Shown one piece after another: positions 1-64,000 of a stretch of 64,000 nucleotides of DNA (the stretch's first letter is position 1; every line of letters starts with the position of its first letter). Below the pieces are notes generated by a model. The model saw only the letters and a program-made list of their open reading frames with translations. It was not told where the DNA came from and searched no databases. The DNA is from an uncultured Bacteroidaceae bacterium. Lineage in GTDB: Bacteria; Bacteroidota; Bacteroidia; Bacteroidales; Bacteroidaceae. The position numbers were made by a program, and so were the translations under genes. The DNA lies in contig CAJOLZ010000015.1 of NCBI GenBank assembly GCA_905235575.1, forward strand, positions 1 to 64,000, written 5' to 3'.

Positions 1-363
1 TTCTCCGTCCTCAATGCCTACGAATACGAGTACGGCATGACCGCCCGCTACACTACGCCCGAACTCGGCAAGAAAGTCGGTGCCATGACTCTCGCGGCTG
101 ATGCCACGATGTACAGCCGTCGTGGCTACGGCAACAGCCTCCTGAACACCGACGACTTCGTGCTGAACGCCTCCATCAGCCAGCCTCTTCTCAAGGGAAA
201 ACTCATCCTATGCGTGGAAGCTTTCGACCTCTTGCACCAACTCTCGGCCACCCAATACGAGGTGAACGCGCTGGGCCGCACCGAGACGTGGTATCGGACG
301 CTGCCCCGCTATGTGATGTTCCACGTCGTCTATCACTGGAATCGAAACCCGAAGCGCAATTAA
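1..363 (+). CDS. Outer-membrane beta-barrel protein, C-terminal fragment (5' end outside window)
   Basis: The reading frame is open from base 1 and ends at a TAA at 361. About 120 residues are visible. They show alternating hydrophobic/polar strands and the segment LLKGKLILCVEAFDLLHQ, which resembles the last strands of Bacteroidetes TonB-dependent-receptor-like barrels, where a short turn near the end contains an (F/L)DLLN-like motif. The chain ends in an aromatic-rich strand (VMFHVVYHWN), as expected for a barrel recognised by BAM. The gene is followed by a strong terminator and so is separate from the operon that starts at 603. Its end is similar in style to the barrel encoded at 5097-7688, so the two may be relatives. 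Function and substrate cannot be told from the fragment. Confidence 0.75.
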   Translation, partial: FSVLNAYEYEYGMTARYTTPELGKKVGAMTLAADATMYSRRGYGNSLLNTDDFVLNASISQPLLKGKLILCVEAFDLLHQLSATQYEVNALGRTETWYRTLPRYVMFHVVYHWNRNPKRN

Positions 364-420
364 TAATACTGTTTATGATAACAGTTTTTGATAGATTCTG
401 ATAGGAAGGATACTTTAAAT

Positions 421-455
421 CCCCGTGCGTCGTGATGATGCGCGGGGTTCTTTTT
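421..455 (+). terminator. Rho-independent terminator after the barrel gene
   Basis: An 11-bp stem (ccccgtgcgtc / gatgcgcgggg, with two G-U pairs) closes a 5-nt loop and is followed by ttcttttt. A smaller 6-bp hairpin (actgtt/aacagt, 368-385), also followed by T residues, lies just before it and may assist. Together they isolate the upstream barrel gene from the BlaI operon. Confidence 0.85.
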
Positions 456-519
456 AACCATGTATCTGTTAAGAGGATTCTTATTCAACAATATTTTCTG
501 TTAATTACACACTAATTTT

Positions 520-551
520 TTTGGTTATATCTGAAAAACACCTTATCTTTG
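520..551 (+). promoter_or_regulatory. Bacteroidetes-type promoter of the BlaI operon
   Basis: A -33 TTTG (520-523) and a -7 TATCTTTG (544-551) are separated by 20 bp, matching the Bacteroidetes housekeeping consensus. Transcription would begin near 558, leaving a leader of about 45 nt if ATG 603 is used but only about 15 nt if ATG 573 is used. This supports 603 as the start of the repressor gene. A BlaI operator would be expected to overlap this region; no clear long dyad was recognised by eye. Confidence 0.8.
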
Positions 552-602
552 CACTATAATCGGTAGAAAATCATGTTGAAGAATCATAAAAATAGTAGTA
601 TT

Positions 603-965
603 ATGGAGAAACTTACAAGCAAAGAAGAAGAAGTGATGGAACTGATTTGGTCGCTTGGCCAGTGTGCGCCGAAGGATGTTTCATCGCTCTATCCCGAACC
701 GCAGCCCAGCGCAAATGCCATTGCCCAAGTGTTTCAGGCACTGGAGAAGAAAGGATACCTGGCACACGAACCGAAAGGGCGCGGCTTTGTCTATCGCCCT
801 ATCGTGTCCAAACAGACATACGGCCGGGGGCGGTTGTCGAGCGTCGTCAATCGTTTTTTCAGTGACTCGTACATGAGCGTAGTATCGACACTAATACAGG
901 AAGAAAAGGTAACCGAGGCAGATTTGCTTCAATATCTTGCCGACTTGAAACGTAAGGAGGGTTGA
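603..965 (+). CDS. BlaI/MecI-family transcriptional repressor
   Basis: A 120-residue protein starting MEKLTSKEEEVMELIW, which matches the N-terminus of BlaI/MecI/CopY winged-helix repressors (usual length about 120-130). The recognition region ANAIAQVFQALEKKGYL corresponds to the family's TVxxxLxxLxxKGxL helix-wing segment. The C-terminal half (VVNRFFSDSYMSVVSTLIQ) is the dimerisation and cleavage region. The track start at 573 would add ten atypical residues and lies almost on the predicted transcription start, so 603 was chosen. The gene ends 3 nt before the M56 protease gene, the standard repressor-sensor pairing: a signal activates the membrane protease, repressor function is lost and the operon is derepressed. 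Downstream GLPGLI and barrel genes are the likely targets. Confidence 0.92.
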   Translation: MEKLTSKEEEVMELIWSLGQCAPKDVSSLYPEPQPSANAIAQVFQALEKKGYLAHEPKGRGFVYRPIVSKQTYGRGRLSSVVNRFFSDSYMSVVSTLIQEEKVTEADLLQYLADLKRKEG

Positions 966-968
966 CGC

Positions 969-2390
969 ATGGTTGCATTCTTTGTCTATGCCATCCGTTG
1001 GGCGGTCACGCTGACATTGCTCTATTCGGTCTACAGGCTCCTGCTCCGACGCGAGACGTTTCATCGTCTGAACCGTGCCGTTCTGCTGACCATCCTCGTA
1101 ACGAGTCCCTTGCTTCCGCTCATGCCACTGCATACCGACAGGCCGACGGCTATGGATGCGGCGCTTACCAGAATTGAGGGACCGCTGGTTAGCCTGTCAA
1201 CCGAGGCGGGCATTGACGGGAACGTGCTCGCTGCCCAAGAGCAGGAAGGGGCAACGTCGGGCCTCTGGGTGCGCTATTGTACTTACATATACATAATAGG
1301 TATAGCCGTCGCACTCACTGTTTACTTGTTTCGTTTGCTGTCGCTGATGCGTGTCATACGTCGCAGTCGGCGCATATCTCATCCGACAATCCCAAAGGAT
1401 GTTCATCTGATGCTGGATATGAGAATCACGCAACCCAGCAGTTGGATGCATTGGATTTTCATCGGACCTATCGACCTGAAGCAGAACGCTGAGACGGTGC
1501 TCCGCCACGAACTGGCACACGTGAAGATGGGACATTCGTGGGACGTGATACTCTGTGACCTCACCTGCCGCCTGCTGTGGTGCCTGCCCTTCGCCTGGAT
1601 GTTGCGTCAAGATTTGGTGGATGTGCACGAGTTTCAGGCTGACGAGGCCGTGTTGCAAGGGGGTGTGATGCTGGATGAATACGAACATCTGCTGGTACGC
1701 AAGGCAGTACAGACACAATCCCTGCCCATCGTGAACACGCTGCGCCGCGGGGCTGTGAAGAAACGATTTGCCATGTTGCACAGTGCCCGTTCGTCACAAT
1801 GCTCACGACTGAAACTATTCTGTCTCGCCCCAGCCCTCGCCGCCTGCCTGTGGGTGTCGGCCAAGGCCGAGGTATATGCAACCTATCTCGACGGAAAACT
1901 TGTTACGCTGAAAGAACTTAAGGCGCTTGATTCCAGTACCATCGATCACATCGATGTGATTCAAAGTCAAAAGAAGGTGTTTGTAGAGACTGTCTCCGAG
2001 CCGCTCGACATCGCAGACCAAATGCCCCAGTACCCTGGTGGCAGCGCGGCCTTCAGTCAATACATGGCCCACCATGTGCGCTATCCGAAGGTTGCTGCTG
2101 AGAACGGTGTAGAAGGAACCGTCAGGGTGCAGTTCATCGTCGAGGCAGATGGGCGCATCACGAACGTGCATGCCTTTAACGTACCTTCGGGAGAGGCCGA
2201 TGCGGTGGTCAACGCATACGGCGCTTCGGATAAACGCCCGTCGCAGGAGGAAGATGACGAGGGGCATCGTGCCCTGCGCGAGGCCGCAGAAGAACTCTTC
2301 CTTGGAATGCCGCCTTTCGAGCCTGGCCGACAGTGGGGAAAGCCCGTACGAGTCAGGATGACAAGGTCCGTCAACTACAGCCTTAGATAA
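969..2390 (+). CDS. M56-family (BlaR1-like) membrane sensor metallopeptidase with TonB-like C-terminal domain
   Basis: A 473-residue protein. The N-terminus has membrane helices (residues about 4-22, 35-55 and 95-117). The zinc-protease motif HELAH is at residues 180-184, followed by the conserved VDVHEFQADEAVL-type segment, which supplies a third zinc ligand in M56 proteins. Another hydrophobic helix lies near residue 280. The rest, about residues 345-470, is a TonB C-terminal-like domain: MPQYPGG is the usual Bacteroidetes TonB lead-in, followed by YPxxAxxxGVEGTVRVQFIV. There is no penicillin-binding sensor domain as in BlaR1, so the signal is unknown. The TonB-like tail suggests sensing, or contact with an outer-membrane partner, possibly the barrel encoded at 5097. 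It lies 3 nt after the repressor gene. Confidence 0.9.
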   Translation: MVAFFVYAIRWAVTLTLLYSVYRLLLRRETFHRLNRAVLLTILVTSPLLPLMPLHTDRPTAMDAALTRIEGPLVSLSTEAGIDGNVLAAQEQEGATSGLWVRYCTYIYIIGIAVALTVYLFRLLSLMRVIRRSRRISHPTIPKDVHLMLDMRITQPSSWMHWIFIGPIDLKQNAETVLRHELAHVKMGHSWDVILCDLTCRLLWCLPFAWMLRQDLVDVHEFQADEAVLQGGVMLDEYEHLLVRKAVQTQSLPIVNTLRRGAVKKRFAMLHSARSSQCSRLKLFCLAPALAACLWVSAKAEVYATYLDGKLVTLKELKALDSSTIDHIDVIQSQKKVFVETVSEPLDIADQMPQYPGGSAAFSQYMAHHVRYPKVAAENGVEGTVRVQFIVEADGRITNVHAFNVPSGEADAVVNAYGASDKRPSQEEDDEGHRALREAAEELFLGMPPFEPGRQWGKPVRVRMTRSVNYSLR

Positions 2391-2485
2391 AATAACATCC
2401 ATATATTGACGCAATTACATAATCCGCCAGAATGGTGGACAGCCCTTATTATGCCCTCATAATAACCCCCAAACATCAAACAACC

Positions 2486-3301
2486 ATGCAAAAGACCTTA
2501 GTAACCATGATGGCCCTCGCGCTGACAATAGCAGCGCAGGCCGAGAAAATTGACTCGACCCAGTTCGTCGCCTTCCACAATTACTCCATTCAGACCCAGG
2601 ACGACGAGGGACAGGACGTCACGGACTCGCTACGGCTGGCTCTGCTGGTGGGCACACGTGCCACGTATTGCACCACCGTACTTTCCTTCAACAAGGACGG
2701 CCGAGCAAGCCATGAAATGGAGAATACGTTCATCATGCACCACCAGAATGTGCTGACCGATGTAGAGAGATCGGAGGTCATTGCCGTCGAGCCAATCTAT
2801 CCTCATCGCTACGAAACCCATGACCCGTTAGAAAAGATTGACTGGACGCTGACCGACGACACGCTGACCATCAGCGGATTGCTCTGTCTTCGGGCCACGG
2901 GCTCGCTCTACGGCAAACAGTGGACTGCGTGGTACTGTGAGGAAATCCCCTCATCGGCAGGCCCATGGAAACTGCGCGGACTGCCAGGACTAATTATCAA
3001 AGCCGAAGACAGCGAGGGCATCCACTGCTTCACGCTCTATGAAACAAAGAACGAGGTGCACGACATCAACATGATTGGTAATCCTGAGTACCTGAAACTG
3101 AGCCGCAAGAAGCTGATGGCGTTCAAGAAGAAGACGTTGGGTAATCCACGCTATGCGAAGGAGCCCACCTACTATGTGCCAAAGGACGCCGATCATGTGG
3201 TCAATGTAAACCTAAACGGAACGATGTACTTCGTTGGCTTCAATTCCCGAATGATGACTCCTCAGAAAAGCCATGTATATCAACCGATAGAACTGAAATG
3301 A
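2486..3301 (+). CDS. GLPGLI family secreted protein, copy 1
   Basis: A 271-residue protein with a signal peptide (MQKTLVTMMALALTIAAQA) and the family-defining motif GLPGLI at about residue 165, preceded by the conserved IPSSAGPWKLR. The track ORF starts 18 codons earlier, but the signal peptide only makes sense from ATG 2486. GLPGLI proteins are Bacteroidetes periplasmic or surface proteins of unknown function, often found next to carboxypeptidase-regulatory/barrel proteins, as here. The TGA overlaps the next ATG by 4 nt (ATGA). Compared with copies 2 and 3 it has the most divergent signal-peptide codons. Its role within this locus is inferred only from operon context. Confidence 0.88.
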   Translation: MQKTLVTMMALALTIAAQAEKIDSTQFVAFHNYSIQTQDDEGQDVTDSLRLALLVGTRATYCTTVLSFNKDGRASHEMENTFIMHHQNVLTDVERSEVIAVEPIYPHRYETHDPLEKIDWTLTDDTLTISGLLCLRATGSLYGKQWTAWYCEEIPSSAGPWKLRGLPGLIIKAEDSEGIHCFTLYETKNEVHDINMIGNPEYLKLSRKKLMAFKKKTLGNPRYAKEPTYYVPKDADHVVNVNLNGTMYFVGFNSRMMTPQKSHVYQPIELK

Positions 3302-4182
3302 AAAAGATTATTGTAACCATGATGGCCTTTGCGCTGACGATAGCAGCACAGGGGCAGAAGGACACGATTGGCGTGTCACAGTTCACGGCGATTTATCGCT
3401 ATGAGTGTAAAACTACTGATGCCGACGGACAGTCGGTGACGGACTCGATGTACATCGCCGTGCAGACCTCGGGCGGCATCACAAAGAGTTTCCCTTACGA
3501 AGAGTATGACAGGCAGAAGAAGGGTGGGGCGCGCATCGCCGACGGCTATTTGGCTGCCCAGATGCACATGGGTACCATCTTCACAAACTACCCGGAAGGC
3601 AGAATCACTTCGCAGGAGATGCTCTATCCGTATCGCTACATGACGGATGAGCCACTTGAAAAGCAGAATTGGGAACTGACGAATGCTGAGGACAGCATCT
3701 GTGGCTATGCTTGTCAGTCGGCCACGGCCAAGTATCACGGTCTGAAGTGGAATGTCTTCTATACGGAGGATGTGCCCGCTAGCATCGGCCCTTGGAAGTT
3801 GGGAGGATTGCCCGGTCTCATCACGAAGGCCACCGATGCAAAGGACATACATACCTTTACACTTTGTGGTTTTCACCAGGAGGACACACCAATAATATTC
3901 ACCCAGTACGTTACTTGGGTTCTCCCTGACGGCAGGGGCAAGTTCGCAGCCCAGCGAGTAGATTATCAGAAGATGAAAGCCTCTAAATTCCTCGCATATA
4001 AGAAGAAGGTGCTGGGTAACTCCCGCTACTTGAAAGAACCCACCTACTATGCACCCGACCCCATGAAAGCATTCGGGTATGTGGAGAATAGTTTTAACCC
4101 GGCAGGCGATAATGTACGCAGTGTCGCCGGCGTAGTCATCGTCTCTAATCCCCGACAGTATCAACCGATAGAACTGAAATGA
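3298..4182 (+). CDS. GLPGLI family secreted protein, copy 2
   Basis: A 294-residue protein with signal peptide MKKIIVTMMAFALTIAAQGQ and the segment VPASIGPWKLGGLPGLI. It is the longest of the three copies; the extra length lies after the GLPGLI motif and near the C-terminus. It overlaps its upstream and downstream neighbours by 4 nt each. The first 60 nt are almost identical to those of copy 3, and its last codons (YQPIELK) are identical to the end of copy 1, whereas the middle has diverged. That pattern is what tandem duplication across the gene junction would leave. The molecular role of the family is unknown. Confidence 0.88.
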   Translation: MKKIIVTMMAFALTIAAQGQKDTIGVSQFTAIYRYECKTTDADGQSVTDSMYIAVQTSGGITKSFPYEEYDRQKKGGARIADGYLAAQMHMGTIFTNYPEGRITSQEMLYPYRYMTDEPLEKQNWELTNAEDSICGYACQSATAKYHGLKWNVFYTEDVPASIGPWKLGGLPGLITKATDAKDIHTFTLCGFHQEDTPIIFTQYVTWVLPDGRGKFAAQRVDYQKMKASKFLAYKKKVLGNSRYLKEPTYYAPDPMKAFGYVENSFNPAGDNVRSVAGVVIVSNPRQYQPIELK

Positions 4183-5021
4183 AAAAGATTTTAGTGACCA
4201 TGATGGCCTTTGCGCTGACGATAGCAGCACAGGGGCAAGCTGAAAACATCGACACGGCACAGTTTGTGGCGGTGTACGACTATGAGTGTAGGACGCAGAA
4301 CGACGAGGGACAGGACATCACCGACAGGATGCAACTGGCAGTGCAGGTGGGACGGACTGTCGTGAAGTCGATGCCACGCTCTGCCTATCCTGTGTATGAC
4401 GGCGATTCAAAGCCCGATGTGGCAGCAGGATTCCAAGAGGCTCTGATGCACATGCCGACGGTGTGGACAGGCTACCCGGAAGGGCAGACCACTGTGCGCG
4501 AGTTTATCTTCCCGCACAACTATGAGGGCAGTGAACCGACACCCGACATCGCGTGGATGCTCACCGACGATACGCTGACCGTCAGCGGCTACCTCTGTCA
4601 GCAGGCCACGGCGATGTGCCGGGGCTTGGAGTGGCGCGTGTGGTACACCGATGAGATTCCTTCGTCGGCAGGGCCATGGCGGTTGCGCGGTCTGCCTGGG
4701 CTGATTATCAAGGCCGAAAGCGAGGCGCATACGTTCTGCCTTGCAGAGTTGAGAAATGAGGCAACGCCCATTACAGTCCCTGAGCAAAGGCCCGATATTC
4801 ACCGGATGAAATACACCAAACTGCTGAGGCACAAAAACGAGATTTATGGCAACCGCCAATATGCCAAGAATCCCATGTACTATGTGCCCGACCTCATGGG
4901 CAGTATCACGGACATGACCGTACTCAACCAAAACGGCCAGCAACTTGCCCTTGCCAATGGAGGCCACCCGCTACTGACGAAGGCGCATGTGTTTCAACCT
5001 CTGGAACTGACGGAGCAGTGA
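4179..5021 (+). CDS. GLPGLI family secreted protein, copy 3
   Basis: A 280-residue protein with signal peptide MKKILVTMMAFALTIAAQGQA and the motif LRGLPGLIIKAE. It shares the YPEG.T motif and the IPSSAGPW segment with its siblings. It starts at the ATGA overlap with copy 2 and ends 75 nt before the barrel gene, consistent with one transcript. The C-terminal end (FQPLELTEQ) corresponds to YQPIELK of copies 1 and 2 with a short extension. No catalytic motif is recognisable. The tandem set could bind different ligands or form a hetero-oligomer with the barrel; this is inference only. Confidence 0.88.
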   Translation: MKKILVTMMAFALTIAAQGQAENIDTAQFVAVYDYECRTQNDEGQDITDRMQLAVQVGRTVVKSMPRSAYPVYDGDSKPDVAAGFQEALMHMPTVWTGYPEGQTTVREFIFPHNYEGSEPTPDIAWMLTDDTLTVSGYLCQQATAMCRGLEWRVWYTDEIPSSAGPWRLRGLPGLIIKAESEAHTFCLAELRNEATPITVPEQRPDIHRMKYTKLLRHKNEIYGNRQYAKNPMYYVPDLMGSITDMTVLNQNGQQLALANGGHPLLTKAHVFQPLELTEQ

Positions 5022-5096
5022 GAGCAGAACCAAGTTTGCTTGGATTCTGCCGAATCGCGATGGAAGAAGAACGAGGTTCAACTGAAGTAAAGAACT

Positions 5097-7688
5097 ATGC
5101 AACGACTCCTATACATTATATTATATATGGTGCTGGCAGCGTCAGCATCGGCTCAGGTGAAGGTGACAGGGCGAGTGATAGACCTGCAGAACAAGCCCGT
5201 GAGCGACGTGATTGTGAAACTAGTGAGCAACAGCAAGACACTGGCGTTCACCAGCACGAATGCGAAGGGCGAGTATGCGCTGGAATTGAATAATGCGCCA
5301 AGTGGAGAGGTGACGCTGCAGTTCAGCCATATCAGTTATGGGAAGGAGTCGGAACGTTTGACGATGAAGGAGCGGGTGACCAAGTTGGACATGCTACTGA
5401 CTCCGAAAAGCATCAGTTTGAAAGAAGTGAAGGTGAAGCCAAATCCGCTGCGGCAACGGGGCGACACGCTGACGCACAACCTCGCGTCGTTCCTCGGCAA
5501 AGGCGACGTGACGCTGGAGGATGGACTGAAGCGGCTGCCGGGCGTGGACGTATCCAAGGCGGGCGCCATCAGCTACATGGGTAAACCCATCTCGCAGTTC
5601 AACATCGAGGGGCTGGACTTGCTCGGCGGCAAGTACAACCTGGCCACGCGGAACATCCCGGCGGACTATGTGGCGCAGGTGGAGATTGTGCGCAACCACC
5701 ATGCACGGAAGGTGGAGAAGGACGTGCCGAGCAACGAGGTGTCGATGAACATCAAACTCTCGAACAAGGCGAAGTTCAAGCCGTTCGGACAGGAAGAGGT
5801 GGGTGCCGGATATATGGAGGACGGGAACGATGGGCTGCAAGCCTTGCTCGGCGTGACGGGCATGATGTTCACCGATAAGTTCCAGACCATCTGCTCTCTG
5901 AAGGGTGGCAACTACAAGAACTTTGCACAGGCCGACATGTATGACCACTTCGGCGGCTCGGAGGTGACGACACCTGCCACAAGTCTGTTCGGCGGCTTTG
6001 ATGGCGGTGCACCTCCACAAGGCGAATATCTCTACCAACGCAACGGCATGGCGACACTCAATGGCATCCAAAAGATTGATTCGGTCACGACCGTGAAGGT
6101 GAACGCCGACTACAGTTACCACCGCGCCACGCACGATATCAGCCAGAGTAGCACGTATCTGGCAGGTGATGGCAGTTACACGACCGTGGGCGAAGAGACC
6201 TCTCCGCTCTCGAAGGTGCATCTACCCAAACTGACGGTGAATTATCTGAAGAATGCCGACCGCGTGTATCTGGCTGAGACGTTTGTGCTGAAAGGAAAGT
6301 TTGAGCAGAACGAAGGCAATGTGGTGGCAAACGGGAAAGAGATTGAGCAACACCGGCGCACTTCATCGTTTGGAGTAGAAAACAGTTTTTATTGGTCGGA
6401 CAGAACCCCCAAAGGCACCCTCCGATATGTCAGTGTACCCATATCGTTCAAGCGAACACCAACATTGAGGCTGAACTTCCATCAGAGCGGCAAAGGCTAT
6501 GTTCAGACGGCACAATCTTCAACGCTTGCGATGAATGTTCATTCGTCCTTCACAATCCCCGTCGGCAGGGTCTTCCAGCTGAGACTTCCTGTTAAACTTG
6601 ATGCCCAATATGACGATGTAAGCACCTGCCGCGAGGCTACTGGCGATGTAAATGAGGTACGTGGCTGGTCTTTCACCCCAACTCTGAATCCCGGTTTTGA
6701 GATTCATTCGCGCAATCGTCGCTTCTACCTCAGTGCTGGACTCGGTGCCGCCTTGAAAGGGCTTTATTATAATAAGACGAACTACACAAAGCCTGTACTC
6801 AATCCTTCGATAGGCATCAACTACACTTTCTCTGCCAACAGCAAGTTGCAGTTCTCGACGGGCTACAAGACCTCGATTGGCGACATGATGACGCTGCTGA
6901 CGGAGCCGATGCAGGTGGATTACCGCTCGGTGCGCACCTCGTCGGGCATTATCGGCGAGTCGAACTCGTGGGAGACATCGGGCGACTGGAAGTGGCAACT
7001 GCCCATGCAGTACTTCACGCTGAGCCTCACCGCCAGCCACAGCGAGGACAAGCGCAACACGCTCTACTCTCAGAGTGTCAGCGGCATAGACATCAACAGT
7101 AGTGCCCTGCAACGCGACACCTATTCACGCTCCAGCCACTTTTCCATTGCCACCACGAAGAACATCCCGAACATCTTCAGCAAATTTGGCGCAAATGCCG
7201 CGTATGGTTTCGGCGACAGCGAGCAGGCCATCACCTCCTTGGAAGGGGTTGCGAACATCATCAAGGTGCGCTCGAACAACTACAACCTCCACGGCAATGC
7301 CTCCGTCACCCCCATCCAGTGGCTCGAACTGCGCTACGACATCCGCTACGGTTGGTCGCGCTCCCGCTACTCCGACAAGAGTAATACCATGACCTCGCTC
7401 ACTCACAGCGGAGCCATCCACGTATTTCCCATCGCCACCCTCGACCTCTCCTTAGACTATGACCATGTGCGCCGCCAGATTACTACCAACACGTACAAGC
7501 GCATGTCCCTTTTCAATGCCTCCGCACAGTATAAGTGGAAGCAGTGTGTCCTCCGATTGGAACTCACCAACCTCTTGAACCAGCGCCACTACGCCTACAC
7601 GGTCTTCGACGGCATCAACACCTACACCTATGACTACGGCCTTTGCGGTCGCACTGCGATGCTCCGCATCATGTTGCATCGGTCCTAA
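5097..7688 (+). CDS. Outer-membrane protein: carboxypeptidase-regulatory-like domain, plug-like domain, beta-barrel
   Basis: An 863-residue protein. A signal peptide (residues 1-20, ending ASASAQ) is followed by a carboxypeptidase D regulatory-like domain (VTGRVIDLQNKPVSDV..., about 22-105), a plug-like region (LPGVDVSKAGAISYMGKPI, about 120-230) and a long barrel ending in an aromatic-containing strand (TAMLRIMLHRS). This is the architecture of the TonB-dependent-receptor-like barrel proteins that accompany GLPGLI genes; no SusD homologue is present, so it is not a PUL transporter pair. Outer-membrane location is inferred. It is the last gene of the BlaI operon and is followed by a bidirectional terminator. 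The M56 protease upstream carries a TonB-like tail, which could be its energising or sensing partner. Confidence 0.9.
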   Translation: MQRLLYIILYMVLAASASAQVKVTGRVIDLQNKPVSDVIVKLVSNSKTLAFTSTNAKGEYALELNNAPSGEVTLQFSHISYGKESERLTMKERVTKLDMLLTPKSISLKEVKVKPNPLRQRGDTLTHNLASFLGKGDVTLEDGLKRLPGVDVSKAGAISYMGKPISQFNIEGLDLLGGKYNLATRNIPADYVAQVEIVRNHHARKVEKDVPSNEVSMNIKLSNKAKFKPFGQEEVGAGYMEDGNDGLQALLGVTGMMFTDKFQTICSLKGGNYKNFAQADMYDHFGGSEVTTPATSLFGGFDGGAPPQGEYLYQRNGMATLNGIQKIDSVTTVKVNADYSYHRATHDISQSSTYLAGDGSYTTVGEETSPLSKVHLPKLTVNYLKNADRVYLAETFVLKGKFEQNEGNVVANGKEIEQHRRTSSFGVENSFYWSDRTPKGTLRYVSVPISFKRTPTLRLNFHQSGKGYVQTAQSSTLAMNVHSSFTIPVGRVFQLRLPVKLDAQYDDVSTCREATGDVNEVRGWSFTPTLNPGFEIHSRNRRFYLSAGLGAALKGLYYNKTNYTKPVLNPSIGINYTFSANSKLQFSTGYKTSIGDMMTLLTEPMQVDYRSVRTSSGIIGESNSWETSGDWKWQLPMQYFTLSLTASHSEDKRNTLYSQSVSGIDINSSALQRDTYSRSSHFSIATTKNIPNIFSKFGANAAYGFGDSEQAITSLEGVANIIKVRSNNYNLHGNASVTPIQWLELRYDIRYGWSRSRYSDKSNTMTSLTHSGAIHVFPIATLDLSLDYDHVRRQITTNTYKRMSLFNASAQYKWKQCVLRLELTNLLNQRHYAYTVFDGINTYTYDYGLCGRTAMLRIMLHRS

Positions 7689-7727
7689 AAGCACAGTGCT
7701 TTCCGCTTTGGTCTTCTCAGAATAAAA

Positions 7728-7756
7728 AAAGAGGCATCCGCGAGGGATGCCTCTTT
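7728..7756. terminator. Bidirectional terminator between the barrel and FKBP genes
   Basis: A perfect 12-bp stem (aaagaggcatcc / ggatgcctcttt) with a 5-nt loop, flanked by an A run on the left and T-rich DNA on the right, so it can end transcription of both convergent units. Confidence 0.9.
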
Positions 7757-7777
7757 AGAACTCAGTCGGTTGTGTGT

Positions 7778-8671
7778 CTACTTAACGATGTCGAGGAGTT
7801 CGACGGTGAAGATGAGACACGAGAAGGGCGGAATCTTGCCTTGGTCACGCTCGGCGTAGCCCAGTTCCTGAGGCACATAGACTTCCCATTTGCTGCCAAC
7901 GGGCATTAGAGTGAGGGCCTCCACCCATCCCTTTATCACTTGGTTGACGGGGAACGTGGCTGGGCGGTTGCGCTGGTAGCTGCTGTCGAAGACTGTTCCG
8001 TCAATCAGCCGTCCTTCGTAGTTCACGCTCACGTTGTCTTCGGGCTTGGGTATTGCTCCCGTACCCTTCACGAGCACTTTGTACTGCAGTCCGCTCTTGG
8101 TCGTTACCACGCTGTCACGCTTGGCGTTCTTGCGCAGGAACTCCTCTCCGGCCCTTTTGTTTTCGCCATACTTGCGCTCGTTGTTGACCTTTGTGTAATA
8201 TTCCAACTGCTTTTTCACCAGCATCTGTGTGCTGTCCAGACTGATGGACTGCGGCGTGTTGCGCACGCTGTTTTGGAATCCGAGCATGAAGAGCGACTTG
8301 TTCAGGAGATTGACCGAGTCGTTCACCTGCTTGTTGGCGTTGGGCAGAATCTGAGTTTCCAACTGCTGTCGAATCTCCACGCCTGCCAGCCGTGCTTTGG
8401 CACGCTTGTCCGATGCGGTGAGTTCGGTGTATTGGAACCCGCGTATGAAATCCTCGATGTAGACCGTGTCGATGCCCATGCGCTGTACCAGATACTCGCG
8501 CAGTCCGTTGGCATTGGCCAGTCCGAAGTAGTAGCTGAAGGTGTCGATGCTTACGGTGTCCACCACCTCGGCCGGCTCCTGAACTTTCTTCTTCGACGTC
8601 TTTTTCTCGGCCTGAACGGGGAGGCAGAGCAATGCGAGCAACAGGGGCAGGATAGTCCTTATCGCTTTCAT
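7778..8671 (-). CDS. FKBP-type peptidyl-prolyl isomerase, secreted/periplasmic
   Basis: A 297-residue protein with a cleavable signal peptide (about 22 residues ending PVQA), an N-terminal FKBP dimerisation-type domain ([15 protein letters not shown]...) and a C-terminal FKBP domain of about 105 residues beginning SGLQYKVL. Family landmarks include [17 protein letters not shown], the VIKGWVEAL segment and a final IFTVELLDI strand. It should catalyse cis-trans isomerisation of X-Pro bonds during folding of exported proteins. There is no lipobox cysteine, unlike its neighbour, so it is probably soluble. It lies 6 nt downstream of the lipoprotein paralogue and is the last gene of a three-FKBP run that ends at the shared terminator. 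Confidence 0.92.
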
Positions 8672-8677
8672 CTTGTA

Positions 8678-9559
8678 TTACTCTTCAATCGAGAGCAGGT
8701 CGATGGTGAAGATGAGGCACGAGTAGGGAGGAATGCGGCCAGTGTCGCGGCTTCCGTATGCCTGTTCCTGAGGAATGTATACAATCCACTTGGAGCCTAC
8801 GGGCATGTGGGTGAGGACATTCACCCATCCGGGAATCACCTGACTGGTGCGGAATGTGGCGGGCTGTTCGCGCTCGTAGCTGCTGTCGAAGATGGTGTCG
8901 TTGATGAGCTTACCCTCGTAGTGAACCTTCACGCGGCTCTCCTCGGTGGGAATAGCGCCCTTACCCTCGGTAATCACTTCGTAGTATACACCGTTGTCGA
9001 GTGCCTTCACGCCTTCCTTCTGGGCAATGTTAGCCATGAATTCTTCGCAGGCCTTCTTGTTCTCGGCGTATGCTTCTGCAGTGACGCGCTCCTTGATTTC
9101 AGTCATCTTAGTCTCCGCAATCTGCGCAGCAGAGTCAAGCGCCATCAGTGTATTCTTGTTGGTAGTACCTGCAATGAAACCAGCTATGAAGTTGCTCTGG
9201 CTTATGGTCTGTGTGCTATCCTCACCAAAGAGTTTGTAGTTGATAGTCTTGATCATCTGCTGAGTTATCTGCTGGCCAATCTGGTAACCGCCGTAGTATG
9301 CAGCTTTCTTCTTGTTTTCGCCCGACTTCACAGCATCGTTGATACCAGCTACAATCTCGTCGATGTAAGAGGTGTCGACACCCATGGCCTGGGTCAGATA
9401 TTCCTTCAGACCTTGTGTCTGAGCCACACCTATGGCATAGCTGAAGGTGTCGAGCTCGCTTTTCAGATTAGCTTTGGGAGTCCCGTTTCCGCAGGAACTC
9501 ACGGATGTAGCCACGATGGCAGTCATGATGGCTACAAAGATAATTCCAAACTTTTTCAT
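8678..9559 (-). CDS. FKBP-type peptidyl-prolyl isomerase, lipoprotein
   Basis: A 293-residue protein whose N-terminus is a lipoprotein signal ending in SVSSCGNG, so the mature form should be lipid-anchored at the Cys. The N-terminal domain (DTFSYAIGVAQTQGLKEYL) is the FkpA/Mip-type dimerisation module; a long helix of about residues 130-185 links it to an FKBP domain with VHYEGKLINDTIFDSSY and VIPGWVNVL. It resembles FkpA-like periplasmic chaperone-isomerases. It is a clear paralogue of both flanking genes and is transcribed with them (47 nt after the cytoplasmic copy, 6 nt before the soluble copy). Confidence 0.92.
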   Translation of the reverse strand: MKKFGIIFVAIMTAIVATSVSSCGNGTPKANLKSELDTFSYAIGVAQTQGLKEYLTQAMGVDTSYIDEIVAGINDAVKSGENKKKAAYYGGYQIGQQITQQMIKTINYKLFGEDSTQTISQSNFIAGFIAGTTNKNTLMALDSAAQIAETKMTEIKERVTAEAYAENKKACEEFMANIAQKEGVKALDNGVYYEVITEGKGAIPTEESRVKVHYEGKLINDTIFDSSYEREQPATFRTSQVIPGWVNVLTHMPVGSKWIVYIPQEQAYGSRDTGRIPPYSCLIFTIDLLSIEE

Positions 9560-9606
9560 TGTCTTTCTGTTTTGTTATTTAAGTTTTTGATTACGTGTTT
9601 CTGTCT

Positions 9607-10191
9607 TCAAAGCACTTTTATCAGTTCCACGTCGAAAATGAGTGTGCTGTAGGGAGGGATGCTTGAGCCGGCTCCGCGCTCGCCGTATGCCAGCAGATAA
9701 GGAATGAAGAAGCGATATTTGGCTCCCTCTTTCATGAGTTGCACGCCTTCGGTCCATCCGGCAATCACCTGGTTCAGCCCGAAGTCGGCAGGCTCGCCGC
9801 GCTGGTAGCTGCTGTCGAATACGGAGCCGTCGAGCAGACGTCCCTCGTAGTGGCAACGTACCGTGTCGGTGGCCTTCGGGCTGCGGCCAGTGCCCTCGGT
9901 GAGCACTTCGTATTGCAGTCCGCTCTTGGTCTGCGTCACTCCCTCGCGCTTGGCATTTCCTTCGAGGAACACCTTGCCCTCGGCAATGGCCTGCTGAGCC
10001 TCTTCCTTCTGCTTCTTCTGAAAGTATTCGTTGAGCATCTGCTGTGCTTCGCGGCTGGTCATTGCCGTGGCCTTGCCCTCTATGATGTCGGTGATGCTCT
10101 GCGTGAAGTCTTCAATACGGAAGCCTTCGATGTGCATGTTCTTAATCTGTTGCCCAATTCCGAGCCCCAGAGCGTAGCTTATTTTATCCAT
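9607..10191 (-). CDS. FKBP-type peptidyl-prolyl isomerase, cytoplasmic (FklB-like)
   Basis: A 194-residue protein starting MDKISYALGLGIGQQI, the characteristic N-terminus of FklB/FKBP22-type enzymes, with no signal peptide. The FKBP domain contains CHYEGRLLDGSVFDSSY, VIAGWTEGV and the terminal IFDVELIKV. The track start at 10221 is rejected because the -7 box at 10219-10226 would lie inside the coding region. It is the first gene of the run of three FKBP genes, so the set covers cytoplasm, membrane-anchored and soluble periplasmic locations. Confidence 0.92.
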   Translation of the reverse strand: MDKISYALGLGIGQQIKNMHIEGFRIEDFTQSITDIIEGKATAMTSREAQQMLNEYFQKKQKEEAQQAIAEGKVFLEGNAKREGVTQTKSGLQYEVLTEGTGRSPKATDTVRCHYEGRLLDGSVFDSSYQRGEPADFGLNQVIAGWTEGVQLMKEGAKYRFFIPYLLAYGERGAGSSIPPYSTLIFDVELIKVL

Positions 10192-10218
10192 AATGTGTAC
10201 TATACGTCTTTCGCAGCG

Positions 10219-10226
10219 CAAAAATA
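10219..10226 (-). promoter_or_regulatory. Promoter -7 box of the FKBP operon
   Basis: CAAAAATA on the plus strand is TATTTTTG on the minus strand, matching TAnnTTTG, about 28 nt upstream of the FklB-like start. The best -33 TTTG lies 23 bp further upstream, slightly farther than usual, so the call is moderate. Confidence 0.55.
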
Positions 10227-10270
10227 CGACAATTTATTCATCTAACGGACAAAGGTTGCGTTTTTTTTAG

Positions 10271-10278
10271 TATTTTTG
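10271..10278 (+). promoter_or_regulatory. Promoter -7 box of the sirtuin gene
   Basis: TATTTTTG lies 27 nt before the sirtuin ATG and is divergent from the FKBP promoter. No clear -33 TTTG is present; a GTTG at 10255-10258 is the nearest match. Confidence 0.45.
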
Positions 10279-10304
10279 CAGATAAATCATCAAAAAGCAA
10301 AGGT

Positions 10305-11000
10305 ATGAAAGTGGTTGTACTGACGGGTGCAGGTATGAGTGCCGAAAGTGGCATCAGTACGTTTCGCGATAGCGGAGGCCTGTGGGAACAGTATCAGGTG
10401 GAGGACGTTGCCACGCCTGAGGGATGGGCACGTAATCCGCAGTTGGTCACGGACTTCTACAACGAACGCCGACGTCAGCTCTTCGACGTGAAGCCTTGTC
10501 TGGGTCACGAACTTGTGGCACGACTGGAGGAGAAATACGATGTGGCCGTTGTTACGCAGAATGTCGACAATCTCCACGAACGTGCCGGCAGCAGTCAGGT
10601 GATTCATCTTCACGGCGAACTGATGAAGGTGACGAGCAGTCTGCAGCCCAATAATCCGCGATACATTCAGACACTCTCGCCCGATCATCTCGATGTGAAG
10701 ATTGGTGATAAGGCTGCTGACGGAAGCCAACTCCGCCCTTTCATCGTATGGTTTGGTGAGCCTGTGCCTCAGATAGAGCGTGCTGCAACCCTCTGCGAGC
10801 AGGCCGACGTGCTCATCGTCATCGGCACCAGTCTGAATGTCTATCCTGCTGCAGGCCTCACGCTCTATGCTCCACCTCAGGCACGCATCTATCTCATCGA
10901 CCCCAAGCCTGTGAAGTGGAACAGTTCGCGTCCTTTCGAACACATCATGCTGGGAGCCTCCGAAGGAATGAAACAACTGATGAGCCGCGACAGTCTTTGA
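10305..11000 (+). CDS. Sir2-family NAD-dependent protein deacylase lacking zinc-binding cysteines
   Basis: A 231-residue protein with the sirtuin Rossmann motif (LTGAGMSAESGISTFRDS), the catalytic TQNVDNLHERAG and HLHGE segments, and the NAD-binding GTSLNVYPAAG. The Arg and Tyr positions after the TFRDS loop that give CobB-type desuccinylase/deacetylase specificity cannot be assigned with certainty. The usual zinc-ribbon CxxC pairs after HLHGE are absent: the stretch LMKVTSSLQPNNPRYIQTL contains none. Cytoplasmic. It probably removes acyl groups from lysines of metabolic enzymes. It is followed 24 nt later by the nucleoside kinase. Confidence 0.9.
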   Translation: MKVVVLTGAGMSAESGISTFRDSGGLWEQYQVEDVATPEGWARNPQLVTDFYNERRRQLFDVKPCLGHELVARLEEKYDVAVVTQNVDNLHERAGSSQVIHLHGELMKVTSSLQPNNPRYIQTLSPDHLDVKIGDKAADGSQLRPFIVWFGEPVPQIERAATLCEQADVLIVIGTSLNVYPAAGLTLYAPPQARIYLIDPKPVKWNSSRPFEHIMLGASEGMKQLMSRDSL

Positions 11001-11024
11001 TTAAACAAAAAAAATCTCAATGCC

Positions 11025-12683
11025 ATGGAGAATGAAGTGAAACTGCGCTGTAAGAACAATGGGAAGATTATCTCGCTTCCTTTTGGCGCAAATCTATACG
11101 AAGCTTATCGTCACTCGGGCCTCAATATGGACTTTGGTCCTGTGTGCGCTCTTGTCAACAACCGTGCCGAGGGCATGAACTATCGGTTCTACAACAACAA
11201 GGATGTGGAATTCGTGGACCTTCGTTCTACGAATGGAATGCGTGTCTATACCCGCACTCTCTTTTTTGTCCTTGTGAAGGCAGTGGAAGACCTCTACCCA
11301 GATTCTCAGTTGTTTATCGGTGTGCCTGTAAGCCGGGGCTACTACTGTGGATTGCTTCTCGGTCGTCCTGTGGAGGCTGAGGACGTGGCACGTATCAAGG
11401 CCCGAATGAAAGAGATTATCGAGGCCGACATGCGCATCCACTATATCCAGTGCCCCACAGAGGAGGCCATTGAGCTATTCAGCAAACGTGGCATGAAGAG
11501 TAAAGTGCTCTTGCTGCAAACCTTGGGAAGTCTCTATACGAACTACTATAAACTGGACGAGACAATCGATTACTTCTTCGGTTGTCTGCTTACGCACACC
11601 GGTCAGCTTTACCTCTTCGACCTCATCCCGTTCTACGACGGCCTGCTGTTGCGCATCCCCAGTGAGAAGCAGCCCGACCAACTGGAACCCATGCAGGAGC
11701 AGATGAAGATGCTGGATGTGATACGCGAGCATCATCGTTGGCAGAACATTCTTGGTGTGCGCACCGTTGGCGAGTTCAATGCGGCTGTTCAGGCTGGTTA
11801 TGCCATCGACCTCATCAATGTGAGTGAGGCTCTGCAGGAGAAGAAGCTCTCCGATATTGTCGACGATATTATACGGCATCATTCGCGCATCGTGCTGATT
11901 GCCGGTCCCAGCAGCAGTGGAAAGACCACCACAGCCAAGCGTGTGGCCGTGTTGCTGATGGCGTGCGGCATAAGACCACGCATCCTGGGTACCGACGACT
12001 ACTTCGTAAACCGTGTGGACACACCGAGGGACGAGAACGGCGAATACGATTTTGAGTGCGTTGAGGCTGTGGATACGGCATTTTTCAATCAGCAGATGAA
12101 TCAGTTGTTGCGTGGCGAGGAGGTGGAACTGCCGCGCTACGACTTCATGTCGGGTAAGCGAGTCTTCGAGGGGCGTCGCCTGCGCATCGGTCCCGACGAT
12201 GTCATCATACTCGAGGGCAACCATGCGCTCAACCCCATTTTTACCAGCCAAATTCCTGAAGAACAGAAGTATCGCATCTATGTGTCGGCGCTCACCACCG
12301 TGCAGCTTGATGACCATAATCACGTGCCCACCGTCGACATTCGTCTGCTGCGTCGCATCATTCGTGACCACAGGTCGCGTGGATTCAGCGCAATCGACAC
12401 CATCAGGCGTTGTCCCAGTGTGAAAGCTGGCGAGGAGAAGTGGATATTCCCATATCAGGAGACGGCCAATGCCACCTTTAACAGTGCTTTGCTCTACGAG
12501 TTGGGTGTCATCCGCACGCAGGTACTTCCCATATTGGAGCAGGTGAACGAATGCGCACCCGAGTATACCGAGGCACGCCGTCTGCGCAAAATGATCAGTT
12601 ATTTCTTGCCTGTGCCCGACGAACAGGTGCCTCCCACCTCGCTGCTGCGCGAGTTTGCCGGAGGCAGTTCATTCCGATACTGA
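11025..12683 (+). CDS. Nucleoside (uridine-type) kinase with N-terminal TGS/ThrRS-like region
   Basis: A 552-residue protein. The N-terminus (KLRCKNNGKIISLPFGANLYEAY, about 1-70) resembles a TGS domain. The middle, about 80-270, resembles the second additional domain of threonyl-tRNA synthetase. The C-terminal half is a phosphoribulokinase/uridine-kinase P-loop domain with Walker A GPSSSGKTT near residue 295 and DDYF downstream, then the EGNHALN motif. Proteins of this architecture are common in Bacteroidetes and Firmicutes and are annotated as nucleoside kinases; the exact substrate is not visible. Cytoplasmic. Its stop is 2 nt before the Fur-family gene, so the two are very likely co-transcribed. 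Confidence 0.88.
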   Translation: MENEVKLRCKNNGKIISLPFGANLYEAYRHSGLNMDFGPVCALVNNRAEGMNYRFYNNKDVEFVDLRSTNGMRVYTRTLFFVLVKAVEDLYPDSQLFIGVPVSRGYYCGLLLGRPVEAEDVARIKARMKEIIEADMRIHYIQCPTEEAIELFSKRGMKSKVLLLQTLGSLYTNYYKLDETIDYFFGCLLTHTGQLYLFDLIPFYDGLLLRIPSEKQPDQLEPMQEQMKMLDVIREHHRWQNILGVRTVGEFNAAVQAGYAIDLINVSEALQEKKLSDIVDDIIRHHSRIVLIAGPSSSGKTTTAKRVAVLLMACGIRPRILGTDDYFVNRVDTPRDENGEYDFECVEAVDTAFFNQQMNQLLRGEEVELPRYDFMSGKRVFEGRRLRIGPDDVIILEGNHALNPIFTSQIPEEQKYRIYVSALTTVQLDDHNHVPTVDIRLLRRIIRDHRSRGFSAIDTIRRCPSVKAGEEKWIFPYQETANATFNSALLYELGVIRTQVLPILEQVNECAPEYTEARRLRKMISYFLPVPDEQVPPTSLLREFAGGSSFRY

Positions 12684-12685
12684 AG

Positions 12686-13099
12686 ATGACACACCCCGAG
12701 TCGGAATCTGCATTGAAACAGCGAGGCGTACGGCCCACGGCCATGCGCATTCTGGTGTACGAGGAGTTGGAGCGTGCTGCGCGGCCGCTTTCGCTGCGTG
12801 AGTTGGAGGAACGTATGGTGACTGCCGAGCGCAGTACCATCTTCCGCACGCTCACCCTATTCCTTCAGCACCACCTTATACACAGCATCGAGGACGGAAG
12901 CGGTGCTCAGAAATACGAGATTTGTCGGGGAGAAGGAGAGTGCACCCTCGACGACCAGCACATCCATTTCTATTGCGAGCGCTGCCATCGTACGTTTTGT
13001 CTCCGCCAGACACACATCCCTCCCGTGGAACTTCCCGAAGGTTTCCGTCCCGTTTCTGTCAATTACATGATTCACGGTCTCTGTCCCGACTGCCGTTGA
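12686..13099 (+). CDS. Fur-family transcriptional regulator
   Basis: A 137-residue protein. Residues 1-80 form a winged-helix domain (RPTAMRILVYEELERAARPLSLRELEERM and STIFRTLTLF, the Fur recognition helix). The C-terminal dimerisation domain carries DDQHIHFYC-xx-C and a terminal GLCPDC, so both CxxC pairs of the structural zinc site are present, and HIHF supplies regulatory-metal histidines. It may be an iron, zinc or peroxide sensor; which one cannot be told. The track ORF (12551) reads through the end of the kinase; ATG 12686, 2 nt after the kinase stop, gives the normal family length. Confidence 0.9.
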   Translation: MTHPESESALKQRGVRPTAMRILVYEELERAARPLSLRELEERMVTAERSTIFRTLTLFLQHHLIHSIEDGSGAQKYEICRGEGECTLDDQHIHFYCERCHRTFCLRQTHIPPVELPEGFRPVSVNYMIHGLCPDCR

Positions 13100-13202
13100 C
13101 ATCTCCGCGTGTGCGTATAATATAATTATGGTACGTTTTCAGCGCCCACAAAGGGTGAAGTGTCAAAAAGTAGGGTGAAAAGCGATATTTCCTCACCGGA
13201 GT

Positions 13203-13234
13203 TTTGATATTTTCGACAGAATGATGTAATTTTG
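13203..13234 (+). promoter_or_regulatory. Promoter of ddh
   Basis: TTTG (13203-13206), a 20-bp spacer and TAATTTTG (13227-13234) form a full-consensus Bacteroidetes promoter, about 40 nt before the ddh ATG. Confidence 0.85.
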
Positions 13235-13274
13235 TCGCGGAAATAGCACAATCACATAAAAAAAGAAACAATTT

Positions 13275-14174
13275 ATGAAGAAAATCAGAGTGGCCATAGT
13301 TGGATATGGCAACATAGGGCGCTATACGCTGCAGGCTTTGGAGGCCGCGCCCGACATGGAAGTGGCCGGTATCGTGCGTCGTTCCGGAGCCGAGAACCGT
13401 CCGGCCGAGCTGGCTGACTATCAAGTGGTGAAGAGCATCGACGAACTGAACGACGTTGACGTGGCCGTGCTGGCTACCCCCACCCGCAGTGTGGAGAAGT
13501 TTGCGCTCGAGATACTTGCCAAGGGCATCAACACGGTGGACAGTTTCGATATTCACACGAAGATTGTCGACCTGCGTCGTTCGCTCGATGCAGCTGCCAA
13601 GCGTTCCGGTGCCGTGGCTGTCATCAGCGCTGGATGGGATCCCGGATCGGACAGTGTCGTACGAACCCTTCTGGAGGGCCTGGCTCCCAAGGGCGTATCC
13701 TACACCAACTTCGGCCCCGGTCGCAGCATGGGTCACAGTGTGGCCGTGAAAGCCATTCCGGGCGTGCGTGATGCACTCAGTGTGACCATACCTCTGGGCA
13801 CAGGCATACATCGTCGCATGGTCTATGTAGAGTTGGAGGACGGTGCCGACTTCAAGCAAGTGGAAGCAGCCATCAAGGCCGACCCCTATTTCGTGAACGA
13901 CGAGACGCACGTGAACCAGGTGGACAGCGTGGACAGCGTGAACGACGTGGGACACGGCGTGAATATGGTTCGCAAGGGCGTGAGTGGCCAGACCCACAAC
14001 CAGCTCTTTGAGTTCAACATGAAGATCAACAACCCTGCCCTCACGGCACAGATATTGGTGAATGTGGCGCGCGCCAGCCTGAAGCAGCAGCCCGGAGCCT
14101 ATACGATGATTGAGATTCCCGTCATCGACTATCTCCCCGGCGACCGCGAAGAGCTCATCCGCCATCTGGTATAA
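13275..14174 (+). CDS. ddh: meso-Diaminopimelate dehydrogenase
   Basis: A 299-residue protein with an N-terminal NADPH-binding Rossmann motif ([17 protein letters not shown]), the DSFDIH segment, and the substrate-binding [13 protein letters not shown] and [14 protein letters not shown] regions that are diagnostic for meso-diaminopimelate D-dehydrogenase. It makes meso-DAP from tetrahydrodipicolinate in one step for lysine and peptidoglycan synthesis, an alternative to the succinylase/aminotransferase routes. Length is within the family norm (about 300-330). It has its own promoter and faces a repeat array followed by the convergent O-methyltransferase gene, so it is probably monocistronic. 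Confidence 0.95.
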
Positions 14175-14199
14175 CCCATCTTGCATGGAACGATGAAAA

Positions 14200-14280
14200 A
14201 CGCAGCGTGGTGCGACGGCCGTCGCACCACGCTGTGTTTGCTGTCGCACCACGTTGCGTTTCACGTCGCACTGTGGTGCG
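14200..14280. repeat. 22-nt-period palindromic array R1 (4 units)
   Basis: Four 15-nt near-palindromes (for example tcgcaccacgttgcg) separated by 7-nt linkers (acggccg, tttgctg, tttcacg), 81 bp in all. Preceded by an A run. It lies between convergent ddh and the O-methyltransferase gene and may also serve as a hairpin terminator. Member of a family with ten copies in this window. Confidence 0.9.
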
Positions 14281-14293
14281 TCTTCTGTTTCTT

Positions 14294-14926
14294 CTAATCT
14301 TTGACGTGAATCAGTGTAAGTCCGTCGCGCAGCGGAAGTATCACTTTCTCCACCCTCGTATCGGCAGCCACCGTGTCGTTGAAATCCATTATGCCGTGTG
14401 TCTGTGCGTCGCTCTCGCGCGGATTTCCCTCGGCGGCACGCCCATACCAGAGCGTGTTGTCGGCCACGATGAACGCGCCGCGCCTCATGCGTGGAAGCAG
14501 CATCCGGTAGTATTCGGTGTAGTGTCGTTTGTCGGCATCGATGAAAGCCATGTCCCAGGTGATGTCCATCTGCGGCACCATCTGGAGCGCGTCTCCGATG
14601 TGCAGATGAATCCGATTGGCATAGGGGCTGTTGCCAATCCATTTTCGCAGGAAATCCTCCTGTTCGTCGAAAATCTCGAAAGTGTGCAGTTCGGCTCCCT
14701 CGTCCATGCCTTCGGCCATGCATAGGGCACTGTATCCGCTGAAGGTCCCTATCTCGATGATGCGCTGTGGACGTATCATTCTGACGAGCATCTTCAGCAG
14801 ACGCCCCTGCAGGTGGCCACTGGCCATCTGTCCGTAGTAGGTCTTGAGTTGGGTGTCTCGCCAGAGGGCATGCAGGTAGTCACCCTCGGGGTCGATGTGG
14901 CTCAGGATATAATCCTCGGTGTTCAC
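14294..14926 (-). CDS. Class I SAM-dependent O-methyltransferase (COMT/caffeoyl-CoA type)
   Basis: A 210-residue protein with the SAM-binding motif IIEIGTFSGYSALCMAEG, the acidic residues of motif II (HTFEIFDEQ), and the metal-binding DMAFIDADKRHYTEYY and VADNTLW-YGRA segments characteristic of the cation-dependent O-methyltransferase family (PF01596). The natural acceptor in Bacteroidetes is not known; catechols and similar diols are accepted by relatives. Cytoplasmic. Its start overlaps the aroQ stop by 4 nt (ATGA), so both form one operon driven from the promoter at 15419. Confidence 0.9.
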   Translation of the reverse strand: MNTEDYILSHIDPEGDYLHALWRDTQLKTYYGQMASGHLQGRLLKMLVRMIRPQRIIEIGTFSGYSALCMAEGMDEGAELHTFEIFDEQEDFLRKWIGNSPYANRIHLHIGDALQMVPQMDITWDMAFIDADKRHYTEYYRMLLPRMRRGAFIVADNTLWYGRAAEGNPRESDAQTHGIMDFNDTVAADTRVEKVILPLRDGLTLIHVKD

Positions 14927-15396
14927 TCCTCTTCCGGCTCCGAGGGCTTGGTCTCACCCTTGGCCTCGGCGCGGTTGATGCGATCGATGAGCGCCTCGAT
15001 GGCCAGGCGGTAGCTGTCGAGTCCGAAGCCGCCGATGAATCCCAGACAGCCCGGGCTGATGATGCTCTTGCGGCGGAAATCCTCGCGTTTGTTCACGTTG
15101 CTGATGTGCACCTCCACCGTGGGTGTGGTGACGCTCTTCAGGGCGTCCAGTATGGCCACGCTTGTGTGCGTATATGCTCCGGCGTTCAGCACGATGCCGT
15201 CGCGGTCGAAGCCCACTTCCTGGATTTTGTTGATAATTTCGCCCTCAAGGTTGCTCTGGTAGTAATCGATGCGCACGCCCGGGAAGCGGCCACGCAGTTC
15301 CTTCAGATAGTCTTTCCACTCGCGATTTCCGTAAACCTCCGGCTCGCGTACGCCCAAAAGATTAAGATTTGGGCCGTTGATAATCTGTATTCTCAT
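14923..15396 (-). CDS. aroQ: Type II 3-dehydroquinate dehydratase
   Basis: A 157-residue protein starting MRIQIINGPNLNLLGVREP, the signature of type II dehydroquinases, with the catalytic Tyr loop (REPEVYGNREW), LNAGAYTHTSVAI, and the substrate-binding VEVHISNVNKRE. It converts 3-dehydroquinate to 3-dehydroshikimate in the shikimate pathway; aroA of the same pathway lies at the other end of the window. The track start at 15504 lies upstream of the promoter and was replaced by ATG 15396. The last 20 residues are a charged tail (AEAKGETKPSEPEEE) not needed for catalysis. Confidence 0.96.
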   Translation of the reverse strand: MRIQIINGPNLNLLGVREPEVYGNREWKDYLKELRGRFPGVRIDYYQSNLEGEIINKIQEVGFDRDGIVLNAGAYTHTSVAILDALKSVTTPTVEVHISNVNKREDFRRKSIISPGCLGFIGGFGLDSYRLAIEALIDRINRAEAKGETKPSEPEEE

Positions 15397-15405
15397 AGTT
15401 TTTTG

Positions 15406-15413
15406 TACTTTTG
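15406..15413 (+). promoter_or_regulatory. Possible -7 box of xerD
   Basis: TACTTTTG on the plus strand overlaps the divergent aroQ promoter region and is 38 nt before the xerD start. No TTTG is found at the right distance, so this is tentative. Confidence 0.4.
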
Positions 15414-15418
15414 TCAAG

Positions 15419-15449
15419 CAAAGATAGCAAAAAGCGAGTGTCAAACAAA
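15419..15449 (-). promoter_or_regulatory. Promoter of aroQ-methyltransferase operon
   Basis: On the minus strand: TTTG (15446-15449), 19-bp spacer, TATCTTTG (15419-15426), 22 nt upstream of the aroQ ATG. Confidence 0.82.
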
Positions 15450-15451
15450 AA

Positions 15452-16399
15452 ATGAGGCACGAAAATTCCAATAAACTGTCAAATATAGGCTCAGTAGACC
15501 CCAAAATACTGCGTCGGTACAGGCAGTATCTGCAATTGGAGCGCTCCTATTCGCCCAATACGCTCGATGCGTACCAGAAAGACCTGCAGAAACTTCTCAA
15601 CTACTATGCCGACGAGGGTGTCGACTGGCGACACGTGACGCTCGACCAGCTGGACCGCTTCGCCGGCTCGCTTCACGACCTGGGCATCGGTCCACGCAGC
15701 GTGGCGCGCATACTGAGTGGTGTGCGCTCGTTCTATCGCTTCCTGCTGCTCGAAAAGGAAATCGATTCCGACCCCACCGAACTGCTCGAAAGTCCGCAAA
15801 TGGGACGCCACCTGCCGGAGGTGCTCAGTCTGCAGGAGATAGAGGACATACTCTCCGTCATAGACCAAAGCAAGCCCGAGGGCATACGCGACCGTGCCAT
15901 CATAGAGATGCTCTACGGTTGCGGCTTGCGCGTGAGCGAATTGTGCCAGTTGCAGATGAGCGCGCTCTTTCTGGAGGAGGGATACATTCGGGTGCATGGC
16001 AAGGGGCGTAAAGAACGCCTCGTGCCCATCGGAGAGCAGGCCATCCATGCGCTGCGCGAGTGGTTCGTGGCACGGCAGACCATCCAGGCAAAGCCCGGCG
16101 AAGAGGACTTCGTATTCATCTCCACCAGGCGCGGACGACGTCTGAGCCGCATCAGCCTCTTTGTCTTCATCAAAGAATATGCCCAGCGGGCAGGCATCAC
16201 CAAGGAAATCAGTCCGCACACCTTCCGTCACAGTTTCGCAACCCACCTGCTCGAAGGAGGGGCCAACCTGCGCGCCATACAAGCCATGCTGGGGCACGAA
16301 GGCATCGGAACCACCGAAATTTACATGCACATAGGTCAGCAGCACCTGCGCGAGGCCATCGTGGAACACCATCCGCGAAACAAACGTCCGCGGAAATGA
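15452..16399 (+). CDS. xerD: Tyrosine recombinase XerD
   Basis: A 315-residue protein. The N-terminal SAM-like core-binding domain (YLQLERSYSPNTLDAYQKDLQ, about 18-105) is followed by the catalytic domain with the full set of residues: Arg in GCGLRVSELC, Lys in HGKGRKER, HTFRHSFATHLL (H-x-x-R), LGHEGIGTTEIY with the final His and the nucleophilic Tyr. It resolves chromosome dimers at dif during division. No integrase-associated genes or att sites lie nearby, and the N-terminus fits XerD rather than a mobile-element integrase. Divergent from aroQ and preceded by a short shared promoter region. Confidence 0.92.
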   Translation: MRHENSNKLSNIGSVDPKILRRYRQYLQLERSYSPNTLDAYQKDLQKLLNYYADEGVDWRHVTLDQLDRFAGSLHDLGIGPRSVARILSGVRSFYRFLLLEKEIDSDPTELLESPQMGRHLPEVLSLQEIEDILSVIDQSKPEGIRDRAIIEMLYGCGLRVSELCQLQMSALFLEEGYIRVHGKGRKERLVPIGEQAIHALREWFVARQTIQAKPGEEDFVFISTRRGRRLSRISLFVFIKEYAQRAGITKEISPHTFRHSFATHLLEGGANLRAIQAMLGHEGIGTTEIYMHIGQQHLREAIVEHHPRNKRPRK

Positions 16400-16502
16400 T
16401 GCACACGCCTCCAGCACCTCGCAAACTGACATTTTTATCGTCAAAATGCTGATTCTGCTTTCTTTTTTTAAGGAAAAGGTGGGCGGAATGGATTTTTTTT
16501 GC

Positions 16503-16510
16503 TACATTTG
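16503..16510 (+). promoter_or_regulatory. Possible -7 box of the lrp-type gene
   Basis: TACATTTG fits TAnnTTTG in the 224-nt gap between xerD and the Lrp gene, but no -33 TTTG is at the expected place. The rest of the gap shows nothing recognisable. Confidence 0.4.
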
Positions 16511-16623
16511 CTGACAGATTTCAATGTTTTCGTGCAGTCGAGTGCGACGAACATGTTTGCATGAACTATGCGGAGGCAAGGAAAAGGTCGGGCGAAATTC
16601 AACAAAATAATCCATAAGACGAA

Positions 16624-17121
16624 ATGGAAAAGATAGACAATCTGGACAAAAAGATTCTGGAGATTATATCGTGCAATGCACGCGTCCCGTTCAAGGACGT
16701 GGCAGCCGAGTGTGGAGTGAGCCGTGCAGCCATACACCAGCGTGTGCAGCGATTGGTGGACATGGGTGTCATTGTCGGCTCTGGCTATCACGTGAATCCC
16801 GTGAGTCTGGGCTATGCCACATGCACCTATGTGGGTATTACGCTCGAAAAGGGCTCGATGTATAAACGTGTGGTGAGCGAATTCGAGAAGATTCCCGAAA
16901 TTGTGGAATGCCACTTCACCACCGGTCCTTACACAATGCTCATCAAACTCTATGCACGTGACAACGCACATCTGATGGAGCTGTTGAATGACCGTCTGCA
17001 GGAGATACCGGGCGTGGTGGCAACCGAGACGCTCATTTCGTTGCGGCAGAGCATCAAGAAGGAAGTACCTATCGGCCTGCAACATGCCGAGCAGGTTCCC
17101 TCAGGACTGGAAGAAGCATGA
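16624..17121 (+). CDS. Lrp/AsnC-family transcriptional regulator
   Basis: A 165-residue protein with the AsnC-type helix-turn-helix (LDKKILEIISCNARVPFKDVAAECGVSRAAIHQRVQRLV, residues about 7-45) and a C-terminal RAM ligand-binding/oligomerisation domain (YVGITLEKGS...VVSEFEKIPEIVECHFTTGPYTMLIKLYARD). It should bind an amino acid or a small peptide-derived effector. The last 15 residues are a non-conserved tail. Its TGA overlaps the next ATG (ATGA), so it is translationally coupled to the peptidase fusion and is the obvious candidate regulator of it. Confidence 0.92.
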   Translation: MEKIDNLDKKILEIISCNARVPFKDVAAECGVSRAAIHQRVQRLVDMGVIVGSGYHVNPVSLGYATCTYVGITLEKGSMYKRVVSEFEKIPEIVECHFTTGPYTMLIKLYARDNAHLMELLNDRLQEIPGVVATETLISLRQSIKKEVPIGLQHAEQVPSGLEEA

Positions 17122-18902
17122 AGACGGAAGCATTCGACTGGCAGGGAAGACTCGCCGCGCTGCATGCATCGTATGCACCGGTAGCACAAAAACCGCTCAT
17201 AGGCATCACAGGCAATTTCGGCAGCAAAGGTTGCGAACTGGCCGAGGGATACTATCAGTCGGTGCTGCGTGCCGGAGGTGTGCCCGTGGTGATTCCGCCC
17301 TACGACGACCCATCGCCCCTCCAGTCACAGCTTGAGCGTCTGGACGGCATCCTGCTCTCGGGCGGTGCCGACCTCAATCCGCTCTTCATCGACGAGGAAC
17401 CGCTACCGGGGCTGCACAGCATCTGCCCCCAACGAGACGAAAGTGAATTGCACCTAATCCGTATGGCTGCCAACCGTCAGATACCGATGCTTGGCATCTG
17501 CCGTGGAATACAGATGCTGGCGGCGGCGCTCGATGGAAAAATATATCAAGACCTGAACAGCCAATACAAGGAGGCTCCGCTGGTGAAACACGACCAAGAC
17601 CTGCCGCGTGGTTATGCCTCTCATACGGTGAGAATCGAACCAGGCTCGCTTCTGAATCAGCTTATGCAGACAGAAAGACTGGCCGTCAACTCATTCCATC
17701 ACCAGGCTGTAAGTGAGCCCGGACCGCGTCTGCGTGCCGTGGCATGGGCTGATGATGGCGTAATAGAAGCCGTGGAGAGCTGCGAACACAAAAGCATACT
17801 GGGCGTGCAATGGCATCCCGAATGTTTTGTCGTGGACGGAAACGAGTGCATGATGCCACTCTTCCGTTGGCTGGTGGATGAAGCTCAAAACTATCGTCAG
17901 GCCCGCACCCTGCATGCCCACATGCTGACACTCGACAGTCACTGCGACACGCCGATGTTCTTCTACGACACTACACAGGAGAACGCTCAGATGTTCCGCA
18001 GTCGCAGCAGTCGTGTATTGGTGGACCTACACAAGATGACTGAGGGCGGTCTCGATGCCAGTATCATGGTGGCATATCTCCCACAGGGTGAACGTACAGA
18101 TGAAGGACATGCCCAAGCCACGGCAAAGGCTAACCGTCTGCTGACACAGATAGAGGAAATGGTGGCTGAAAACGCTGCATACGTTGGCATCGCCAGAACC
18201 TCCGAGGAACTATATCGCCTTAAAGCAGAAGGGAAGCGTGCCATCATGTTGGGCATCGAAAACGGTTATGCCGTAGGGCACGACCTGAAACTCGTGGAGC
18301 ATTTCCGTCGTCGTGGAGTGGTATACATGACGCTGTGTCATAACGGAGACAACGACATTTGCGACTCTGCACGCGGAAAGAACGAGCATGGCGGAATCAG
18401 CCCGTTCGGTGCTGAGGTAATCCGTGAAATGAATCGCACGGGAATGATGGTTGACTTGAGCCACGCTGGAGAAAAAAGTTTCTATGATGCACTCGAAGTG
18501 AGCCGGCTGCCCATCGTTTGCAGCCATAGCAGCAGCCGCGTGCTGTGTGACCATCCGCGCAATCTGACAGACGACCAGATGCGTGCACTTGCCAGCAAGG
18601 ACGGCGTTGCACAGGTGACGCTCTATGCCGGCTTCCTTCGGAAAAACGGTGAGGCCAGCATCGTGGACGCCGTGGCTCATCTGCGTCACATGGCAGATGT
18701 CATGGGAGTTGACCATGTAGGCATCGGTACCGACTTCGACGGAGATGGCGGAGTACCTGGTATCGCAGATGCATCCGAAGTCATCAACTTCACTCGAAGA
18801 CTTCTGCGCGAACACTTCAGTGCGGCTGACCTCCGCTTGATATGGGGCGAGAACTTCCTGCGTGTGATGCGACAAGTTCAAGCAGCCGCAGATAAATTGT
18901 AA
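17118..18902 (+). CDS. Fusion of a C26-type gamma-glutamyl hydrolase (class I GATase) and an M19 membrane-type dipeptidase
   Basis: A 594-residue protein. Residues about 28-260 form a peptidase C26 domain (ITGNFGSKG, LLSGGADLNP, nucleophile Cys in LGICRGIQML, His-Glu in VQWHPE) similar to gamma-glutamyl-GABA hydrolase PuuD. Residues about 272-590 form a renal-dipeptidase M19 domain (LDSHCDTPMFF, GIENGYAVG, LCHNGDNDICDS, DLSHAG, CSHSS, GTDFDGDGGV). No signal peptide is seen, so it is probably cytoplasmic. The fusion suggests sequential removal of a gamma-glutamyl group and splitting of the remaining dipeptide, as for glutathione-like or cell-wall peptides; this is inference. All obvious catalytic residues are retained in both halves. 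Confidence 0.9.
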   Translation: MKTEAFDWQGRLAALHASYAPVAQKPLIGITGNFGSKGCELAEGYYQSVLRAGGVPVVIPPYDDPSPLQSQLERLDGILLSGGADLNPLFIDEEPLPGLHSICPQRDESELHLIRMAANRQIPMLGICRGIQMLAAALDGKIYQDLNSQYKEAPLVKHDQDLPRGYASHTVRIEPGSLLNQLMQTERLAVNSFHHQAVSEPGPRLRAVAWADDGVIEAVESCEHKSILGVQWHPECFVVDGNECMMPLFRWLVDEAQNYRQARTLHAHMLTLDSHCDTPMFFYDTTQENAQMFRSRSSRVLVDLHKMTEGGLDASIMVAYLPQGERTDEGHAQATAKANRLLTQIEEMVAENAAYVGIARTSEELYRLKAEGKRAIMLGIENGYAVGHDLKLVEHFRRRGVVYMTLCHNGDNDICDSARGKNEHGGISPFGAEVIREMNRTGMMVDLSHAGEKSFYDALEVSRLPIVCSHSSSRVLCDHPRNLTDDQMRALASKDGVAQVTLYAGFLRKNGEASIVDAVAHLRHMADVMGVDHVGIGTDFDGDGGVPGIADASEVINFTRRLLREHFSAADLRLIWGENFLRVMRQVQAAADKL

Positions 18903-18961
18903 GCAAAATCTTCTCAGGATAAAAGAAAGAGGAAGGGTTATTTCAGTATAAACGAAGAATT

Positions 18962-19984
18962 ATGCAAAGACTAATTATGAAATCGCTGTGCATGACGGCA
19001 CTGGGAGCTATGTTGACACTTGGCAGTTGTGGAGGACACACAGAACGAAAGACACAGGCTGCCGACACGATTGCTTTGGCATCCTGTCCGTGCTTCGAGC
19101 CAGACTCGGCCCTGCTTTATATCAAGGAACAATGTGCTTTTGGCCCTCGTGTGGCGGGTTCGAAAGAGTCGCAGCAATGTGGTGACTACATTGTAGCACG
19201 CTTTCGCCAATATGGTGCCGAAGTGTCGGAGGACGTAAACGAAGTGACACTCTACGACGGCTCTAAGTTGACGGCACGGAATATCACTGCCAGCCTAAAC
19301 CCGTCGACCCCCGACCGTTTATTGTTTTGTGCTCACTGGGACTCGCGACCCTGGGCAGACAACGACCCTGAAACGTGGAAACAGAAACGTCCCGTGATGG
19401 GTGCAAACGATGGTGCCAGCGGTGTGGCAGTGCTGATGGAACTATGCCGTCTCATGCAGCAACAGCCCATTCCCGTAGGTGTCGATTTCGTGTGCTTTGA
19501 TGCCGAAGACTTGGGTGCACCGGAATGGGAGGAACTCGAGGACGAAAATGACAACAGTTGGTGTTTAGGTTCGAAGGTCTGGTCCGAGAAAGCCCGTGCC
19601 GAAGGTTATAAGGCTCGGTATGGCATTCTGCTTGACATGGTGGGTGGTCGCGGAAGCACTTTCTCTCGCGAGATGACAAGCCGCCGTTTTGCTGAGCCCG
19701 TAGTGGAAATGGTGTGGCGTTTGGCTCGTCAGTTGGGCTATGAGTACTATTTCCCCCTGCGTGATGGTGGCTATCTCATGGATGACCACGTGTATGTCAA
19801 CCATGTGGCACGCATACCGTGTATCGATATTGTGCCTTATTTCGAAGACGGCCCAAGCAGTTTCGGCCCCACATGGCACACGACTCACGATACTCCCGAG
19901 AACATCGACCCCAATGTCTTGAAGGCTGTGGGGCAGACGCTGACACAGATTCTATACAACGAAGCAGCTACGTATGACAATTGA
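18962..19984 (+). CDS. M28-family lipoprotein, glutaminyl-peptide cyclotransferase-like
   Basis: A 340-residue protein with a lipoprotein signal (LGAMLTLGSCGG, Cys23) and an M28 zinc domain. Likely metal ligands are seen in CAHWDSRPWAD, GANDGASGVAVLMEL, FDAEDLGAP, LLDMVGG and WHTTHDTPENID. These motifs, especially HWDSRxxAD and TxHDTxEN(I/L), are typical of glutaminyl cyclases, which form N-terminal pyroglutamate on exported proteins. In Bacteroidetes such enzymes modify lipoproteins or signal-cleaved proteins whose new N-terminus is Gln; several proteins in this window are predicted to mature at AQ or AxAQ. ATG 18977 (Met6) is an alternative start. It overlaps sufE by 11 nt. Confidence 0.88.
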   Translation: MQRLIMKSLCMTALGAMLTLGSCGGHTERKTQAADTIALASCPCFEPDSALLYIKEQCAFGPRVAGSKESQQCGDYIVARFRQYGAEVSEDVNEVTLYDGSKLTARNITASLNPSTPDRLLFCAHWDSRPWADNDPETWKQKRPVMGANDGASGVAVLMELCRLMQQQPIPVGVDFVCFDAEDLGAPEWEELEDENDNSWCLGSKVWSEKARAEGYKARYGILLDMVGGRGSTFSREMTSRRFAEPVVEMVWRLARQLGYEYYFPLRDGGYLMDDHVYVNHVARIPCIDIVPYFEDGPSSFGPTWHTTHDTPENIDPNVLKAVGQTLTQILYNEAATYDN

Positions 19985-20402
19985 CGAATTACAAGAAGAA
20001 GTTATCGAAGAATTTTCCGACTTCGACGACTGGATGGACCGCTATCAGATGCTCATCGATCTCGGTTCTGAACAACCACCTCTCGACGAGAAGTACAAGA
20101 CGGAACAGAACCTGATTGATGGTTGTCAGAGTCGCGTGTGGCTGCAGGCAGACTTGACGCCCGATGGTTTTGTACATTATCAGGCCGAGAGCGATGCCCT
20201 TATCGTGAAAGGTCTGGTGGCGCTTTTGGTGCGTGTGCTCGACAATCACACACCGCAGGAGATTTTGGATGCCGATCTTTACTTTATCGAACGCATCGGG
20301 CTGAAGGAACATCTTTCTCCCACTCGCAGCAACGGATTGGCTGCCATGCTGAAGCAGATGAAGATGTACGCATTGGCCTTCAGAACAATTCAAGGAAAAT
20401 AA
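19974..20402 (+). CDS. sufE: SufE family cysteine desulfurase sulfur acceptor
   Basis: A 142-residue protein starting with MTIDELQEEVIEEFSDFDDWMDRYQMLIDLG and containing the persulfide-accepting Cys in LIDGCQSRVWL, both hallmarks of SufE. It takes persulfide sulfur from SufS and delivers it for Fe-S cluster assembly in the cytosol. C-terminal SPTRSNGLAAMLKQMK matches the family's conserved end. Overlaps the upstream M28 gene by 11 nt and is 12 nt before the GTG of dus. No other suf genes lie in the window. Confidence 0.95.
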   Translation: MTIDELQEEVIEEFSDFDDWMDRYQMLIDLGSEQPPLDEKYKTEQNLIDGCQSRVWLQADLTPDGFVHYQAESDALIVKGLVALLVRVLDNHTPQEILDADLYFIERIGLKEHLSPTRSNGLAAMLKQMKMYALAFRTIQGK

Positions 20403-20414
20403 ATCCCCAAACAC

Positions 20415-21410
20415 GTGAGGATAGGGAACACCGACTTGGGCTCTCGCCCTGTACTGCTGGCTCCGATGGAGGACGTCACCGACATCGGCTTTCGTCTGTT
20501 GTGCCGGCAGATGGGTGCGGCCATGGTTTATTCGGAGTTCGTTTCGAGTGATGCCCTCATCCGCATGGTCAACAAGAGCTTGGCTAAGTTGGTCGTGTGT
20601 GACGACGAACGTCCCGTGGCCATTCAGATATATGGGAAGGATGTCGGTGCCATGCGCGAGGCAGCTCAGATTGTCGTAGAGCAGGCCCGTCCTGACGTGC
20701 TCGACTTGAACTTCGGTTGCCCTGTCCGGAAAGTTGCGGGCAAAGGTGCTGGAGCCGGATTGTTGCAGAACATTCCGCAGATGCTGGCCATTACGCGTGC
20801 CGTGGTCGATGCCGTACCCGATACGCCTGTCACGGCAAAGACTCGTTTGGGGTGGAATCAGGAGGAGCGCATCATTGTCGATTTGGCCGAGCAGCTGCAG
20901 GATTGCGGCATACAGGCACTCACCATACATGGCCGCACACGCAGTCAGATGTATACGGGCGAAGCCGACTGGAGCCTCATTGGGGAGGTGAAGCAAAACC
21001 CTCGCATGCACATTCCCATCATCGGCAACGGCGATATCACCACCCCTGAGCGAGCTGCCGAATGTTTCGAACGATATGGCGTCGATGCCGTGATGGTGGG
21101 TCGTGCCACTTTCGGACGGCCCTGGATATTCAAGGAAATCACCAATTACCTGCAAGGCAAGCAGGAAACGCTCTCGCTTGACTGGAAGCTGGATATCCTG
21201 AAACAGCAGGTCCTCACCAGCGTGGAGCGCATCGACGAATACCGAGGCATCCTGCACGTACGTCGCCATCTGGCTGCCTCGCCGCTTTTCAAAGGCATCC
21301 CTAACTTCCGCGACACACGCATACGGATGCTTCGTGCCGAAACCATTGACGAACTTTTCGGCATTCTGGAGGATATCCGAACGCTTTTGAACGCACAGCA
21401 AACAGCATGA
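20415..21410 (+). CDS. dus: tRNA-dihydrouridine synthase
   Basis: A 331-residue FMN enzyme of the Dus family: LLAPMEDVTDIGFRLLC at the N-terminus, the NFGCPVRKVAGKGAGAGLL segment, ITIHGRTR-SQMYTGEADW and the GNGDITTPE phosphate-binding loop. It reduces uridines in tRNA D-loops to dihydrouridine using NADPH. Starts at GTG (12 nt after sufE). The catalytic Cys is the one in LDLNFGCPVRK. Its stop overlaps the following gene's start by 4 nt; that neighbour is also a probable RNA-modification enzyme, making a tRNA-modification pair. Confidence 0.94.
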   Translation: MRIGNTDLGSRPVLLAPMEDVTDIGFRLLCRQMGAAMVYSEFVSSDALIRMVNKSLAKLVVCDDERPVAIQIYGKDVGAMREAAQIVVEQARPDVLDLNFGCPVRKVAGKGAGAGLLQNIPQMLAITRAVVDAVPDTPVTAKTRLGWNQEERIIVDLAEQLQDCGIQALTIHGRTRSQMYTGEADWSLIGEVKQNPRMHIPIIGNGDITTPERAAECFERYGVDAVMVGRATFGRPWIFKEITNYLQGKQETLSLDWKLDILKQQVLTSVERIDEYRGILHVRRHLAASPLFKGIPNFRDTRIRMLRAETIDELFGILEDIRTLLNAQQTA

Positions 21411-22642
21411 TACAGGAATATGAGATAATGGCCCCTGTGGGTTCGCCCGATTCGCTGGCCGCAGCCTTGCGTGCCGGTGCCGACAGCGTTTATTTTGGCA
21501 TCGAGCACCTGAACATGCGTGCCCATTCAGCTTCCACCTTCACGATAACAGATCTTCAGCGGATTGCCGAGGAATGTCGTCGTTGCGGGGTGAAGAGCTA
21601 TCTTACCGTGAACACCATCATATACGGCGAGGACCTCCCGATGATGCGTCAGATACTCGATGCGGCACGTCAGGCTGGCATTTCGGCCATCATTGCGTGC
21701 GACATCGCGGTGATGCAGTATTGCTGTCAGATTGGACTCGAGGTACATCTCTCTACGCAGCTCAACATCAGCAATATCGAGGCTCTCCGCTTCTACGCGC
21801 AGTTTGCCGACGTGGTGGTGCTGGCTCGCGAACTGAATCTTGAGCAGGTGGCCGACATACACCGACAGATAGTGGAGCAGCACATTTGCGGCCCCTCGGG
21901 CAGGCTCATACGCATCGAGATGTTCTGTCACGGAGCCCTCTGCATGGCTGTCAGCGGCAAGTGTTACCTCAGTCTGGACAATATGGGTCGCAGCGCCAAC
22001 CGCGGTGAGTGCATGCAGTTGTGCCGGCGCACCTACACCGTGCGCGACCGTGAGACCGGTACGGAACTCGACATAGACAACAAATACATCATGTCGCCGC
22101 GCGACCTGAAAACCATCCGCTTCATCGACCGCATGATGCAGGCCGGCGTGCGTGTGTTCAAAATCGAAGGTCGTGCGCGCGGTCCTGAGTATGTGGACAC
22201 CGTGGTGCGATGTTATCGCGAAGCCATCGAATCTGTCTGCGACGGGACCTTCTCCGAGGAGCGTAAGGACGAATGGGACAGCCGCTTGGCTCGCGTCTTC
22301 AACCGTGGTTTCTGGGACGGTTATTATCTGGGGCAGTCCCTGGGCGAATGGAGCAACGTGCACGGCTCGATGGCCACCGAGCGGAAGGTCTATGTGGGGC
22401 GCGGCGTGAAATACTACAACCGCCTGCAGGTGGCTGAGTTCAAAATCGAAGCCTCGACGCTCAGCGTGGGCGACCGCATCCTCATCACAGGCCCCACCAC
22501 CGGTGCGCTCGAAGCCACGGTCGGCGAAATCCGTTTCGACCTGCGCCCTGTGCAGACCGCCCTGCAAGGCCAGCACATCAGCATCCCGCTGCCCACGAAA
22601 ATTCGCCCCAGTGACAAACTTTTCAAACTCATTTCCAACTGA
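21407..22642 (+). CDS. U32 family peptidase-like protein (probable tRNA hydroxylation, TrhP-like)
   Basis: A 411-residue protein with the U32 motifs: APVGSPDSLAAALRAGADSVYFG, STQLNISN, EMFCHGALCMAVSGKCYLS and CMQLCRR, where the cysteines can hold an Fe-S cluster, followed by KIEGRARGPEYV. Proteins of this kind (YegQ/TrhP) are needed for 5-hydroxyuridine formation at tRNA position 34 in other bacteria, although the family was originally named as peptidases. Coupling (ATGA) to a tRNA-dihydrouridine synthase supports the tRNA role. The C-terminal domain (about 330-410) matches the U32 beta-barrel extension. Confidence 0.88.
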   Translation: MIQEYEIMAPVGSPDSLAAALRAGADSVYFGIEHLNMRAHSASTFTITDLQRIAEECRRCGVKSYLTVNTIIYGEDLPMMRQILDAARQAGISAIIACDIAVMQYCCQIGLEVHLSTQLNISNIEALRFYAQFADVVVLARELNLEQVADIHRQIVEQHICGPSGRLIRIEMFCHGALCMAVSGKCYLSLDNMGRSANRGECMQLCRRTYTVRDRETGTELDIDNKYIMSPRDLKTIRFIDRMMQAGVRVFKIEGRARGPEYVDTVVRCYREAIESVCDGTFSEERKDEWDSRLARVFNRGFWDGYYLGQSLGEWSNVHGSMATERKVYVGRGVKYYNRLQVAEFKIEASTLSVGDRILITGPTTGALEATVGEIRFDLRPVQTALQGQHISIPLPTKIRPSDKLFKLISN

Positions 22643-22660
22643 TTATCTTTCCGAAACGAC

Positions 22661-23632
22661 ATGCCATCATTCAGCCTGCGCAGATTCGTCCTTGCCGTTA
22701 TTCTGACCATACTCCCCATCGGGATGACGGCGCAGAAGACCTATAAACTGAAGAAATGGCACGTCCCTGCTGCCCACTACAGCGGCATCACGCCGATGGG
22801 TGACGGGCGCTATGCCGTGGTCTCCGACGAGGAGTCGCAGGCTGGTTTCTACGTTTGGCGCGTGGAGATAGATACGCTGAAAGGCCGCGTGCGGAACGTC
22901 AGCGACGAGGGCTTCCGTGGCGTTGCCTTCGACATCGACCGCGATGCCGAGGGCGTGGCTTTCTGTCCGCCGTTGCAGACCGTTTTCGTGAGCGGCGAGG
23001 CCGACCAGCGCATACTGGAACACAGGATCGACGGCACGCTGACGGGGCGCGAACTGGCTGTCCCGACCGACTACGGCAAGAGCCGCATACAGGCGAATCG
23101 CGGATTCGAGGCGCTCGGATACGACAGCCTGCGCGCGAGTTTCTGGACCAGCCCCGAGTCGCCGCTGCAGGGCGAGAGTGGCTTACGGGTGCCGCTCCTG
23201 CGGTTCGGTACCGACTTGCGCCTGCAACAAACTGTTGATTACGAGCTGGATGCACCACAGGCTCGCAACCACGGACGCGACCACTACCACGGTGTTGTGG
23301 CCATCACGCCGATGGCCGACGGCACGTTGCTCATCCTGGAGCGCGAGGCTCGCATTGCGCGTCGTTACAGTGGAAGCCGATGCTGGTGCCGCCTCTATCA
23401 GTTCGACCCATCGACGGGTACCAAACGCCTGCGCTCGCAGTGGTGCACACGTCTCACACCCACCAATTCGCGTTTCTCGAACTACGAGGGCATGTGCCTC
23501 GGTCCCAAGCTGGCTGACGGACGGCAGACCGTGCTGCTCGTGGCCGATTCCCAGGGAGGATATGGCCGCGCGCTGTGGCATCTGCGCGACAAGCTGCGCC
23601 TGCTCATTCTGGAGCCCGAAGAGCAGGAATAA
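22661..23632 (+). CDS. Secreted esterase-like phytase family protein (PF13449-like)
   Basis: A 323-residue protein with a signal peptide (hydrophobic 10-20, ending GMTAQ). The repetitive propeller-like pattern HYSGITPMGDGRYAVVSDE, GVAFDIDRDAEGVAF, NRGFEALGYDS and NYEGMCLGPKLADGRQTVLLVADSQ is typical of the esterase-like-activity-of-phytase family found in Bacteroidetes. It is probably periplasmic or surface-exposed with a phosphoesterase or lactonase-like role; the substrate is unknown. It lies 18 nt downstream of the U32 gene and is the last gene of the sufE-dus-U32 run. A repeat element (A) begins within 50 nt of its stop. Confidence 0.78.
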   Translation: MPSFSLRRFVLAVILTILPIGMTAQKTYKLKKWHVPAAHYSGITPMGDGRYAVVSDEESQAGFYVWRVEIDTLKGRVRNVSDEGFRGVAFDIDRDAEGVAFCPPLQTVFVSGEADQRILEHRIDGTLTGRELAVPTDYGKSRIQANRGFEALGYDSLRASFWTSPESPLQGESGLRVPLLRFGTDLRLQQTVDYELDAPQARNHGRDHYHGVVAITPMADGTLLILEREARIARRYSGSRCWCRLYQFDPSTGTKRLRSQWCTRLTPTNSRFSNYEGMCLGPKLADGRQTVLLVADSQGGYGRALWHLRDKLRLLILEPEEQE

Positions 23633-23681
23633 TCATTACAATTCTCGGTTCCTATTTCGTCTCGGAATTCATTTTCTACGC

Positions 23682-23740
23682 TTGCATCGTGTTTCGTCAC
23701 CTGACGCACCACGTTGCGATGGCTGTCGCACCACGGTGCG
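23682..23740. repeat. 22-nt-period palindromic array R2 (3 units, first degenerate)
   Basis: Units ttgcatcgtgtttcg, acgcaccacgttgcg and tcgcaccacggtgcg with 7-nt linkers tcacctg and atggctg, followed by a T run. It forms the front of the longer element A. Confidence 0.88.
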
Positions 23741-23955
23741 TTTTCCCGAAAACAGCGTTCCTTGCGGAATTTCATCGGTGGAACGAACTGGATGCAAAAT
23801 TTTCGATTACTGAGAATCAGACGCTTACATTTCCGCCGAATTGAGGTCTTCACCCCTGCGCAGCGAAGGTCACCCATTCTCATCGCTCTTCACGATGCTT
23901 TTCGACACCCCTCGCGATGCTCTTCAGTGAAGCAATCTTCCGATTATGTTACATC
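23682..23955 (+). repeat. Composite intergenic element A (array plus about 210 bp of shared downstream blocks)
   Basis: After array R2, the blocks ttttcgattactgagaatcag (near 23800), ccattctcatcgctcttcac (23874-23893), a pyrimidine-rich acccct tract and aatcttccgatta (23934-23946) recur in the same order, with substitutions and small indels, in elements B and C. No ORF is conserved between copies. It sits in the 671-nt gap between the phytase-like gene and hsp20. Confidence 0.7.
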
Positions 23956-24109
23956 TACGCTTCTCTATTGTGCGCTGGAATGTAATCGGCCGTATCATCC
24001 AAATTGGTGAGGGAAAAACTCGGTGCGCAGCGACTTTTATCTGCATCCACCGGGCGACGTAGTGGCCTGATAGTACCTCTATAATATATTCTATATGCCT
24101 GATAATTAA

Positions 24110-24206
24110 GACATAATGTCCACAAAAGAGACAGTTTGTCAGCCTAATCGGTTTAAGAAATCTTTCAAGTGTTATCGGTTTGTTAAAATCCGCTGACAGA
24201 AGGTCA
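24110..24206. promoter_or_regulatory. Three GACA-N3-TGTC dyads upstream of hsp20
   Basis: GACATAATGTC (24110-24120), GACAGTTTGTC (24130-24140) and TGACAGAAGGTCA (24194-24206, one mismatch) share the same half-site and 3-nt centre. A second direct repeat, ATCGGTTT, lies at 24147 and 24174 between them. The set is about 100-190 nt upstream of hsp20 and looks like a heat-shock or stress operator region. No standard -33/-7 pair is clear here, which would fit an alternative promoter type. Confidence 0.5.
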
Positions 24207-24303
24207 TATTGCGCCTTTCGGCCAGCTTTTTGTGAAATAGAGGGTGTACGGCAACGAGCCGTGAGAACGAAAATATAACAAACAAAAGAAAGGAGATACG
24301 ATT

Positions 24304-24744
24304 ATGTTACCAATGATGAAAAGAAACGCATCCTTCGGTTGGATGCCTGCAATCATGAGTGAGTTCTTCAACGAATTTCCCGCAGCCTGCGAGGTTCGCA
24401 GCAACAATCCCGCCATCAACGTCCAGGAGGACAAGGACGGATATCATCTGGACTTTGCAGTACCCGGCGTGACGAAGGACGAGGCCAGTGTAGAGCTGAC
24501 CAAAGAGGGTAACCTGCTGGTGAAAATCGAGAGCAAGAAACAAAGCGAGCAGAAGAGCAACGACGGCAAACAGTGGCTGCGCCGCGAGTTCAGCTACCAG
24601 AAGTACGACCAGCTCTTCACGCTGCCCGAGGACGTCGAGAGCGACGGCATCACAGCTTCCGTAGCCGACGGCATTCTCAGCATCCTGCTCCCCAAGAAGG
24701 CCGAGGAACCTCAGCCCGAAAGCCGCAGGATTGCCGTGAACTGA
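24304..24744 (+). CDS. hsp20: Hsp20/alpha-crystallin small heat-shock protein
   Basis: A 146-residue protein: a short N-terminal arm (MMKRNASFGWMPAIMSEFFNEF), the alpha-crystallin domain (PAINVQEDKDGYHLDFAVPGVTKDEASVEL through GILSILLPKK, about 38-130) and a C-terminal tail with a RRIAVN end in place of the usual IxI. It acts as an ATP-independent holdase in the cytoplasm. It is preceded by aaaggagatacgatt, an unusually good Shine-Dalgarno for this phylum, and by a long leader region with repeated dyads, consistent with strong stress-inducible expression. Followed by its own terminator. Confidence 0.95.
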   Translation: MLPMMKRNASFGWMPAIMSEFFNEFPAACEVRSNNPAINVQEDKDGYHLDFAVPGVTKDEASVELTKEGNLLVKIESKKQSEQKSNDGKQWLRREFSYQKYDQLFTLPEDVESDGITASVADGILSILLPKKAEEPQPESRRIAVN

Positions 24745-24766
24745 AAAAGTTAATAACCACAAATGT

Positions 24767-24809
24767 AGAGAGGCCTGCCCCACAAACGGAGCAGGCCTCT
24801 CTGTGTTTT
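24767..24809 (+). terminator. Terminator of hsp20
   Basis: agaggcctgc / gcaggcctct stem with a short purine/cytosine-rich loop, followed by ctgtgttttc. Confidence 0.82.
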
Positions 24810-24813
24810 CGGC

Positions 24814-25025
24814 GTGAGAGCTTTCGCAGTAAGGCACAAAAAAGAGGAAACGTACAATACGCTTCCTCCGTTTGGTAACCCGCTTGGGGCTCGCGCTCGG
24901 CTCCGTGAGCCGCTTTCAGAGCGTAGCGGTTGAAAGAACCCTTGGGTGAGAGCCTTTGCAGTAAGGCACAAAAAAGAGGAAACGTACAATACGCATCCTC
25001 CGTTTGGTAACCCGCTTGGGGCTCG
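24814..25025. repeat. 80-bp direct duplication including the 3' end of tRNA-Lys and its terminator
   Basis: 24814-24893 and 24946-25025 are near-identical without gaps (offset 132 nt). Each copy contains a gaggaaacgtacaatacg..tcctc hairpin followed on the minus strand by a T run (the tRNA terminator) and the tRNA 3' end tggtaacccgcttggggctcg. The left copy stops matching at the T-arm, so it is a tRNA remnant. The 52 nt between the copies hold a ggctc-cgt-gagcc hairpin but no tRNA. Confidence 0.8.
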
Positions 25026-25080
25026 AACCCAAGACCCCCACATTAAAAGTGTGATGCTCTACCAACTGAGCTAGCGAGTC
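25005..25080 (-). tRNA. tRNA-Lys (anticodon TTT)
   Basis: On the minus strand the cloverleaf is complete: acceptor GACTCGC/GCGGGTT (two G-U pairs), D-arm GCTC..GAGC, anticodon loop CTTTTAA with TTT, T-arm CTTGG-GTTCGAG-CCAAG, discriminator A and an encoded CCA. Length 76 nt. A hairpin with a T run just downstream ends the transcript. Confidence 0.97.
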
Positions 25081-25220
25081 AGCCAAAATGCTAATGGTTC
25101 ATACGATTAGCGGGTGCAAAGGTACATACTTTTTCTGTTTCTGCAAATTTTTGTGCCACTTTTTTTATTCAACGCTATTGCTGAAAGCCCCCATAGGCAC
25201 GGCACGCAGCGGCGAGATGC

Positions 25221-26291
25221 TCACTCTTTCAGAATGAATCGCCGGTAGTAGGAGATGCAGAGCGTGGTGAGCGGCAGGGCTATGATGAGGCCGATGAAGC
25301 CCAGGAGGCTGCCCCAGATGGAGAGGCTCAGCAGGATCATGGCCGGATTGAGACCCATCACGTGTCCCATGATGCGCGGGGTGAGAAACATATCTTGTAT
25401 GGTCTGTACTACCGCAAAGACAATCAGCGCCGTGAGCAGGATGAACCAGAAGTTCTGTCCCGTGTCGGCGGCTTTCAGCATGGCCAGCAGGATGGTGGGT
25501 ATGAAGCCGAGCAGCTGGAGATAGGGCACCAGATTGAGGAAACCGATGAAGAGTCCCAGACCGATGGCCATCGGGAAGTCGATGATGAGAAATCCGATGC
25601 TGAAGAGAATGCCCACACAGAGTGCCACCAGCGACTGGCCGCGGAAGTAGGAGTTCATGCCGTTCTTCACGTCTTCCATCACCATAGAGGCGAACTTGCG
25701 GTGGTCGCTCGGGATGAGCTTCAGCATACCATCGGAGAGTTTCTCGTAGTCGGAGAGGATGAAGAATGTGTAGAGTAGTACGATGAAGAAACTGAATATG
25801 CCGATGGCAAAGCTGATTGTGCCCGAGAGGATTCCCCACAGTTGCATGGCCAGCCCTTGTGCGGCATCCATGAAGTTGCTCTGCTGGATGAGTTGCAGGA
25901 GCGAGTTGCTGTCGATATGTTTTGACACGAAGTCCTGCACGCGTGCCGGTATGTCGCTCTCGCCCAGGCGTGTGCTCATGTATTCGCTCACCAGTGTGCT
26001 CATGCGCGAACATTCGTCCACGATGGGCGGAATCACCATTATCACCAGTCCTGTCAGGACGGCCAGCACGATGAGCAGTGCCGCCATGATGCTCAGGAAA
26101 CGGCTGCGCAGGTGGGCCTTGTATTGCAGAAAGCACACCAGGGGATATATCATGTAGGCCAGCAACCAGGCCACGAAGAAGGGTAGCAGCACCGTGCTCA
26201 GCCGGTTGATGAGCCAGATGACTGCCAGCACGATGGCCAGGATGACAAGACCGCGGATGAAGCGGTCGAAGGTGATTTCTTTCTCGAACAT
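25221..26291 (-). CDS. AI-2E family (PerM-like) membrane transporter
   Basis: A 356-residue protein starting MFEKEITFDRFIRGLVILAIV. It has about eight membrane helices in the AI-2E/UPF0118 arrangement: two N-terminal helices, a long soluble region (residues about 95-165), and a C-terminal group with GIGLGLFIGFLNLVPYLQLLGFIPT and the conserved IQDMFLTPRIMGHVMGLNPAMILLSLSIWG. Family members have been linked to autoinducer or ion efflux; the substrate here is unknown. The longer track ORF (from 26417) starts upstream of the promoter box at 26387-26394, so it is rejected; Met at 26357 remains a possible alternative. Confidence 0.9.
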   Translation of the reverse strand: MFEKEITFDRFIRGLVILAIVLAVIWLINRLSTVLLPFFVAWLLAYMIYPLVCFLQYKAHLRSRFLSIMAALLIVLAVLTGLVIMVIPPIVDECSRMSTLVSEYMSTRLGESDIPARVQDFVSKHIDSNSLLQLIQQSNFMDAAQGLAMQLWGILSGTISFAIGIFSFFIVLLYTFFILSDYEKLSDGMLKLIPSDHRKFASMVMEDVKNGMNSYFRGQSLVALCVGILFSIGFLIIDFPMAIGLGLFIGFLNLVPYLQLLGFIPTILLAMLKAADTGQNFWFILLTALIVFAVVQTIQDMFLTPRIMGHVMGLNPAMILLSLSIWGSLLGFIGLIIALPLTTLCISYYRRFILKE

Positions 26292-26386
26292 GCTTTTATT
26301 CTTTTTTATCGGAGGTATCTGTTCTCGGTCCGGCGATGCCGTTGCCCGAATCTGCATCTTTCGTCCTTCGGTGTCTGTTTCTTCCA

Positions 26387-26418
26387 CAAAGTTACGACTT
26401 CTTTCGCTAATTCTCAAA
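26387..26418 (-). promoter_or_regulatory. Promoter of the AI-2E transporter gene
   Basis: Minus strand TTTG (26415-26418), 20-bp spacer, TAACTTTG (26387-26394). The predicted start of transcription is near 26380, downstream of the track's ATG at 26417, which corrects the gene start. Confidence 0.82.
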
Positions 26419-26462
26419 GCTTTCCGCCCGATTTATTTCATCCCTTCCGTCAACGTGGCGAA

Positions 26463-26543
26463 ATGCACCGTGCTTTTCGGGCTGACGCACCACGTTGCGA
26501 CAGCTTGCGCACCACGCTGCGACGCCCGTCGCACCACGGTGCG
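26463..26543. repeat. 22-nt-period palindromic array R3 (4 units, first degenerate)
   Basis: Units atgcaccgtgctttt, acgcaccacgttgcg, gcgcaccacgctgcg and tcgcaccacggtgcg with linkers cgggctg, acagctt and acgcccg, ending in a T run. It lies between the divergent AI-2E and rsmI promoters, where a terminator would not be expected. Confidence 0.9.
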
Positions 26544-26597
26544 TTTTTGACACGAATCAGTCATCACGTGCCGAAGCAGTGGAAATCGTACTGAAAT

Positions 26598-26629
26598 TTT
26601 GGTAGTTCGGCCACTTCTTCGTAATTTTG
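26598..26629 (+). promoter_or_regulatory. Promoter of rsmI
   Basis: TTTG (26598-26601), 20-bp spacer, TAATTTTG (26622-26629); ATG follows 20 nt later. Confidence 0.85.
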
Positions 26630-26649
26630 CCGAGAAAAGACGCACGTAG

Positions 26650-27360
26650 ATGGGAACACTCTATCTGGTACCGACGCCGGTGGGCAATCTGGAGGACATC
26701 ACCGCCCGCGCCCTGCGCATCCTGCGCGAGGCCGACCTCATTCTGGCCGAAGATACACGCACGAGTGGCAACCTCTTGAAACACTTCGATATACACAATG
26801 CCATGCTCTCGTATCACAAGTTCAACGAGCATCAGACCGTGGCGAGTGTGGTGGAGCGTCTGCGCGGCGGCGCAGTGGTGGCTGTGATCTCAGACGCCGG
26901 CACACCCGGCATCAGCGACCCCGGCTTTCTGGTGGCGCGCGAAGCCATACGTGCGGGCATCGAGGTGGTGACATTGCCGGGCGCCACAGCCTTCGTGCCG
27001 GCTCTGGTGAGCAGCGGTCTGCCATGCGACCGTTTCTGCTTCGAAGGCTTCCTGCCTCAGAAGAAAGGCCGTCAGACGCGGCTCGAGGCTCTGCGCGACG
27101 AGACACGTACGATGATTTTCTACGAGTCGCCCCACCGCGTGGTGAGAGCACTCATGCAATTCGCCGAGGTGTTCGGTCCCGACCGTCCTGTCAGCGTCTG
27201 CCGCGAGATAAGCAAAATCCACGAGGAGAGCGTGCGCGGCACGCTGGCCGAGGCATTGGCTCACTTTCAGGAAAACGAACCGCGCGGCGAATTTGTCATC
27301 GTCGTGGGCGGAAAAGAAGAGAATCGCAAAAGCGAACAGAATACAAAAGATAACCCGTAA
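26650..27360 (+). CDS. rsmI: 16S rRNA 2'-O-ribose C1402 methyltransferase
   Basis: A 236-residue SAM enzyme with the RsmI signature near the N-terminus: LYLVPTPVGNLEDITARALRIL, EDTRTSGNLLKHF, the glycine-rich VISDAGTPGISDPGFLVAREAI, and ATAFVPALVSSGLPCDRFCFEGFLP. It methylates the 2'-O of C1402 in 16S rRNA in the decoding centre. The last 12 residues are a charged extension. It has its own promoter and is followed 11 nt later by the coiled-coil lipoprotein gene, so it heads a likely rsmI-lipoprotein-hflX-fumarase transcript. Confidence 0.95.
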   Translation: MGTLYLVPTPVGNLEDITARALRILREADLILAEDTRTSGNLLKHFDIHNAMLSYHKFNEHQTVASVVERLRGGAVVAVISDAGTPGISDPGFLVAREAIRAGIEVVTLPGATAFVPALVSSGLPCDRFCFEGFLPQKKGRQTRLEALRDETRTMIFYESPHRVVRALMQFAEVFGPDRPVSVCREISKIHEESVRGTLAEALAHFQENEPRGEFVIVVGGKEENRKSEQNTKDNP

Positions 27361-27371
27361 ATATCAAACGT

Positions 27372-28226
27372 ATGAAGAAACTATTGATTGGAATCCTCGG
27401 CCTCGTGGCTCTGGAATCATGTCTGCCTTCGAGCAAGGCCGATCGTGAAGCTGCACAAATCGAGCGCGACTCGCTGCAGCGCATCATAGACGAGAAAGAC
27501 GTGGAACTGAACGACATCATGGGCACCATCAACGAGGTGCAGGAAGGAATACGCCGTATCAACGAGGCACAAGGACGCGTGACCATCGCCGACGGAAACC
27601 GTGAGAGTGCCAGCAGCAAGGAGGTGATTCGCGAAAACATGGAGTTCATTCAGGAAGCCATGCAACAAAACCGCGACATGATAGCCCAGTTGAAAGAGAA
27701 GCTGCGCGTGTCGAACCTCAATGCAGACAAACTGGTGAAAACTGTAGAAAACCTGCAGAAGCAGATTGACGACCAGGCACAGCAGATTCAGGAACTGCAG
27801 GCCGAGATAACTGAGAAAAACGAGCAACTGATGACGCAGGGCGTGCAAATAAATGCACAGGGCGAGCAGATTGCGACTCTGACACAGGACAACGCAGCTA
27901 AGGCTGCCACCGTGGCAGAGCAGGAAGCCGAGCTGAACAAGGCCTGGTTTGTCTTCGGAACCTCCAAAGAACTGAAGGACCAGAAAATCCTCACTAAGGG
28001 CGACGTGCTCAAGAACGGCGACTTCAACAAGGACTACTTCACGCCTGTCGACATCCGTTACGACAAGGACATCAAGTTCTACAGCAAGAGCGCAAAACTC
28101 CTCACCTCGCATCCCGCCGGTACTTACAAACTGGTAAAGGATGCCCAGGGACAGTACGAACTCCACATCACCGACCCGACCCGCTTCTGGAGCGTAAGCA
28201 AGTATCTGGTGGTTCAGGTGAAATAG
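27372..28226 (+). CDS. Coiled-coil lipoprotein (possibly Cbp1-like adhesin family)
   Basis: A 284-residue protein. The N-terminus (MKKLLIGILGLVALESCLPSS) has a lipobox-like LESC, so the mature protein should be lipid-anchored. Residues about 25-190 form a long coiled coil rich in E, Q and N (QQIQELQAEITEKNEQLMTQG). The C-terminal 95 residues (AWFVFGTSKELKDQKIL...FWSVSKYLVVQVK) look like a compact beta domain. The layout recalls a Bacteroidetes lipoprotein family that includes a collagen-binding protein reported from Bacteroides fragilis; that link is from memory and weak. Otherwise a conserved protein of unknown role, located between rsmI and hflX. Confidence 0.7.
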   Translation: MKKLLIGILGLVALESCLPSSKADREAAQIERDSLQRIIDEKDVELNDIMGTINEVQEGIRRINEAQGRVTIADGNRESASSKEVIRENMEFIQEAMQQNRDMIAQLKEKLRVSNLNADKLVKTVENLQKQIDDQAQQIQELQAEITEKNEQLMTQGVQINAQGEQIATLTQDNAAKAATVAEQEAELNKAWFVFGTSKELKDQKILTKGDVLKNGDFNKDYFTPVDIRYDKDIKFYSKSAKLLTSHPAGTYKLVKDAQGQYELHITDPTRFWSVSKYLVVQVK

Positions 28227-28265
28227 TGCGACAGAGGCCGCAGACAAAGAGAAAAGAGATTAGAT

Positions 28266-29564
28266 TTGAGAGAATTTAAGGAAAAGCAAAACAGCGAAGT
28301 CATCACCGAGACGCAGGCCGAGACCGCAGTCTTGGTGGGACTCGTCACACCTCTCCAGAACGAGCGCAAGACAAAGGAATACCTCGACGAACTGGAGTTT
28401 CTGGCCACCACAGCCGGTGCCGTCACCGTGAAACGCTTCACACAGCGCATGAACGGACCCAGCAGCGTCACCTATCTGGGCAAAGGTAAACTCGACGAGA
28501 TACGCGAATACATCGTCCGTGAAGAAGATGCCGAACGCCCCGTCGGAATGGTCATCTTCGACGACGAACTCAGCGCCAAGCAACTGCGCAACATTGAGAA
28601 CGTGCTGAAAGTGAAGATACTGGACCGCACGACACTCATCCTCGATATCTTTGCCATGCGGGCACAGACCGCAAATGCCAAGACACAGGTGGAGCTGGCA
28701 CAATACCGATACATGCTCCCACGACTGCAGCGTCTGTGGACACACCTCGAACGTCAGGGCGGCGGCTCGGGCGGCGGAGGCGGCAAAGGCACGGTGGGAC
28801 TGCGTGGACCAGGTGAGACGCAGCTCGAAATGGACCGTCGTATCATCCTGAACAGAATGGGTCTGCTCAAGCAACGTCTGGCTGATATCGACCGTCAAAA
28901 GACCACGCAACGCAGCAACCGCGGCCGACTTATTCGTGTGGCGCTCGTGGGATACACCAACGTAGGAAAGAGCACGCTGATGAACTTACTGGCAAAAAGT
29001 GAGGTGTTCGCCGAGAACAAACTCTTCGCGACGCTCGACACCACCGTACGCAAAGTTATCATTGACAACCTGCCCTTCTTGCTGAGCGACACCGTAGGCT
29101 TCATCCGCAAACTCCCTACTGACCTCGTAGATTCCTTCAAAAGCACGCTCGACGAGGTACGCGAGGCTGACTTCCTTCTGCATGTGGTGGACATCAGCCA
29201 TCCCGACTTTGAAGAACAGATTAAGGTGGTGGAAAAGACGCTTGCCGACCTGGGCTGCGCCGACAAACCTTCCATGATTATCTTCAATAAGGTCGATGCC
29301 TACACGTGGACTGAAAAGGATGCCGACGACCTGACGCCTGCAACGCGTGAGAATGTGTCGCTCGACGATCTCATCCGCACATGGATGACCCGCCTGGGCT
29401 CCGATTGTCTGTTCATATCGGCACGCGAGAAGACAAACTTCGACACACTGCGTCAGGTGCTTTATAACAAGGTGCGCGAACTGCATGTGCAGAAATATCC
29501 CTACAACGATTTTCTCTTTGAGAAATACGACATCGAAACAACCGAGACAGAAGAAAACAATTAA
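28266..29564 (+). CDS. hflX: GTPase HflX
   Basis: A 432-residue protein with the N-terminal HflX domain (AVLVGLVTPLQNERKTKEYLDELEFLATTAGA, TYLGKGKLDEI, DRTTLILDIFAMRAQTANAKTQVELAQYRYMLPRL), the glycine-rich GGSGGGGGKGTVGLRGPGETQLEMDRR linker, and a G domain with VALVGYTNVGKSTLMN (Walker A), DTVGFIRKLP and NKVD. It is a ribosome-associated GTPase that splits stalled 70S ribosomes under heat stress. The start is a TTG; no nearby ATG would keep the conserved N-terminus. It lies between the lipoprotein and fumarase genes with short gaps. Confidence 0.94.
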   Translation: MREFKEKQNSEVITETQAETAVLVGLVTPLQNERKTKEYLDELEFLATTAGAVTVKRFTQRMNGPSSVTYLGKGKLDEIREYIVREEDAERPVGMVIFDDELSAKQLRNIENVLKVKILDRTTLILDIFAMRAQTANAKTQVELAQYRYMLPRLQRLWTHLERQGGGSGGGGGKGTVGLRGPGETQLEMDRRIILNRMGLLKQRLADIDRQKTTQRSNRGRLIRVALVGYTNVGKSTLMNLLAKSEVFAENKLFATLDTTVRKVIIDNLPFLLSDTVGFIRKLPTDLVDSFKSTLDEVREADFLLHVVDISHPDFEEQIKVVEKTLADLGCADKPSMIIFNKVDAYTWTEKDADDLTPATRENVSLDDLIRTWMTRLGSDCLFISAREKTNFDTLRQVLYNKVRELHVQKYPYNDFLFEKYDIETTETEENN

Positions 29565-29579
29565 ACTAATAAAACAGCA

Positions 29580-31217
29580 ATGACAGATTTCAAGTATGCT
29601 CCCATGTTTCAGATGGGAAAGGACGAGACAGAGTACTATCTCCTGACTAAGGAAGGTGTCTCGGTGAGTGAGTTCGAAGGCCACAAGATATTGAAAGTGA
29701 CACCCGAAGCGCTGACACGGATGGCCAATGCAGCCTTCCGCGACGTCAGTTTCCTCCTGCGCCGTTCCCACAACGAGCAGGTCGCCAAGATTCTCTCTGA
29801 CCCCGAAGCGAGCGATAACGACAAGTATGTGGCACTGACATTCCTGCGCAACGCCGAAGTCTCTGCCAAGGGAAAGCTTCCTCTCTGCCAAGACACCGGC
29901 ACGGCCATCATTCATGGCGAGAAGGGACAGCAGGTGTGGACTGGTTTCTGCGACGAAGAAGCACTCTCGCTCGGCGTCTTCAAAACCTACACCGAAGAGA
30001 ATCTCCGCTACAGCCAGAACGCTCCGCTCAATATGTATGACGAGGTAAACACAAAGTGCAACCTGCCGGCACAGATTGACATCGAGGCCACCGAAGGCAT
30101 GGAATATCGCTTCCTGATGGTGACAAAGGGTGGCGGCTCGGCCAACAAGACCTATCTCTATCAGGAGACGAAGGCGCGCATACAGAATCCCGGCACGCTC
30201 ATTCCGTTCCTCGTCGAAAAGATGAAGACACTGGGCACGGCTGCCTGTCCGCCCTACCACATCGCAATCGTCATCGGCGGAACCAGTGCCGAGAAGAACC
30301 TGCTGACGGTGAAACTGGCCAGCACGCACTATTACGATTCGCTGCCCACCACGGGTGACGAGACGGGACGTGCCTTCCGCGACATCGAACTCGAGAAGCA
30401 ACTCCTCGAAGAGGCCCACAACATCGGGCTGGGTGCACAGTTCGGCGGCAAGTACATGGCTCACGACGTGCGCGTGGTGCGTCTGCCGCGACATGGTGCC
30501 AGCTGCCCCATCGGACTGGGCGTCAGCTGCTCGGCCGACCGCAATATCAAGGCCAAGATTGACGAGAACGGCATCTGGATTGAGAAGATGGATGACAAGC
30601 CCTACGAGCTCATCCCCGAGGAACTCCGCAACGCCGGCGAGGGCGAGGTGGTGAAAATCGACCTCAACCAGCCCATGAGCGAGGTTTGCAAGATACTGAC
30701 CAAGTATCCCGTAAGCACCCGTCTGAGTCTGAACGGCACCATCATCGTGGGTCGAGACATCGCCCATGCCAAGATAAAAGCGCGTCTGGATGCCGGCGAA
30801 GGCATGCCGCAATATCTGAAAGACCATCCCATCTACTACGCAGGTCCTGCCAAGACCCCGGCCGGAATGGCGTGCGGCTCCATGGGACCCACAACAGCCG
30901 GGCGTATGGACCCCTATGTCGATGAGTTCCAAGACCACGGAGGTTCGCTCATCATGCTGGCCAAGGGCAATCGCTCGCAGGCTGTCACCGATGCCTGCCG
31001 CAAGCACGGAGGCTTCTACCTCGGCTCCATTGGCGGTCCGGCAGCCATCCTGGCACAGAACAATATCAAGAGCATCGAGTGTGTGGAATATCCCGAACTG
31101 GGCATGGAGGCCATTTGGAAAATCGAGGTCGAGGACTTCCCCGCCTTCATCCTCGTCGACGACAAGGGTAACGACTTCTTCAAGCAACTCAAGCCTTGCT
31201 GCCCCAAGAATAAATAA
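29580..31217 (+). CDS. fum: Class I fumarate hydratase (iron-sulfur)
   Basis: A 545-residue protein matching the one-polypeptide class I fumarases (FumA/FumB, about 545-550 residues). The N-terminal alpha domain contains [12 protein letters not shown] with a cluster cysteine and the [11 protein letters not shown] segment; the C-terminal beta domain contains [26 protein letters not shown]. Catalyses fumarate to malate interconversion; in anaerobic Bacteroidales this runs in the reductive branch from oxaloacetate to succinate. Use of an oxygen-sensitive [4Fe-4S] enzyme fits an anaerobe. It is 15 nt downstream of hflX. Confidence 0.96.
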
Positions 31218-31245
31218 TGTATAAGCCACTCAATTTGGTAACATC

Positions 31246-31704
31246 ATGAGTGAAGAAACTTATGCAGTGGGCGTTGACCCCATCCAGCCAGCGCTCATCG
31301 TAACCGAGGAAATGAAGGCGACCCTTCGGAGTTCAGTCCGTTGGGCCAAATTCTTGCTGGTTGTTATGACCATCATGCTCGTTCTCCTTCTCTGCCTTGG
31401 CGTCGTTCTCATCATTTTTGCCAATAAATCGACTCTGCTCATCCTCCCCTATGCATCATCGGAGCTTTTCGTGCAGGGCATTATCGACGTCGTTCTCGTC
31501 CTCTTGCTGATATACCCCCTTGTCAAGGGTTATATCTTTTGCAAAAGCATCCGGAGGGCGTGTGACACAGACAGCGAGACTGAGCTTGCGCGCGGATTAT
31601 CCGCCATGCGCTTGTGGTTGCGTTTCTATGGCATCCTCACCATCATCGCTCTCGTCCTCTATCCGCTGCTCGCCATCGGATTCATTATCGCCAGGTCTGA
31701 CTGA
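31246..31704 (+). CDS. Small integral membrane protein of unknown function (DUF5362-like?)
   Basis: A 152-residue protein with a hydrophilic N-terminus (1-28) and three to four membrane helices (about 30-57, 63-88 and 118-148). The segment RWAKFLLVVMTIMLVLLL and a cytoplasmic loop with Arg and charged residues (CKSIRRACDTDSETELARGLSAMRLWLRFYG) resemble a Bacteroidetes DUF of small membrane proteins, but the assignment is weak. It is 28 nt downstream of fumarase and ends just before array R4, so it is probably the last gene of the rsmI operon. Confidence 0.7.
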   Translation: MSEETYAVGVDPIQPALIVTEEMKATLRSSVRWAKFLLVVMTIMLVLLLCLGVVLIIFANKSTLLILPYASSELFVQGIIDVVLVLLLIYPLVKGYIFCKSIRRACDTDSETELARGLSAMRLWLRFYGILTIIALVLYPLLAIGFIIARSD

Positions 31705-31739
31705 ACAGTTTCGGAGGGCCTGACTGAGAAATGTTAAAA

Positions 31740-31820
31740 ACGCACCGTGGTGCGTTGGCCATCGCAACGTGCTGCGTCGGGCGTCGCACCGTGGTGCGTT
31801 TCCTGTCGGTCCACGGTGTT
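31740..31820. repeat. 22-nt-period palindromic array R4 (4 units, last degenerate)
   Basis: Units acgcaccgtggtgcg, tcgcaacgtgctgcg, tcgcaccgtggtgcg and tcggtccacggtgtt with linkers ttggcca, tcgggcg and tttcctg. Immediately precedes a separate strong terminator hairpin, so the array is not itself the only terminator of this convergent gap. Confidence 0.9.
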
Positions 31821-31827
31821 CGTGAGG

Positions 31828-31870
31828 AAAGCCCTGCTGCATCCTCGTCCGGAGGAGACAGCAGGGCTTT
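31828..31870. terminator. Bidirectional terminator between the membrane protein and GH2 genes
   Basis: aaagccctgctg and cagcagggcttt form a perfect 12-bp stem; an inner tcctc/ggagga pair extends it. A and T runs flank both sides. Confidence 0.9.
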
Positions 31871-31906
31871 GTCATGCCTGCGTGGCACGTGTGTGCTGCG
31901 GTTCGG

Positions 31907-34900
31907 TCAGTCTTGGCGTTTGGGCAGGTTGAATCCTGTAAGGAGCAGTCGCGGCTGGCCGGCATGGACATCCTCGTCGTGCCATTCGACGCTGACCGGC
32001 ATCTGCTCGCCCGGCATCAAGTGGAAATAATTCTGGCTGTAGAATACAGGCAGAATCTGGTTGCCATCGCCGTCCACCAGCGAGAGACGCAGCATGAGGG
32101 CGGGCTCGCTGCCGGTGTTGGTCACGAGATATTGTCCCGGAGCATCGCCTGCGGTGAGGCTCACCTGGGCCGTGGGTAGCGTGAAGAGGTCCTGCTGCGA
32201 CGGTGTGGTGGAGAGGACGTATACGTTTTTCGACGGCTGCGCTTCGCCAGCCTCGCTCTGGATGGAGAGGGAGAGGAAATAGGTGCCTTCGTAGCCCTCG
32301 GGAGCGCCAGCCCAGAAACAGTCGATGGTGGTGTCGGTGAGCGATTCCACGCGTGCAGTGCGCTGCCACAGAGGACTTCCGTGCAGGTCGTAGATGGTGG
32401 CTTCGATGGTGACGAGGCTGCTCGGTGCCGAGAGGTTGACCATCTGCACCATACCCGTGAGCGCGTTGTACTGGGCGTGAAGGGGTTCGCAGGCCTTACG
32501 CACGCCAAAGTAGGCGGCGGTGGGTGCCAGGTAGTAGTCGTAGGTCTGCCATACCATCGACGGCCAACACGGGTGGCTCATCCAGATGAGGAGTCCCTGG
32601 CGCTGCGTGTTCGAGGCCTCGTACATGGCGCGGTATCCGTCGTAGTTCTGCCATTGGGCTATCGCAGCGTAGGCCGAGACGCCGGGCTCTCGCAGGGGAC
32701 CGAAGCGGTTGAGCAGAATCTGATTGAAAGATGAACCGGCCTGCGCACCCTGCTGCGTGAAGTCGTGCTGCCCCCAGGCATCGCCCTGCGGCCACAGATG
32801 TTCTGTCGTCATCATGCGCCTGAGACTTTCGGCTTCGGGTATGTTGGGCATTCCCCGTTCGGTGTGTAGCTTGCCCGTCTGCTTCTCGAAATACTCCTCC
32901 ACCGGTCGTGCCTGATAGGGCCCGTGGCCGCTGACACCGTCGTCGGCAGAGCTCGGAATGTAGAGCGAACCCGGGAGCAACTGGCTGGTGATGCGCTTCA
33001 GCTGGGTGTTGATGGTCTCAGGAGGATAGCCCTCGTTGCGTCCGCAGAAGAGTGCGATGGATGCATGATGGCGGATGCGGCGGACATAGTCGGTGGCGTT
33101 TTGGAGGAACATGCGCTCGTCGTCCGGGTTAGGTCCGTCCACGGGATTGGCGAGCCAGAAGTCCTGCCACACCATCACACCGTAGCGGTCGCAGGCTTCG
33201 TAGAATTCCTCGTCGCCCGTCTGTCCCACCCAGTTCCGAATCATGTTGCAGTTCATCTCGCGGTGGTATCTGACGGCTGCGTCGTACTCTCTACCTCGAT
33301 AGTTGAGGTGATTCTCGGGGAAGCCCCAGTTGCCGCCAAGGGGTACGAGCCGCTGACCGTTGACATATATCTGCAACTGGCTCATTTCGTCCTTGTAGGT
33401 CACTTCACGAATGCCCGCCTTATAAGAGATGGCGACGCTGTCGGTCGACGCTGCCGATGTGTTCGGGAAGAAGGCAAAGCCGGCATCGTAAAGGAAGGGC
33501 TCGCCGTATCCCACAGGCCACCAGAGCTGCATTTCCTGCTGGCGGAGCTGTGCGAACTGGGCAGGATTGAAGGTGATTTCGCTTTCGGACTCAGGTTCTA
33601 TAAGTACGTTCTTCTCGAAACGAATGTCTCCGATGTGACCTTGCAGAAGTCCTGCCACCTGTTCTCTGGAATAGTTGTGCAGGACGACCCGCGGTGTCAT
33701 TGTGGCGCGACCGTCAGTGAGTGTCGTGGTCACTAAGGGGTCGGATACGGTGACGGCGCTGGTGGCGGTCAGATAGACGTCGTTCCAGATGCCGATGTCG
33801 CGGCCGGGGATGGTGGTAATCCAGTCCCATCCGATGGTGGCATGGAATGTGGGATTGTCCGCTCCCAGCACGCCGCCGTTGAAACTGGTGTTCAGTTGTG
33901 TCTTGGTTTTGCGTGCTCCCGGATGAGCTGTGCGCCGGATAATCACTTCGAGCTGGTTCTCACCCTTCTTGAGGTATTCCGAGATGTCGAACTGTCCGCG
34001 CTTGAAGGCTCCTTCGATGCGCCCCAGTCGCTCCCCGTTCAGCCATACGTCGGCTTTCCAATTGATGCCGTCGAAGTTGAGCAACACGTGTTTGTCTGCC
34101 ATCTCCTTGGGCACCGTGAACGTGCGGCGATAGCGGAAATCGCGGTTGAAGTATGTTTCGGAAATCATCGACAACTGGTCATCGAAGTTCGGGTCGGGCA
34201 GTGCACCGGCGTTGTAGTAGGACGAAAGGACCGTAGCCGGCACGGTGGCAACAATCTCGGGGCCGCAGGCTTCGGGGCGTTCTTTATTGTCTGTGGCTTG
34301 AGGTCTGAGGGGGCAGAGCGTCCATGCACCTCCGTTCAGATAGTATCTGTCTCCCTTCCATCCTGCTTCGGGTTGCGGTTGTGGTGAAACACCGCCGCGC
34401 CCCATCACTTCCATCTCAGAGATTGCTGCTGCTCCGTCGGTGGTTACGCGTACATATCGTGCCTTTTGGTTCATGTGAAGCACGGTTGCGCGCGTCGAGC
34501 AGGTCAGTTTTCCGACGGGTGTCCATTGCTGTGCGTCGTTCGAGATGTCGATGGAACATGTGCCGGAGGGCAGGGCTGGGTGGAGCTTCACGGATGTTAT
34601 GCTGGCTACGTCGCCGAGGTCAACATAGGCCCACTCAGGTCCGTCGGTGAGCCATGTGCTGCTGAAATGTTGCGAGGGCAGCAGCGTGTGCACGTCTTCT
34701 CCGTTCTTGCGCAACGTGATTTCCTTTATCGACCAATAGAGCGCATTGCCCTCTTGCAGCGTGAATTTCAGTTGGTTGAAAGTGCGAAGGCCCTCCAATG
34801 AGAATGCCTCTTTCAGTGTTCGTGCCGGTTTGCCTCCGTCTTCGGTCTGTTTGTTGGGGTCGCTGCTCACCTTGCCGCGATATGGTGTTCCCGGCAGTTC

Positions 34901-35413
34901 CTTGCCTTCCGACGTGGCGGTATGGCTCTTGCTGTTTCCCTGGCTTGTCTGGCATTTCAGCGTGTAGCCCTCGTTGGGTCGCAGGTCGTCATAGGCCACA
35001 TATCCCTCGAGCACCACCTCGTCGGCTTCCACGGTCATGCCTTTCCATTCGTATGCCAGCGTGGCCTGGGCCCCTTCCACCATGATGTTCGACCACTCGC
35101 TTTCGTTGGTGGCCAGTTCGCGCTCGGCTGTCGGGAGCGGTTTCCCGTTGCGCAGGACTATCAGGTGTGGAGGTTCTCCGGTGGATATCTCACCGTCGGT
35201 GAGGAGTTGTGCCGTCAGGTTCTTGTCGTGGGCCGAGGATTGATACACGGCGCGATGGAGCGCCAGGTTGCGTGACGATGTGTCGGCTTTCGGCGCGGGA
35301 CCGAAGTATTCCGAAGGTCGTCCGGGGTAGATGCCGATGCCGCGTGTCTGCTGAACCTGGGCGGAAGCGGCCGTGGCGAGCATTGTCAGGAAGAGGAAGG
35401 CGAAGCGTCTCAT
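31907..35413 (-). CDS. Secreted glycoside hydrolase family 2-type exo-glycosidase with discoidin-like domain
   Basis: A 1168-residue protein starting MRRFAFLFLTMLATAASAQ, a signal peptide. An N-terminal F5/8 type C-like domain (LALHRAVYQSSAHDKNLTAQLLTDGE) is followed by a second discoidin-like part near residue 235, a GH2 sugar-binding jelly roll (RRTFTVPKEMADKHVLLNFDGINWKADVWLNGE), an immunoglobulin-like domain and a TIM barrel with GGNWGFPE, MIRNWVGQTGDEEFYEACDRYG, the acid/base-type CGRNEG and HTERGMPNIPE with a probable nucleophile Glu. This resembles exo-beta-glucosaminidase/mannosidase-like GH2 enzymes. No SusC/SusD genes are adjacent, so the target glycan is open. The track ORF adds 81 spurious residues that read through array R5. 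Confidence 0.88.
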   Translation of the reverse strand: MRRFAFLFLTMLATAASAQVQQTRGIGIYPGRPSEYFGPAPKADTSSRNLALHRAVYQSSAHDKNLTAQLLTDGEISTGEPPHLIVLRNGKPLPTAERELATNESEWSNIMVEGAQATLAYEWKGMTVEADEVVLEGYVAYDDLRPNEGYTLKCQTSQGNSKSHTATSEGKELPGTPYRGKVSSDPNKQTEDGGKPARTLKEAFSLEGLRTFNQLKFTLQEGNALYWSIKEITLRKNGEDVHTLLPSQHFSSTWLTDGPEWAYVDLGDVASITSVKLHPALPSGTCSIDISNDAQQWTPVGKLTCSTRATVLHMNQKARYVRVTTDGAAAISEMEVMGRGGVSPQPQPEAGWKGDRYYLNGGAWTLCPLRPQATDNKERPEACGPEIVATVPATVLSSYYNAGALPDPNFDDQLSMISETYFNRDFRYRRTFTVPKEMADKHVLLNFDGINWKADVWLNGERLGRIEGAFKRGQFDISEYLKKGENQLEVIIRRTAHPGARKTKTQLNTSFNGGVLGADNPTFHATIGWDWITTIPGRDIGIWNDVYLTATSAVTVSDPLVTTTLTDGRATMTPRVVLHNYSREQVAGLLQGHIGDIRFEKNVLIEPESESEITFNPAQFAQLRQQEMQLWWPVGYGEPFLYDAGFAFFPNTSAASTDSVAISYKAGIREVTYKDEMSQLQIYVNGQRLVPLGGNWGFPENHLNYRGREYDAAVRYHREMNCNMIRNWVGQTGDEEFYEACDRYGVMVWQDFWLANPVDGPNPDDERMFLQNATDYVRRIRHHASIALFCGRNEGYPPETINTQLKRITSQLLPGSLYIPSSADDGVSGHGPYQARPVEEYFEKQTGKLHTERGMPNIPEAESLRRMMTTEHLWPQGDAWGQHDFTQQGAQAGSSFNQILLNRFGPLREPGVSAYAAIAQWQNYDGYRAMYEASNTQRQGLLIWMSHPCWPSMVWQTYDYYLAPTAAYFGVRKACEPLHAQYNALTGMVQMVNLSAPSSLVTIEATIYDLHGSPLWQRTARVESLTDTTIDCFWAGAPEGYEGTYFLSLSIQSEAGEAQPSKNVYVLSTTPSQQDLFTLPTAQVSLTAGDAPGQYLVTNTGSEPALMLRLSLVDGDGNQILPVFYSQNYFHLMPGEQMPVSVEWHDEDVHAGQPRLLLTGFNLPKRQD

Positions 35414-35628
35414 GTGTTGAAAAATATGCTTACTTGGTGAATCGATGTTTATCGGCTGCCAGTCCGTGCCGCAGCCCGTCGGGAAAGTCCTCGCGAGGAG
35501 GGGCGAATGGCGCTTTGGCTTCGTGGCATGTGTGGCTTGTCTTGACGTCGGTTTCAATAGGTTTATTATGAGTGACTTATGTATCTGTCTGCGGCGATTA
35601 TGCCCAATGTTGTGCGATGTGCCGGAAA

Positions 35629-35709
35629 ACGCACCGTGGTCCGTCGGCTGTCGCACCGTGGTGCGCAGGCCTTCGCAACGTGGTGCGACGGGCGTCGCAC
35701 TGTGGTGCG
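35629..35709. repeat. 22-nt-period palindromic array R5 (4 units)
   Basis: Units acgcaccgtggtccg, tcgcaccgtggtgcg, tcgcaacgtggtgcg and tcgcactgtggtgcg with linkers tcggctg, caggcct and acgggcg, flanked by aaaa and tttt. It lies in the 324-nt gap between two genes on the same strand (CPBP and GH2). The rest of that gap shows no clear promoter. Confidence 0.92.
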
Positions 35710-35737
35710 TTTTGTCTCACGTTGCAGCATTCGGCCT

Positions 35738-36562
35738 TCAGTTTTGGTCGGCTATCTCTGTCGCGGGCTGTGGGCGAGACGCTTTCTTCCGTCGCCAGTA
35801 GTGGTAGAGCAGGACGATGCCGATGACGTATAGCACGGCGATGAGTGTCCACAGGGCGGTGCCGCTCAGTCCCATCCATTCGGCATACGAGAAATCCTCG
35901 GCATCTTCGCCCAGCCGGAGCATCTCCTCCACCGAAAAGGAGTTGTTGGCAATGTGGATGATTGAGACCAGGACAATGTTGCGTGTGCAGTGGTAGATGA
36001 AACCCAGCATCAGTCCTGCGATGAAGGCGAAGAATATCTGTGCCGGATTGAGGTGTATGATGCCGAAGAGAAACGCACTGAAAACGATGGCCTTCCATGG
36101 GCGGATGCCGGCGCGGAGCATGGCGCCCTCTGCTCCCTCGCGGAAGATAAGTTCCTCAGCAATAGGCCCTATGATTCCCAGAAAGAGGGCACCGCCGCTG
36201 GTCTTCACCAGGGCATACATCTCCTGCTCCGATATGTTGGGCAGGTCGAGTTGCTCGTTCAGCAGGTCGGTGGCAATGATGCATACGATAGCTCCCACTA
36301 TCGCCAGACAGGCGTTGCTCCAATGGAAGGGCCGCGGATCGAATGTGCGGGGGATGCGCAACATCTTCTTCCACCACAGGAAGAGACAGGTGCTAATCAC
36401 CGAAAGGAGCATCGCCGCAATTGTTGCATAGTTCCTAAACTCATTGCTGGCGACACCCATCAGCACGAAAGGACCCATAATGATGATAGCCCAAAGGACT
36501 TGTGTGACGGGGTATAACAATGCCGCCAGAAACGATTTCAGATAGATATTCGATGTATTCAT
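35738..36562 (-). CDS. CPBP family intramembrane glutamic endopeptidase (CAAX protease-like)
   Basis: A 274-residue membrane protein with about seven helices. The catalytic motifs of the CPBP/Rce1 family are present: PIAEELIFREGAEGAM (EExxxR), FGIIHLNP (FxxxH) and IIHIANNS (HxxxN). The start is set to MNTSNIYLKSFLAALLYPV; the 30 preceding track residues are not membrane-like. In bacteria such proteases cut membrane-embedded or exported peptides, but the substrate is unknown here. It follows the flippase by 22 nt and is the third gene of a metG-flippase-CPBP transcript. Confidence 0.9.
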   Translation of the reverse strand: MNTSNIYLKSFLAALLYPVTQVLWAIIIMGPFVLMGVASNEFRNYATIAAMLLSVISTCLFLWWKKMLRIPRTFDPRPFHWSNACLAIVGAIVCIIATDLLNEQLDLPNISEQEMYALVKTSGGALFLGIIGPIAEELIFREGAEGAMLRAGIRPWKAIVFSAFLFGIIHLNPAQIFFAFIAGLMLGFIYHCTRNIVLVSIIHIANNSFSVEEMLRLGEDAEDFSYAEWMGLSGTALWTLIAVLYVIGIVLLYHYWRRKKASRPQPATEIADQN

Positions 36563-36584
36563 GGTTAGGTTATGTTTTATCTTT

Positions 36585-38036
36585 TCATTCGTCCATTTGA
36601 ACCGTGCGGTGCAATACAAACTGGAGCGCCTCGCGCATAATTTTCGCACCACTCAGATAGATGATGCCCAGATAGAGCGCGGCAGCCAACACGACCTTGC
36701 ATATCAGCAGGCACAGTATGTTCTCAATCGGTCTTGTGACCCACCATGTGAACGACATCACAGCCAGACTGATGACGAGGAATGGCAACACGTCGCGCAG
36801 CGCATCCCAAAGACTGAGACGTATAAGGCGCCAGGCAAAGAACTGCCATACGAAGAGCCATATGAGATTGAGACAGATGAAGTAGACGACCATCGCATAG
36901 ATACCGTAGGGAATCAGGACAATCAGTCCCAGAATGACAAGTGCGCTCAGGCAGACCGTGTTCCACAAGTTGATGCTGCTGCGCCCCTGGCTGATGGTCA
37001 TCTGGCTGTAGAGCGTAGCCAAAGGGAAAATGGCTCCGTAGATGCTCAGCATGGATAGCAGCATGGCGCTCTCTTCCCATTTCTGCCCAACTACCAACAA
37101 CAGGAACTCGCGGGCAATGAGACCCATACCTAACATACATGGGAAGGAGATGAACGAGACGAAGCGCAACATCTTTCGGAACACCTTGCGATAACGTGCG
37201 TTATCGTCAGTGACCCGCGACAAAACAGGTTGCGCCACGCCCGTCAGCATGCCATTGATGGTGTTGGCACACATGTCGTCCCACTTGCGCGCCGTGCCGT
37301 AGATGCCTGTCTGGTGCTCACCGTAGAACCTGCCGAGCAGCAGTCCGAGGATGTTGCTGCTAAGTGTGTTCACGATGTTTGTCAGCAGCAACTTGCAACC
37401 AAAACCGAACATCTTCCATGCCGGGCGTATGTCAATCTGGAATGAAGGTCGCCATGGCGAGTAGTACCAACTCAATATGGCCACAAAGAGAATGTAAAGC
37501 ACGTTCTGTGCAGCCAGACTCCAGTAGCCGCAGCCCGTCCATGCCATTGCAACCGATACACAGCCCGAAAGCACCACTGCAACAATGTTGACGATGCACA
37601 TCTCGCGGTTCATCAGATTCACGAAAAGGTAGGCGCGCTGCACGGTTCCCAGACTGCTGAAGAAGAATCCGAGGAAGAGAAAACGAGCCAGCCACGTCAA
37701 TTCCGGAATGTTGTAGAAACGGGCGATGAGTGGTGCGCAGAAGAAAAGAATGATGTAAAGCGAGGTGCCGATGGCTGCCTGTAGCCAAAAGACTGCATTA
37801 TAGTCGCGGTGTGTGCGCACTTTCAGATTGCACAGTGCCGCAATGAAACCACCTTCCTGTAAGACACTGCCCAAGGAGGCAAACACCATTAGCATGGTAA
37901 TCTTGCCATAGTCCGTGGTGTCGAGCCGACGCAGCAGAAGGATGCCTATCAGTGCGCCCAGCACTTGCACGGCGCCGTTGTTCAGCATGCCCCATGCGAA
38001 TCCACGGGCGGCCTTGTCTTTCAGTTCATGGTTCAC
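36585..38036 (-). CDS. Polysaccharide/lipid-linked oligosaccharide flippase (MOP superfamily, Wzx-like)
   Basis: A 483-residue protein with 12-14 predicted membrane helices and the typical N-terminus of Wzx-type exporters ([33 protein letters not shown]). The long repeated helix pattern and the [26 protein letters not shown] stretch fit the RfbX/MurJ-like MOP superfamily. It should move lipid-linked glycan across the inner membrane. It starts with GTG and overlaps the metG stop by 4 nt (GTGA), an unusual coupling of a tRNA synthetase to a flippase. The track's leading ORF is this frame. Confidence 0.9.
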
Positions 38037-40090
38037 GATATGATGCTTCCCGGTTTCACTTCGCCCATGGTGGTGGTCAGATTGAGGTCGCCATTCCAGT
38101 TCACGGCACTCAGTATCATGCCGCAGCTTTCCTCGCCCATCATCTGTCGCGGTGCCAGATTGGCGATGAAAAGTACGCGCTGGCCCACCAGTTGTTCTGG
38201 TTCATACCATTGTGCTATTCCGCTCAGGATGGTGCGCATCTTGCCGGTACCGTCGTCGATGGAGAATTTCAGCAGTTTCTTGCTCTTCTTCACTTTCTCG
38301 CAGGCCTTCACGATGCCTACGCGGATGTCCAGTTTCTCGAAGTCGTCGAAGGGAATGTCCGGCTTCACGGGTGCTGGTTCGTAGGCGGCTTCTTCGTTGG
38401 CCTTGATGGTGTCCTCCAGTTTCTTAATCTGGGCAGCCACTACGTCGTCTTCGATTTTCGTGAAGAGCAGTTCGGGCTTTGGCAGTTGTTTTCCAGACGG
38501 CAGCAGGGTGGTGCTTCCTAGGTCTTCCCAACTGAACGTGTCCATCGCAATCATCTGGCGCAGGCGCTGGCTGCTGAAGGGCAGGAAGGGCTCGAAGGCA
38601 ATGGCCAGGTTGGCGGTCAGCTGGAGCGAGATGTTGATGATGGTCTTTACGCGTTCGGGGTCAGTCTTGATGAGCTTCCACGGTTCGCAGTCGGCAATAT
38701 ATTTGTTTCCGATGCGTGCCAAGTTCATGGCTTCCTTCTGTGCTTCGCGGAACTTGAAGTTCTCTATCAGCGTCTCGAGACGGGACTTCACGTCGCGGAA
38801 TTCATCGAGCGTCTCGCGGTCGTAGTCGTTCAGTGCGCCGCATTCGGGCACACGTCCTTCGTAGTATTTCTGCGTCAGTTGCAGTGCGCGGTTCACGAAA
38901 TTGCCGTACACAGCCACCAGCTCGTTGTTGCAGCGAGCCTGATAGTCGGCCCACGTGAAGTCGTTGTCTTTCGTCTCGGGTGCGTTGGCCGTCAGCACAT
39001 AGCGCAGTTCGTCCTGACGATTGGGCATGTCGTCGAGATATTCGTTGAGCCATACGGCATAGTTCTTCGACGTGGATATTTTGTTGCCTTCCAGGTTGAG
39101 GAACTCGTTGGCCGGCACGTTGTCGGGCAGGATATATCCGCCGTGAGCCTTCAGCATGGCCGGGAAGACGATGCAGTGGAAGACGATGTTGTCCTTGCCG
39201 ATGAAGTGCACCAGACGTGTCTCGGGGTCTTTCCACCATGTCTCCCACGAGCCCAGTTCGGGGTGGGCGTCGCAGAGTTCTTTCGTGTTCGAGATGTATC
39301 CGATGGGCGCGTCGAACCATACGTAGAGCACTTTGCCCTTGGCCTCCTCGATGGGTACGGGGATGCCCCATTCCAGATCGCGTGTCACGGCGCGTGGCTT
39401 CAGCCCGTTGTCCAGCCAGCTTTTGCACTGTCCGTATACGTTCGACCGCCACTCCTGATGTTCCTGCAGAATCCACTTTTCGAGCCACTCCTGGTCCTTG
39501 TCGAGCGGCAGGTACCAATGCTTGGTGGCGCGTTTTACCAGCGGATTTCCCGTTTCGGCATTATAGGGGTTGATGAGTTCCTCGGGCGAGAGTGTCGCTC
39601 CGCATGCCTCGCACTGGTCGCCGTAGGCATCCTTGGCATGGCAGCGTGGACATTCGCCGCGTATGTTGCGGTCGCTCAGGAAGTGATCTGTCTGCTCGTC
39701 GTAGAACTGTTCTGTCACTTTATCTACGAACACCCCCTTGTCATAGAGCGTGCGGAAGAAGTCGCTCGCCAGCTTGTAGTGTGTGGGGCTGGTGGTGCGG
39801 CTGTATATGTCGAACGAGATGCCGAAGCGGCTGAACGAATCCTTGATGAGTTCGTGGTATCGGTCCACCACCTGCTGTGTGGTGATGCCCTCCTTTCGGG
39901 CGCGTATGGTCACGGGTACGCCATGTTCGTCCGAACCGCCGATGAACAGCACGGGGCGGCCCTTCAGGCGCAGGTAGCGTACGTAGATGTCGGCAGGCAC
40001 ATATACGCCGGCCAGATGACCGATATGCACAGGCCCGTTGGCATAGGGCAGGGCCGATGTCACAGTTGTTCTCTTGTATTGTTTTTCCAT
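38033..40090 (-). CDS. metG: Methionyl-tRNA synthetase
   Basis: A 685-residue protein starting [34 protein letters not shown] with the HIGH motif (22-25). Also present: DEHGVPV, a zinc knuckle [30 protein letters not shown] (KMSKS variant) and a C-terminal tRNA-binding EMAP-II-like domain ([17 protein letters not shown], about 580-685). It charges tRNA-Met. The track ORF begins 49 codons too early, inside the promoter cassette. It heads an operon with the flippase and CPBP genes and is expressed from a promoter of the shared 88-bp cassette family. Confidence 0.97.
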
Positions 40091-40119
40091 ATTTCTGATG
40101 AATGATTTATTTCTATTTG

Positions 40120-40207
40120 CAAAGGTACGAATAAGCGCGCAAAGCGCAAAGCGAAAAAGCAATTTTCGGTTTTGAGATTTCGAGTGAGCGTACGTCAGGA
40201 TGTAATT
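40120..40207 (-). promoter_or_regulatory. Promoter cassette of metG (shared 88-bp family)
   Basis: On the minus strand TTTG (40147-40150), 19-bp spacer and TACCTTTG (40120-40127), 30 nt upstream of metG. Similarity to the argS, orf42296 and lpxL promoters extends beyond the -33 box for about 55 bp upstream (aataagcgcgcaaagcgcaaagcg and on), so this is a repeated module rather than just the consensus boxes. Confidence 0.85.
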
Positions 40208-40286
40208 CAAGCGAACGAATGGTGAGTGAAGTGCCAAAACTCGTTTTCAGACGCCTTTTCAGAGCGGCACTTTGATATGCCGAAAA

Positions 40287-40367
40287 ACGCACCACGCTGC
40301 GACGGGCGTCGCAACGTGGTGCGCAGGCCGTCGCACCGTGGTGCGTCAATCGATTTTCCACGGTGCG
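40287..40367. repeat. 22-nt-period palindromic array R6 (4 units, last degenerate)
   Basis: Units acgcaccacgctgcg, tcgcaacgtggtgcg, tcgcaccgtggtgcg and attttccacggtgcg with linkers acgggcg, caggccg and tcaatcg, then T7. It lies between two divergent promoters (metG and Na/Pi transporter). Confidence 0.92.
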
Positions 40368-40411
40368 TTTTTTTATCCAGCGAATTTGTGGGGAGAAATT
40401 CAAGGCATTTT

Positions 40412-40442
40412 TTTGCGTTTTGCGCGCTTATTCGTACCTTTG
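40412..40442 (+). promoter_or_regulatory. Promoter of the Na/Pi cotransporter gene (core of the cassette family)
   Basis: TTTG (40412-40415), 19-bp spacer and TACCTTTG (40435-40442). The spacer ends in gcgcgcttattcg, the same spacer sequence as in the metG cassette on the other strand, so this is a second, shorter copy. Confidence 0.85.
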
Positions 40443-40498
40443 CATACTGAAAGAGAAAAACCGAAAAGAAAAATAACGTTCACATAAACGCATTTTTT

Positions 40499-42217
40499 AT
40501 GTCCCTAATGATCATATTCAAGCTTCTGGGCTCGCTCGCCCTGCTTATGTTCGGTATGAAATCGATGAGCGAGGCTCTCCAGAAGATGGCAGGACCGCAG
40601 TTGCGCCACGTCCTGGGTTCCATGACCACCAACCGCTTCACAGGTGTCCTCACCGGCATGTTCGTCACGGCCGCCGTACAGTCGTCCACCGCCACCACGC
40701 TGATGACTGTCTCGTTCGTTAATGCCGGGCTGCTGACGCTGGCGCAAGCCATTTCGGTGATTATGGGCGCCCACATCGGTACCACCGTCACAGCTTGGAT
40801 TATGTCGCTGACCGACGTATTCAATGTGCAGAATCTTGTCTATCCGGCATTCTTCCTGGGTATCATACTCATATACATGAAGAGCCGCCGCATCGTGGGC
40901 GACTTCCTCTTCGGCGTGGCCTTCCTTTTCCTGGGTCTGGGCACACTCAAGGAGACAGGCTTCGCGCTGGTGGACGATCCCGCAATGAATGCTACCATCA
41001 GCGAGTTCTTCCAGCACTTCAACGAGACCAACTTCTGGAATTCGTTCTTCTTCCTCTTCATGGGAACCATCCTCACGCTGTGCGTGCAGTCGTCGGCCGC
41101 CATCATGGCCATCACCATGACGCTCTGTTCCACCGGCGTGCTCCACATAGACCAGGGCATCATGCTGGTGCTGGGCGAGAACATCGGCACCACCATCACC
41201 GCCAACATCGTGGCCATCGGCACCACCACACAGGCTCGTCGCGCGGCATTTGCCCACTTGAGCATCAATGTGATAGGTGTCACTTGGGCGCTCATCCTGC
41301 TGCAGCCCTTCGTAAATCTGGTCTGCTCCATCGTGGGATACGACCGCAACATCACGCCTGCCGATGCGGACTATGCCACCAATCTGGCCAAGGTATCTGT
41401 CGTGCTGGCCACGTTCCACTCCATGTTCAACGTCACCAACACGTGCGTCCAGATTTGGTTCATCCCGCAAATCGAGAAATTCGTATGCCGCGTAATCAAG
41501 CCCAAGGTTCAGGACGAGGAAGAGGACTTCCGCCTGCATTTCATCACATCGGGTATCATGAAGACGCCCGAACTCTCCGTCCTCGAGGCACACAAGGAGA
41601 TAGGCTCCTTTGCCCAGCGTATGCAGCGTATGTTCAGCATGGTTCGCGACCTGCTCACCGAGAAGGACGAGGTGAAATTCAACAAGCTATATAGCCGTAT
41701 CGAGAAGTACGAAGAAATATCGGACCGCATGGAACTTGAGATTGCCAACTATCTGGATCAGGTGGGCGATGCACATCTGAGCGACGATACCAAGGCAAAG
41801 ATACGTGCCATGTTGCGTGAAATTTCCGAACTGGAAAGCATCGGCGACGCATGCTACAACATGGCGCGAACCATCAGCCACAAGTATCATGGCAAGCAAG
41901 ACCACTTCAACGAAGCTCAGTATAAGCGCATACAGGAGATGATGGGACTCGGAGACCAGGCACTCTCACAGATGAACAGCCTCATCGGTGGCCGCAAGGA
42001 ACTCTTCGACATCAACCAGACGGTGAACATCGAAAACGAGATAAACAACTATCGAAACCAACTGAAGAGCCAGAACATCAGCGACATCAACAACCACGAA
42101 TACACCTACGCTGTGGGAACCATCTACATGGACCTCGTCAACGAATGCGAGAAGCTGGGTGACTATGTGGTGAACGTGGTGGAGGCTCGAATGGGGGCAC
42201 GCGTGAAGAGCAACTAG
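40499..42217 (+). CDS. Na/Pi cotransporter family protein with PhoU-like C-terminal domain
   Basis: A 572-residue protein. Residues 1-340 hold the two inverted Na/Pi repeats, each with a QSS motif (AVQSSTATT and CVQSSAAIM) and GAHIGTT / GENIGTT motifs. The C-terminal part from about residue 365 is a PhoU-like helical bundle (EKYEEISDRMELEIANYLDQVGD...). It is expected to import phosphate with sodium and may be gated by the PhoU domain. It is a single-gene unit with its own promoter, facing an unknown membrane-anchored protein across a terminator. Confidence 0.92.
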   Translation: MSLMIIFKLLGSLALLMFGMKSMSEALQKMAGPQLRHVLGSMTTNRFTGVLTGMFVTAAVQSSTATTLMTVSFVNAGLLTLAQAISVIMGAHIGTTVTAWIMSLTDVFNVQNLVYPAFFLGIILIYMKSRRIVGDFLFGVAFLFLGLGTLKETGFALVDDPAMNATISEFFQHFNETNFWNSFFFLFMGTILTLCVQSSAAIMAITMTLCSTGVLHIDQGIMLVLGENIGTTITANIVAIGTTTQARRAAFAHLSINVIGVTWALILLQPFVNLVCSIVGYDRNITPADADYATNLAKVSVVLATFHSMFNVTNTCVQIWFIPQIEKFVCRVIKPKVQDEEEDFRLHFITSGIMKTPELSVLEAHKEIGSFAQRMQRMFSMVRDLLTEKDEVKFNKLYSRIEKYEEISDRMELEIANYLDQVGDAHLSDDTKAKIRAMLREISELESIGDACYNMARTISHKYHGKQDHFNEAQYKRIQEMMGLGDQALSQMNSLIGGRKELFDINQTVNIENEINNYRNQLKSQNISDINNHEYTYAVGTIYMDLVNECEKLGDYVVNVVEARMGARVKSN

Positions 42218-42253
42218 TGACGACGCCTAATTATTTCATAAACATGATAAGGA

Positions 42254-42292
42254 AGAAGCCCTGGCACCCGAATTTCGGGAGCCAGGGCTTCT
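42254..42292. terminator. Bidirectional terminator between Na/Pi and orf42296
   Basis: agaagccctggc pairs perfectly with gccagggcttct, and the inner cccgaa/ttcggg extends the hairpin. The T tracts are weak, but the two genes converge here. Confidence 0.75.
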
Positions 42293-42295
42293 CGG

Positions 42296-43015
42296 TTATT
42301 TCACAGCCACGGCACGTACGCGTGGGTCGTGGAGCATGGGTAGGCGCGGATGCAGCATGAAGCAGAACTGAGACCTCTTTGGCGTGGCCACGATAAACTG
42401 GATGTCGCTCTTGCGATATTGGCTGCGCATGATGGGATACCAGCTCGCCGGGATGCGAATGGCCGATATGCAACCGCTTTCCACCACGCGGCTCAGACGT
42501 GTCACCACACTGTCTATCTGATGCTCGCTCAGTCTGCGCGGCGCCTTGGCCTCCAACGCCGTCACGGTGTAAATTTCGGCGCGATTCATCTGGTTCAGTG
42601 GCATCCAGTCGCGGCTCTCCACCATGATGCGCTCTATCCCCACTTCGTACTGGAAGAGCAGCGAGTCCAGTGCGTGTTTGAACGAGCCCTTATTCTCCTC
42701 CGAAAGATTCTCCGCTGCCAGCCAGAGCTGACTTTCCGGATGCTCCTTCATGAATGCAAAAAGGTCGCCAACCGTCTCGCTTTCCGTTTTGCTGTTGCAC
42801 AGTTCCAGACGTTTCTCGTCGTTGACGCGCACCTCCACGCGGACGCTCTGGTATTGGTCTTGCAGCCTTTCCCACTGCGCGGCACCCGTGCAGTGATATT
42901 TCCACACCATGTCGGGGCGGCTGCCCATGCGTGTGGAGTAGACATAAGTCATCCAACATGCTCCGCCGATGGCAGCCAGGAGCAGGAGAAACAAGAGTGG
43001 ACGCAGTTTTTTCAT
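42296..43015 (-). CDS. Membrane-anchored protein of unknown function
   Basis: A 239-residue protein starting MKKLRPLLFLLLLAAIGGACWMTYVYST, one N-terminal membrane helix or uncleaved signal, followed by a soluble domain of about 205 residues with no motif recognised. Content is mixed alpha/beta with an internal cysteine (LELCNSK). The gene stands alone between the Na/Pi transporter and the LPS genes. It has its own cassette promoter. The track start at 43183 reads through array R7 and was discarded. Lipid A/LPS involvement is only suggested by position. Confidence 0.8.
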   Translation of the reverse strand: MKKLRPLLFLLLLAAIGGACWMTYVYSTRMGSRPDMVWKYHCTGAAQWERLQDQYQSVRVEVRVNDEKRLELCNSKTESETVGDLFAFMKEHPESQLWLAAENLSEENKGSFKHALDSLLFQYEVGIERIMVESRDWMPLNQMNRAEIYTVTALEAKAPRRLSEHQIDSVVTRLSRVVESGCISAIRIPASWYPIMRSQYRKSDIQFIVATPKRSQFCFMLHPRLPMLHDPRVRAVAVK

Positions 43016-43040
43016 CTCGTAGCAACATTTATTTTCGGTG

Positions 43041-43125
43041 CAAAGGTACGGATAAGCGGGCAAAGTGCAAAGCGAAACGTCACTTTTCGGTTTTTCATCT
43101 TCGGGCGAGCGCGCTTTTGTCCCTC
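43041..43125 (-). promoter_or_regulatory. Promoter cassette of orf42296 (shared family)
   Basis: Minus strand TTTG (43068-43071), 19-bp spacer and TACCTTTG (43041-43048), 26 nt upstream of the start. Similarity to the metG and argS cassettes extends through cttttcggttttt and tcgggcgagcg. Confidence 0.85.
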
Positions 43126-43130
43126 TGAAA

Positions 43131-43211
43131 ACGCACCGTGGTGCGACGGCCGTCGCACCACGGTGCGCAGCCTGTCGCAGCACGCTGCGTCAGAGCGAAA
43201 AGCACGGTGCG
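43131..43211. repeat. 22-nt-period palindromic array R7 (4 units, last degenerate)
   Basis: Units acgcaccgtggtgcg, tcgcaccacggtgcg, tcgcagcacgctgcg and gaaaagcacggtgcg with linkers acggccg, cagcctg and tcagagc. The first two units and linker form a perfect 20-bp palindrome (ggtgcgacggccgtcgcacc). It lies between divergent genes, directly behind the orf42296 cassette, in the 311-nt gap. Confidence 0.92.
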
Positions 43212-43276
43212 TCGTCATGCCCCTTCCGGAGCACCTCTCTACGAACGGATAAAATATGATGATTTCGCCTGAAATC

Positions 43277-43308
43277 CTTGCCTTTCTGAAAAAGTTTTTT
43301 TATTTTTG
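43277..43308 (+). promoter_or_regulatory. Promoter of the glycosyltransferase/kinase operon
   Basis: CTTG (43277-43280), 20-bp spacer and TATTTTTG (43301-43308). The track's TTG start at 43306 lies inside this box, so the ATG at 43327 is the real start. Confidence 0.7.
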
Positions 43309-43326
43309 TATTCGAAATTCCACGGA

Positions 43327-44043
43327 ATGAACGGCCTACATATTATCACCCCCGTAAAAGACTCCATCGAATCGACGCTCGAGACGGTTCGGGCGGTCTT
43401 GTCCTCGCAAATCTCCGTTCCTTTCACCTATACCTTATATAATGATTTCAGTACGCCCGAGAATACGGCGCGCCTGCAGGAGGAATCGCAGCGGATGGGA
43501 TTCCGGCTGGTGAACCTGAGCGACCTCACCACACATCCCTCGCCCAACTATCTGTTGGTGCTGCGGCGCGAACGCCTCGAATGTATGGCCGAGGATGTCG
43601 GGTTGCTGATTGTGGAGAGTGACGTCACGGTGGCCGCTGACACCTTGCAGGGCCTGTGGGACGAGGCTGTGACACGCTCCGACGTGGGCATCGCAGCCGC
43701 GGTGACGGTGGACGCTCAGGGACAGATAAACTATCCCTACCAGCATCTGCAGGGGATGGAGAATCAGGTGATAGACAGCCGCAAGCATTGCTCGTTCTGT
43801 TGCTCGCTGCTCACGCCCGAATTGATGCGCAGAGTGGATTTCGACGAGCTCGACAGCACGAAGAATTGGTTCGACGTCACCATCTCGCACCGCGCCCTCG
43901 AGGCCGGTCTCCACAACTACGTCGCCACGACGTTGCCCGTGGTGCACAGACCTCACAGCAGCCGCCCGTGGAAGCAGCTCAAGTACAAGAATCCTTTGAA
44001 GTATTACTGGATAAAATGGACCCGCGGGTTCGACAAGATCTGA
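43327..44043 (+). CDS. Glycosyltransferase family 2-like protein
   Basis: A 238-residue protein starting MNGLHIITPVKDSIESTLETVRAVLSS, the GT-A N-terminal pattern of family 2 (substrate nucleotide-binding Pro-Val-Lys-Asp and a short beta strand), with LLIVESDVTVAADTL containing the DxD-like ESD and a C-terminal helical segment (RPWKQLKYKNPLKYYWIKW). It is shorter than most GT2 enzymes but covers the catalytic core. It should add a sugar to the LPS core or another lipid-linked acceptor in the cytoplasm. First gene of a three-gene run with a lipopolysaccharide-kinase-like gene and a second GT2. Confidence 0.82.
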   Translation: MNGLHIITPVKDSIESTLETVRAVLSSQISVPFTYTLYNDFSTPENTARLQEESQRMGFRLVNLSDLTTHPSPNYLLVLRRERLECMAEDVGLLIVESDVTVAADTLQGLWDEAVTRSDVGIAAAVTVDAQGQINYPYQHLQGMENQVIDSRKHCSFCCSLLTPELMRRVDFDELDSTKNWFDVTISHRALEAGLHNYVATTLPVVHRPHSSRPWKQLKYKNPLKYYWIKWTRGFDKI

Positions 44044-44052
44044 GAGACGAAC

Positions 44053-44769
44053 ATGACCTACGAGTTGTTGCCCGAATATGCACAGTTGAAAGATTTTCTG
44101 CTGTCGTTGCCTCAAAAATTTGAGAACGGCGAGGGCGTACTCATCCATTCGGGTCGCAACCAGTTGCGTCGTTTCGAGGTGGACGGCATTTCGCTGGTCG
44201 TGAAATCGTACAGAAGACCCAATCTCGTCAACCGCTTCGTCTACGGACTGTTGCGTGCCAGCAAGGCCAAACGCTCGATTCAGCACGCTCAGACGCTCAT
44301 GAAACTCGGCATAGAAACGCCGCCTCCCGTGGGATATGTGAACATCCGTCGCTTCGGCCTCTTCGACCGCAGCTTTCTTGTAACCCGTACTTCCGCCTGC
44401 ACCCACCACTACGCAGAGATTATAAATGCGCCCGATGCATACGACGACGTGCTGCGTGTCGTGGCCTGGTCCACTGCGCGGATGCATGAGGCCCACCTGC
44501 GTCACCTCGACTACAGCCGCGGAAACATACTCTTCCGCCGTGATGACGAGGGCCGGGCACACGTCGAACTGATAGACCTGAACCGTATGCGAAAGGGAAA
44601 CGTCGGCATCGAAATGGGCTGCAAGAACTTCGAACGGCTGCCCGCCACGCCACACATGCACCGCATCATGGCCGAGGTCTATGCACGGGAGCGTGGCCTG
44701 GATGCTGAACGGTGCTACGACCTGATGCAGCAGGCGCGGCGCAGGGTCATTGACGGAGAAGAATATTGA
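44053..44769 (+). CDS. Lipopolysaccharide core (Kdo/WaaP-type) kinase, copy 1
   Basis: A 238-residue protein kinase-fold enzyme of the InaA/KdkA family: the Lys in LVVKSYRRPN, the catalytic loop HLDYSRGNILF (Asp) and the metal-binding Asp in VELIDLNRMRKG. It probably phosphorylates a Kdo or heptose of the LPS core or lipid A region. It is a paralogue of the gene at 46746-47513, with the same KxY, GNIL and IDxNR segments, but the two are on opposite strands. It lies 9 nt downstream of the GT2. Confidence 0.88.
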   Translation: MTYELLPEYAQLKDFLLSLPQKFENGEGVLIHSGRNQLRRFEVDGISLVVKSYRRPNLVNRFVYGLLRASKAKRSIQHAQTLMKLGIETPPPVGYVNIRRFGLFDRSFLVTRTSACTHHYAEIINAPDAYDDVLRVVAWSTARMHEAHLRHLDYSRGNILFRRDDEGRAHVELIDLNRMRKGNVGIEMGCKNFERLPATPHMHRIMAEVYARERGLDAERCYDLMQQARRRVIDGEEY

Positions 44770-44788
44770 AAACAATCCTGTAGTCGCG

Positions 44789-45670
44789 ATGTTTGATTGG
44801 TTGATTGACAAATGCAGGCGCAAGGCCAAAGGGAGCGGTCGTCTTGTGATGACGTTGCTCGTGAAAAACGAGGAAATGATGCTGGAGACTTGCCTGCACT
44901 TCCATCGTGCAATGGGTGTCGATGCCTTCGTCGTCACCGACAACAACTCAACCGACCGCACGCCGGAAATCATTGAGAAATACCGAAGTCTGGGGTGGAT
45001 TGAGCATGTCATCAACGAGACGGGCACAGATTACAGTCAGAAGAAGTGGGTAGACCGCATGGTTCGCATCGCACGTAAACAGATGCGTGCCGAATGGATT
45101 ATCAATGCCGATGCCGACGAAATGTGGTACAGCCCTTCGGGCGACCTGCACAACGAGTTGCGCCTCTGCGGTGGCAACATCGCCCATTGCCAAACGCGCA
45201 GCATGTATCCCGAGGAAGGTCTCCCCTTCTCGCAGTGGACATGGCGCGTAGAGTTCATCGAGCGACAGCAGGACTATGGGCTCTCGCCATACAGCATCTT
45301 CCAGCGTCAGCGTGGCAAGGTGGCTCACACTGCCCACGGATATCTCCACATATGTATGGGTAATCATAAAGTAAGGATGCTGATTCCGCGCAAAAGGGAA
45401 TGCGACATCCTCATTTATCACTATAACGTGAAGGGGCGTGAGGCTTTCATCCAGAAGATGGTCAATGGCGGAAAGCAGATGGAGCAGCATCGCCGCAAGT
45501 CGCATGCCATACACTGGCGTTATTTCTACGAAATCTATAAGAACGGGCAACTCAGTGAGGAATACGACCGCGTAGTTGGGTCGTCTATACGCGAAAAGCT
45601 GGTGCGTGACGGCTATCTTGTGGAGGATACGACGATGCGCGACTTCTACCAGAGGCTTAATTCCCAGTAG
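44789..45670 (+). CDS. Glycosyltransferase family 2 protein (GT92/DUF23-like)
   Basis: A 293-residue protein. The core reads VMTLLVKNEEMMLETCLHFHRAMGVDAFVVTDNNSTDRTPEII, then WIINADADEMW with the DxD motif; this is a common glycosyltransferase pattern of the GT92-like group. The track begins with TTG 44750, overlapping the kinase by 20 nt; the ATG at 44789 (19 nt after the kinase stop) keeps all conserved parts and was preferred. Either is possible. Its stop overlaps the convergent acyltransferase stop by 14 nt. Probable role: LPS core sugar transfer. Confidence 0.85.
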   Translation: MFDWLIDKCRRKAKGSGRLVMTLLVKNEEMMLETCLHFHRAMGVDAFVVTDNNSTDRTPEIIEKYRSLGWIEHVINETGTDYSQKKWVDRMVRIARKQMRAEWIINADADEMWYSPSGDLHNELRLCGGNIAHCQTRSMYPEEGLPFSQWTWRVEFIERQQDYGLSPYSIFQRQRGKVAHTAHGYLHICMGNHKVRMLIPRKRECDILIYHYNVKGREAFIQKMVNGGKQMEQHRRKSHAIHWRYFYEIYKNGQLSEEYDRVVGSSIREKLVRDGYLVEDTTMRDFYQRLNSQ

Positions 45671-46568
45671 CCTTTCTCCGCTCCCACTCCTCTCGTGTGC
45701 GTTTCCATCGCTTGTGCGTCCACAACCACAGCTCGGGTGTCTCGCGAATCTGCTCTTCCAGCAGCTGCGCATAGCGGTCGGTTATCTCGTAGTCGGGCAT
45801 GGTGCGCGGTTCCCACGAAATAATCTTCAGACTACACCGGTAGTATCCGCGTCGGGGTCTCGTCACGTGGACGTACAATAGCATTGCGTCCACCTGCTTG
45901 CCAATCTCTTCGGTGCCGATGAAGAACGACGTGTCGTGGTTCAGAAAGTGCGTCCAGTGGTGCATGGCTTCCCATTTGGGACCTTGGTCGGCAATGAATC
46001 CAACGACAGCGTGTGTTCCCTGGCGACGCATCTCCACAATATGGCGCAGTGTGCTTTTCATGGGGAAGTTCGACCCACCGAAACGACTGCGCATCTCGAG
46101 GAAAAACTTGTCCGAAGCCTTGTTCTTCAGCGGATGATATATCTGACTGGCATGAACCCCGTCCTTCATCCACAGCGAGAACGACGCCAGCCACTCCCAG
46201 TTGCCATAGTGACCCAGGTAGGCAAAGACAAACTGTTTCCCGCGCCGAATCATCTCGTCCTGCATCTCACCGATACCCTCGAAAGTCACACGGCGCCGCA
46301 TCTCCTCGGGAGTCATGCTTATTTCGCGGATAGTTTCCACAATATAGTCGCACATCTGTCGATAGAAACGGCGTTCTATGCGCTTCCGTTCGCAGCTGCT
46401 TTTCTCGGGGAAACATTCCGCAAGCTGGCGGCTCACCACGCCACGACGATAGCGCACCACATGGTAGACCACCGGGTACATGAGGTCGGAAAGCACGTAC
46501 AGAACCCCCAGCGGCAGCCGCGAGAGTATGCGCATCAGACCGAAAAACAGACGTTGACGCAGATTCAT
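45657..46568 (-). CDS. Lipid A acyltransferase (LpxL/HtrB-type)
   Basis: A 303-residue protein with an N-terminal hydrophobic region (RLFFGLMRILSRLPLGVLYVLSDLMYPVVYHVV) and the acyltransferase motif LGHYGNWEW (HX4-type), then VVGFIADQGPKWEAMHHWTHF and ELWLWTHKRWK, matching Bacteroidetes LpxL-type lauroyl/myristoyl transferases. It attaches a secondary acyl chain to lipid A at the inner membrane. The start was moved from 46718 to 46568 because the preceding ORF runs through array R8 and the promoter cassette. It converges on, and overlaps by 14 nt, the glycosyltransferase gene. Confidence 0.9.
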   Translation of the reverse strand: MNLRQRLFFGLMRILSRLPLGVLYVLSDLMYPVVYHVVRYRRGVVSRQLAECFPEKSSCERKRIERRFYRQMCDYIVETIREISMTPEEMRRRVTFEGIGEMQDEMIRRGKQFVFAYLGHYGNWEWLASFSLWMKDGVHASQIYHPLKNKASDKFFLEMRSRFGGSNFPMKSTLRHIVEMRRQGTHAVVGFIADQGPKWEAMHHWTHFLNHDTSFFIGTEEIGKQVDAMLLYVHVTRPRRGYYRCSLKIISWEPRTMPDYEITDRYAQLLEEQIRETPELWLWTHKRWKRTREEWERRKATGN

Positions 46569-46572
46569 ATTG

Positions 46573-46603
46573 CAAAGGTACAAATAAGCGAGCAAAGTGC
46601 AAA
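46573..46603 (-). promoter_or_regulatory. Promoter of the LpxL-type gene (shared cassette core)
   Basis: Minus strand TTTG (46600-46603), 19-bp spacer and TACCTTTG (46573-46580), only about 5 nt before the ATG. The spacer (ataagcgagcaaagtg) is the same as in the argS cassette; similarity fades upstream of -33. Confidence 0.82.
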
Positions 46604-46644
46604 ATTTATTTTGTCTTTCACTCGCAATAAGCGTATCGCGGAAA

Positions 46645-46724
46645 ACGCACCACGTTGTTACGGTTGACGCACCACGTTGCGCAGGCCTTCGCAGCACGCT
46701 GCGACGGGCGTCCACCACGGTGCG
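46645..46724. repeat. 22-nt-period palindromic array R8 (4 units, last one base short)
   Basis: Units acgcaccacgttgtt, acgcaccacgttgcg, tcgcagcacgctgcg and tccaccacggtgcg with linkers acggttg, caggcct and acgggcg, then ttttt. It lies between two minus-strand genes (kinase copy 2 and the acyltransferase). Confidence 0.9.
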
Positions 46725-46745
46725 TTTTTCGGAGCACTTGCGAAG

Positions 46746-47513
46746 CTACTGCGGCGGACGCTTCCCGATGAGTCGTTTGAAGAACCACTTCACATTGTGC
46801 CTCCTCTGTCGTGCACGTCGATTCTGAAGCACCATGAGCATGGCTCGTTCGTCGCTCTCGCCGCGTCCCTGGGCATAGATTGGCAGCAGTTCGGCCATGG
46901 GCTGCAGGGGGAGGCGTAGCTCGTCGAACGAAATCATGGCGCGGCGTAGTGTCGGTACGCGGCCCGTGTCGAGGCGGTTGATGTCCACCAGCGCAAAGTG
47001 CCACCCGTCCGACTCGTGATGGGGCAGTATGTTACCCGGGTTGCTGTCGATGAGGCGTATCTTGTGGGCGTGGAGGCGCAGGAGCCATTGCATGAATTCC
47101 TCTCCCAACTGGCGACGGGCGGCCTGGTCGGGAAGCTGTTCGGCTGTGACGTGGAGGGGTGCGTAGGGCAGGAAGGTGGAGACGAACCACGAGCGGTGGA
47201 CCAGACCGAAGCGGTGCTCCACGATGTATGCCACGGGCAGCGCGGTCTCGAATCCCTCGTTCAGCAGCATCTGTGCGTTCTCATAGGCACGCAGGGCTTT
47301 GTTCTTGCGGAAAAAAGTGTAAACCACGCGGTTGAGCCACACGGGCACCTTGTATTGCTTCACTACGAGAGGCTCTCCGTCTACGCTCGTCTTGCGTACG
47401 ATGTTGCGGCGGCAGCAGTAGGTGTGCTCCACGGGGAAACGGTCCTCGGGGATGTCGTTGACGAAGGCGCGGAAGCGTTCGTAGTCGGGATGGAGTATAA
47501 TCTTGAGACTCAT
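46746..47513 (-). CDS. Lipopolysaccharide core (Kdo/WaaP-type) kinase, copy 2
   Basis: A 255-residue protein starting MSLKIILHPDYERFRAF. Lys in LVVKQYKVPVW, RLIDSNPGNILPHH (catalytic Asp in LID) and FALVDINRLD (metal-binding Asp) match copy 1 and the InaA/KdkA kinase family. It shares the FETALPVAYIVEHRFGLVHRSWFV pattern with copy 1 and is 17 residues longer. It probably phosphorylates an LPS core sugar; two copies may act on different positions. It overlaps the sulfatase stop by 4 nt (ATGA) and is the last gene of the rnh-ABC-sulfatase-kinase run on the minus strand. The track ORF added 135 wrong residues. Confidence 0.87.
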   Translation of the reverse strand: MSLKIILHPDYERFRAFVNDIPEDRFPVEHTYCCRRNIVRKTSVDGEPLVVKQYKVPVWLNRVVYTFFRKNKALRAYENAQMLLNEGFETALPVAYIVEHRFGLVHRSWFVSTFLPYAPLHVTAEQLPDQAARRQLGEEFMQWLLRLHAHKIRLIDSNPGNILPHHESDGWHFALVDINRLDTGRVPTLRRAMISFDELRLPLQPMAELLPIYAQGRGESDERAMLMVLQNRRARQRRHNVKWFFKRLIGKRPPQ

Positions 47514-49291
47514 GGGTTGAAGTCGGAGGTTTGCAGTATGGATTGTGCCTTGCGGATGCGTTCGGGCGATGGCATCGGCAACTCGTTGATGGGCTCGCGG
47601 GCCGTGATGTCGTAGATGGATACGCCGGTGGAGTCGCCGAAGAGGATGCCGGCCGGGAAGTTGCAATAGACGAAGGGGTAGGTGTAGGAGGAACTGAGCA
47701 CGTTGCGGCTCCAGGGGAAGTCGGTGTGGGAGATACCCATCTGCGAGAGGAGCGTCGCGGCCAGATCGCTCTGGTTCATCAGCACGTCCATGCGTCGCGG
47801 TTCGCGTATGGCTCCGCCCAGCCAGAGCATGGGCGAGTGGAAGAACTCGGGATCCTCGTAGGTTTGCTCGTAGAGATAGCCGTGGTCGGGGATGAGGATG
47901 ACGAGCATGTTGTCCCACTGGGGCAGCGTTCGGAGCGAGTCAACGAGCATACCCAGACAGTGGTCGGTATAGGCAAAGGCGTTCAACCGCACGTCGTCCA
48001 GACGGTGGTAGGGCACCTCCCAGGGCTCGTGGCTCGACAGGGTTTGGTAGGCCATCATCCAGTGCGATGCCGTGTCGGTCTGGGCTATCAGCTGGTATGT
48101 TTTCATGGCCGACGTACTGTCGTTGGCTCCCCACTGGCCGTCGAGTTCATCGGGTGCGAAGGCCGTGTAGTCGTAGAGGTGTTCGAAGTGCATGTTTCGC
48201 AGATAGTCTCCCTTGCCCATGTTTGTCATCGACCCGCCGTAGAGGTAGCTGGTGGCGTAACCTTGCCCGGCGAGTGTGGCTGCCAGACTGGGCAGCGATG
48301 CATGCCATTCGGCGTGGCGCATCATGCTCACGGTGGGGTAGGGCAGCCATCCGCTGTAAGCCGAGACAGTGCCGCGGTCGGTGCGGAAACTGTTGCTGTA
48401 GTAGTTCTCCCAGAAGATGCCCTCGGGGATGAGGCGGCTCCAGTTGGGAGCGACATCGGGCAGACCTCCCAACTCGCGGACGAACTTGCCTGCGAAACTC
48501 TCAATGAGCACGACAAGCACATCGGGATGCTGTGTCGTGAGCAGCGTGTCGGTGATGTCTTCGGTCTCCTCGGGATAGAGCCCGCGGAAGGTCTCAGCAC
48601 GCTCATCTTCAGAAAGGAAACGGTATTTCTTCTCCATCGGGAACGATGCCGTGAAGGCATAGACGGGGTTGACCGCGGCGTGGTTCAGGAACAGACGGCG
48701 ACTGAAGTAGGCATCGCCGACGTGGGAAAGGAACAGGCCTACGGCAAGCAGAAAGGTCCAGATGATGGAGATGTTGCGGAACCAATAGCGTGTAAACGGC
48801 GAGGCCTCGATGCGCTTCGGCGTGAGCAGGATGCTGGGCACGATGATGAGTAGCATCAGCATTCCCACCATGGCAAAGCGCGAAACGAAGAACCACGTGC
48901 TGACGCTGTTGGCTGCACCTTCGGGCGAAGCTGCATAACTGAGCACCACAGCACTGAGCTTGAACTGCCAGAACTCATACATCACTACGTCGGCCATGAC
49001 GATGAGGCTGACGCAGAGCCCCATGACGATGTAGTAGGGGATGAGCACCGTGCGCAGCGGAAAGTTGGGATGGCGCGAGGCGTAGAGGGCCGTCAGCCAG
49101 GGAATGGTGAGCAAAGCCGCTGTCACAAACAAGTCGTGGGAAATCAGACCGGCACCGAGCGCATGAAACATTCCGCCCCACGAGATGGGCTCGATGGAAC
49201 TGTTGTATGCCATAAACACGATGCGCCCGATGGCAAACACAACAAGCATCAAGCAGAAAAGAGATTCAAGGAAATGAACGGAACGTTTCAT
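47510..49291 (-). CDS. LtaS-like membrane-anchored sulfatase-fold phosphotransferase
   Basis: A 593-residue protein with five N-terminal membrane helices (residues 1-210) and a C-terminal alkaline-phosphatase-fold domain. It shows DVLVVLIESFAGKFV (metal Glu), NSFRTDRGTVSAYSG with the likely catalytic Thr, and VILIPDHGYLY with the metal-binding Asp-His. It is closer to LTA-synthase-like proteins of Bacteroidetes than to arylsulfatases. A phosphoethanolamine or phosphoglycerol transferase acting on LPS or lipid A is likely, given its neighbours. It is coupled to both flanking genes by 4-nt overlaps. Confidence 0.88.
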   Translation of the reverse strand: MKRSVHFLESLFCLMLVVFAIGRIVFMAYNSSIEPISWGGMFHALGAGLISHDLFVTAALLTIPWLTALYASRHPNFPLRTVLIPYYIVMGLCVSLIVMADVVMYEFWQFKLSAVVLSYAASPEGAANSVSTWFFVSRFAMVGMLMLLIIVPSILLTPKRIEASPFTRYWFRNISIIWTFLLAVGLFLSHVGDAYFSRRLFLNHAAVNPVYAFTASFPMEKKYRFLSEDERAETFRGLYPEETEDITDTLLTTQHPDVLVVLIESFAGKFVRELGGLPDVAPNWSRLIPEGIFWENYYSNSFRTDRGTVSAYSGWLPYPTVSMMRHAEWHASLPSLAATLAGQGYATSYLYGGSMTNMGKGDYLRNMHFEHLYDYTAFAPDELDGQWGANDSTSAMKTYQLIAQTDTASHWMMAYQTLSSHEPWEVPYHRLDDVRLNAFAYTDHCLGMLVDSLRTLPQWDNMLVILIPDHGYLYEQTYEDPEFFHSPMLWLGGAIREPRRMDVLMNQSDLAATLLSQMGISHTDFPWSRNVLSSSYTYPFVYCNFPAGILFGDSTGVSIYDITAREPINELPMPSPERIRKAQSILQTSDFNP

Positions 49292-51159
49292 AATTGCTGC
49301 ATGTCGTTTAACTTTCGGTACATGCCATTCAAGGCTATCAGTTCTTCGTGCGTGCCGCGCTCAACGATTCGTCCTTCGTGCAGCACACATATCTCGTCGG
49401 CATTCTTGATGGTACTCAGTCGATGTGCAATGGCAATGGTGGTGCGCGATTTCATCAACCGCTCCAAGGCTTCCTGTACAAGTCGCTCACTCTCGGTGTC
49501 GAGGGCGCTGGTGGCTTCGTCGAGAATCAGGATGGGTGGGTTCTTTAGTATGGCACGTGCAATGCTGATGCGCTGCCGTTGTCCGCCCGAGAGCTTGCAT
49601 CCGCGGTCGCCCACGTTGGTGTCGTATCCATGTTCACTCTCCATGATGAAGGCGTGTGCGTTGGCAATCTTTGCGGCCTCAATCACTCTCTCGCGCAGGT
49701 CGTTCTCTTCCTGAGGCGTGGTGGGCTGCGGCGCTCCGAAGGCGATGTTGTTGAATATCGTGTCGTTGAAGAGAATGGCTTCCTGATTTACATTACCGAT
49801 GAGGCTTCGCAGGGAACTGATGGAGAGCTGTCGCACGTCGACGCCATCGATGGTAATGCATCCGGAAGAGACATCATGATAGCGTGGGATGAGGTCGACC
49901 AACGTGCTCTTTCCCGAGCCTGACTGTCCTACGAGTGCCACTGTCTTTCCTTTCTTCACCTCGAGGTTTATGTCGTGCAGAACTTCGCGTCCTTCGGTAT
50001 AGGCAAATGCGACGTGCTCCAATCTGATGGCATCGCTGAGTGTCTGTGGGTCGGGCAGTTGAATGGGTGCTGCAGGTTCCTTTATCGGGTTCTCTGCAGA
50101 GAGAATCTTATTGATGCGCTCCATGCTTGCCAGTCCCTTTTGAATAGCATAACCGGCCTTTGAAAGGTCTTTCAGAGGCTGCAGGGTGGTGTAGAGGATT
50201 ACGAGGTAATAGATGAAGATGTTGGCGTCGATGCCTCCTTTTCCTGAGAAGATGAGCCATCCGCCGAACCACAGCACGATGACAATCATCACGGTACCCA
50301 GGAACTCGCTCACAGGATGTGCCGCACTCTGTCGAATGGCAACACGGCTGGCGATGTCGCGGTACTCGTTGTTTACCTTGACAAAGCGTGCCATCATCTT
50401 TTTCTCGGCGATGAAGGCCTTGATGATGCGCAGTCCGCCCAGCGTCTCTTCAATCTGGCTCATGCTGTCCGACAGGCGGCTCTGCATCAGCAACGAGCGT
50501 GCTTTCAGCTTCTTGCCTACCGAACCGATACCCCATGCCAGCAAGGGCACTACGAGTAGTGTGAAAAGTGTCAGTTGCCAGCTGATGAAGAACATTGTGC
50601 CCACATAGACAATGATGAAGATGGGGTTCTTGATGACCATGTCGAGCGAACTGTTGATGCTGGCGTCCACTTCGTTCACGTCGGTGGAGACGCGTGTCAG
50701 TATGTCGCCTTTGCGTTCTTCTGAGAAGAAGCTGAGTGGCAGACTGATAATCTTACGATATATGTCGGCGCGAATGTCGCGGATGATGCCAGTGCGCAGG
50801 GGCATCAGCATGGCCGAACCGCCGAAGTAAGTGGCAGTCTTCAGGAGGGTCAGGAAGGCGAGTATCAGTCCGAGCAGCAACAGTGTGGTGGCCGGTCCGT
50901 AGTGTTCTATCATCTCCTGCGAATAGTAGTACCCGTTGTTCTTGGCTACGTCTATCAGGTTGCTCAGTCCGCCAGTGCCCCAGGGTATGAAGTCGAAGTG
51001 TTCTGCATTCACCTTAAAGAGGATTTGCAGGATGGGCAGCAGGATGGTGAACGAGAATACGTTGAAGATGGCCGCCATGATATTCATCAGCAGCGTCCCG
51101 GCGATGTACTTCTTGTAGTTCATGAAGTACGGCCCCATGATATGGAAGAACTGTCTCAC
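49288..51159 (-). CDS. ABC transporter, fused membrane and ATPase domains (MsbA-like lipid/LPS exporter)
   Basis: A 623-residue half-transporter, with six membrane helices in the first 330 residues and an ATPase domain with Walker A GQSGSGKST, the Q-loop NQEAILF, signature LSGGQRQR, Walker B ILILDEATSALD and H-loop AHRLST. The type, and its place in an LPS cluster, fit MsbA (lipid A-core flipping), although multidrug exporters look similar. Start: the track uses ATG 51207, overlapping the RNase H gene by 52 nt; GTG 51159 gives a GTGA 4-nt overlap with the RNase H stop, like the flippase start, and was chosen. Confidence 0.88.
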   Translation of the reverse strand: MRQFFHIMGPYFMNYKKYIAGTLLMNIMAAIFNVFSFTILLPILQILFKVNAEHFDFIPWGTGGLSNLIDVAKNNGYYYSQEMIEHYGPATTLLLLGLILAFLTLLKTATYFGGSAMLMPLRTGIIRDIRADIYRKIISLPLSFFSEERKGDILTRVSTDVNEVDASINSSLDMVIKNPIFIIVYVGTMFFISWQLTLFTLLVVPLLAWGIGSVGKKLKARSLLMQSRLSDSMSQIEETLGGLRIIKAFIAEKKMMARFVKVNNEYRDIASRVAIRQSAAHPVSEFLGTVMIVIVLWFGGWLIFSGKGGIDANIFIYYLVILYTTLQPLKDLSKAGYAIQKGLASMERINKILSAENPIKEPAAPIQLPDPQTLSDAIRLEHVAFAYTEGREVLHDINLEVKKGKTVALVGQSGSGKSTLVDLIPRYHDVSSGCITIDGVDVRQLSISSLRSLIGNVNQEAILFNDTIFNNIAFGAPQPTTPQEENDLRERVIEAAKIANAHAFIMESEHGYDTNVGDRGCKLSGGQRQRISIARAILKNPPILILDEATSALDTESERLVQEALERLMKSRTTIAIAHRLSTIKNADEICVLHEGRIVERGTHEELIALNGMYRKLNDMQQL

Positions 51160-51566
51160 TTGCGTCCGAAGTCTGCGGGAATCTCTCCCCATTGTTCCGT
51201 GTCCCATTTCCTGACTGGCACGTTGGTGTTGTGTGTGCGCAGCCAGTTTTCGGCGCGGGCAACCAGGTCGAGTGCCTGTGCTGTCTGTTCGTCGCGCGTC
51301 AGGGTCGTCTTTGCTTTTTTATTTCTCACCCAGGCCATTCCGCTCACGCTGTCGCTGTAGATGGGCATCTTTATGCCGCGTTGTTCCATGAGTGCCAGTG
51401 CATGCACGATGGCCAGAAATTCACCGATGTTGTTGGTGCCTTGTATGGGACCGAAGCGGAATATCTCGCGACCGCTGGGCAGGTGCACGCCCCGATACTC
51501 CATCGGCCCGGGGTTGCCCGAGCAGGCAGCGTCCACGCAGAGACATTCTTTTACTTCGCTGTCCAT
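51156..51566 (-). CDS. rnhA: Ribonuclease HI family protein
   Basis: A 136-residue protein with the RNase H fold: VDAACSGNPGPMEYRGV (first catalytic Asp and GNPGP), TNNIGEFLAIVHAL (Glu), IYSDSVSGMAWVRNK (Asp) and a final region with KWDTEQWGEIPADFG (last Asp likely in KWD). It degrades RNA in RNA-DNA hybrids. There is no N-terminal viroplasmin-like hybrid-binding domain. It is 15 nt downstream of argS and coupled by GTGA overlap to the ABC transporter, so it is cotranscribed with lipid export genes. Confidence 0.88.
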   Translation of the reverse strand: MDSEVKECLCVDAACSGNPGPMEYRGVHLPSGREIFRFGPIQGTNNIGEFLAIVHALALMEQRGIKMPIYSDSVSGMAWVRNKKAKTTLTRDEQTAQALDLVARAENWLRTHNTNVPVRKWDTEQWGEIPADFGRK

Positions 51567-51581
51567 AGGCTGTTTCGTAGG

Positions 51582-53381
51582 TTACATTCTTTCGGGCACT
51601 TCAATGCCGAGCAGTCTCATTCCGTTTCTGACCACTTGCGACACGGCGGCCGAGAGCGCCAGACGCACGGTGCGCTTGTCGGCATCCTCTTCGCGCAGTA
51701 CGCTGAAGTCGTGGTAGAACTGGTTGTATTCCTTCACCAGCTCGTAGCAGTAGTTTGCAATGCAGCTCGGGTTGTAGTCGCTGCCAGCCTGCCGTACGGC
51801 GTTTGCAAATCCTTGCAGGTGCTGGATGAGGCTTATCTCCTTGTCGCTGAGCTCGGCTGTCTGCGGCAGTGTCTCGGGAATCTCCATGCCTTGCTCGGCT
51901 GCCTTGCGCAGGATGCTGCGTATGCGGGCGTAGGTATATTGGATGAAGGGACCTGTGTTGCCGTTGAAGTCGATGCTTTCTTCGGGATTGAAGAGCATGT
52001 TCTTGCGGGCGTCGACTTTCAGGATGAAGTATTTCAGTGCGCCCATGCCTACGATGCGTGCAATTTCTGCCGCCTCGTCGTCGGTGATGCCTTCCAGTTT
52101 GTTCACCTTGTCGGCGCTCATCTGGCGTGCGTCGTCAATCATCGTCTGTATCAGGTCGTCAGCGTCCACCACTGTTCCCTCGCGGCTCTTCATCTTGCCG
52201 TTGGGCAGTTCCACCATGCCGTATGAGAAGTGCACGAGGTCCTTGCCCCACTTGAAGCCCAGCTTGTCGAGCAGGATGGAGAGCACTTGGAAGTGGTAGT
52301 TCTGCTCGTTGCCCACCACGTATATCATCTTGTCGATGGGGTAGTCCTGGAAGCGCAGTTTGGCGGTGCCAATGTCCTGTGTCATGTATACGCTGGTGCC
52401 GTCAGAGCGCAGCAGGAGCTTCTCATCGAGCCCTTCCTTGGTGAGGTCGGCCCACACGGAACCGTCGTCGCGGCGATAGAAGAGACCCTTCTCCAGTCCT
52501 TCCTCCACCTTCTCCTTGCCTTCCAGGTAAGTTTCGCTCTCGTAGTATATCTTGTCGAACGATACTCCCAGCGCGCGGTATGTCTCGTTGAATCCGGCGT
52601 ACACCCATTCGTTCATCCGCCGCCACAGGGCGCGCACTTCGGGGTCGTTCGCCTCCCAGCGCACCAGCATCTCGTGTGCCTCCTTTATCAGGGGTGCTTC
52701 CTGCTTGGCCTGTTCCTCGTCCATGCCGCCGTCCACGAGTTCTTTCACCTCCTGACGGTAGTGCTTGTCGAAGGCCACGTAGTAGTCGCCAATCAGGTGG
52801 TCGCCCTTCTTGCCGCTCGTTTCGGGTGTCTCGCCGTTGCCCCATTTCAGCCAGGCCAGCATGCTCTTGCAGATGTGTATGCCGCGGTCGTTCACGATGT
52901 TGGTTTTCACCACACGATTGCCGTTGGCCTCCATCACCTGTGCCAGCGCCCATCCCAGCAGATTGTTGCGCACGTGACCCAGATGGAGCGGCTTGTTCGT
53001 GTTGGGACTGCTGTATTCTATCATCACCAGCGGGCTCTCGTCCGTCACGGGAACGAAGCCGAAAGTCGGGTTCTGCTGTATCTCCTGAAGCAACTGTATC
53101 CACTGGGCTGCGCTGATGCTCAGGTTCAGGAATCCCTTCACCACGTTGTATCGGCTCACCACGTCGGGCACGCTCTCCAGCAGCCGCTTGCCTATGTCTT
53201 CGGCTGTCTCCTCGGGACGCTTGTGGCTAATGCGCAGAAACGGGAACACCACCAGCGTCAGTTCACCTTCGAATTCGGGGCGTGTCGCCTGCAACTGAAC
53301 GGCCTCAGCAGCCACCTCCTGGCCGTACAGGTCTTTGATGCCAGCCACCACGGCAGCCACTATCTTTTTGCTTATTTCCAT
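51582..53381 (-). CDS. argS: Arginyl-tRNA synthetase
   Basis: A 599-residue protein with the N-terminal Add-1 domain (about 1-110), the HIGH-like motif SSPNTNKPLHLGHVRNN, MTQDIGTAKLR, VVGNEQNYHFQ and SYGMVELPNGKMKSREGTVV (KMSK region), and a C-terminal DALR anticodon-binding domain with QYTYARIRSILRKA. It charges tRNA-Arg. It starts MEISKKIVAAV at 53381, directly after a short leader from the tandem promoter cassette; it leads a six-gene run argS-rnhA-ABC-sulfatase-kinase. Confidence 0.97.
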   Translation of the reverse strand: MEISKKIVAAVVAGIKDLYGQEVAAEAVQLQATRPEFEGELTLVVFPFLRISHKRPEETAEDIGKRLLESVPDVVSRYNVVKGFLNLSISAAQWIQLLQEIQQNPTFGFVPVTDESPLVMIEYSSPNTNKPLHLGHVRNNLLGWALAQVMEANGNRVVKTNIVNDRGIHICKSMLAWLKWGNGETPETSGKKGDHLIGDYYVAFDKHYRQEVKELVDGGMDEEQAKQEAPLIKEAHEMLVRWEANDPEVRALWRRMNEWVYAGFNETYRALGVSFDKIYYESETYLEGKEKVEEGLEKGLFYRRDDGSVWADLTKEGLDEKLLLRSDGTSVYMTQDIGTAKLRFQDYPIDKMIYVVGNEQNYHFQVLSILLDKLGFKWGKDLVHFSYGMVELPNGKMKSREGTVVDADDLIQTMIDDARQMSADKVNKLEGITDDEAAEIARIVGMGALKYFILKVDARKNMLFNPEESIDFNGNTGPFIQYTYARIRSILRKAAEQGMEIPETLPQTAELSDKEISLIQHLQGFANAVRQAGSDYNPSCIANYCYELVKEYNQFYHDFSVLREEDADKRTVRLALSAAVSQVVRNGMRLLGIEVPERM

Positions 53382-53416
53382 ATTCGCTATACCTTATATA
53401 TATTATTTTTCGCGTG

Positions 53417-53592
53417 CAAAGGTACGAATAAGCGAGCAAAGTGCAAAACGAAAAGGAAATTTTCAGTTTCGCACTTTCGAGCGGAAGTACGTTCGAACGC
53501 AGTTCAAAGGTGTGAATAAGCGAGCAAAGTGCAAAACGAAAAGGAAATTTTCAGTTTCGCACATTCGGGCGAGAGTACGTTCGAACGCAGTT
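53417..53592 (-). promoter_or_regulatory. Tandemly duplicated 88-bp promoter cassette of argS
   Basis: Copies at 53417-53504 and 53505-53592 match over about 88 bp with only a few differences. The copy near the gene has TTTG (53444-53447), 19-bp spacer and TACCTTTG (53417-53424). In the far copy the -7 box has changed (caccTTTG), so it is probably inactive. A short third start (caaggg) follows at 53593. Confidence 0.88.
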
Positions 53593-53680
53593 CAAGGGAA
53601 CGTTTCATCGGATGTGATAATTTGTGAATAATACTTACACTTTTCTGAGCGCATTCTCTGGATGAATTGAATTTTCGCTT

Positions 53681-53739
53681 TCGCAGCATGTTTCGTCGGC
53701 TGTCGCACTGTGCTGCGACGGGCGACGCACCACGCTGCG
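53681..53739. repeat. 22-nt-period palindromic array R9 (3 units, first degenerate)
   Basis: Units tcgcagcatgtttcg, tcgcactgtgctgcg and acgcaccacgctgcg with linkers tcggctg and acgggcg, then ttttt. Front part of element B. Confidence 0.88.
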
Positions 53740-53960
53740 TTTTTCTGCGGACCGCGTTTTCAGACCGAAATCAGGGCGGACGAAATAATTTTGCAGAATT
53801 TTCGATTGCTGATAATCAAGGGGTTGAGATTCCGTTGTTTCCTGCTGCGCATGCTGTTGCACCGAACATCATCCATTCTCATCGCTCCTCACACCCTTTT
53901 TGGGAGCCCCTTGCAGTCGGCCGTTTGTGCGAATCTTCCGATTTCCTTACGTATGGAATC
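53681..53960 (+). repeat. Composite intergenic element B
   Basis: Array R9 followed by aattttcgattgctgataatcaag (53797-53820), atccattctcatcgctcctcac (53871-53892), a cccttttt/agcccctt tract and gaatcttccgatt (53931-53943). The same blocks appear in elements A and C. Overlapping small track ORFs are not conserved. It fills most of the 695-nt gap before the GH5 remnant. Confidence 0.7.
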
Positions 53961-54000
53961 CCTTTCTCGCTTCTGTATCGCAAGAAAAATGTCCCGTTCT

Positions 54001-54032
54001 CTTGCTTACTTCGTCTGAAACACCTAAATTTG
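54001..54032 (+). promoter_or_regulatory. Promoter retained upstream of the GH5 remnant
   Basis: CTTG (54001-54004), 20-bp spacer and TAAATTTG (54025-54032), 45 nt before the remnant's ATG at 54077. Confidence 0.6.
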
Positions 54033-54076
54033 TCTTGCACAGCATCGCGCAAACCGATAACTTAGCCCCGACTACC

Positions 54077-54344
54077 ATGGAACGACGCCAATTTCTGAAA
54101 ACCGCAGGGCGGCACGGTGTTCGTGGGCGAGTTCGGTGCGTTCAACCAGACGCCCCATGCCGCAGCACTCCTCTGGCTGAAGGACAATCTGTCGGTCTTC
54201 CGCCAACTGGGATGGGGATGGGCGCTGTGGAATCTGCGTGACTCGTTCGGTATCATGGGCAGTGGACGGCGCGACGTGGAGTATGAGAACTTCAACGGCC
54301 ACAAGCTGGACCGCCAGATGCTGAACATTCTGCAGGAGGGATGA
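54077..54344 (+). pseudogene. Glycoside hydrolase family 5 remnant (large internal deletion with frame change)
   Basis: The 5' end codes MERRQFLKTAGR, the usual Tat-like N-terminus of Bacteroidetes GH5 enzymes. The frame then changes within gcagggcggcacggtg to the other frame: TVFVGEFGAFNQTP...LKDNLSVFRQLGWGWALWNLRDSFGIM..., ending at TGA 54344. VGEFG contains the GH5 nucleophile Glu, and the rest is the C-terminal end of the barrel. Roughly 250 or more codons between the N-terminus and the nucleophile region are missing. The promoter and the terminator region remain. It is a dead gene. Confidence 0.85.
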
Positions 54345-54379
54345 CGCGGAACGGTCGCGGTGCGCAGACGTGAAGGCAC

Positions 54380-54424
54380 AAAAAAAGAGGATATACCTTT
54401 GCTCGGCATGTCCTCTTCTGTTTT
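54380..54424 (-). terminator. Terminator of the DUF349 gene
   Basis: Minus strand: agagga..tcctct stem followed by T7. The 19-nt loop is long, but the T tract is strong. Confidence 0.7.
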
Positions 54425-54439
54425 CGGTTTTATGGATGT

Positions 54440-56425
54440 TTATTCCTGCGGCGCTTCTTTGTCCTCGTTCTTCATCTGCTCGTCCACAGCCTTGATTTTC
54501 TCGGCCAGCAGGTTGAGCTCGTCGCGCAGCTTGTCCACTTTCTTCTTCATGGTGTCCACGAGCGAATTGCCCTTCTTGCTGCTCGAAGTGAGGAAGCCCA
54601 GGTTGTTTTCGTAGGTCTTCAACTCGTCGCGCATCTTTTCGTATGCACGCATCATGCGGTTGCGCTCTGCTGTCAGCCCGCCTGCTTCCTTCTCGAACTT
54701 CTGAGCCAGATTGCTTCGGAAGTTGTTCAGACGGCGCTTTGCCTGCTCGGCACCCAGCGAGTCGTAGAGTTTGTCGCATATCTCACGGTATTCCTTGTAG
54801 AGCTTGTCCTTGTCGCGGAAGGGCACGTGACCCACCTCGCCCCATTTCTGTTGCAGTGCGCGCACCTGTTGCAGCACATTCTCAGTGCCTTCCTGGGTGA
54901 GTGCTTTCAGCTGTTCAATGATGTCGCGCTTCTGTCCCAGATTGGCGTTTTCCTCTTCGCGCTGCCCTGCGGTAGCTGCTTGTTTGGCCTCGAAGAATTG
55001 GTCGCATGCGCTGACGAAGCGTTTCCACAGCGCTTCAGAGTATTTGCGGGGCACTGCGCCAATCTCTTTCCACTGCTTCTGCAGCTGTACAAGTGTGTCG
55101 CCCGTCCGTCGCCAGTCGGTGCTTTCGCGTAACGCTTCGGCTTTCTCCACCAGTTCCTTTTTGCGTGCCAGGTTGACATTCAACTCTTCTTTCAGTCGCT
55201 GGAAGAATTCAGATTTCTGTGCAAAGAACTGGTCGCATCCCTTGCGGAAACGCTCGAAGATCTGATTGTTCATCTTTTGCGGCGCATATCCGATGGTCTT
55301 CCATCGTGCCTGCAGGTCGATGATTTTCTGTGTGATGCTTTCCCAGTCGGCAAACGACTTCAGGCTGTCAGTGCCGATGGCCTCCAGTTCTTCGCATAGC
55401 GCTGTCTTGGCTGCGAGGTTCTCCTCTTCGCGCGCCTTGAGGTTCTCGAAGTGTGCCTGGTGGCGTTTGTTGATGACGGTGGAGGCTGCCTTAAAGCGGT
55501 CCCATATCTCGTCGCGCAGGTTCTTGGCCACAGGTCCGGTCTCCTTCCATTCCTGATGAAGACCCTGCAGTTGGTTGAAGGCTTGTATCACGTCGGGCAC
55601 ATCGGCCAGCGCCTCGGCTTGCTCACAGAGGCGTGTCTTTATTTCAAGGTTCTTGCGGAAGTCGTAGTCACGCAACTCGTGGCCCAGTTTCAGCAGGTCG
55701 TAGAATTTCTCCACGTAGAGCTGATAGTTCTTCCACAGTTCGGTTGCTCGTTCGGCGGGCACCGCTTTTATTTCTTTCCATTCGTTCTGCAGTGACTTGA
55801 ACTCGCTGAAGGCCTGATTGGCTTCTTCTGGTGTGGCTGCCAGTTGCTGTATGCGTTCCAGTATGGCCAGTTTGCGTTTCAGGTTGTCCTGTTTCTGTTG
55901 TTCGAGTGCTTCCTGCATGGCGGCGCGCCGTTCGCGTATGATTTGCATGGCGGCGCGGAACTCGGGCTCTGTGGGATCGATCTGAGGAATGAACTTGTCG
56001 GCCTCGCCACCGCTTTCGATGAAGGTGCGGAAGGCTTCTTGCATTTCTGCATTGTGATATTTGTAGAAGAGCACTTTCAGGTGGTCCACCTCGCTTTTCT
56101 CGCCGGCATCTTCGCCAGAGGCAATCTCCTTGATGCGCGCCACCACTTCTTCTTTGGTGAGTGTGGCAGGCGTCTCGGTCCCCTCTTCCTCTTCGCCTTC
56201 GTTTTCTGCTTCGGTCTCACCTTCGGCTTCTGGCACGGGTATGCTTTCCGTCTCAGGTTCGGGCGTGGGCTCGCTTTCGGCGGGCGTCTCGGCTGTGGGT
56301 TCTTCTACTTCGGGCGTGTCTTCAGGTGTGGTCTGTACGTCCTGAGGCACACTCTGTCCGGTCACTTCTTTCTCAGCAGACTGCTCAAGGGCAGTAGTCT
56401 CGTTAGTCTCTAAAGAGTCCATCAT
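54440..56425 (-). CDS. DUF349 domain-containing protein
   Basis: A 661-residue cytoplasmic protein. The N-terminal 95 residues are acidic and rich in E, P and T (low-complexity). They are followed by a long helical region with about six repeats of the DUF349 unit (motifs such as W.EIG.VP and LQKQWKEIGAVPRKYSEALWKRFVSACDQFFEAK; each repeat is about 70 residues), and a final coiled coil. No catalytic motif is known for the family. It is a single-gene unit followed by a terminator. The track start MMDSLETNE was kept. Confidence 0.9.
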   Translation of the reverse strand: MMDSLETNETTALEQSAEKEVTGQSVPQDVQTTPEDTPEVEEPTAETPAESEPTPEPETESIPVPEAEGETEAENEGEEEEGTETPATLTKEEVVARIKEIASGEDAGEKSEVDHLKVLFYKYHNAEMQEAFRTFIESGGEADKFIPQIDPTEPEFRAAMQIIRERRAAMQEALEQQKQDNLKRKLAILERIQQLAATPEEANQAFSEFKSLQNEWKEIKAVPAERATELWKNYQLYVEKFYDLLKLGHELRDYDFRKNLEIKTRLCEQAEALADVPDVIQAFNQLQGLHQEWKETGPVAKNLRDEIWDRFKAASTVINKRHQAHFENLKAREEENLAAKTALCEELEAIGTDSLKSFADWESITQKIIDLQARWKTIGYAPQKMNNQIFERFRKGCDQFFAQKSEFFQRLKEELNVNLARKKELVEKAEALRESTDWRRTGDTLVQLQKQWKEIGAVPRKYSEALWKRFVSACDQFFEAKQAATAGQREEENANLGQKRDIIEQLKALTQEGTENVLQQVRALQQKWGEVGHVPFRDKDKLYKEYREICDKLYDSLGAEQAKRRLNNFRSNLAQKFEKEAGGLTAERNRMMRAYEKMRDELKTYENNLGFLTSSSKKGNSLVDTMKKKVDKLRDELNLLAEKIKAVDEQMKNEDKEAPQE

Positions 56426-56486
56426 AAATTTGTTTTAAGGATTCGTTTCGGTTAATTTCGCGAATATCAAGGCACAAATTAAAACA

Positions 56487-56525
56487 AAAAAATCGTTGAA
56501 TCCTAACGAAACAACGATTTTTTTA
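56487..56525 (-). terminator. Terminator of corA
   Basis: aaatcgttg / caacgattt stem (9 bp) around a 13-nt loop; on the minus strand it ends in T7. Confidence 0.85.
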
Positions 56526-56537
56526 CCTTAAAGAGCG

Positions 56538-57464
56538 TTAAATCCATGTTTTTCGCTTGAAATACCACCAAAAGAGGACTGTTATGCCCACCGAAAGCAC
56601 CATGGCGAACGGAAAACCCCATATCCACTCTTCCATGCCGTTTTTCAGGTTCATGCCGAAGAGGCTGGCAACGAGTGTGGGGAACATGAGGATGATGCTG
56701 ATGCTGGTGAGCAGTCGCATCACGGAGTTCATGTTGTTGTTGATGATGTTGGCGTAGGTGTCCATCGTCGAGTCGAGGATGTTGGCATAGATGCCGGCCG
56801 ACTCGCGTGCCTGGCTCATCTCGATGTTCACGTCTTCGATGAGATCTTTGTCCAGTTCGTCCACGGGAAGTTTGAACTTCAGTTTCGAGAGCAGCGTCTC
56901 GTTGCCGCGGATGGAGGTGATGAAGTAGGTCAGACTGTCCTGCAGTTTCGAGAGGCGGATGAGGTCGGCGTTGTCGATGTTGTGGTCCAGGTTGGCTTTC
57001 GATTTCTCGATGAGCATGTTTATCTGTTTCAGTCGTTTCAGATACCATACCGAACTGCTCAGGAAGAGGCGGAAGACCATGTCCACCGAGTCGGTGAAGC
57101 CCACGTCGCGCTTCTGCTGGAACGAGACGAAATCAATCATCATGTTGGTCTCGAAGTTGCACACCGTGATGCATTTCTCCTTTTTCAGTATGATGCCCAG
57201 GGGAATGGTGGTATAGGGCGTGCGCGAGCGTACCTCTTTCACGTACGGGATACGCAAGATGATGAGCACCCACCCGTTGTCATATTCGTAGCGGGCGCGC
57301 TCGTCGGTATCGGCAATGTCGTTCAGGAAATAGTCGGGGATGCCCAGTGTCTGTTCCAAATAGTCGGAATCGTCTTGAGTGGGGCAAGTCACTTGAACCC
57401 AGCAGTTGGGTTCCCAATCACTGATGGTGCGCAGACCATTCGTAGTGTTCCAATAGGTTCGCAT
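56538..57464 (-). CDS. corA: CorA-type magnesium/cobalt transporter
   Basis: A 308-residue protein with the cytoplasmic N-terminal alpha/beta and long helical part (about 1-245) and two C-terminal membrane helices, the first ending in the signature LFGMNLKNG (GMN motif) and the second WGFPFAMVLSVGITVLFWWYF. It forms pentameric Mg2+ channels gated by cytosolic Mg2+. Length is as expected for bacterial CorA. The leader is about 130 nt and contains a strong hairpin and an AGGAGA-like sequence just before the ATG. Single-gene unit. Confidence 0.95.
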   Translation of the reverse strand: MRTYWNTTNGLRTISDWEPNCWVQVTCPTQDDSDYLEQTLGIPDYFLNDIADTDERARYEYDNGWVLIILRIPYVKEVRSRTPYTTIPLGIILKKEKCITVCNFETNMMIDFVSFQQKRDVGFTDSVDMVFRLFLSSSVWYLKRLKQINMLIEKSKANLDHNIDNADLIRLSKLQDSLTYFITSIRGNETLLSKLKFKLPVDELDKDLIEDVNIEMSQARESAGIYANILDSTMDTYANIINNNMNSVMRLLTSISIILMFPTLVASLFGMNLKNGMEEWIWGFPFAMVLSVGITVLFWWYFKRKTWI

Positions 57465-57488
57465 CGTTCTTCTCCTTTGTTAGTGGTT

Positions 57489-57517
57489 AGCACTGATGGG
57501 GCTGCCCCATGAGTGCT
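57489..57517 (-). promoter_or_regulatory. Strong leader hairpin just upstream of the corA start
   Basis: agcact-g-atgggg-ctg-ccccat-g-agtgct: two 6-bp stems around a G-G mismatch with a 3-nt loop. It lies about 25 nt upstream of the corA ATG, adjacent to the aaaggagaag ribosome-binding sequence. It has no T run after it. Confidence 0.6.
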
Positions 57518-57604
57518 GCGATGCGTCTCATTGGGACTGCCTACAAATTTGTTTTCTCCGCCGGATAGTCGTCCATTTTCAGTTTTTATTTGTGATTTCG
57601 ACCG

Positions 57605-57636
57605 CAAAGGTACAAAGAAGCATGCGAAAAAACAAA
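57605..57636 (-). promoter_or_regulatory. Promoter of corA
   Basis: Minus strand TTTG (57633-57636), 20-bp spacer and TACCTTTG (57605-57612). Predicted start of transcription near 57598, so the leader is about 130 nt. Confidence 0.85.
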
Positions 57637-57780
57637 TTTATTTGATTGCAAATCAATTCTCGGGTCGACAAAACTCTCTCTGACATGATTCTGGGAAAGC
57701 GTTCTGCTCTGCATGATGGACACTGATGTTTTCCTTACACTTTTCTCGCCCTTTTTTCTCGCAGAAGACGAAAAAACGTG

Positions 57781-57839
57781 CTGCAGCGTGTTCCGTCGGA
57801 TGTCGCACTGTGCTGCGACGGCTGTCGCACCACGGTGCG
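57781..57839. repeat. 22-nt-period palindromic array R10 (3 units, first degenerate)
   Basis: Units ctgcagcgtgttccg, tcgcactgtgctgcg and tcgcaccacggtgcg with linkers tcggatg and acggctg. Front part of element C. Confidence 0.88.
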
Positions 57840-58050
57840 TTTCCGCTCGAAGCGCAATTATGCACATAAAACTTGGGCGCGAAAGTCAATTCGCGAAAAA
57901 TAGGATTGCTGTGAATCAGGCACTTGAAAATTCGTCGCTGCGGAGCACGCACGCTGTCGCAACCTATGCCACCGATTCTCACGCTTGCTCACGTCGTTTT
58001 CCGAGACCCCTTGGGACATGCGTTGAGTGACATTCTTCCGAATTCGTGAC
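57781..58050 (+). repeat. Composite intergenic element C
   Basis: After array R10 come the blocks attgctgtgaatcagg (57905-57920), accgattctcacgcttgctcacg (57971-57993), ccgagaccccttgg and cattcttccgaattcgtgacattacg (58031-58056), in the same order as in elements A and B. The 58056-58083 region adds a gagccgt/acggctc hairpin near the tsaE 3' end. It occupies the 639-nt gap between corA and tsaE. Confidence 0.68.
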
Positions 58051-58103
58051 ATTACGAGCCGTTCTACGCATCTCGGACGGCTCTCTGTTTAGGCGACGTG
58101 TGT

Positions 58104-58511
58104 TCAGAACGAGAGCGAGCGGCTTCCGTCGGGTTCCTCTTGAATGGTGGCGCGTATGGCGTCGTCGGGCAGCAGTTCCTCCACCAATTCGGGCCATTCC
58201 ACCAGACACAGGTTTCCGCTCTGGAAATACTCCTCGCACCCCATGTCGAAGGCTTCGGAGAGACGGCGTATGCGATAGAAATCGAAGTGATATATGGGCT
58301 CTTGCGTGGCGTCGCGATACTCGTTCACGATGGCAAAGGTGGGCGAGGTGACCACGTCTTCCACGCCCAGCGCCTGACATAGGGCACGTATGAACGTAGT
58401 CTTTCCGGCGCCCATGGTGCCGTAGAAAGCCACCACGCGGCGTTCGTCGAGCGCCTGTGCGAATTGGGTGGCGGCCTGGGGGAGCGTGTCGAGGGTGAAG
58501 GATATTTTCAT
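58104..58511 (-). CDS. tsaE: tRNA threonylcarbamoyladenosine biosynthesis ATPase TsaE
   Basis: A 135-residue protein with GTMGAGKTTFIRALCQALG (Walker A), TSPTFAIVNEYRD and LCLVEWPELVEELLP, matching TsaE of the t6A37 tRNA-modification complex with TsaB/TsaD. It is an essential ATPase in many bacteria. It lies 112 nt downstream of porX on the same strand; no promoter of its own was seen. The C-terminus reads DGSRSLSF and is followed by element C. Confidence 0.95.
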   Translation of the reverse strand: MKISFTLDTLPQAATQFAQALDERRVVAFYGTMGAGKTTFIRALCQALGVEDVVTSPTFAIVNEYRDATQEPIYHFDFYRIRRLSEAFDMGCEEYFQSGNLCLVEWPELVEELLPDDAIRATIQEEPDGSRSLSF

Positions 58512-58623
58512 CGGTTATTGCTTGTCGTTGTCGGTCGGTGGGCTGCAGTTTTTCGGGTCGTGATGTTTCTCTGACCGGTGTGCCATGAGGCCCGGCCTCT
58601 GGGTGTGCGGTTTGTGGCGCAGT

Positions 58624-60174
58624 CTATTCTCGTTTCTTGGCCTGCATCGTTATCAGTGGAATGAGCATCTCCTCCATGCTGATGCCTCCGTGCTGGAAGG
58701 TGTTCTTGTAGTAGCCTACGTAGTAGTTGTAGTTGTTGGGATAGGCGAAGAAGTCCTCGCCGAGTGCAAAGATGTAGGCCGTGCTCAGGTTGGGCGACGG
58801 CAGTCCGGCCTGGTGCGGCTCTTTGATTTCGAACACTTCGCGTGCGTTGTATCCCAGACTCTTGCCCAACTTGTAGCGCAGGTTGGTGTTGGTGTTACGG
58901 TCGCCCACCACTTTGACGGGGTTGTAGCATCTGATGCTTCCGTGGTCGGTGGTGAGCACCACCTTGTAGTCTGTCGTGGCAAGTGCGCGGAAGAGTTCGC
59001 TCACGGGCGAATGGCGGAACCAGCTGAGCGTGATGCTGCGGTAGGCGGCCTCGTTGCTGGCCAGCTCGCGTATCATGCGGCTTTCGGTGCGGGCGTGGCT
59101 GAGCATGTCGATGAAGTTGAGCACCACCACGTTGAGGTCGTACTTCTGGAGCGACGGCAGCTGTGCGAGCAGCTTCTCGGCTGCGGACGAATCGTTGATT
59201 TTATGGTACGAGAACGTGTTGCGCAGACGGTAGCGGTCGAACTGAGTCTTGATGAGCGGTGCCTCGTTCAGGTTCTTGCCCTCCTCCGAATCCTCGTCCA
59301 CCCACAGATCGGGGAACATGCGCTCGATGATGTTGGGCATCAGTCCGCTGAAGATGGCGTTGCGCGCATATTGCGTGGCGGTGGGCAGGATGCTGCAGTA
59401 TAGGTTCTCCTCGATGGCGAAGAGGTCGGCCAGCTCGGCATAGAGCGTCCGCCACTGGTCGTAGCGGAAGTTGTCGATGACGATGAGAAAGACCTTCTCG
59501 CCCTGCTTGAGGTGGGGGAAGATGTTGGTCTTGAAGATGTCGGGGCTCATGGTGGGACGCTCGTCGGGATGTGTCATCCACTGCATGTAGTTCTTCCGGA
59601 CGAACTTCCCGAACTGTGTGTTGGCCTCGGTGCGCTGCATGGCCAGCATCTCCTTCATGTTGCTGTCGGTGTCGGACAGCTGCAACTCCCAGTCGGTGAG
59701 CCTCTTGTAAACCTCGTTCCACTCCTCGATGGTATGTGCGTCGTTGATTTGCATCCCCAGCTTGCCGAAGTCCTGGCTGTATGCCGTCTGTGTCACCTCG
59801 GTGACAATCTCTCGCTGGTGAATGTTTTTCTTGAGCGTCAGCAGAATCTGTGTGGGGTTGACGGGCTTTATCAGGTAATCGGCAATTTTTGCACCGATGG
59901 CCTGCTCCATGATGTTCTCTTCCTCACTCTTGGTGACCATCACCACCGGTGTGGCAGGCGTCTGCTCCTTGATGCGGCTCAGTGTCTCCAGTCCGCTCAG
60001 GCCCGGCATGTTCTCGTCGAGCAGGATGAGGTCGAAGGTCTGTTCCATGCAACGGTCGATGGCATCATATCCGTTGGTTACGGTCTCCACTTCGTAGCCT
60101 TTCTTCTCGAGAAAGAGAATGTGCGCCTTCAGCAGTTCAATCTCATCATCCACCCAAAGCAGTCTGTATGTCAT
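58624..60174 (-). CDS. porX: PorX: response regulator with PglZ-type alkaline-phosphatase-fold domain
   Basis: A 516-residue protein. Residues 1-120 are a receiver domain (VDDE, D53 in LILLDENMPG, K103 in LIKPVNP). Residues about 200-500 are a PglZ domain of the alkaline phosphatase superfamily (VFLIVIDNFRYDQWR, GLMPNIIERMFPD, VVLTTDHGSIR). There is no DNA-binding domain. PorX with the sensor PorY and a sigma factor controls T9SS genes in Porphyromonas. In this window no T9SS core genes are seen. Directly downstream of sprE by 25 nt. Confidence 0.95.
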   Translation of the reverse strand: MTYRLLWVDDEIELLKAHILFLEKKGYEVETVTNGYDAIDRCMEQTFDLILLDENMPGLSGLETLSRIKEQTPATPVVMVTKSEEENIMEQAIGAKIADYLIKPVNPTQILLTLKKNIHQREIVTEVTQTAYSQDFGKLGMQINDAHTIEEWNEVYKRLTDWELQLSDTDSNMKEMLAMQRTEANTQFGKFVRKNYMQWMTHPDERPTMSPDIFKTNIFPHLKQGEKVFLIVIDNFRYDQWRTLYAELADLFAIEENLYCSILPTATQYARNAIFSGLMPNIIERMFPDLWVDEDSEEGKNLNEAPLIKTQFDRYRLRNTFSYHKINDSSAAEKLLAQLPSLQKYDLNVVVLNFIDMLSHARTESRMIRELASNEAAYRSITLSWFRHSPVSELFRALATTDYKVVLTTDHGSIRCYNPVKVVGDRNTNTNLRYKLGKSLGYNAREVFEIKEPHQAGLPSPNLSTAYIFALGEDFFAYPNNYNYYVGYYKNTFQHGGISMEEMLIPLITMQAKKRE

Positions 60175-60199
60175 AGGCTCGTCTGTTTACGTTGTTTTT

Positions 60200-63172
60200 T
60201 CAGAAACCGTACGGGAAATCATCTTCTTCCACTTCTTCCTCTATGAACTCCTCCTCCTTCTCTTTCTTTTGGGGCTGCTCGTCGTCCGGGTCGATGATTT
60301 CCAAATCGGTCGGTTCGTCAATCTGGAGGTCTTCGGGCACTTCAATCGGTGCAAACTTCTCGTCGTAGAAGTCCTTGTATTCATCGAAGCTGAAGTCGGT
60401 TCCTATGAGCTTGAGGTTCTCTTCGGAGATGAGCAATGTGCGTATGCCTTCGAGACGTCGGTTCATGTGCTCGTCGGCATATAGTTTCTGGGCGTAGGCG
60501 TGCACCTCGTCGTATGAGAGGAAGCCTCGTATGACCATCATGCTGAGACCGTCGTCGTCGGATATCTCAATTTCGAAGTTGCGCACCATGTAGTTTGAGA
60601 AGTTGTATCTTGCCACCTCGTAGAGGAGTTGGTCCTCGTCGAGGCTGTTGGTGGGATATGCCAGCACGAAGGCATATTCACCGTATCGTTCCTCGGACAA
60701 CTGCGGTGCTGTCTCGGTGGAATCGTTCTGAACACGGCGGTTACGTCGTCCCCAGATGCCCTGCGCATCGTATCGGTCGCTGCTGAGCAGACGTCCTTCG
60801 TCGAGACCTTTCACGATGGCGTTGGCCAGTTCGGTGATGTCTTCCTTGGGATATTTCTGTATCACTTCCTTGAGCGACACGAGGAACGAATCGCGCTCAC
60901 CCGAGTAAAGCTGGCTCATGGCACGGATAAAGAGCAATCGGGCACGGTTCTTACCCTGCGGGAAGTTCTGAGTGGAGTATTGATATACCTCCTCTACGGT
61001 GGGGTATGCAGTGGCGCGATAGAGTTCGTATGCCCACTGATAGAGCGAATCCTCGACATGACGGCCTTCGCGTGCAATCATGTTGTAGTTGGGGTTGGCC
61101 AGCAGGGTGGCATACTTGCTTTCGGGGTAATCCTCGATGAGTTTCTGGCGGAATAGCTCGGCTTCATCGTCTCGTTGCATGCGGCCATAGAGCAGGAACA
61201 GGTGATAGTAGATGTTGTCCAGGTCGTCGCGCTCGGGATAGTCAGCCAGCAGACGGCGCATGGTGCGTTCGGCCTGCGGGAAGTTCTCGAGGCTTTCCTG
61301 TTCCAGGATTCCGGCTTTGTAGAGTCCGTCGGAGAGTGCCTGATGGGACGCTGCCATCATCTCCTCGGTCATCGGAATCTGTTTCAAGTAGTATTCGCGA
61401 TAGTGCGGGTCGTTCTCGAGCGAATCTTTCCTCGCTTTTTCCTCAGCCGAGATAGGTTCGTCGCTGTCTTCGATGGCTTCACCGAGCAGGCTGTCATTGT
61501 TCATCTCGTCGTAGTTGAAGCCATCGGGCACTTCGAAGTTGGGCAGTGAGGTCTTGTTGCTAATGCGCCAGTTATCCTCATTCTTGCGTTGTCCCCATCG
61601 TTTTTGGAACTCCTGCAGACCTTGTGCTACGGCTGTTGGATTGTAGAAATACCAGTTGCCGCTCTGTTGTGTGCCGCCCATTGCCGGCTGGTTTCTGGCA
61701 ATCGTGTTAGCCGGCAGCATGTTGTTGTTCTGTGTATTTGTCGTTCTTTGTCCGGCTGTTGCGTTCTGTGCAGCTCGCTTCGCTTCCTCTTTTTCTCTCT
61801 TCTTCAGGGCTTCGATGACTTTGTCGATGGCTTCGAGACGGTCTGCTTCGTCCATGTGAGCCAGTGTCTGAAGGCTGTCCTGCAGTTTCACAGCACTCAG
61901 ATGAGGCTCCAGTTCGGTCAGTATCTTGCTGCGTCGTTCGCTTTCTTCGAATTCTTCGTGCTCTTTGTCCAGTATGCCGACGCACAGTTTGTAGGTGCGT
62001 GCCGCCTCGATGTAGTTCTCCATGTCCCAGTAGAGCTGGCTCAGACGCAGCAGGAGCACGGCTTTGTCGATGCCGTTGCGCTTGCTCTCCACAACACCTT
62101 TCTCATAGGCACTGATGCAGCTGGTGGTGTCCTGTACGTTCAGATAGATGTTTCCCATGGCGTAGTACACCTTGTCCAGATAGTCTTTGTTCTTGTCGCT
62201 CTTGGCCATTCGTTTCAGACGGGCAATCATCTGTTTGTAGTTGCTTTCCGACATCACTTCGGTCTGCATGATGCGTGCGTTGAAGGCCAGTTCGTAGGGC
62301 GGATTCTTCTTTATCACGCGACCATACGCTTTGTAAGCCTCCTGTTTGTTGCCCGTTCGCTGATAGAGCTGTCCTGTCAGGAAGTGGAGGCGTGCCTTCG
62401 GTAGCTTGCCTTTCGTGTATCTCACCGACTTTCTCAGGTTGGGGATGGCTTCCTCGTACTGCTGTGTAAGGATGTTGTACGCTGCCGTCGTCATGGCGCG
62501 TTCGCGTTCTGCACGCCGCGACAGGCTGTCGCGTTTCATTTTGTTCAGTATGTCTTCGGCATCGTACGCCCAGTCGAGGGCTACGTAGCATCGTGCCAGG
62601 GCGGCTTTGGCTATATTGGCTACTTCGGGCTGCGTGTTGTAGATGCGTATGATGTAGTTGTACGTCGAGGCTGCTTCGATGAATTCGCCGCGACGGAACT
62701 GTGCCTCGCCCATCAGCAGCCATGCTTTGTAGAGGTAGGGATTGAATTCCTTTCGTGCCAGATAAGCCTTCTCTTTCTCGGTGCGTCGCTTGTTGCTCTT
62801 GGTCGTCGGACGCTTCTTGATGCTGTGTACCTTGATGGCTTTCTCGCTTTTTGTGATGGCAGTCTCGAAGTTGCTCTTACCTATGTTGGCCGTAGATTTA
62901 TTGGTGCTGATGAACATCGGCAGCAGGCGCGTATAGTCGTCTTTATGACCGTTGTACTGCGCCTCGCTTCCTTCGTCGAATGCCGTCTTGCCGTTATACA
63001 TTGTGTTGAAGCGTGCCGTCAGCGAGTGATAGAAGCGTGTGCCCGATGTGTTTTTCTGTGTGGAGCACGAGGAAACGACCATGAGCAGCAGAACAAAGAG
63101 CATACGACAGAAGGCCGCTCCCATACGGGAACGGCGACATGCGTCGTTCATTTTGCTCCACTTCTTGGACAT
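60200..63172 (-). CDS. sprE: SprE/PorW-type TPR lipoprotein of type IX secretion
   Basis: A 990-residue protein starting MSKKWSKMNDACRRSRMG with a lipobox-like VSSCSTQK (Cys36), so it should be an outer-membrane lipoprotein. It carries TPR repeats in the first half (AWLLMGEAQFRRGEFIEAASTYNYIIRIY, YVALDWAYDAEDIL, LLRLSQLYWDMENYIEAARTYKLC), a Gln/Asn-rich middle (about 570-630), a second TPR region and an acidic Glu-rich tail with a final PYGF. SprE/PorW is needed for T9SS in Flavobacterium and Porphyromonas. The track start at 63460 overlaps the neighbouring gene in another frame and was rejected. Next gene downstream is porX. Confidence 0.93.
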   Translation of the reverse strand: MSKKWSKMNDACRRSRMGAAFCRMLFVLLLMVVSSCSTQKNTSGTRFYHSLTARFNTMYNGKTAFDEGSEAQYNGHKDDYTRLLPMFISTNKSTANIGKSNFETAITKSEKAIKVHSIKKRPTTKSNKRRTEKEKAYLARKEFNPYLYKAWLLMGEAQFRRGEFIEAASTYNYIIRIYNTQPEVANIAKAALARCYVALDWAYDAEDILNKMKRDSLSRRAERERAMTTAAYNILTQQYEEAIPNLRKSVRYTKGKLPKARLHFLTGQLYQRTGNKQEAYKAYGRVIKKNPPYELAFNARIMQTEVMSESNYKQMIARLKRMAKSDKNKDYLDKVYYAMGNIYLNVQDTTSCISAYEKGVVESKRNGIDKAVLLLRLSQLYWDMENYIEAARTYKLCVGILDKEHEEFEESERRSKILTELEPHLSAVKLQDSLQTLAHMDEADRLEAIDKVIEALKKREKEEAKRAAQNATAGQRTTNTQNNNMLPANTIARNQPAMGGTQQSGNWYFYNPTAVAQGLQEFQKRWGQRKNEDNWRISNKTSLPNFEVPDGFNYDEMNNDSLLGEAIEDSDEPISAEEKARKDSLENDPHYREYYLKQIPMTEEMMAASHQALSDGLYKAGILEQESLENFPQAERTMRRLLADYPERDDLDNIYYHLFLLYGRMQRDDEAELFRQKLIEDYPESKYATLLANPNYNMIAREGRHVEDSLYQWAYELYRATAYPTVEEVYQYSTQNFPQGKNRARLLFIRAMSQLYSGERDSFLVSLKEVIQKYPKEDITELANAIVKGLDEGRLLSSDRYDAQGIWGRRNRRVQNDSTETAPQLSEERYGEYAFVLAYPTNSLDEDQLLYEVARYNFSNYMVRNFEIEISDDDGLSMMVIRGFLSYDEVHAYAQKLYADEHMNRRLEGIRTLLISEENLKLIGTDFSFDEYKDFYDEKFAPIEVPEDLQIDEPTDLEIIDPDDEQPQKKEKEEEFIEEEVEEDDFPYGF

Positions 63173-63204
63173 TTTCACATTATAATAACGGGTGCGGGCG
63201 CAAA

Positions 63205-63597
63205 TTATTGCCTCCGTTCCCCTACAATCAGCAATACTTCGTCGCGAAGGCCCTCGGGCAGCGCCACCTCTCGCAGTTGCAGACTTCTCACCCAGCCTGC
63301 CACTTCGTCGCTCCGCATGGTGTAGAGCACTTGTCTGAATTCCTCCGTTTCGCTCTCCGTATATTCTTCGGCCGGACGGCTGCGGAAGCGGTCCAGTTCC
63401 TCGTCGTCGTAGTATTCTATCTCTCGGCTCAGGGCAGCCAGCAGACTTTCTTTCTCGCACACCTCATGCTGTCCGCAGCATTCCATGTCGGCCGGGTTCA
63501 GCGGTGGGGCCGGCTGTTCGGTGCTGTGGCGGCGTTGCACCAGGGCGGTAGCGATGCCCAGCACCAGTATTGAGGCGAAAATTATTGCGTAGAGCAT
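63205..63597 (-). CDS. Small membrane-anchored protein of unknown function
   Basis: A 130-residue protein: one N-terminal helix (MLYAIIFASILVLGIATALV), a Cys-containing segment (DMECCGQHEVCEKESLL, three cysteines within nine residues), then an acidic soluble domain (YYDDEELDRFRSRPAEEY...). Found, as I recall, in the aroA-sprE interval of other Bacteroidetes, but no function is known to me. The cysteine cluster might bind a metal. Its start overlaps the aroA stop by 16 nt and it ends 32 nt before sprE. Confidence 0.75.
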   Translation of the reverse strand: MLYAIIFASILVLGIATALVQRRHSTEQPAPPLNPADMECCGQHEVCEKESLLAALSREIEYYDDEELDRFRSRPAEEYTESETEEFRQVLYTMRSDEVAGWVRSLQLREVALPEGLRDEVLLIVGERRQ

Positions 63598-64000
63598 ACG
63601 TCGAAGCCGGCGGCCTTCAGGTGAGACCAGTATTGTGGATAGGATTTGCTGACCACCTCGGGATTGTTGATGCGCAGTGGCCCGAACACGAGGGCTGCCG
63701 GTGCAAATGCCATGGCCATGCGGTGGTCCTCATAGGTGTCGATGGCCGGGATTTCCTGCGGAGTGCATCGTTCGCCATTCCAGAAGAGCACACTGTCGTC
63801 TTGTTCGCCCACCACGTAGCCCAGTTTTCGCATCTCGGTCTGAAGCGCTGCCATGCGGTCGGTCTCCTTAATCTTCAGGCTCTGTAATCCGGTGAACCTG
63901 AAGGGGATGCCTGCCAAGGCGCAGCTCACCACAAGTGTCTGTGCCAGGTCGGGCTGGTGTGTGAAATTCAGCTCGATGCGTGCCGCGCGTTGCCCGTTTT
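63582..64000 (-). CDS. aroA: 3-Phosphoshikimate 1-carboxyvinyltransferase, C-terminal part (5' end outside window)
   Basis: About 139 C-terminal residues of EPSP synthase are visible, open to the end of the window: DLAQTLVVSCALAG, FTGLQSLKIKETDRMAALQTEM and TYEDHRMAMAFAPAAL, all of the enzyme's second domain. It makes EPSP from shikimate-3-phosphate and PEP, two steps after AroQ, which is encoded elsewhere in the window. It heads the small protein-sprE-porX-tsaE run; the GTG at 63932 given by the track is internal. Confidence 0.95.
   Translation of the reverse strand, partial: NGQRAARIELNFTHQPDLAQTLVVSCALAGIPFRFTGLQSLKIKETDRMAALQTEMRKLGYVVGEQDDSVLFWNGERCTPQEIPAIDTYEDHRMAMAFAPAALVFGPLRINNPEVVSKSYPQYWSHLKAAGFDVCSTQ

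Follow-up and report, generated by a model that had tools for sequence, protein, structure and literature searches.

What kind of system is encoded where a BlaI-type repressor and a BlaR1-like membrane protease precede three GLPGLI proteins and an outer membrane barrel, and could the TonB-like tail of the protease report on that barrel? The locus lies in the window, by which we mean the whole stretch of DNA analyzed: 64 kb from the start of a contig of 69.9 kb. A first-pass annotation had proposed the six genes, their order, and their spacing; family profile matches and coordinates confirmed the first two, and the re-measured spacing agreed.

1 to 363, plus strand: at the contig start, C-terminal end of another barrel, related by family to the one at 5097 (own barrel profile, score 138)
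603 to 965, plus strand: BlaI/MecI/CopY-type repressor (PF03965, 1.5e-24; MecI/BlaI structures matched by sequence)
969 to 2390, plus strand: M56 (BlaR1-like) membrane protease with TonB_C tail (PF05569, 8.5e-7; PF03544, 7e-12)
2486 to 3301, plus strand: GLPGLI protein 1 (TIGR01200, 1.4e-32; N-terminal signal peptide, non-lipoprotein)
3298 to 4182, plus strand: GLPGLI protein 2 (TIGR01200, 4.4e-37; model pLDDT 89.9; Foldseek; profile match to PNGF-II)
4179 to 5021, plus strand: GLPGLI protein 3 (TIGR01200, 9.4e-33)
5097 to 7688, plus strand: TonB-dependent-transporter-like barrel with N-terminal CarbopepD_reg domain and plug (PF13715; model pLDDT 92.1; Foldseek)

Gaps of 3 nt (BlaI to M56), 95 nt (M56 to GLPGLI 1), and 75 nt (GLPGLI 3 to barrel) separate the genes, and GLPGLI 1/2 and GLPGLI 2/3 overlap (−4 nt each). 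The start of GLPGLI 1 is most likely at 2486, since the open reading frame from 2432 adds residues ahead of the signal peptide. A barrel upstream of BlaI was also found by synteny in L039 and L177. Beyond the operon, three tandem FKBP-type prolyl isomerase genes (7778 to 10221, minus strand) are convergent with the barrel gene, and the first scores above the NCBIfam cut-off for BamJ, a barrel-assembly protein of Bacteroidota. The following elements flank the coding sequences.

421 to 455, plus strand: terminator-like hairpin closing the upstream barrel gene, before the operon (12-pair stem, hairpin at 421 to 447, and T-run)
485 to 504, plus strand: conserved dyad TCAACA-N8-TGTTAA, putative BlaI operator 1 (footprint alignment of six clusters; one match in the window)
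520 to 551, plus strand: Bacteroidota-type promoter TTTG-N20-TATCTTTG (pattern scan)
556 to 580, plus strand: block resembling a second operator, diverged in the window from the AATCAATAGAAAATATTGTT of relatives (footprint alignment)
7728 to 7756, no strand: hairpin terminator that separates the barrel gene from the FKBP gene convergent with it (12-pair stem)

The pattern TTTG-N20-TATCTTTG has a single plus-strand match within the first 12 kb. One promoter (520 to 551) and one terminator (7728 to 7756) bound the operon, with no second −33/−7 match downstream on the same strand in the region. That the six genes form one operon, in an uncultured gut or rumen Prevotella-like bacterium, is part of what we regard as the best explanation, held with about even confidence. 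Footprint alignment of six clusters with the same BlaI (the window, L039, L174, L177, L178, and L179) revealed intergenic DNA that differs except mainly in four blocks: the upstream dyad, the promoter, the AATCAATAGAAAATATTGTT block, and the start region. The dyads that flank the promoter are candidate BlaI operators. A wider regulon was sought genome-wide with the dyad and gave 4 matches, versus 3 for a reversed control; the count therefore gives no support for a BlaI regulon beyond the operon, and a genome-wide regulon was dropped. Flanking dyads without clear further sites in the genome are what would be expected for an operon-specific repressor.

The regulator pair resembles BlaI/BlaR1 and MecI/MecR1 in that a BlaI-type repressor adjoins an M56 zinc protease with a periplasmic sensor, in an apparently autoregulated operon. 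The PF05569 score of the window M56 protein is slightly below the cut-off, and that for PF03544 (TonB_C) is above it. The zinc motif HELAH is intact, with H180, E181, and H184 invariant and HExxH present in all 11 aligned homologues. The hydrophobic segments fit a BlaR1-like topology, which would make the C-terminal TonB_C part periplasmic. A degenerate plug-like segment (amino acids ~305 to 345) precedes the TonB_C tail (~345 to 473). Between protease and TonB_C, a plug-like segment, DG..I..I.V.K...YG..GAV.I, occurs in L041, L175, L180, and L205 and is degenerate in the window (1880 to 2010); its Pfam Plug value in the L041 M56 protein, 0.003, is below the cut-off. The sensor regions of M56 proteins may mimic both plug and TonB.

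What the tail replaces is the penicillin-binding domain of BlaR1 and MecR1. Its absence, already remarked upon in the first-pass annotation, was upheld by a Pfam scan, which found no such domain in the operon proteins and TonB_C in its place; beta-lactam sensing was rejected on this ground. The cargo also differs from that of the BlaI/BlaR1 and MecI/MecR1 systems, being GLPGLI proteins and a transporter, and so does the repressor: in the alignment, window BlaI carries T-L at the position of the MecI/BlaI cleavage pair, which we take to be N-F. A cut in BlaI, if any, would therefore lie elsewhere. A search of the accessible literature found nothing on the function of M56-TonB_C proteins.

The outer membrane plug/barrel protein of the earlier reading was borne out by the predicted model. 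Besides a CarbopepD_reg_2 domain (5.4e-11), the barrel has a candidate TonB box, the segment LKEVKVKP that follows the CarbopepD_reg domain. Pfam Plug gave no match in the operon barrel; a plug is present in the model (71 sequences, pLDDT 92.1), within a large beta barrel that Foldseek matched to Cir, FoxA, FecA, and BtuB:TonB at E values of 1e-13 to 1e-15 (best, 1.3e-15). The operon barrel is thus predicted to be a TonB-dependent transporter.

All three GLPGLI proteins score well above the TIGR01200 cut-off (113 to 128 bits versus 50) and have signal peptides and no lipobox cysteine. The model of GLPGLI 2 resembles the N-terminal bowl domain of PNGF-II, and LolA (Foldseek; modest TM-scores), and the GLPGLI profile matches PNGF-II by sequence (1.9e-10) as well as 7zgn, named a GLPGLI family protein by its depositors. 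With a single GLPGLI protein, phmmer found no structure; only the profile and fold searches succeeded. The likeness to the bowl-like domain of PNGase F-II (4r4z, 7zgn) thus covers fold and profile, whereas the operon proteins lack a glycosidase domain and occur as three tandem copies beside a transporter. What the PNGF-II bowl domain does is not known, according to PMC9522356 and PMC12381499, and the accessible portions of the literature mention GLPGLI in gene tables or brief lists only. LolA/LolB and the ependymin-related lipid-binding fold share a half-open beta fold with GLPGLI (Foldseek E, ~1e-4 to 1e-3), but TM-scores are weak (~0.2 to 0.5), no sequence similarity was shown, and membership is not claimed. 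As this LolA/PNGase-bowl fold suggests, the GLPGLI proteins are most likely periplasmic (or surface) carriers of the transporter ligand, which would be hydrophobic or glycan-like.

How regularly these parts occur together was assessed in GLPGLI clusters from the genus (101 genomes) and from order-wide genomes, annotated with profiles of the window genes. GLPGLI proteins exceeded the cut-off in 38 of the 101 genus genomes. A barrel was found in 53 of 61 genus GLPGLI clusters, BlaI/M56-TonB_C in 16, an ECF sigma factor fused to TonB_C (sigma-TonB_C) in 5, and a small stand-alone TonB_C protein in 7; at least one type of TonB_C carrier was present in 26 clusters and none within 4 kb in 35, and these genus counts are lower bounds, since several clusters end at contig ends. 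BlaI/M56 and sigma-TonB_C were mutually exclusive across the 61 clusters. Outside the genus, a barrel of the operon's family lies within 4 kb of GLPGLI in 60 of 65 loci, and the BlaI/M56 pair occurs at only one of the 65 (L101). GLPGLI plus transporter is therefore the conserved core across the order, and BlaI/M56-TonB_C is a genus-level addition. Since most genus clusters and nearly all loci outside the genus have no TonB_C carrier, the transporter/GLPGLI unit works without one. At L101 (10343 to 12397, minus strand), outside the genus, the M56 protein has three tandem TonB_C domains and its gene is convergent on the GLPGLI/barrel pair. Small TonB_C proteins were found within GLPGLI clusters at L059, L063, L070, L072, L140, L154, and L172; the first four (145 to 170 amino acids) read as secreted and apparently periplasmic, without a cytoplasmic or motor part.

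It could be argued that recombination placed the regulator pair next to the GLPGLI-barrel genes as an independent unit, with no functional link between the two, given the strong mosaicism described below and the occurrence of GLPGLI-barrel alone almost everywhere else. By our own estimate, which assumes ~5 pairs per 2.6-Mb genome, 1 or 2 of 61 clusters would have an M56 neighbor by chance, so that the 16 recorded would be far above expectation. Among close M56 homologues in named genomes (n = 20, all of them Prevotella-like MAGs of uncultured bacteria from gut or rumen), GLPGLI adjoins the protease in 16. The pairing is also repeated in several M56 lineages of ~30% identity and in various gene orders, and the operon has a single promoter and terminator; we consider chance proximity quite improbable. 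The co-occurrence of M56-TonB with GLPGLI/barrel genes envisaged in the first-pass annotation is accordingly recurrent within the genus (16/61 clusters; 16/20 homologues) but rare beyond it (1/65 loci).

Comparison of related clusters separates the history of the tail from that of the protease. Three clusters (L041, L173, and L175) have window-type tails, GLPGLI proteins, and barrels (~70 to 88% identity) but an unrelated protease half (31 to 35%). In L041 and L173, identity to the window is 85 to 88% for GLPGLI 1 and 2, 67 to 82% for GLPGLI 3, 75 to 80% for the barrel, and 76 to 78% for the tail, compared with 31 to 32% for the protease domain and 50 to 56% for BlaI; L175 carries a third protease/repressor half, its tail still of the window type. 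Nucleotide identity between mosaics and window rises from ~50% to 75 to 86% at nt 2001 to 2100 of the window, and this switch point is the start of TonB_C, E-x-P-x-(F/Y)PGG. In pairwise comparisons of 16 clusters, tail identity tracked that of GLPGLI (rho = 0.81) and barrel (0.78) and protease-half identity did not (0.07 and 0.14, respectively), values that are descriptive because the clusters share ancestry and pairs are non-independent. Sequence comparison thus suggests that the TonB_C tail mostly moves together with the GLPGLI/transporter genes, though not always. L180 is close to L041 in BlaI (94%) and protease (87%) and has window-like GLPGLI proteins and barrel plug region (73 to 87%), but its tail differs (~37 to 38%); L201 has no TonB_C tail and keeps GLPGLI and barrel. 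A strict rule of one tail per barrel was dropped, being contradicted by these two loci. L202 and L203 have a window-type protease (76 to 79%), no TonB_C, and no GLPGLI, and a different barrel follows in each, which in L203 matches OMP_b-brl_3; the joint absence of tail and GLPGLI here counts in favor of the tail as sensor.

These exceptions bear on whether TonB_C might instead be a periplasmic domain common to M56 proteins of Bacteroidota, with BlaI/M56 regulating the operon upon a different envelope or ligand cue and not reading the transporter. Such a domain would account for the same GLPGLI/barrel genes occurring with a different tail in L180 and without one in L201, and for the M56-TonB_C proteins that the genus has without GLPGLI (L046, L048, L050 to L054, L057, and L058). 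It leaves unexplained why tail and barrel stay together in mosaics that break at the domain border and that involve two separate protease halves, and why a tail of this kind is also found on sigma factors next to these genes. We regard a generic tail as unlikely, though it is the alternative we take most seriously.

In those five genus GLPGLI clusters, an ECF sigma factor with one transmembrane helix and TonB_C replaces BlaI/M56; the proteins at L063 (15682 to 16635, minus strand) and L076 (3383 to 4423, plus strand), for example, comprise sigma region 2, region 4, one hydrophobic segment, and TonB_C. Nine sigma-TonB_C loci were found in 8 of the 101 genus genomes (including L063, L076, L140, L144, and L145); five are in GLPGLI/barrel clusters, and three of the others are at or near contig ends. 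A scan of 295 genomes of the class detected none at E < 1e-25, a threshold that divergent fusions would escape, and a search of the accessible literature found no paper on such fusions. A related S41 peptidase gene adjoins both sigma-TonB_C (L076, L142) and M56-TonB_C (L051, L053). Prc is an S41 peptidase. On this ground, and because Prc cuts IutY, a membrane-tethered ECF sigma factor that RseP also cuts (PMC8999054), it is a fair hypothesis, by analogy, that the TonB_C tail undergoes regulated proteolysis.

M56 or stand-alone TonB_C proteins could, instead of sensing the co-encoded transporter, be TonB-like energy couplers dedicated to it. The barrel is TonB dependent in fold, and secreted or anchored TonB_C domains recur nearby. 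However, the tails of the M56 and sigma carriers are joined to regulatory domains, the secreted TonB_C proteins lack a membrane anchor through which energy could be transferred, and no ExbB/ExbD partners were among the window genes scanned, which makes energy coupling improbable.

We therefore return to the tail as a sensor. In the full model, to which we give roughly the same weight for as against, BlaI on the dyads flanking the promoter would hold the operon down, and the M56 protease would lie in the inner membrane and expose its TonB_C tail to the periplasm. There the tail would dock on the co-encoded transporter, at its plug/TonB-box side, or on a ligand-loaded GLPGLI protein; altered docking would switch the protease, which would inactivate BlaI and so yield more transporter and GLPGLI proteins. 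What the sequence itself shows is the gene content, the single promoter and terminator, the conserved dyads, the folds (as predictions), the genomic association, and the tail exchange; from these we infer operator binding, docking, protease switching, BlaI inactivation, and the ligand. More tentatively, TonB_C in the genus may be an exchangeable sensor that reads a transporter/GLPGLI complex from the inner membrane, with two unrelated outputs, a BlaI-inactivating protease and a tethered ECF sigma factor. The earlier suggestion that the tail reads the barrel accordingly survives as an inference, by way of the sigma-TonB_C fusions and the tail/protease mosaics, although L180, L201, and the M56-TonB_C proteins without GLPGLI are exceptions; no support was found for outer membrane damage as the signal.

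The logic is similar to that of FecA-FecR-FecI and IutY cell-surface signaling, with a BlaR1-type output here. No Pfam match to a FecR anti-sigma or STN domain was found in the operon; unlike in Fec and Iut, the reader is TonB_C, and the signal would leave through a protease/repressor pair or a sigma-TM-TonB_C chain. The operon fails membership in the BlaR1 and Fec systems on a defining feature of each, because it has no penicillin-binding sensor (BlaR1) and no FecR/STN (Fec). Trans-envelope signaling by an inner membrane TonB-like domain is the most economical account.

If the exchangeable-sensor reading is true, the genus would have a further route of outer-membrane-to-cytoplasm signaling beside the FecR-type and SusR/HTCS-type systems. 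Genomes of Bacteroidota are rich in TonB-dependent transporters and in M56-TonB_C proteins without known inducers. Should the tail indeed read the transporter, many proteins annotated as "BlaR1-like" would be transporter sensors and not antibiotic sensors. GLPGLI, a family without a role, gains a testable partner in the adjacent transporter and a fold-based hypothesis of ligand carriage.
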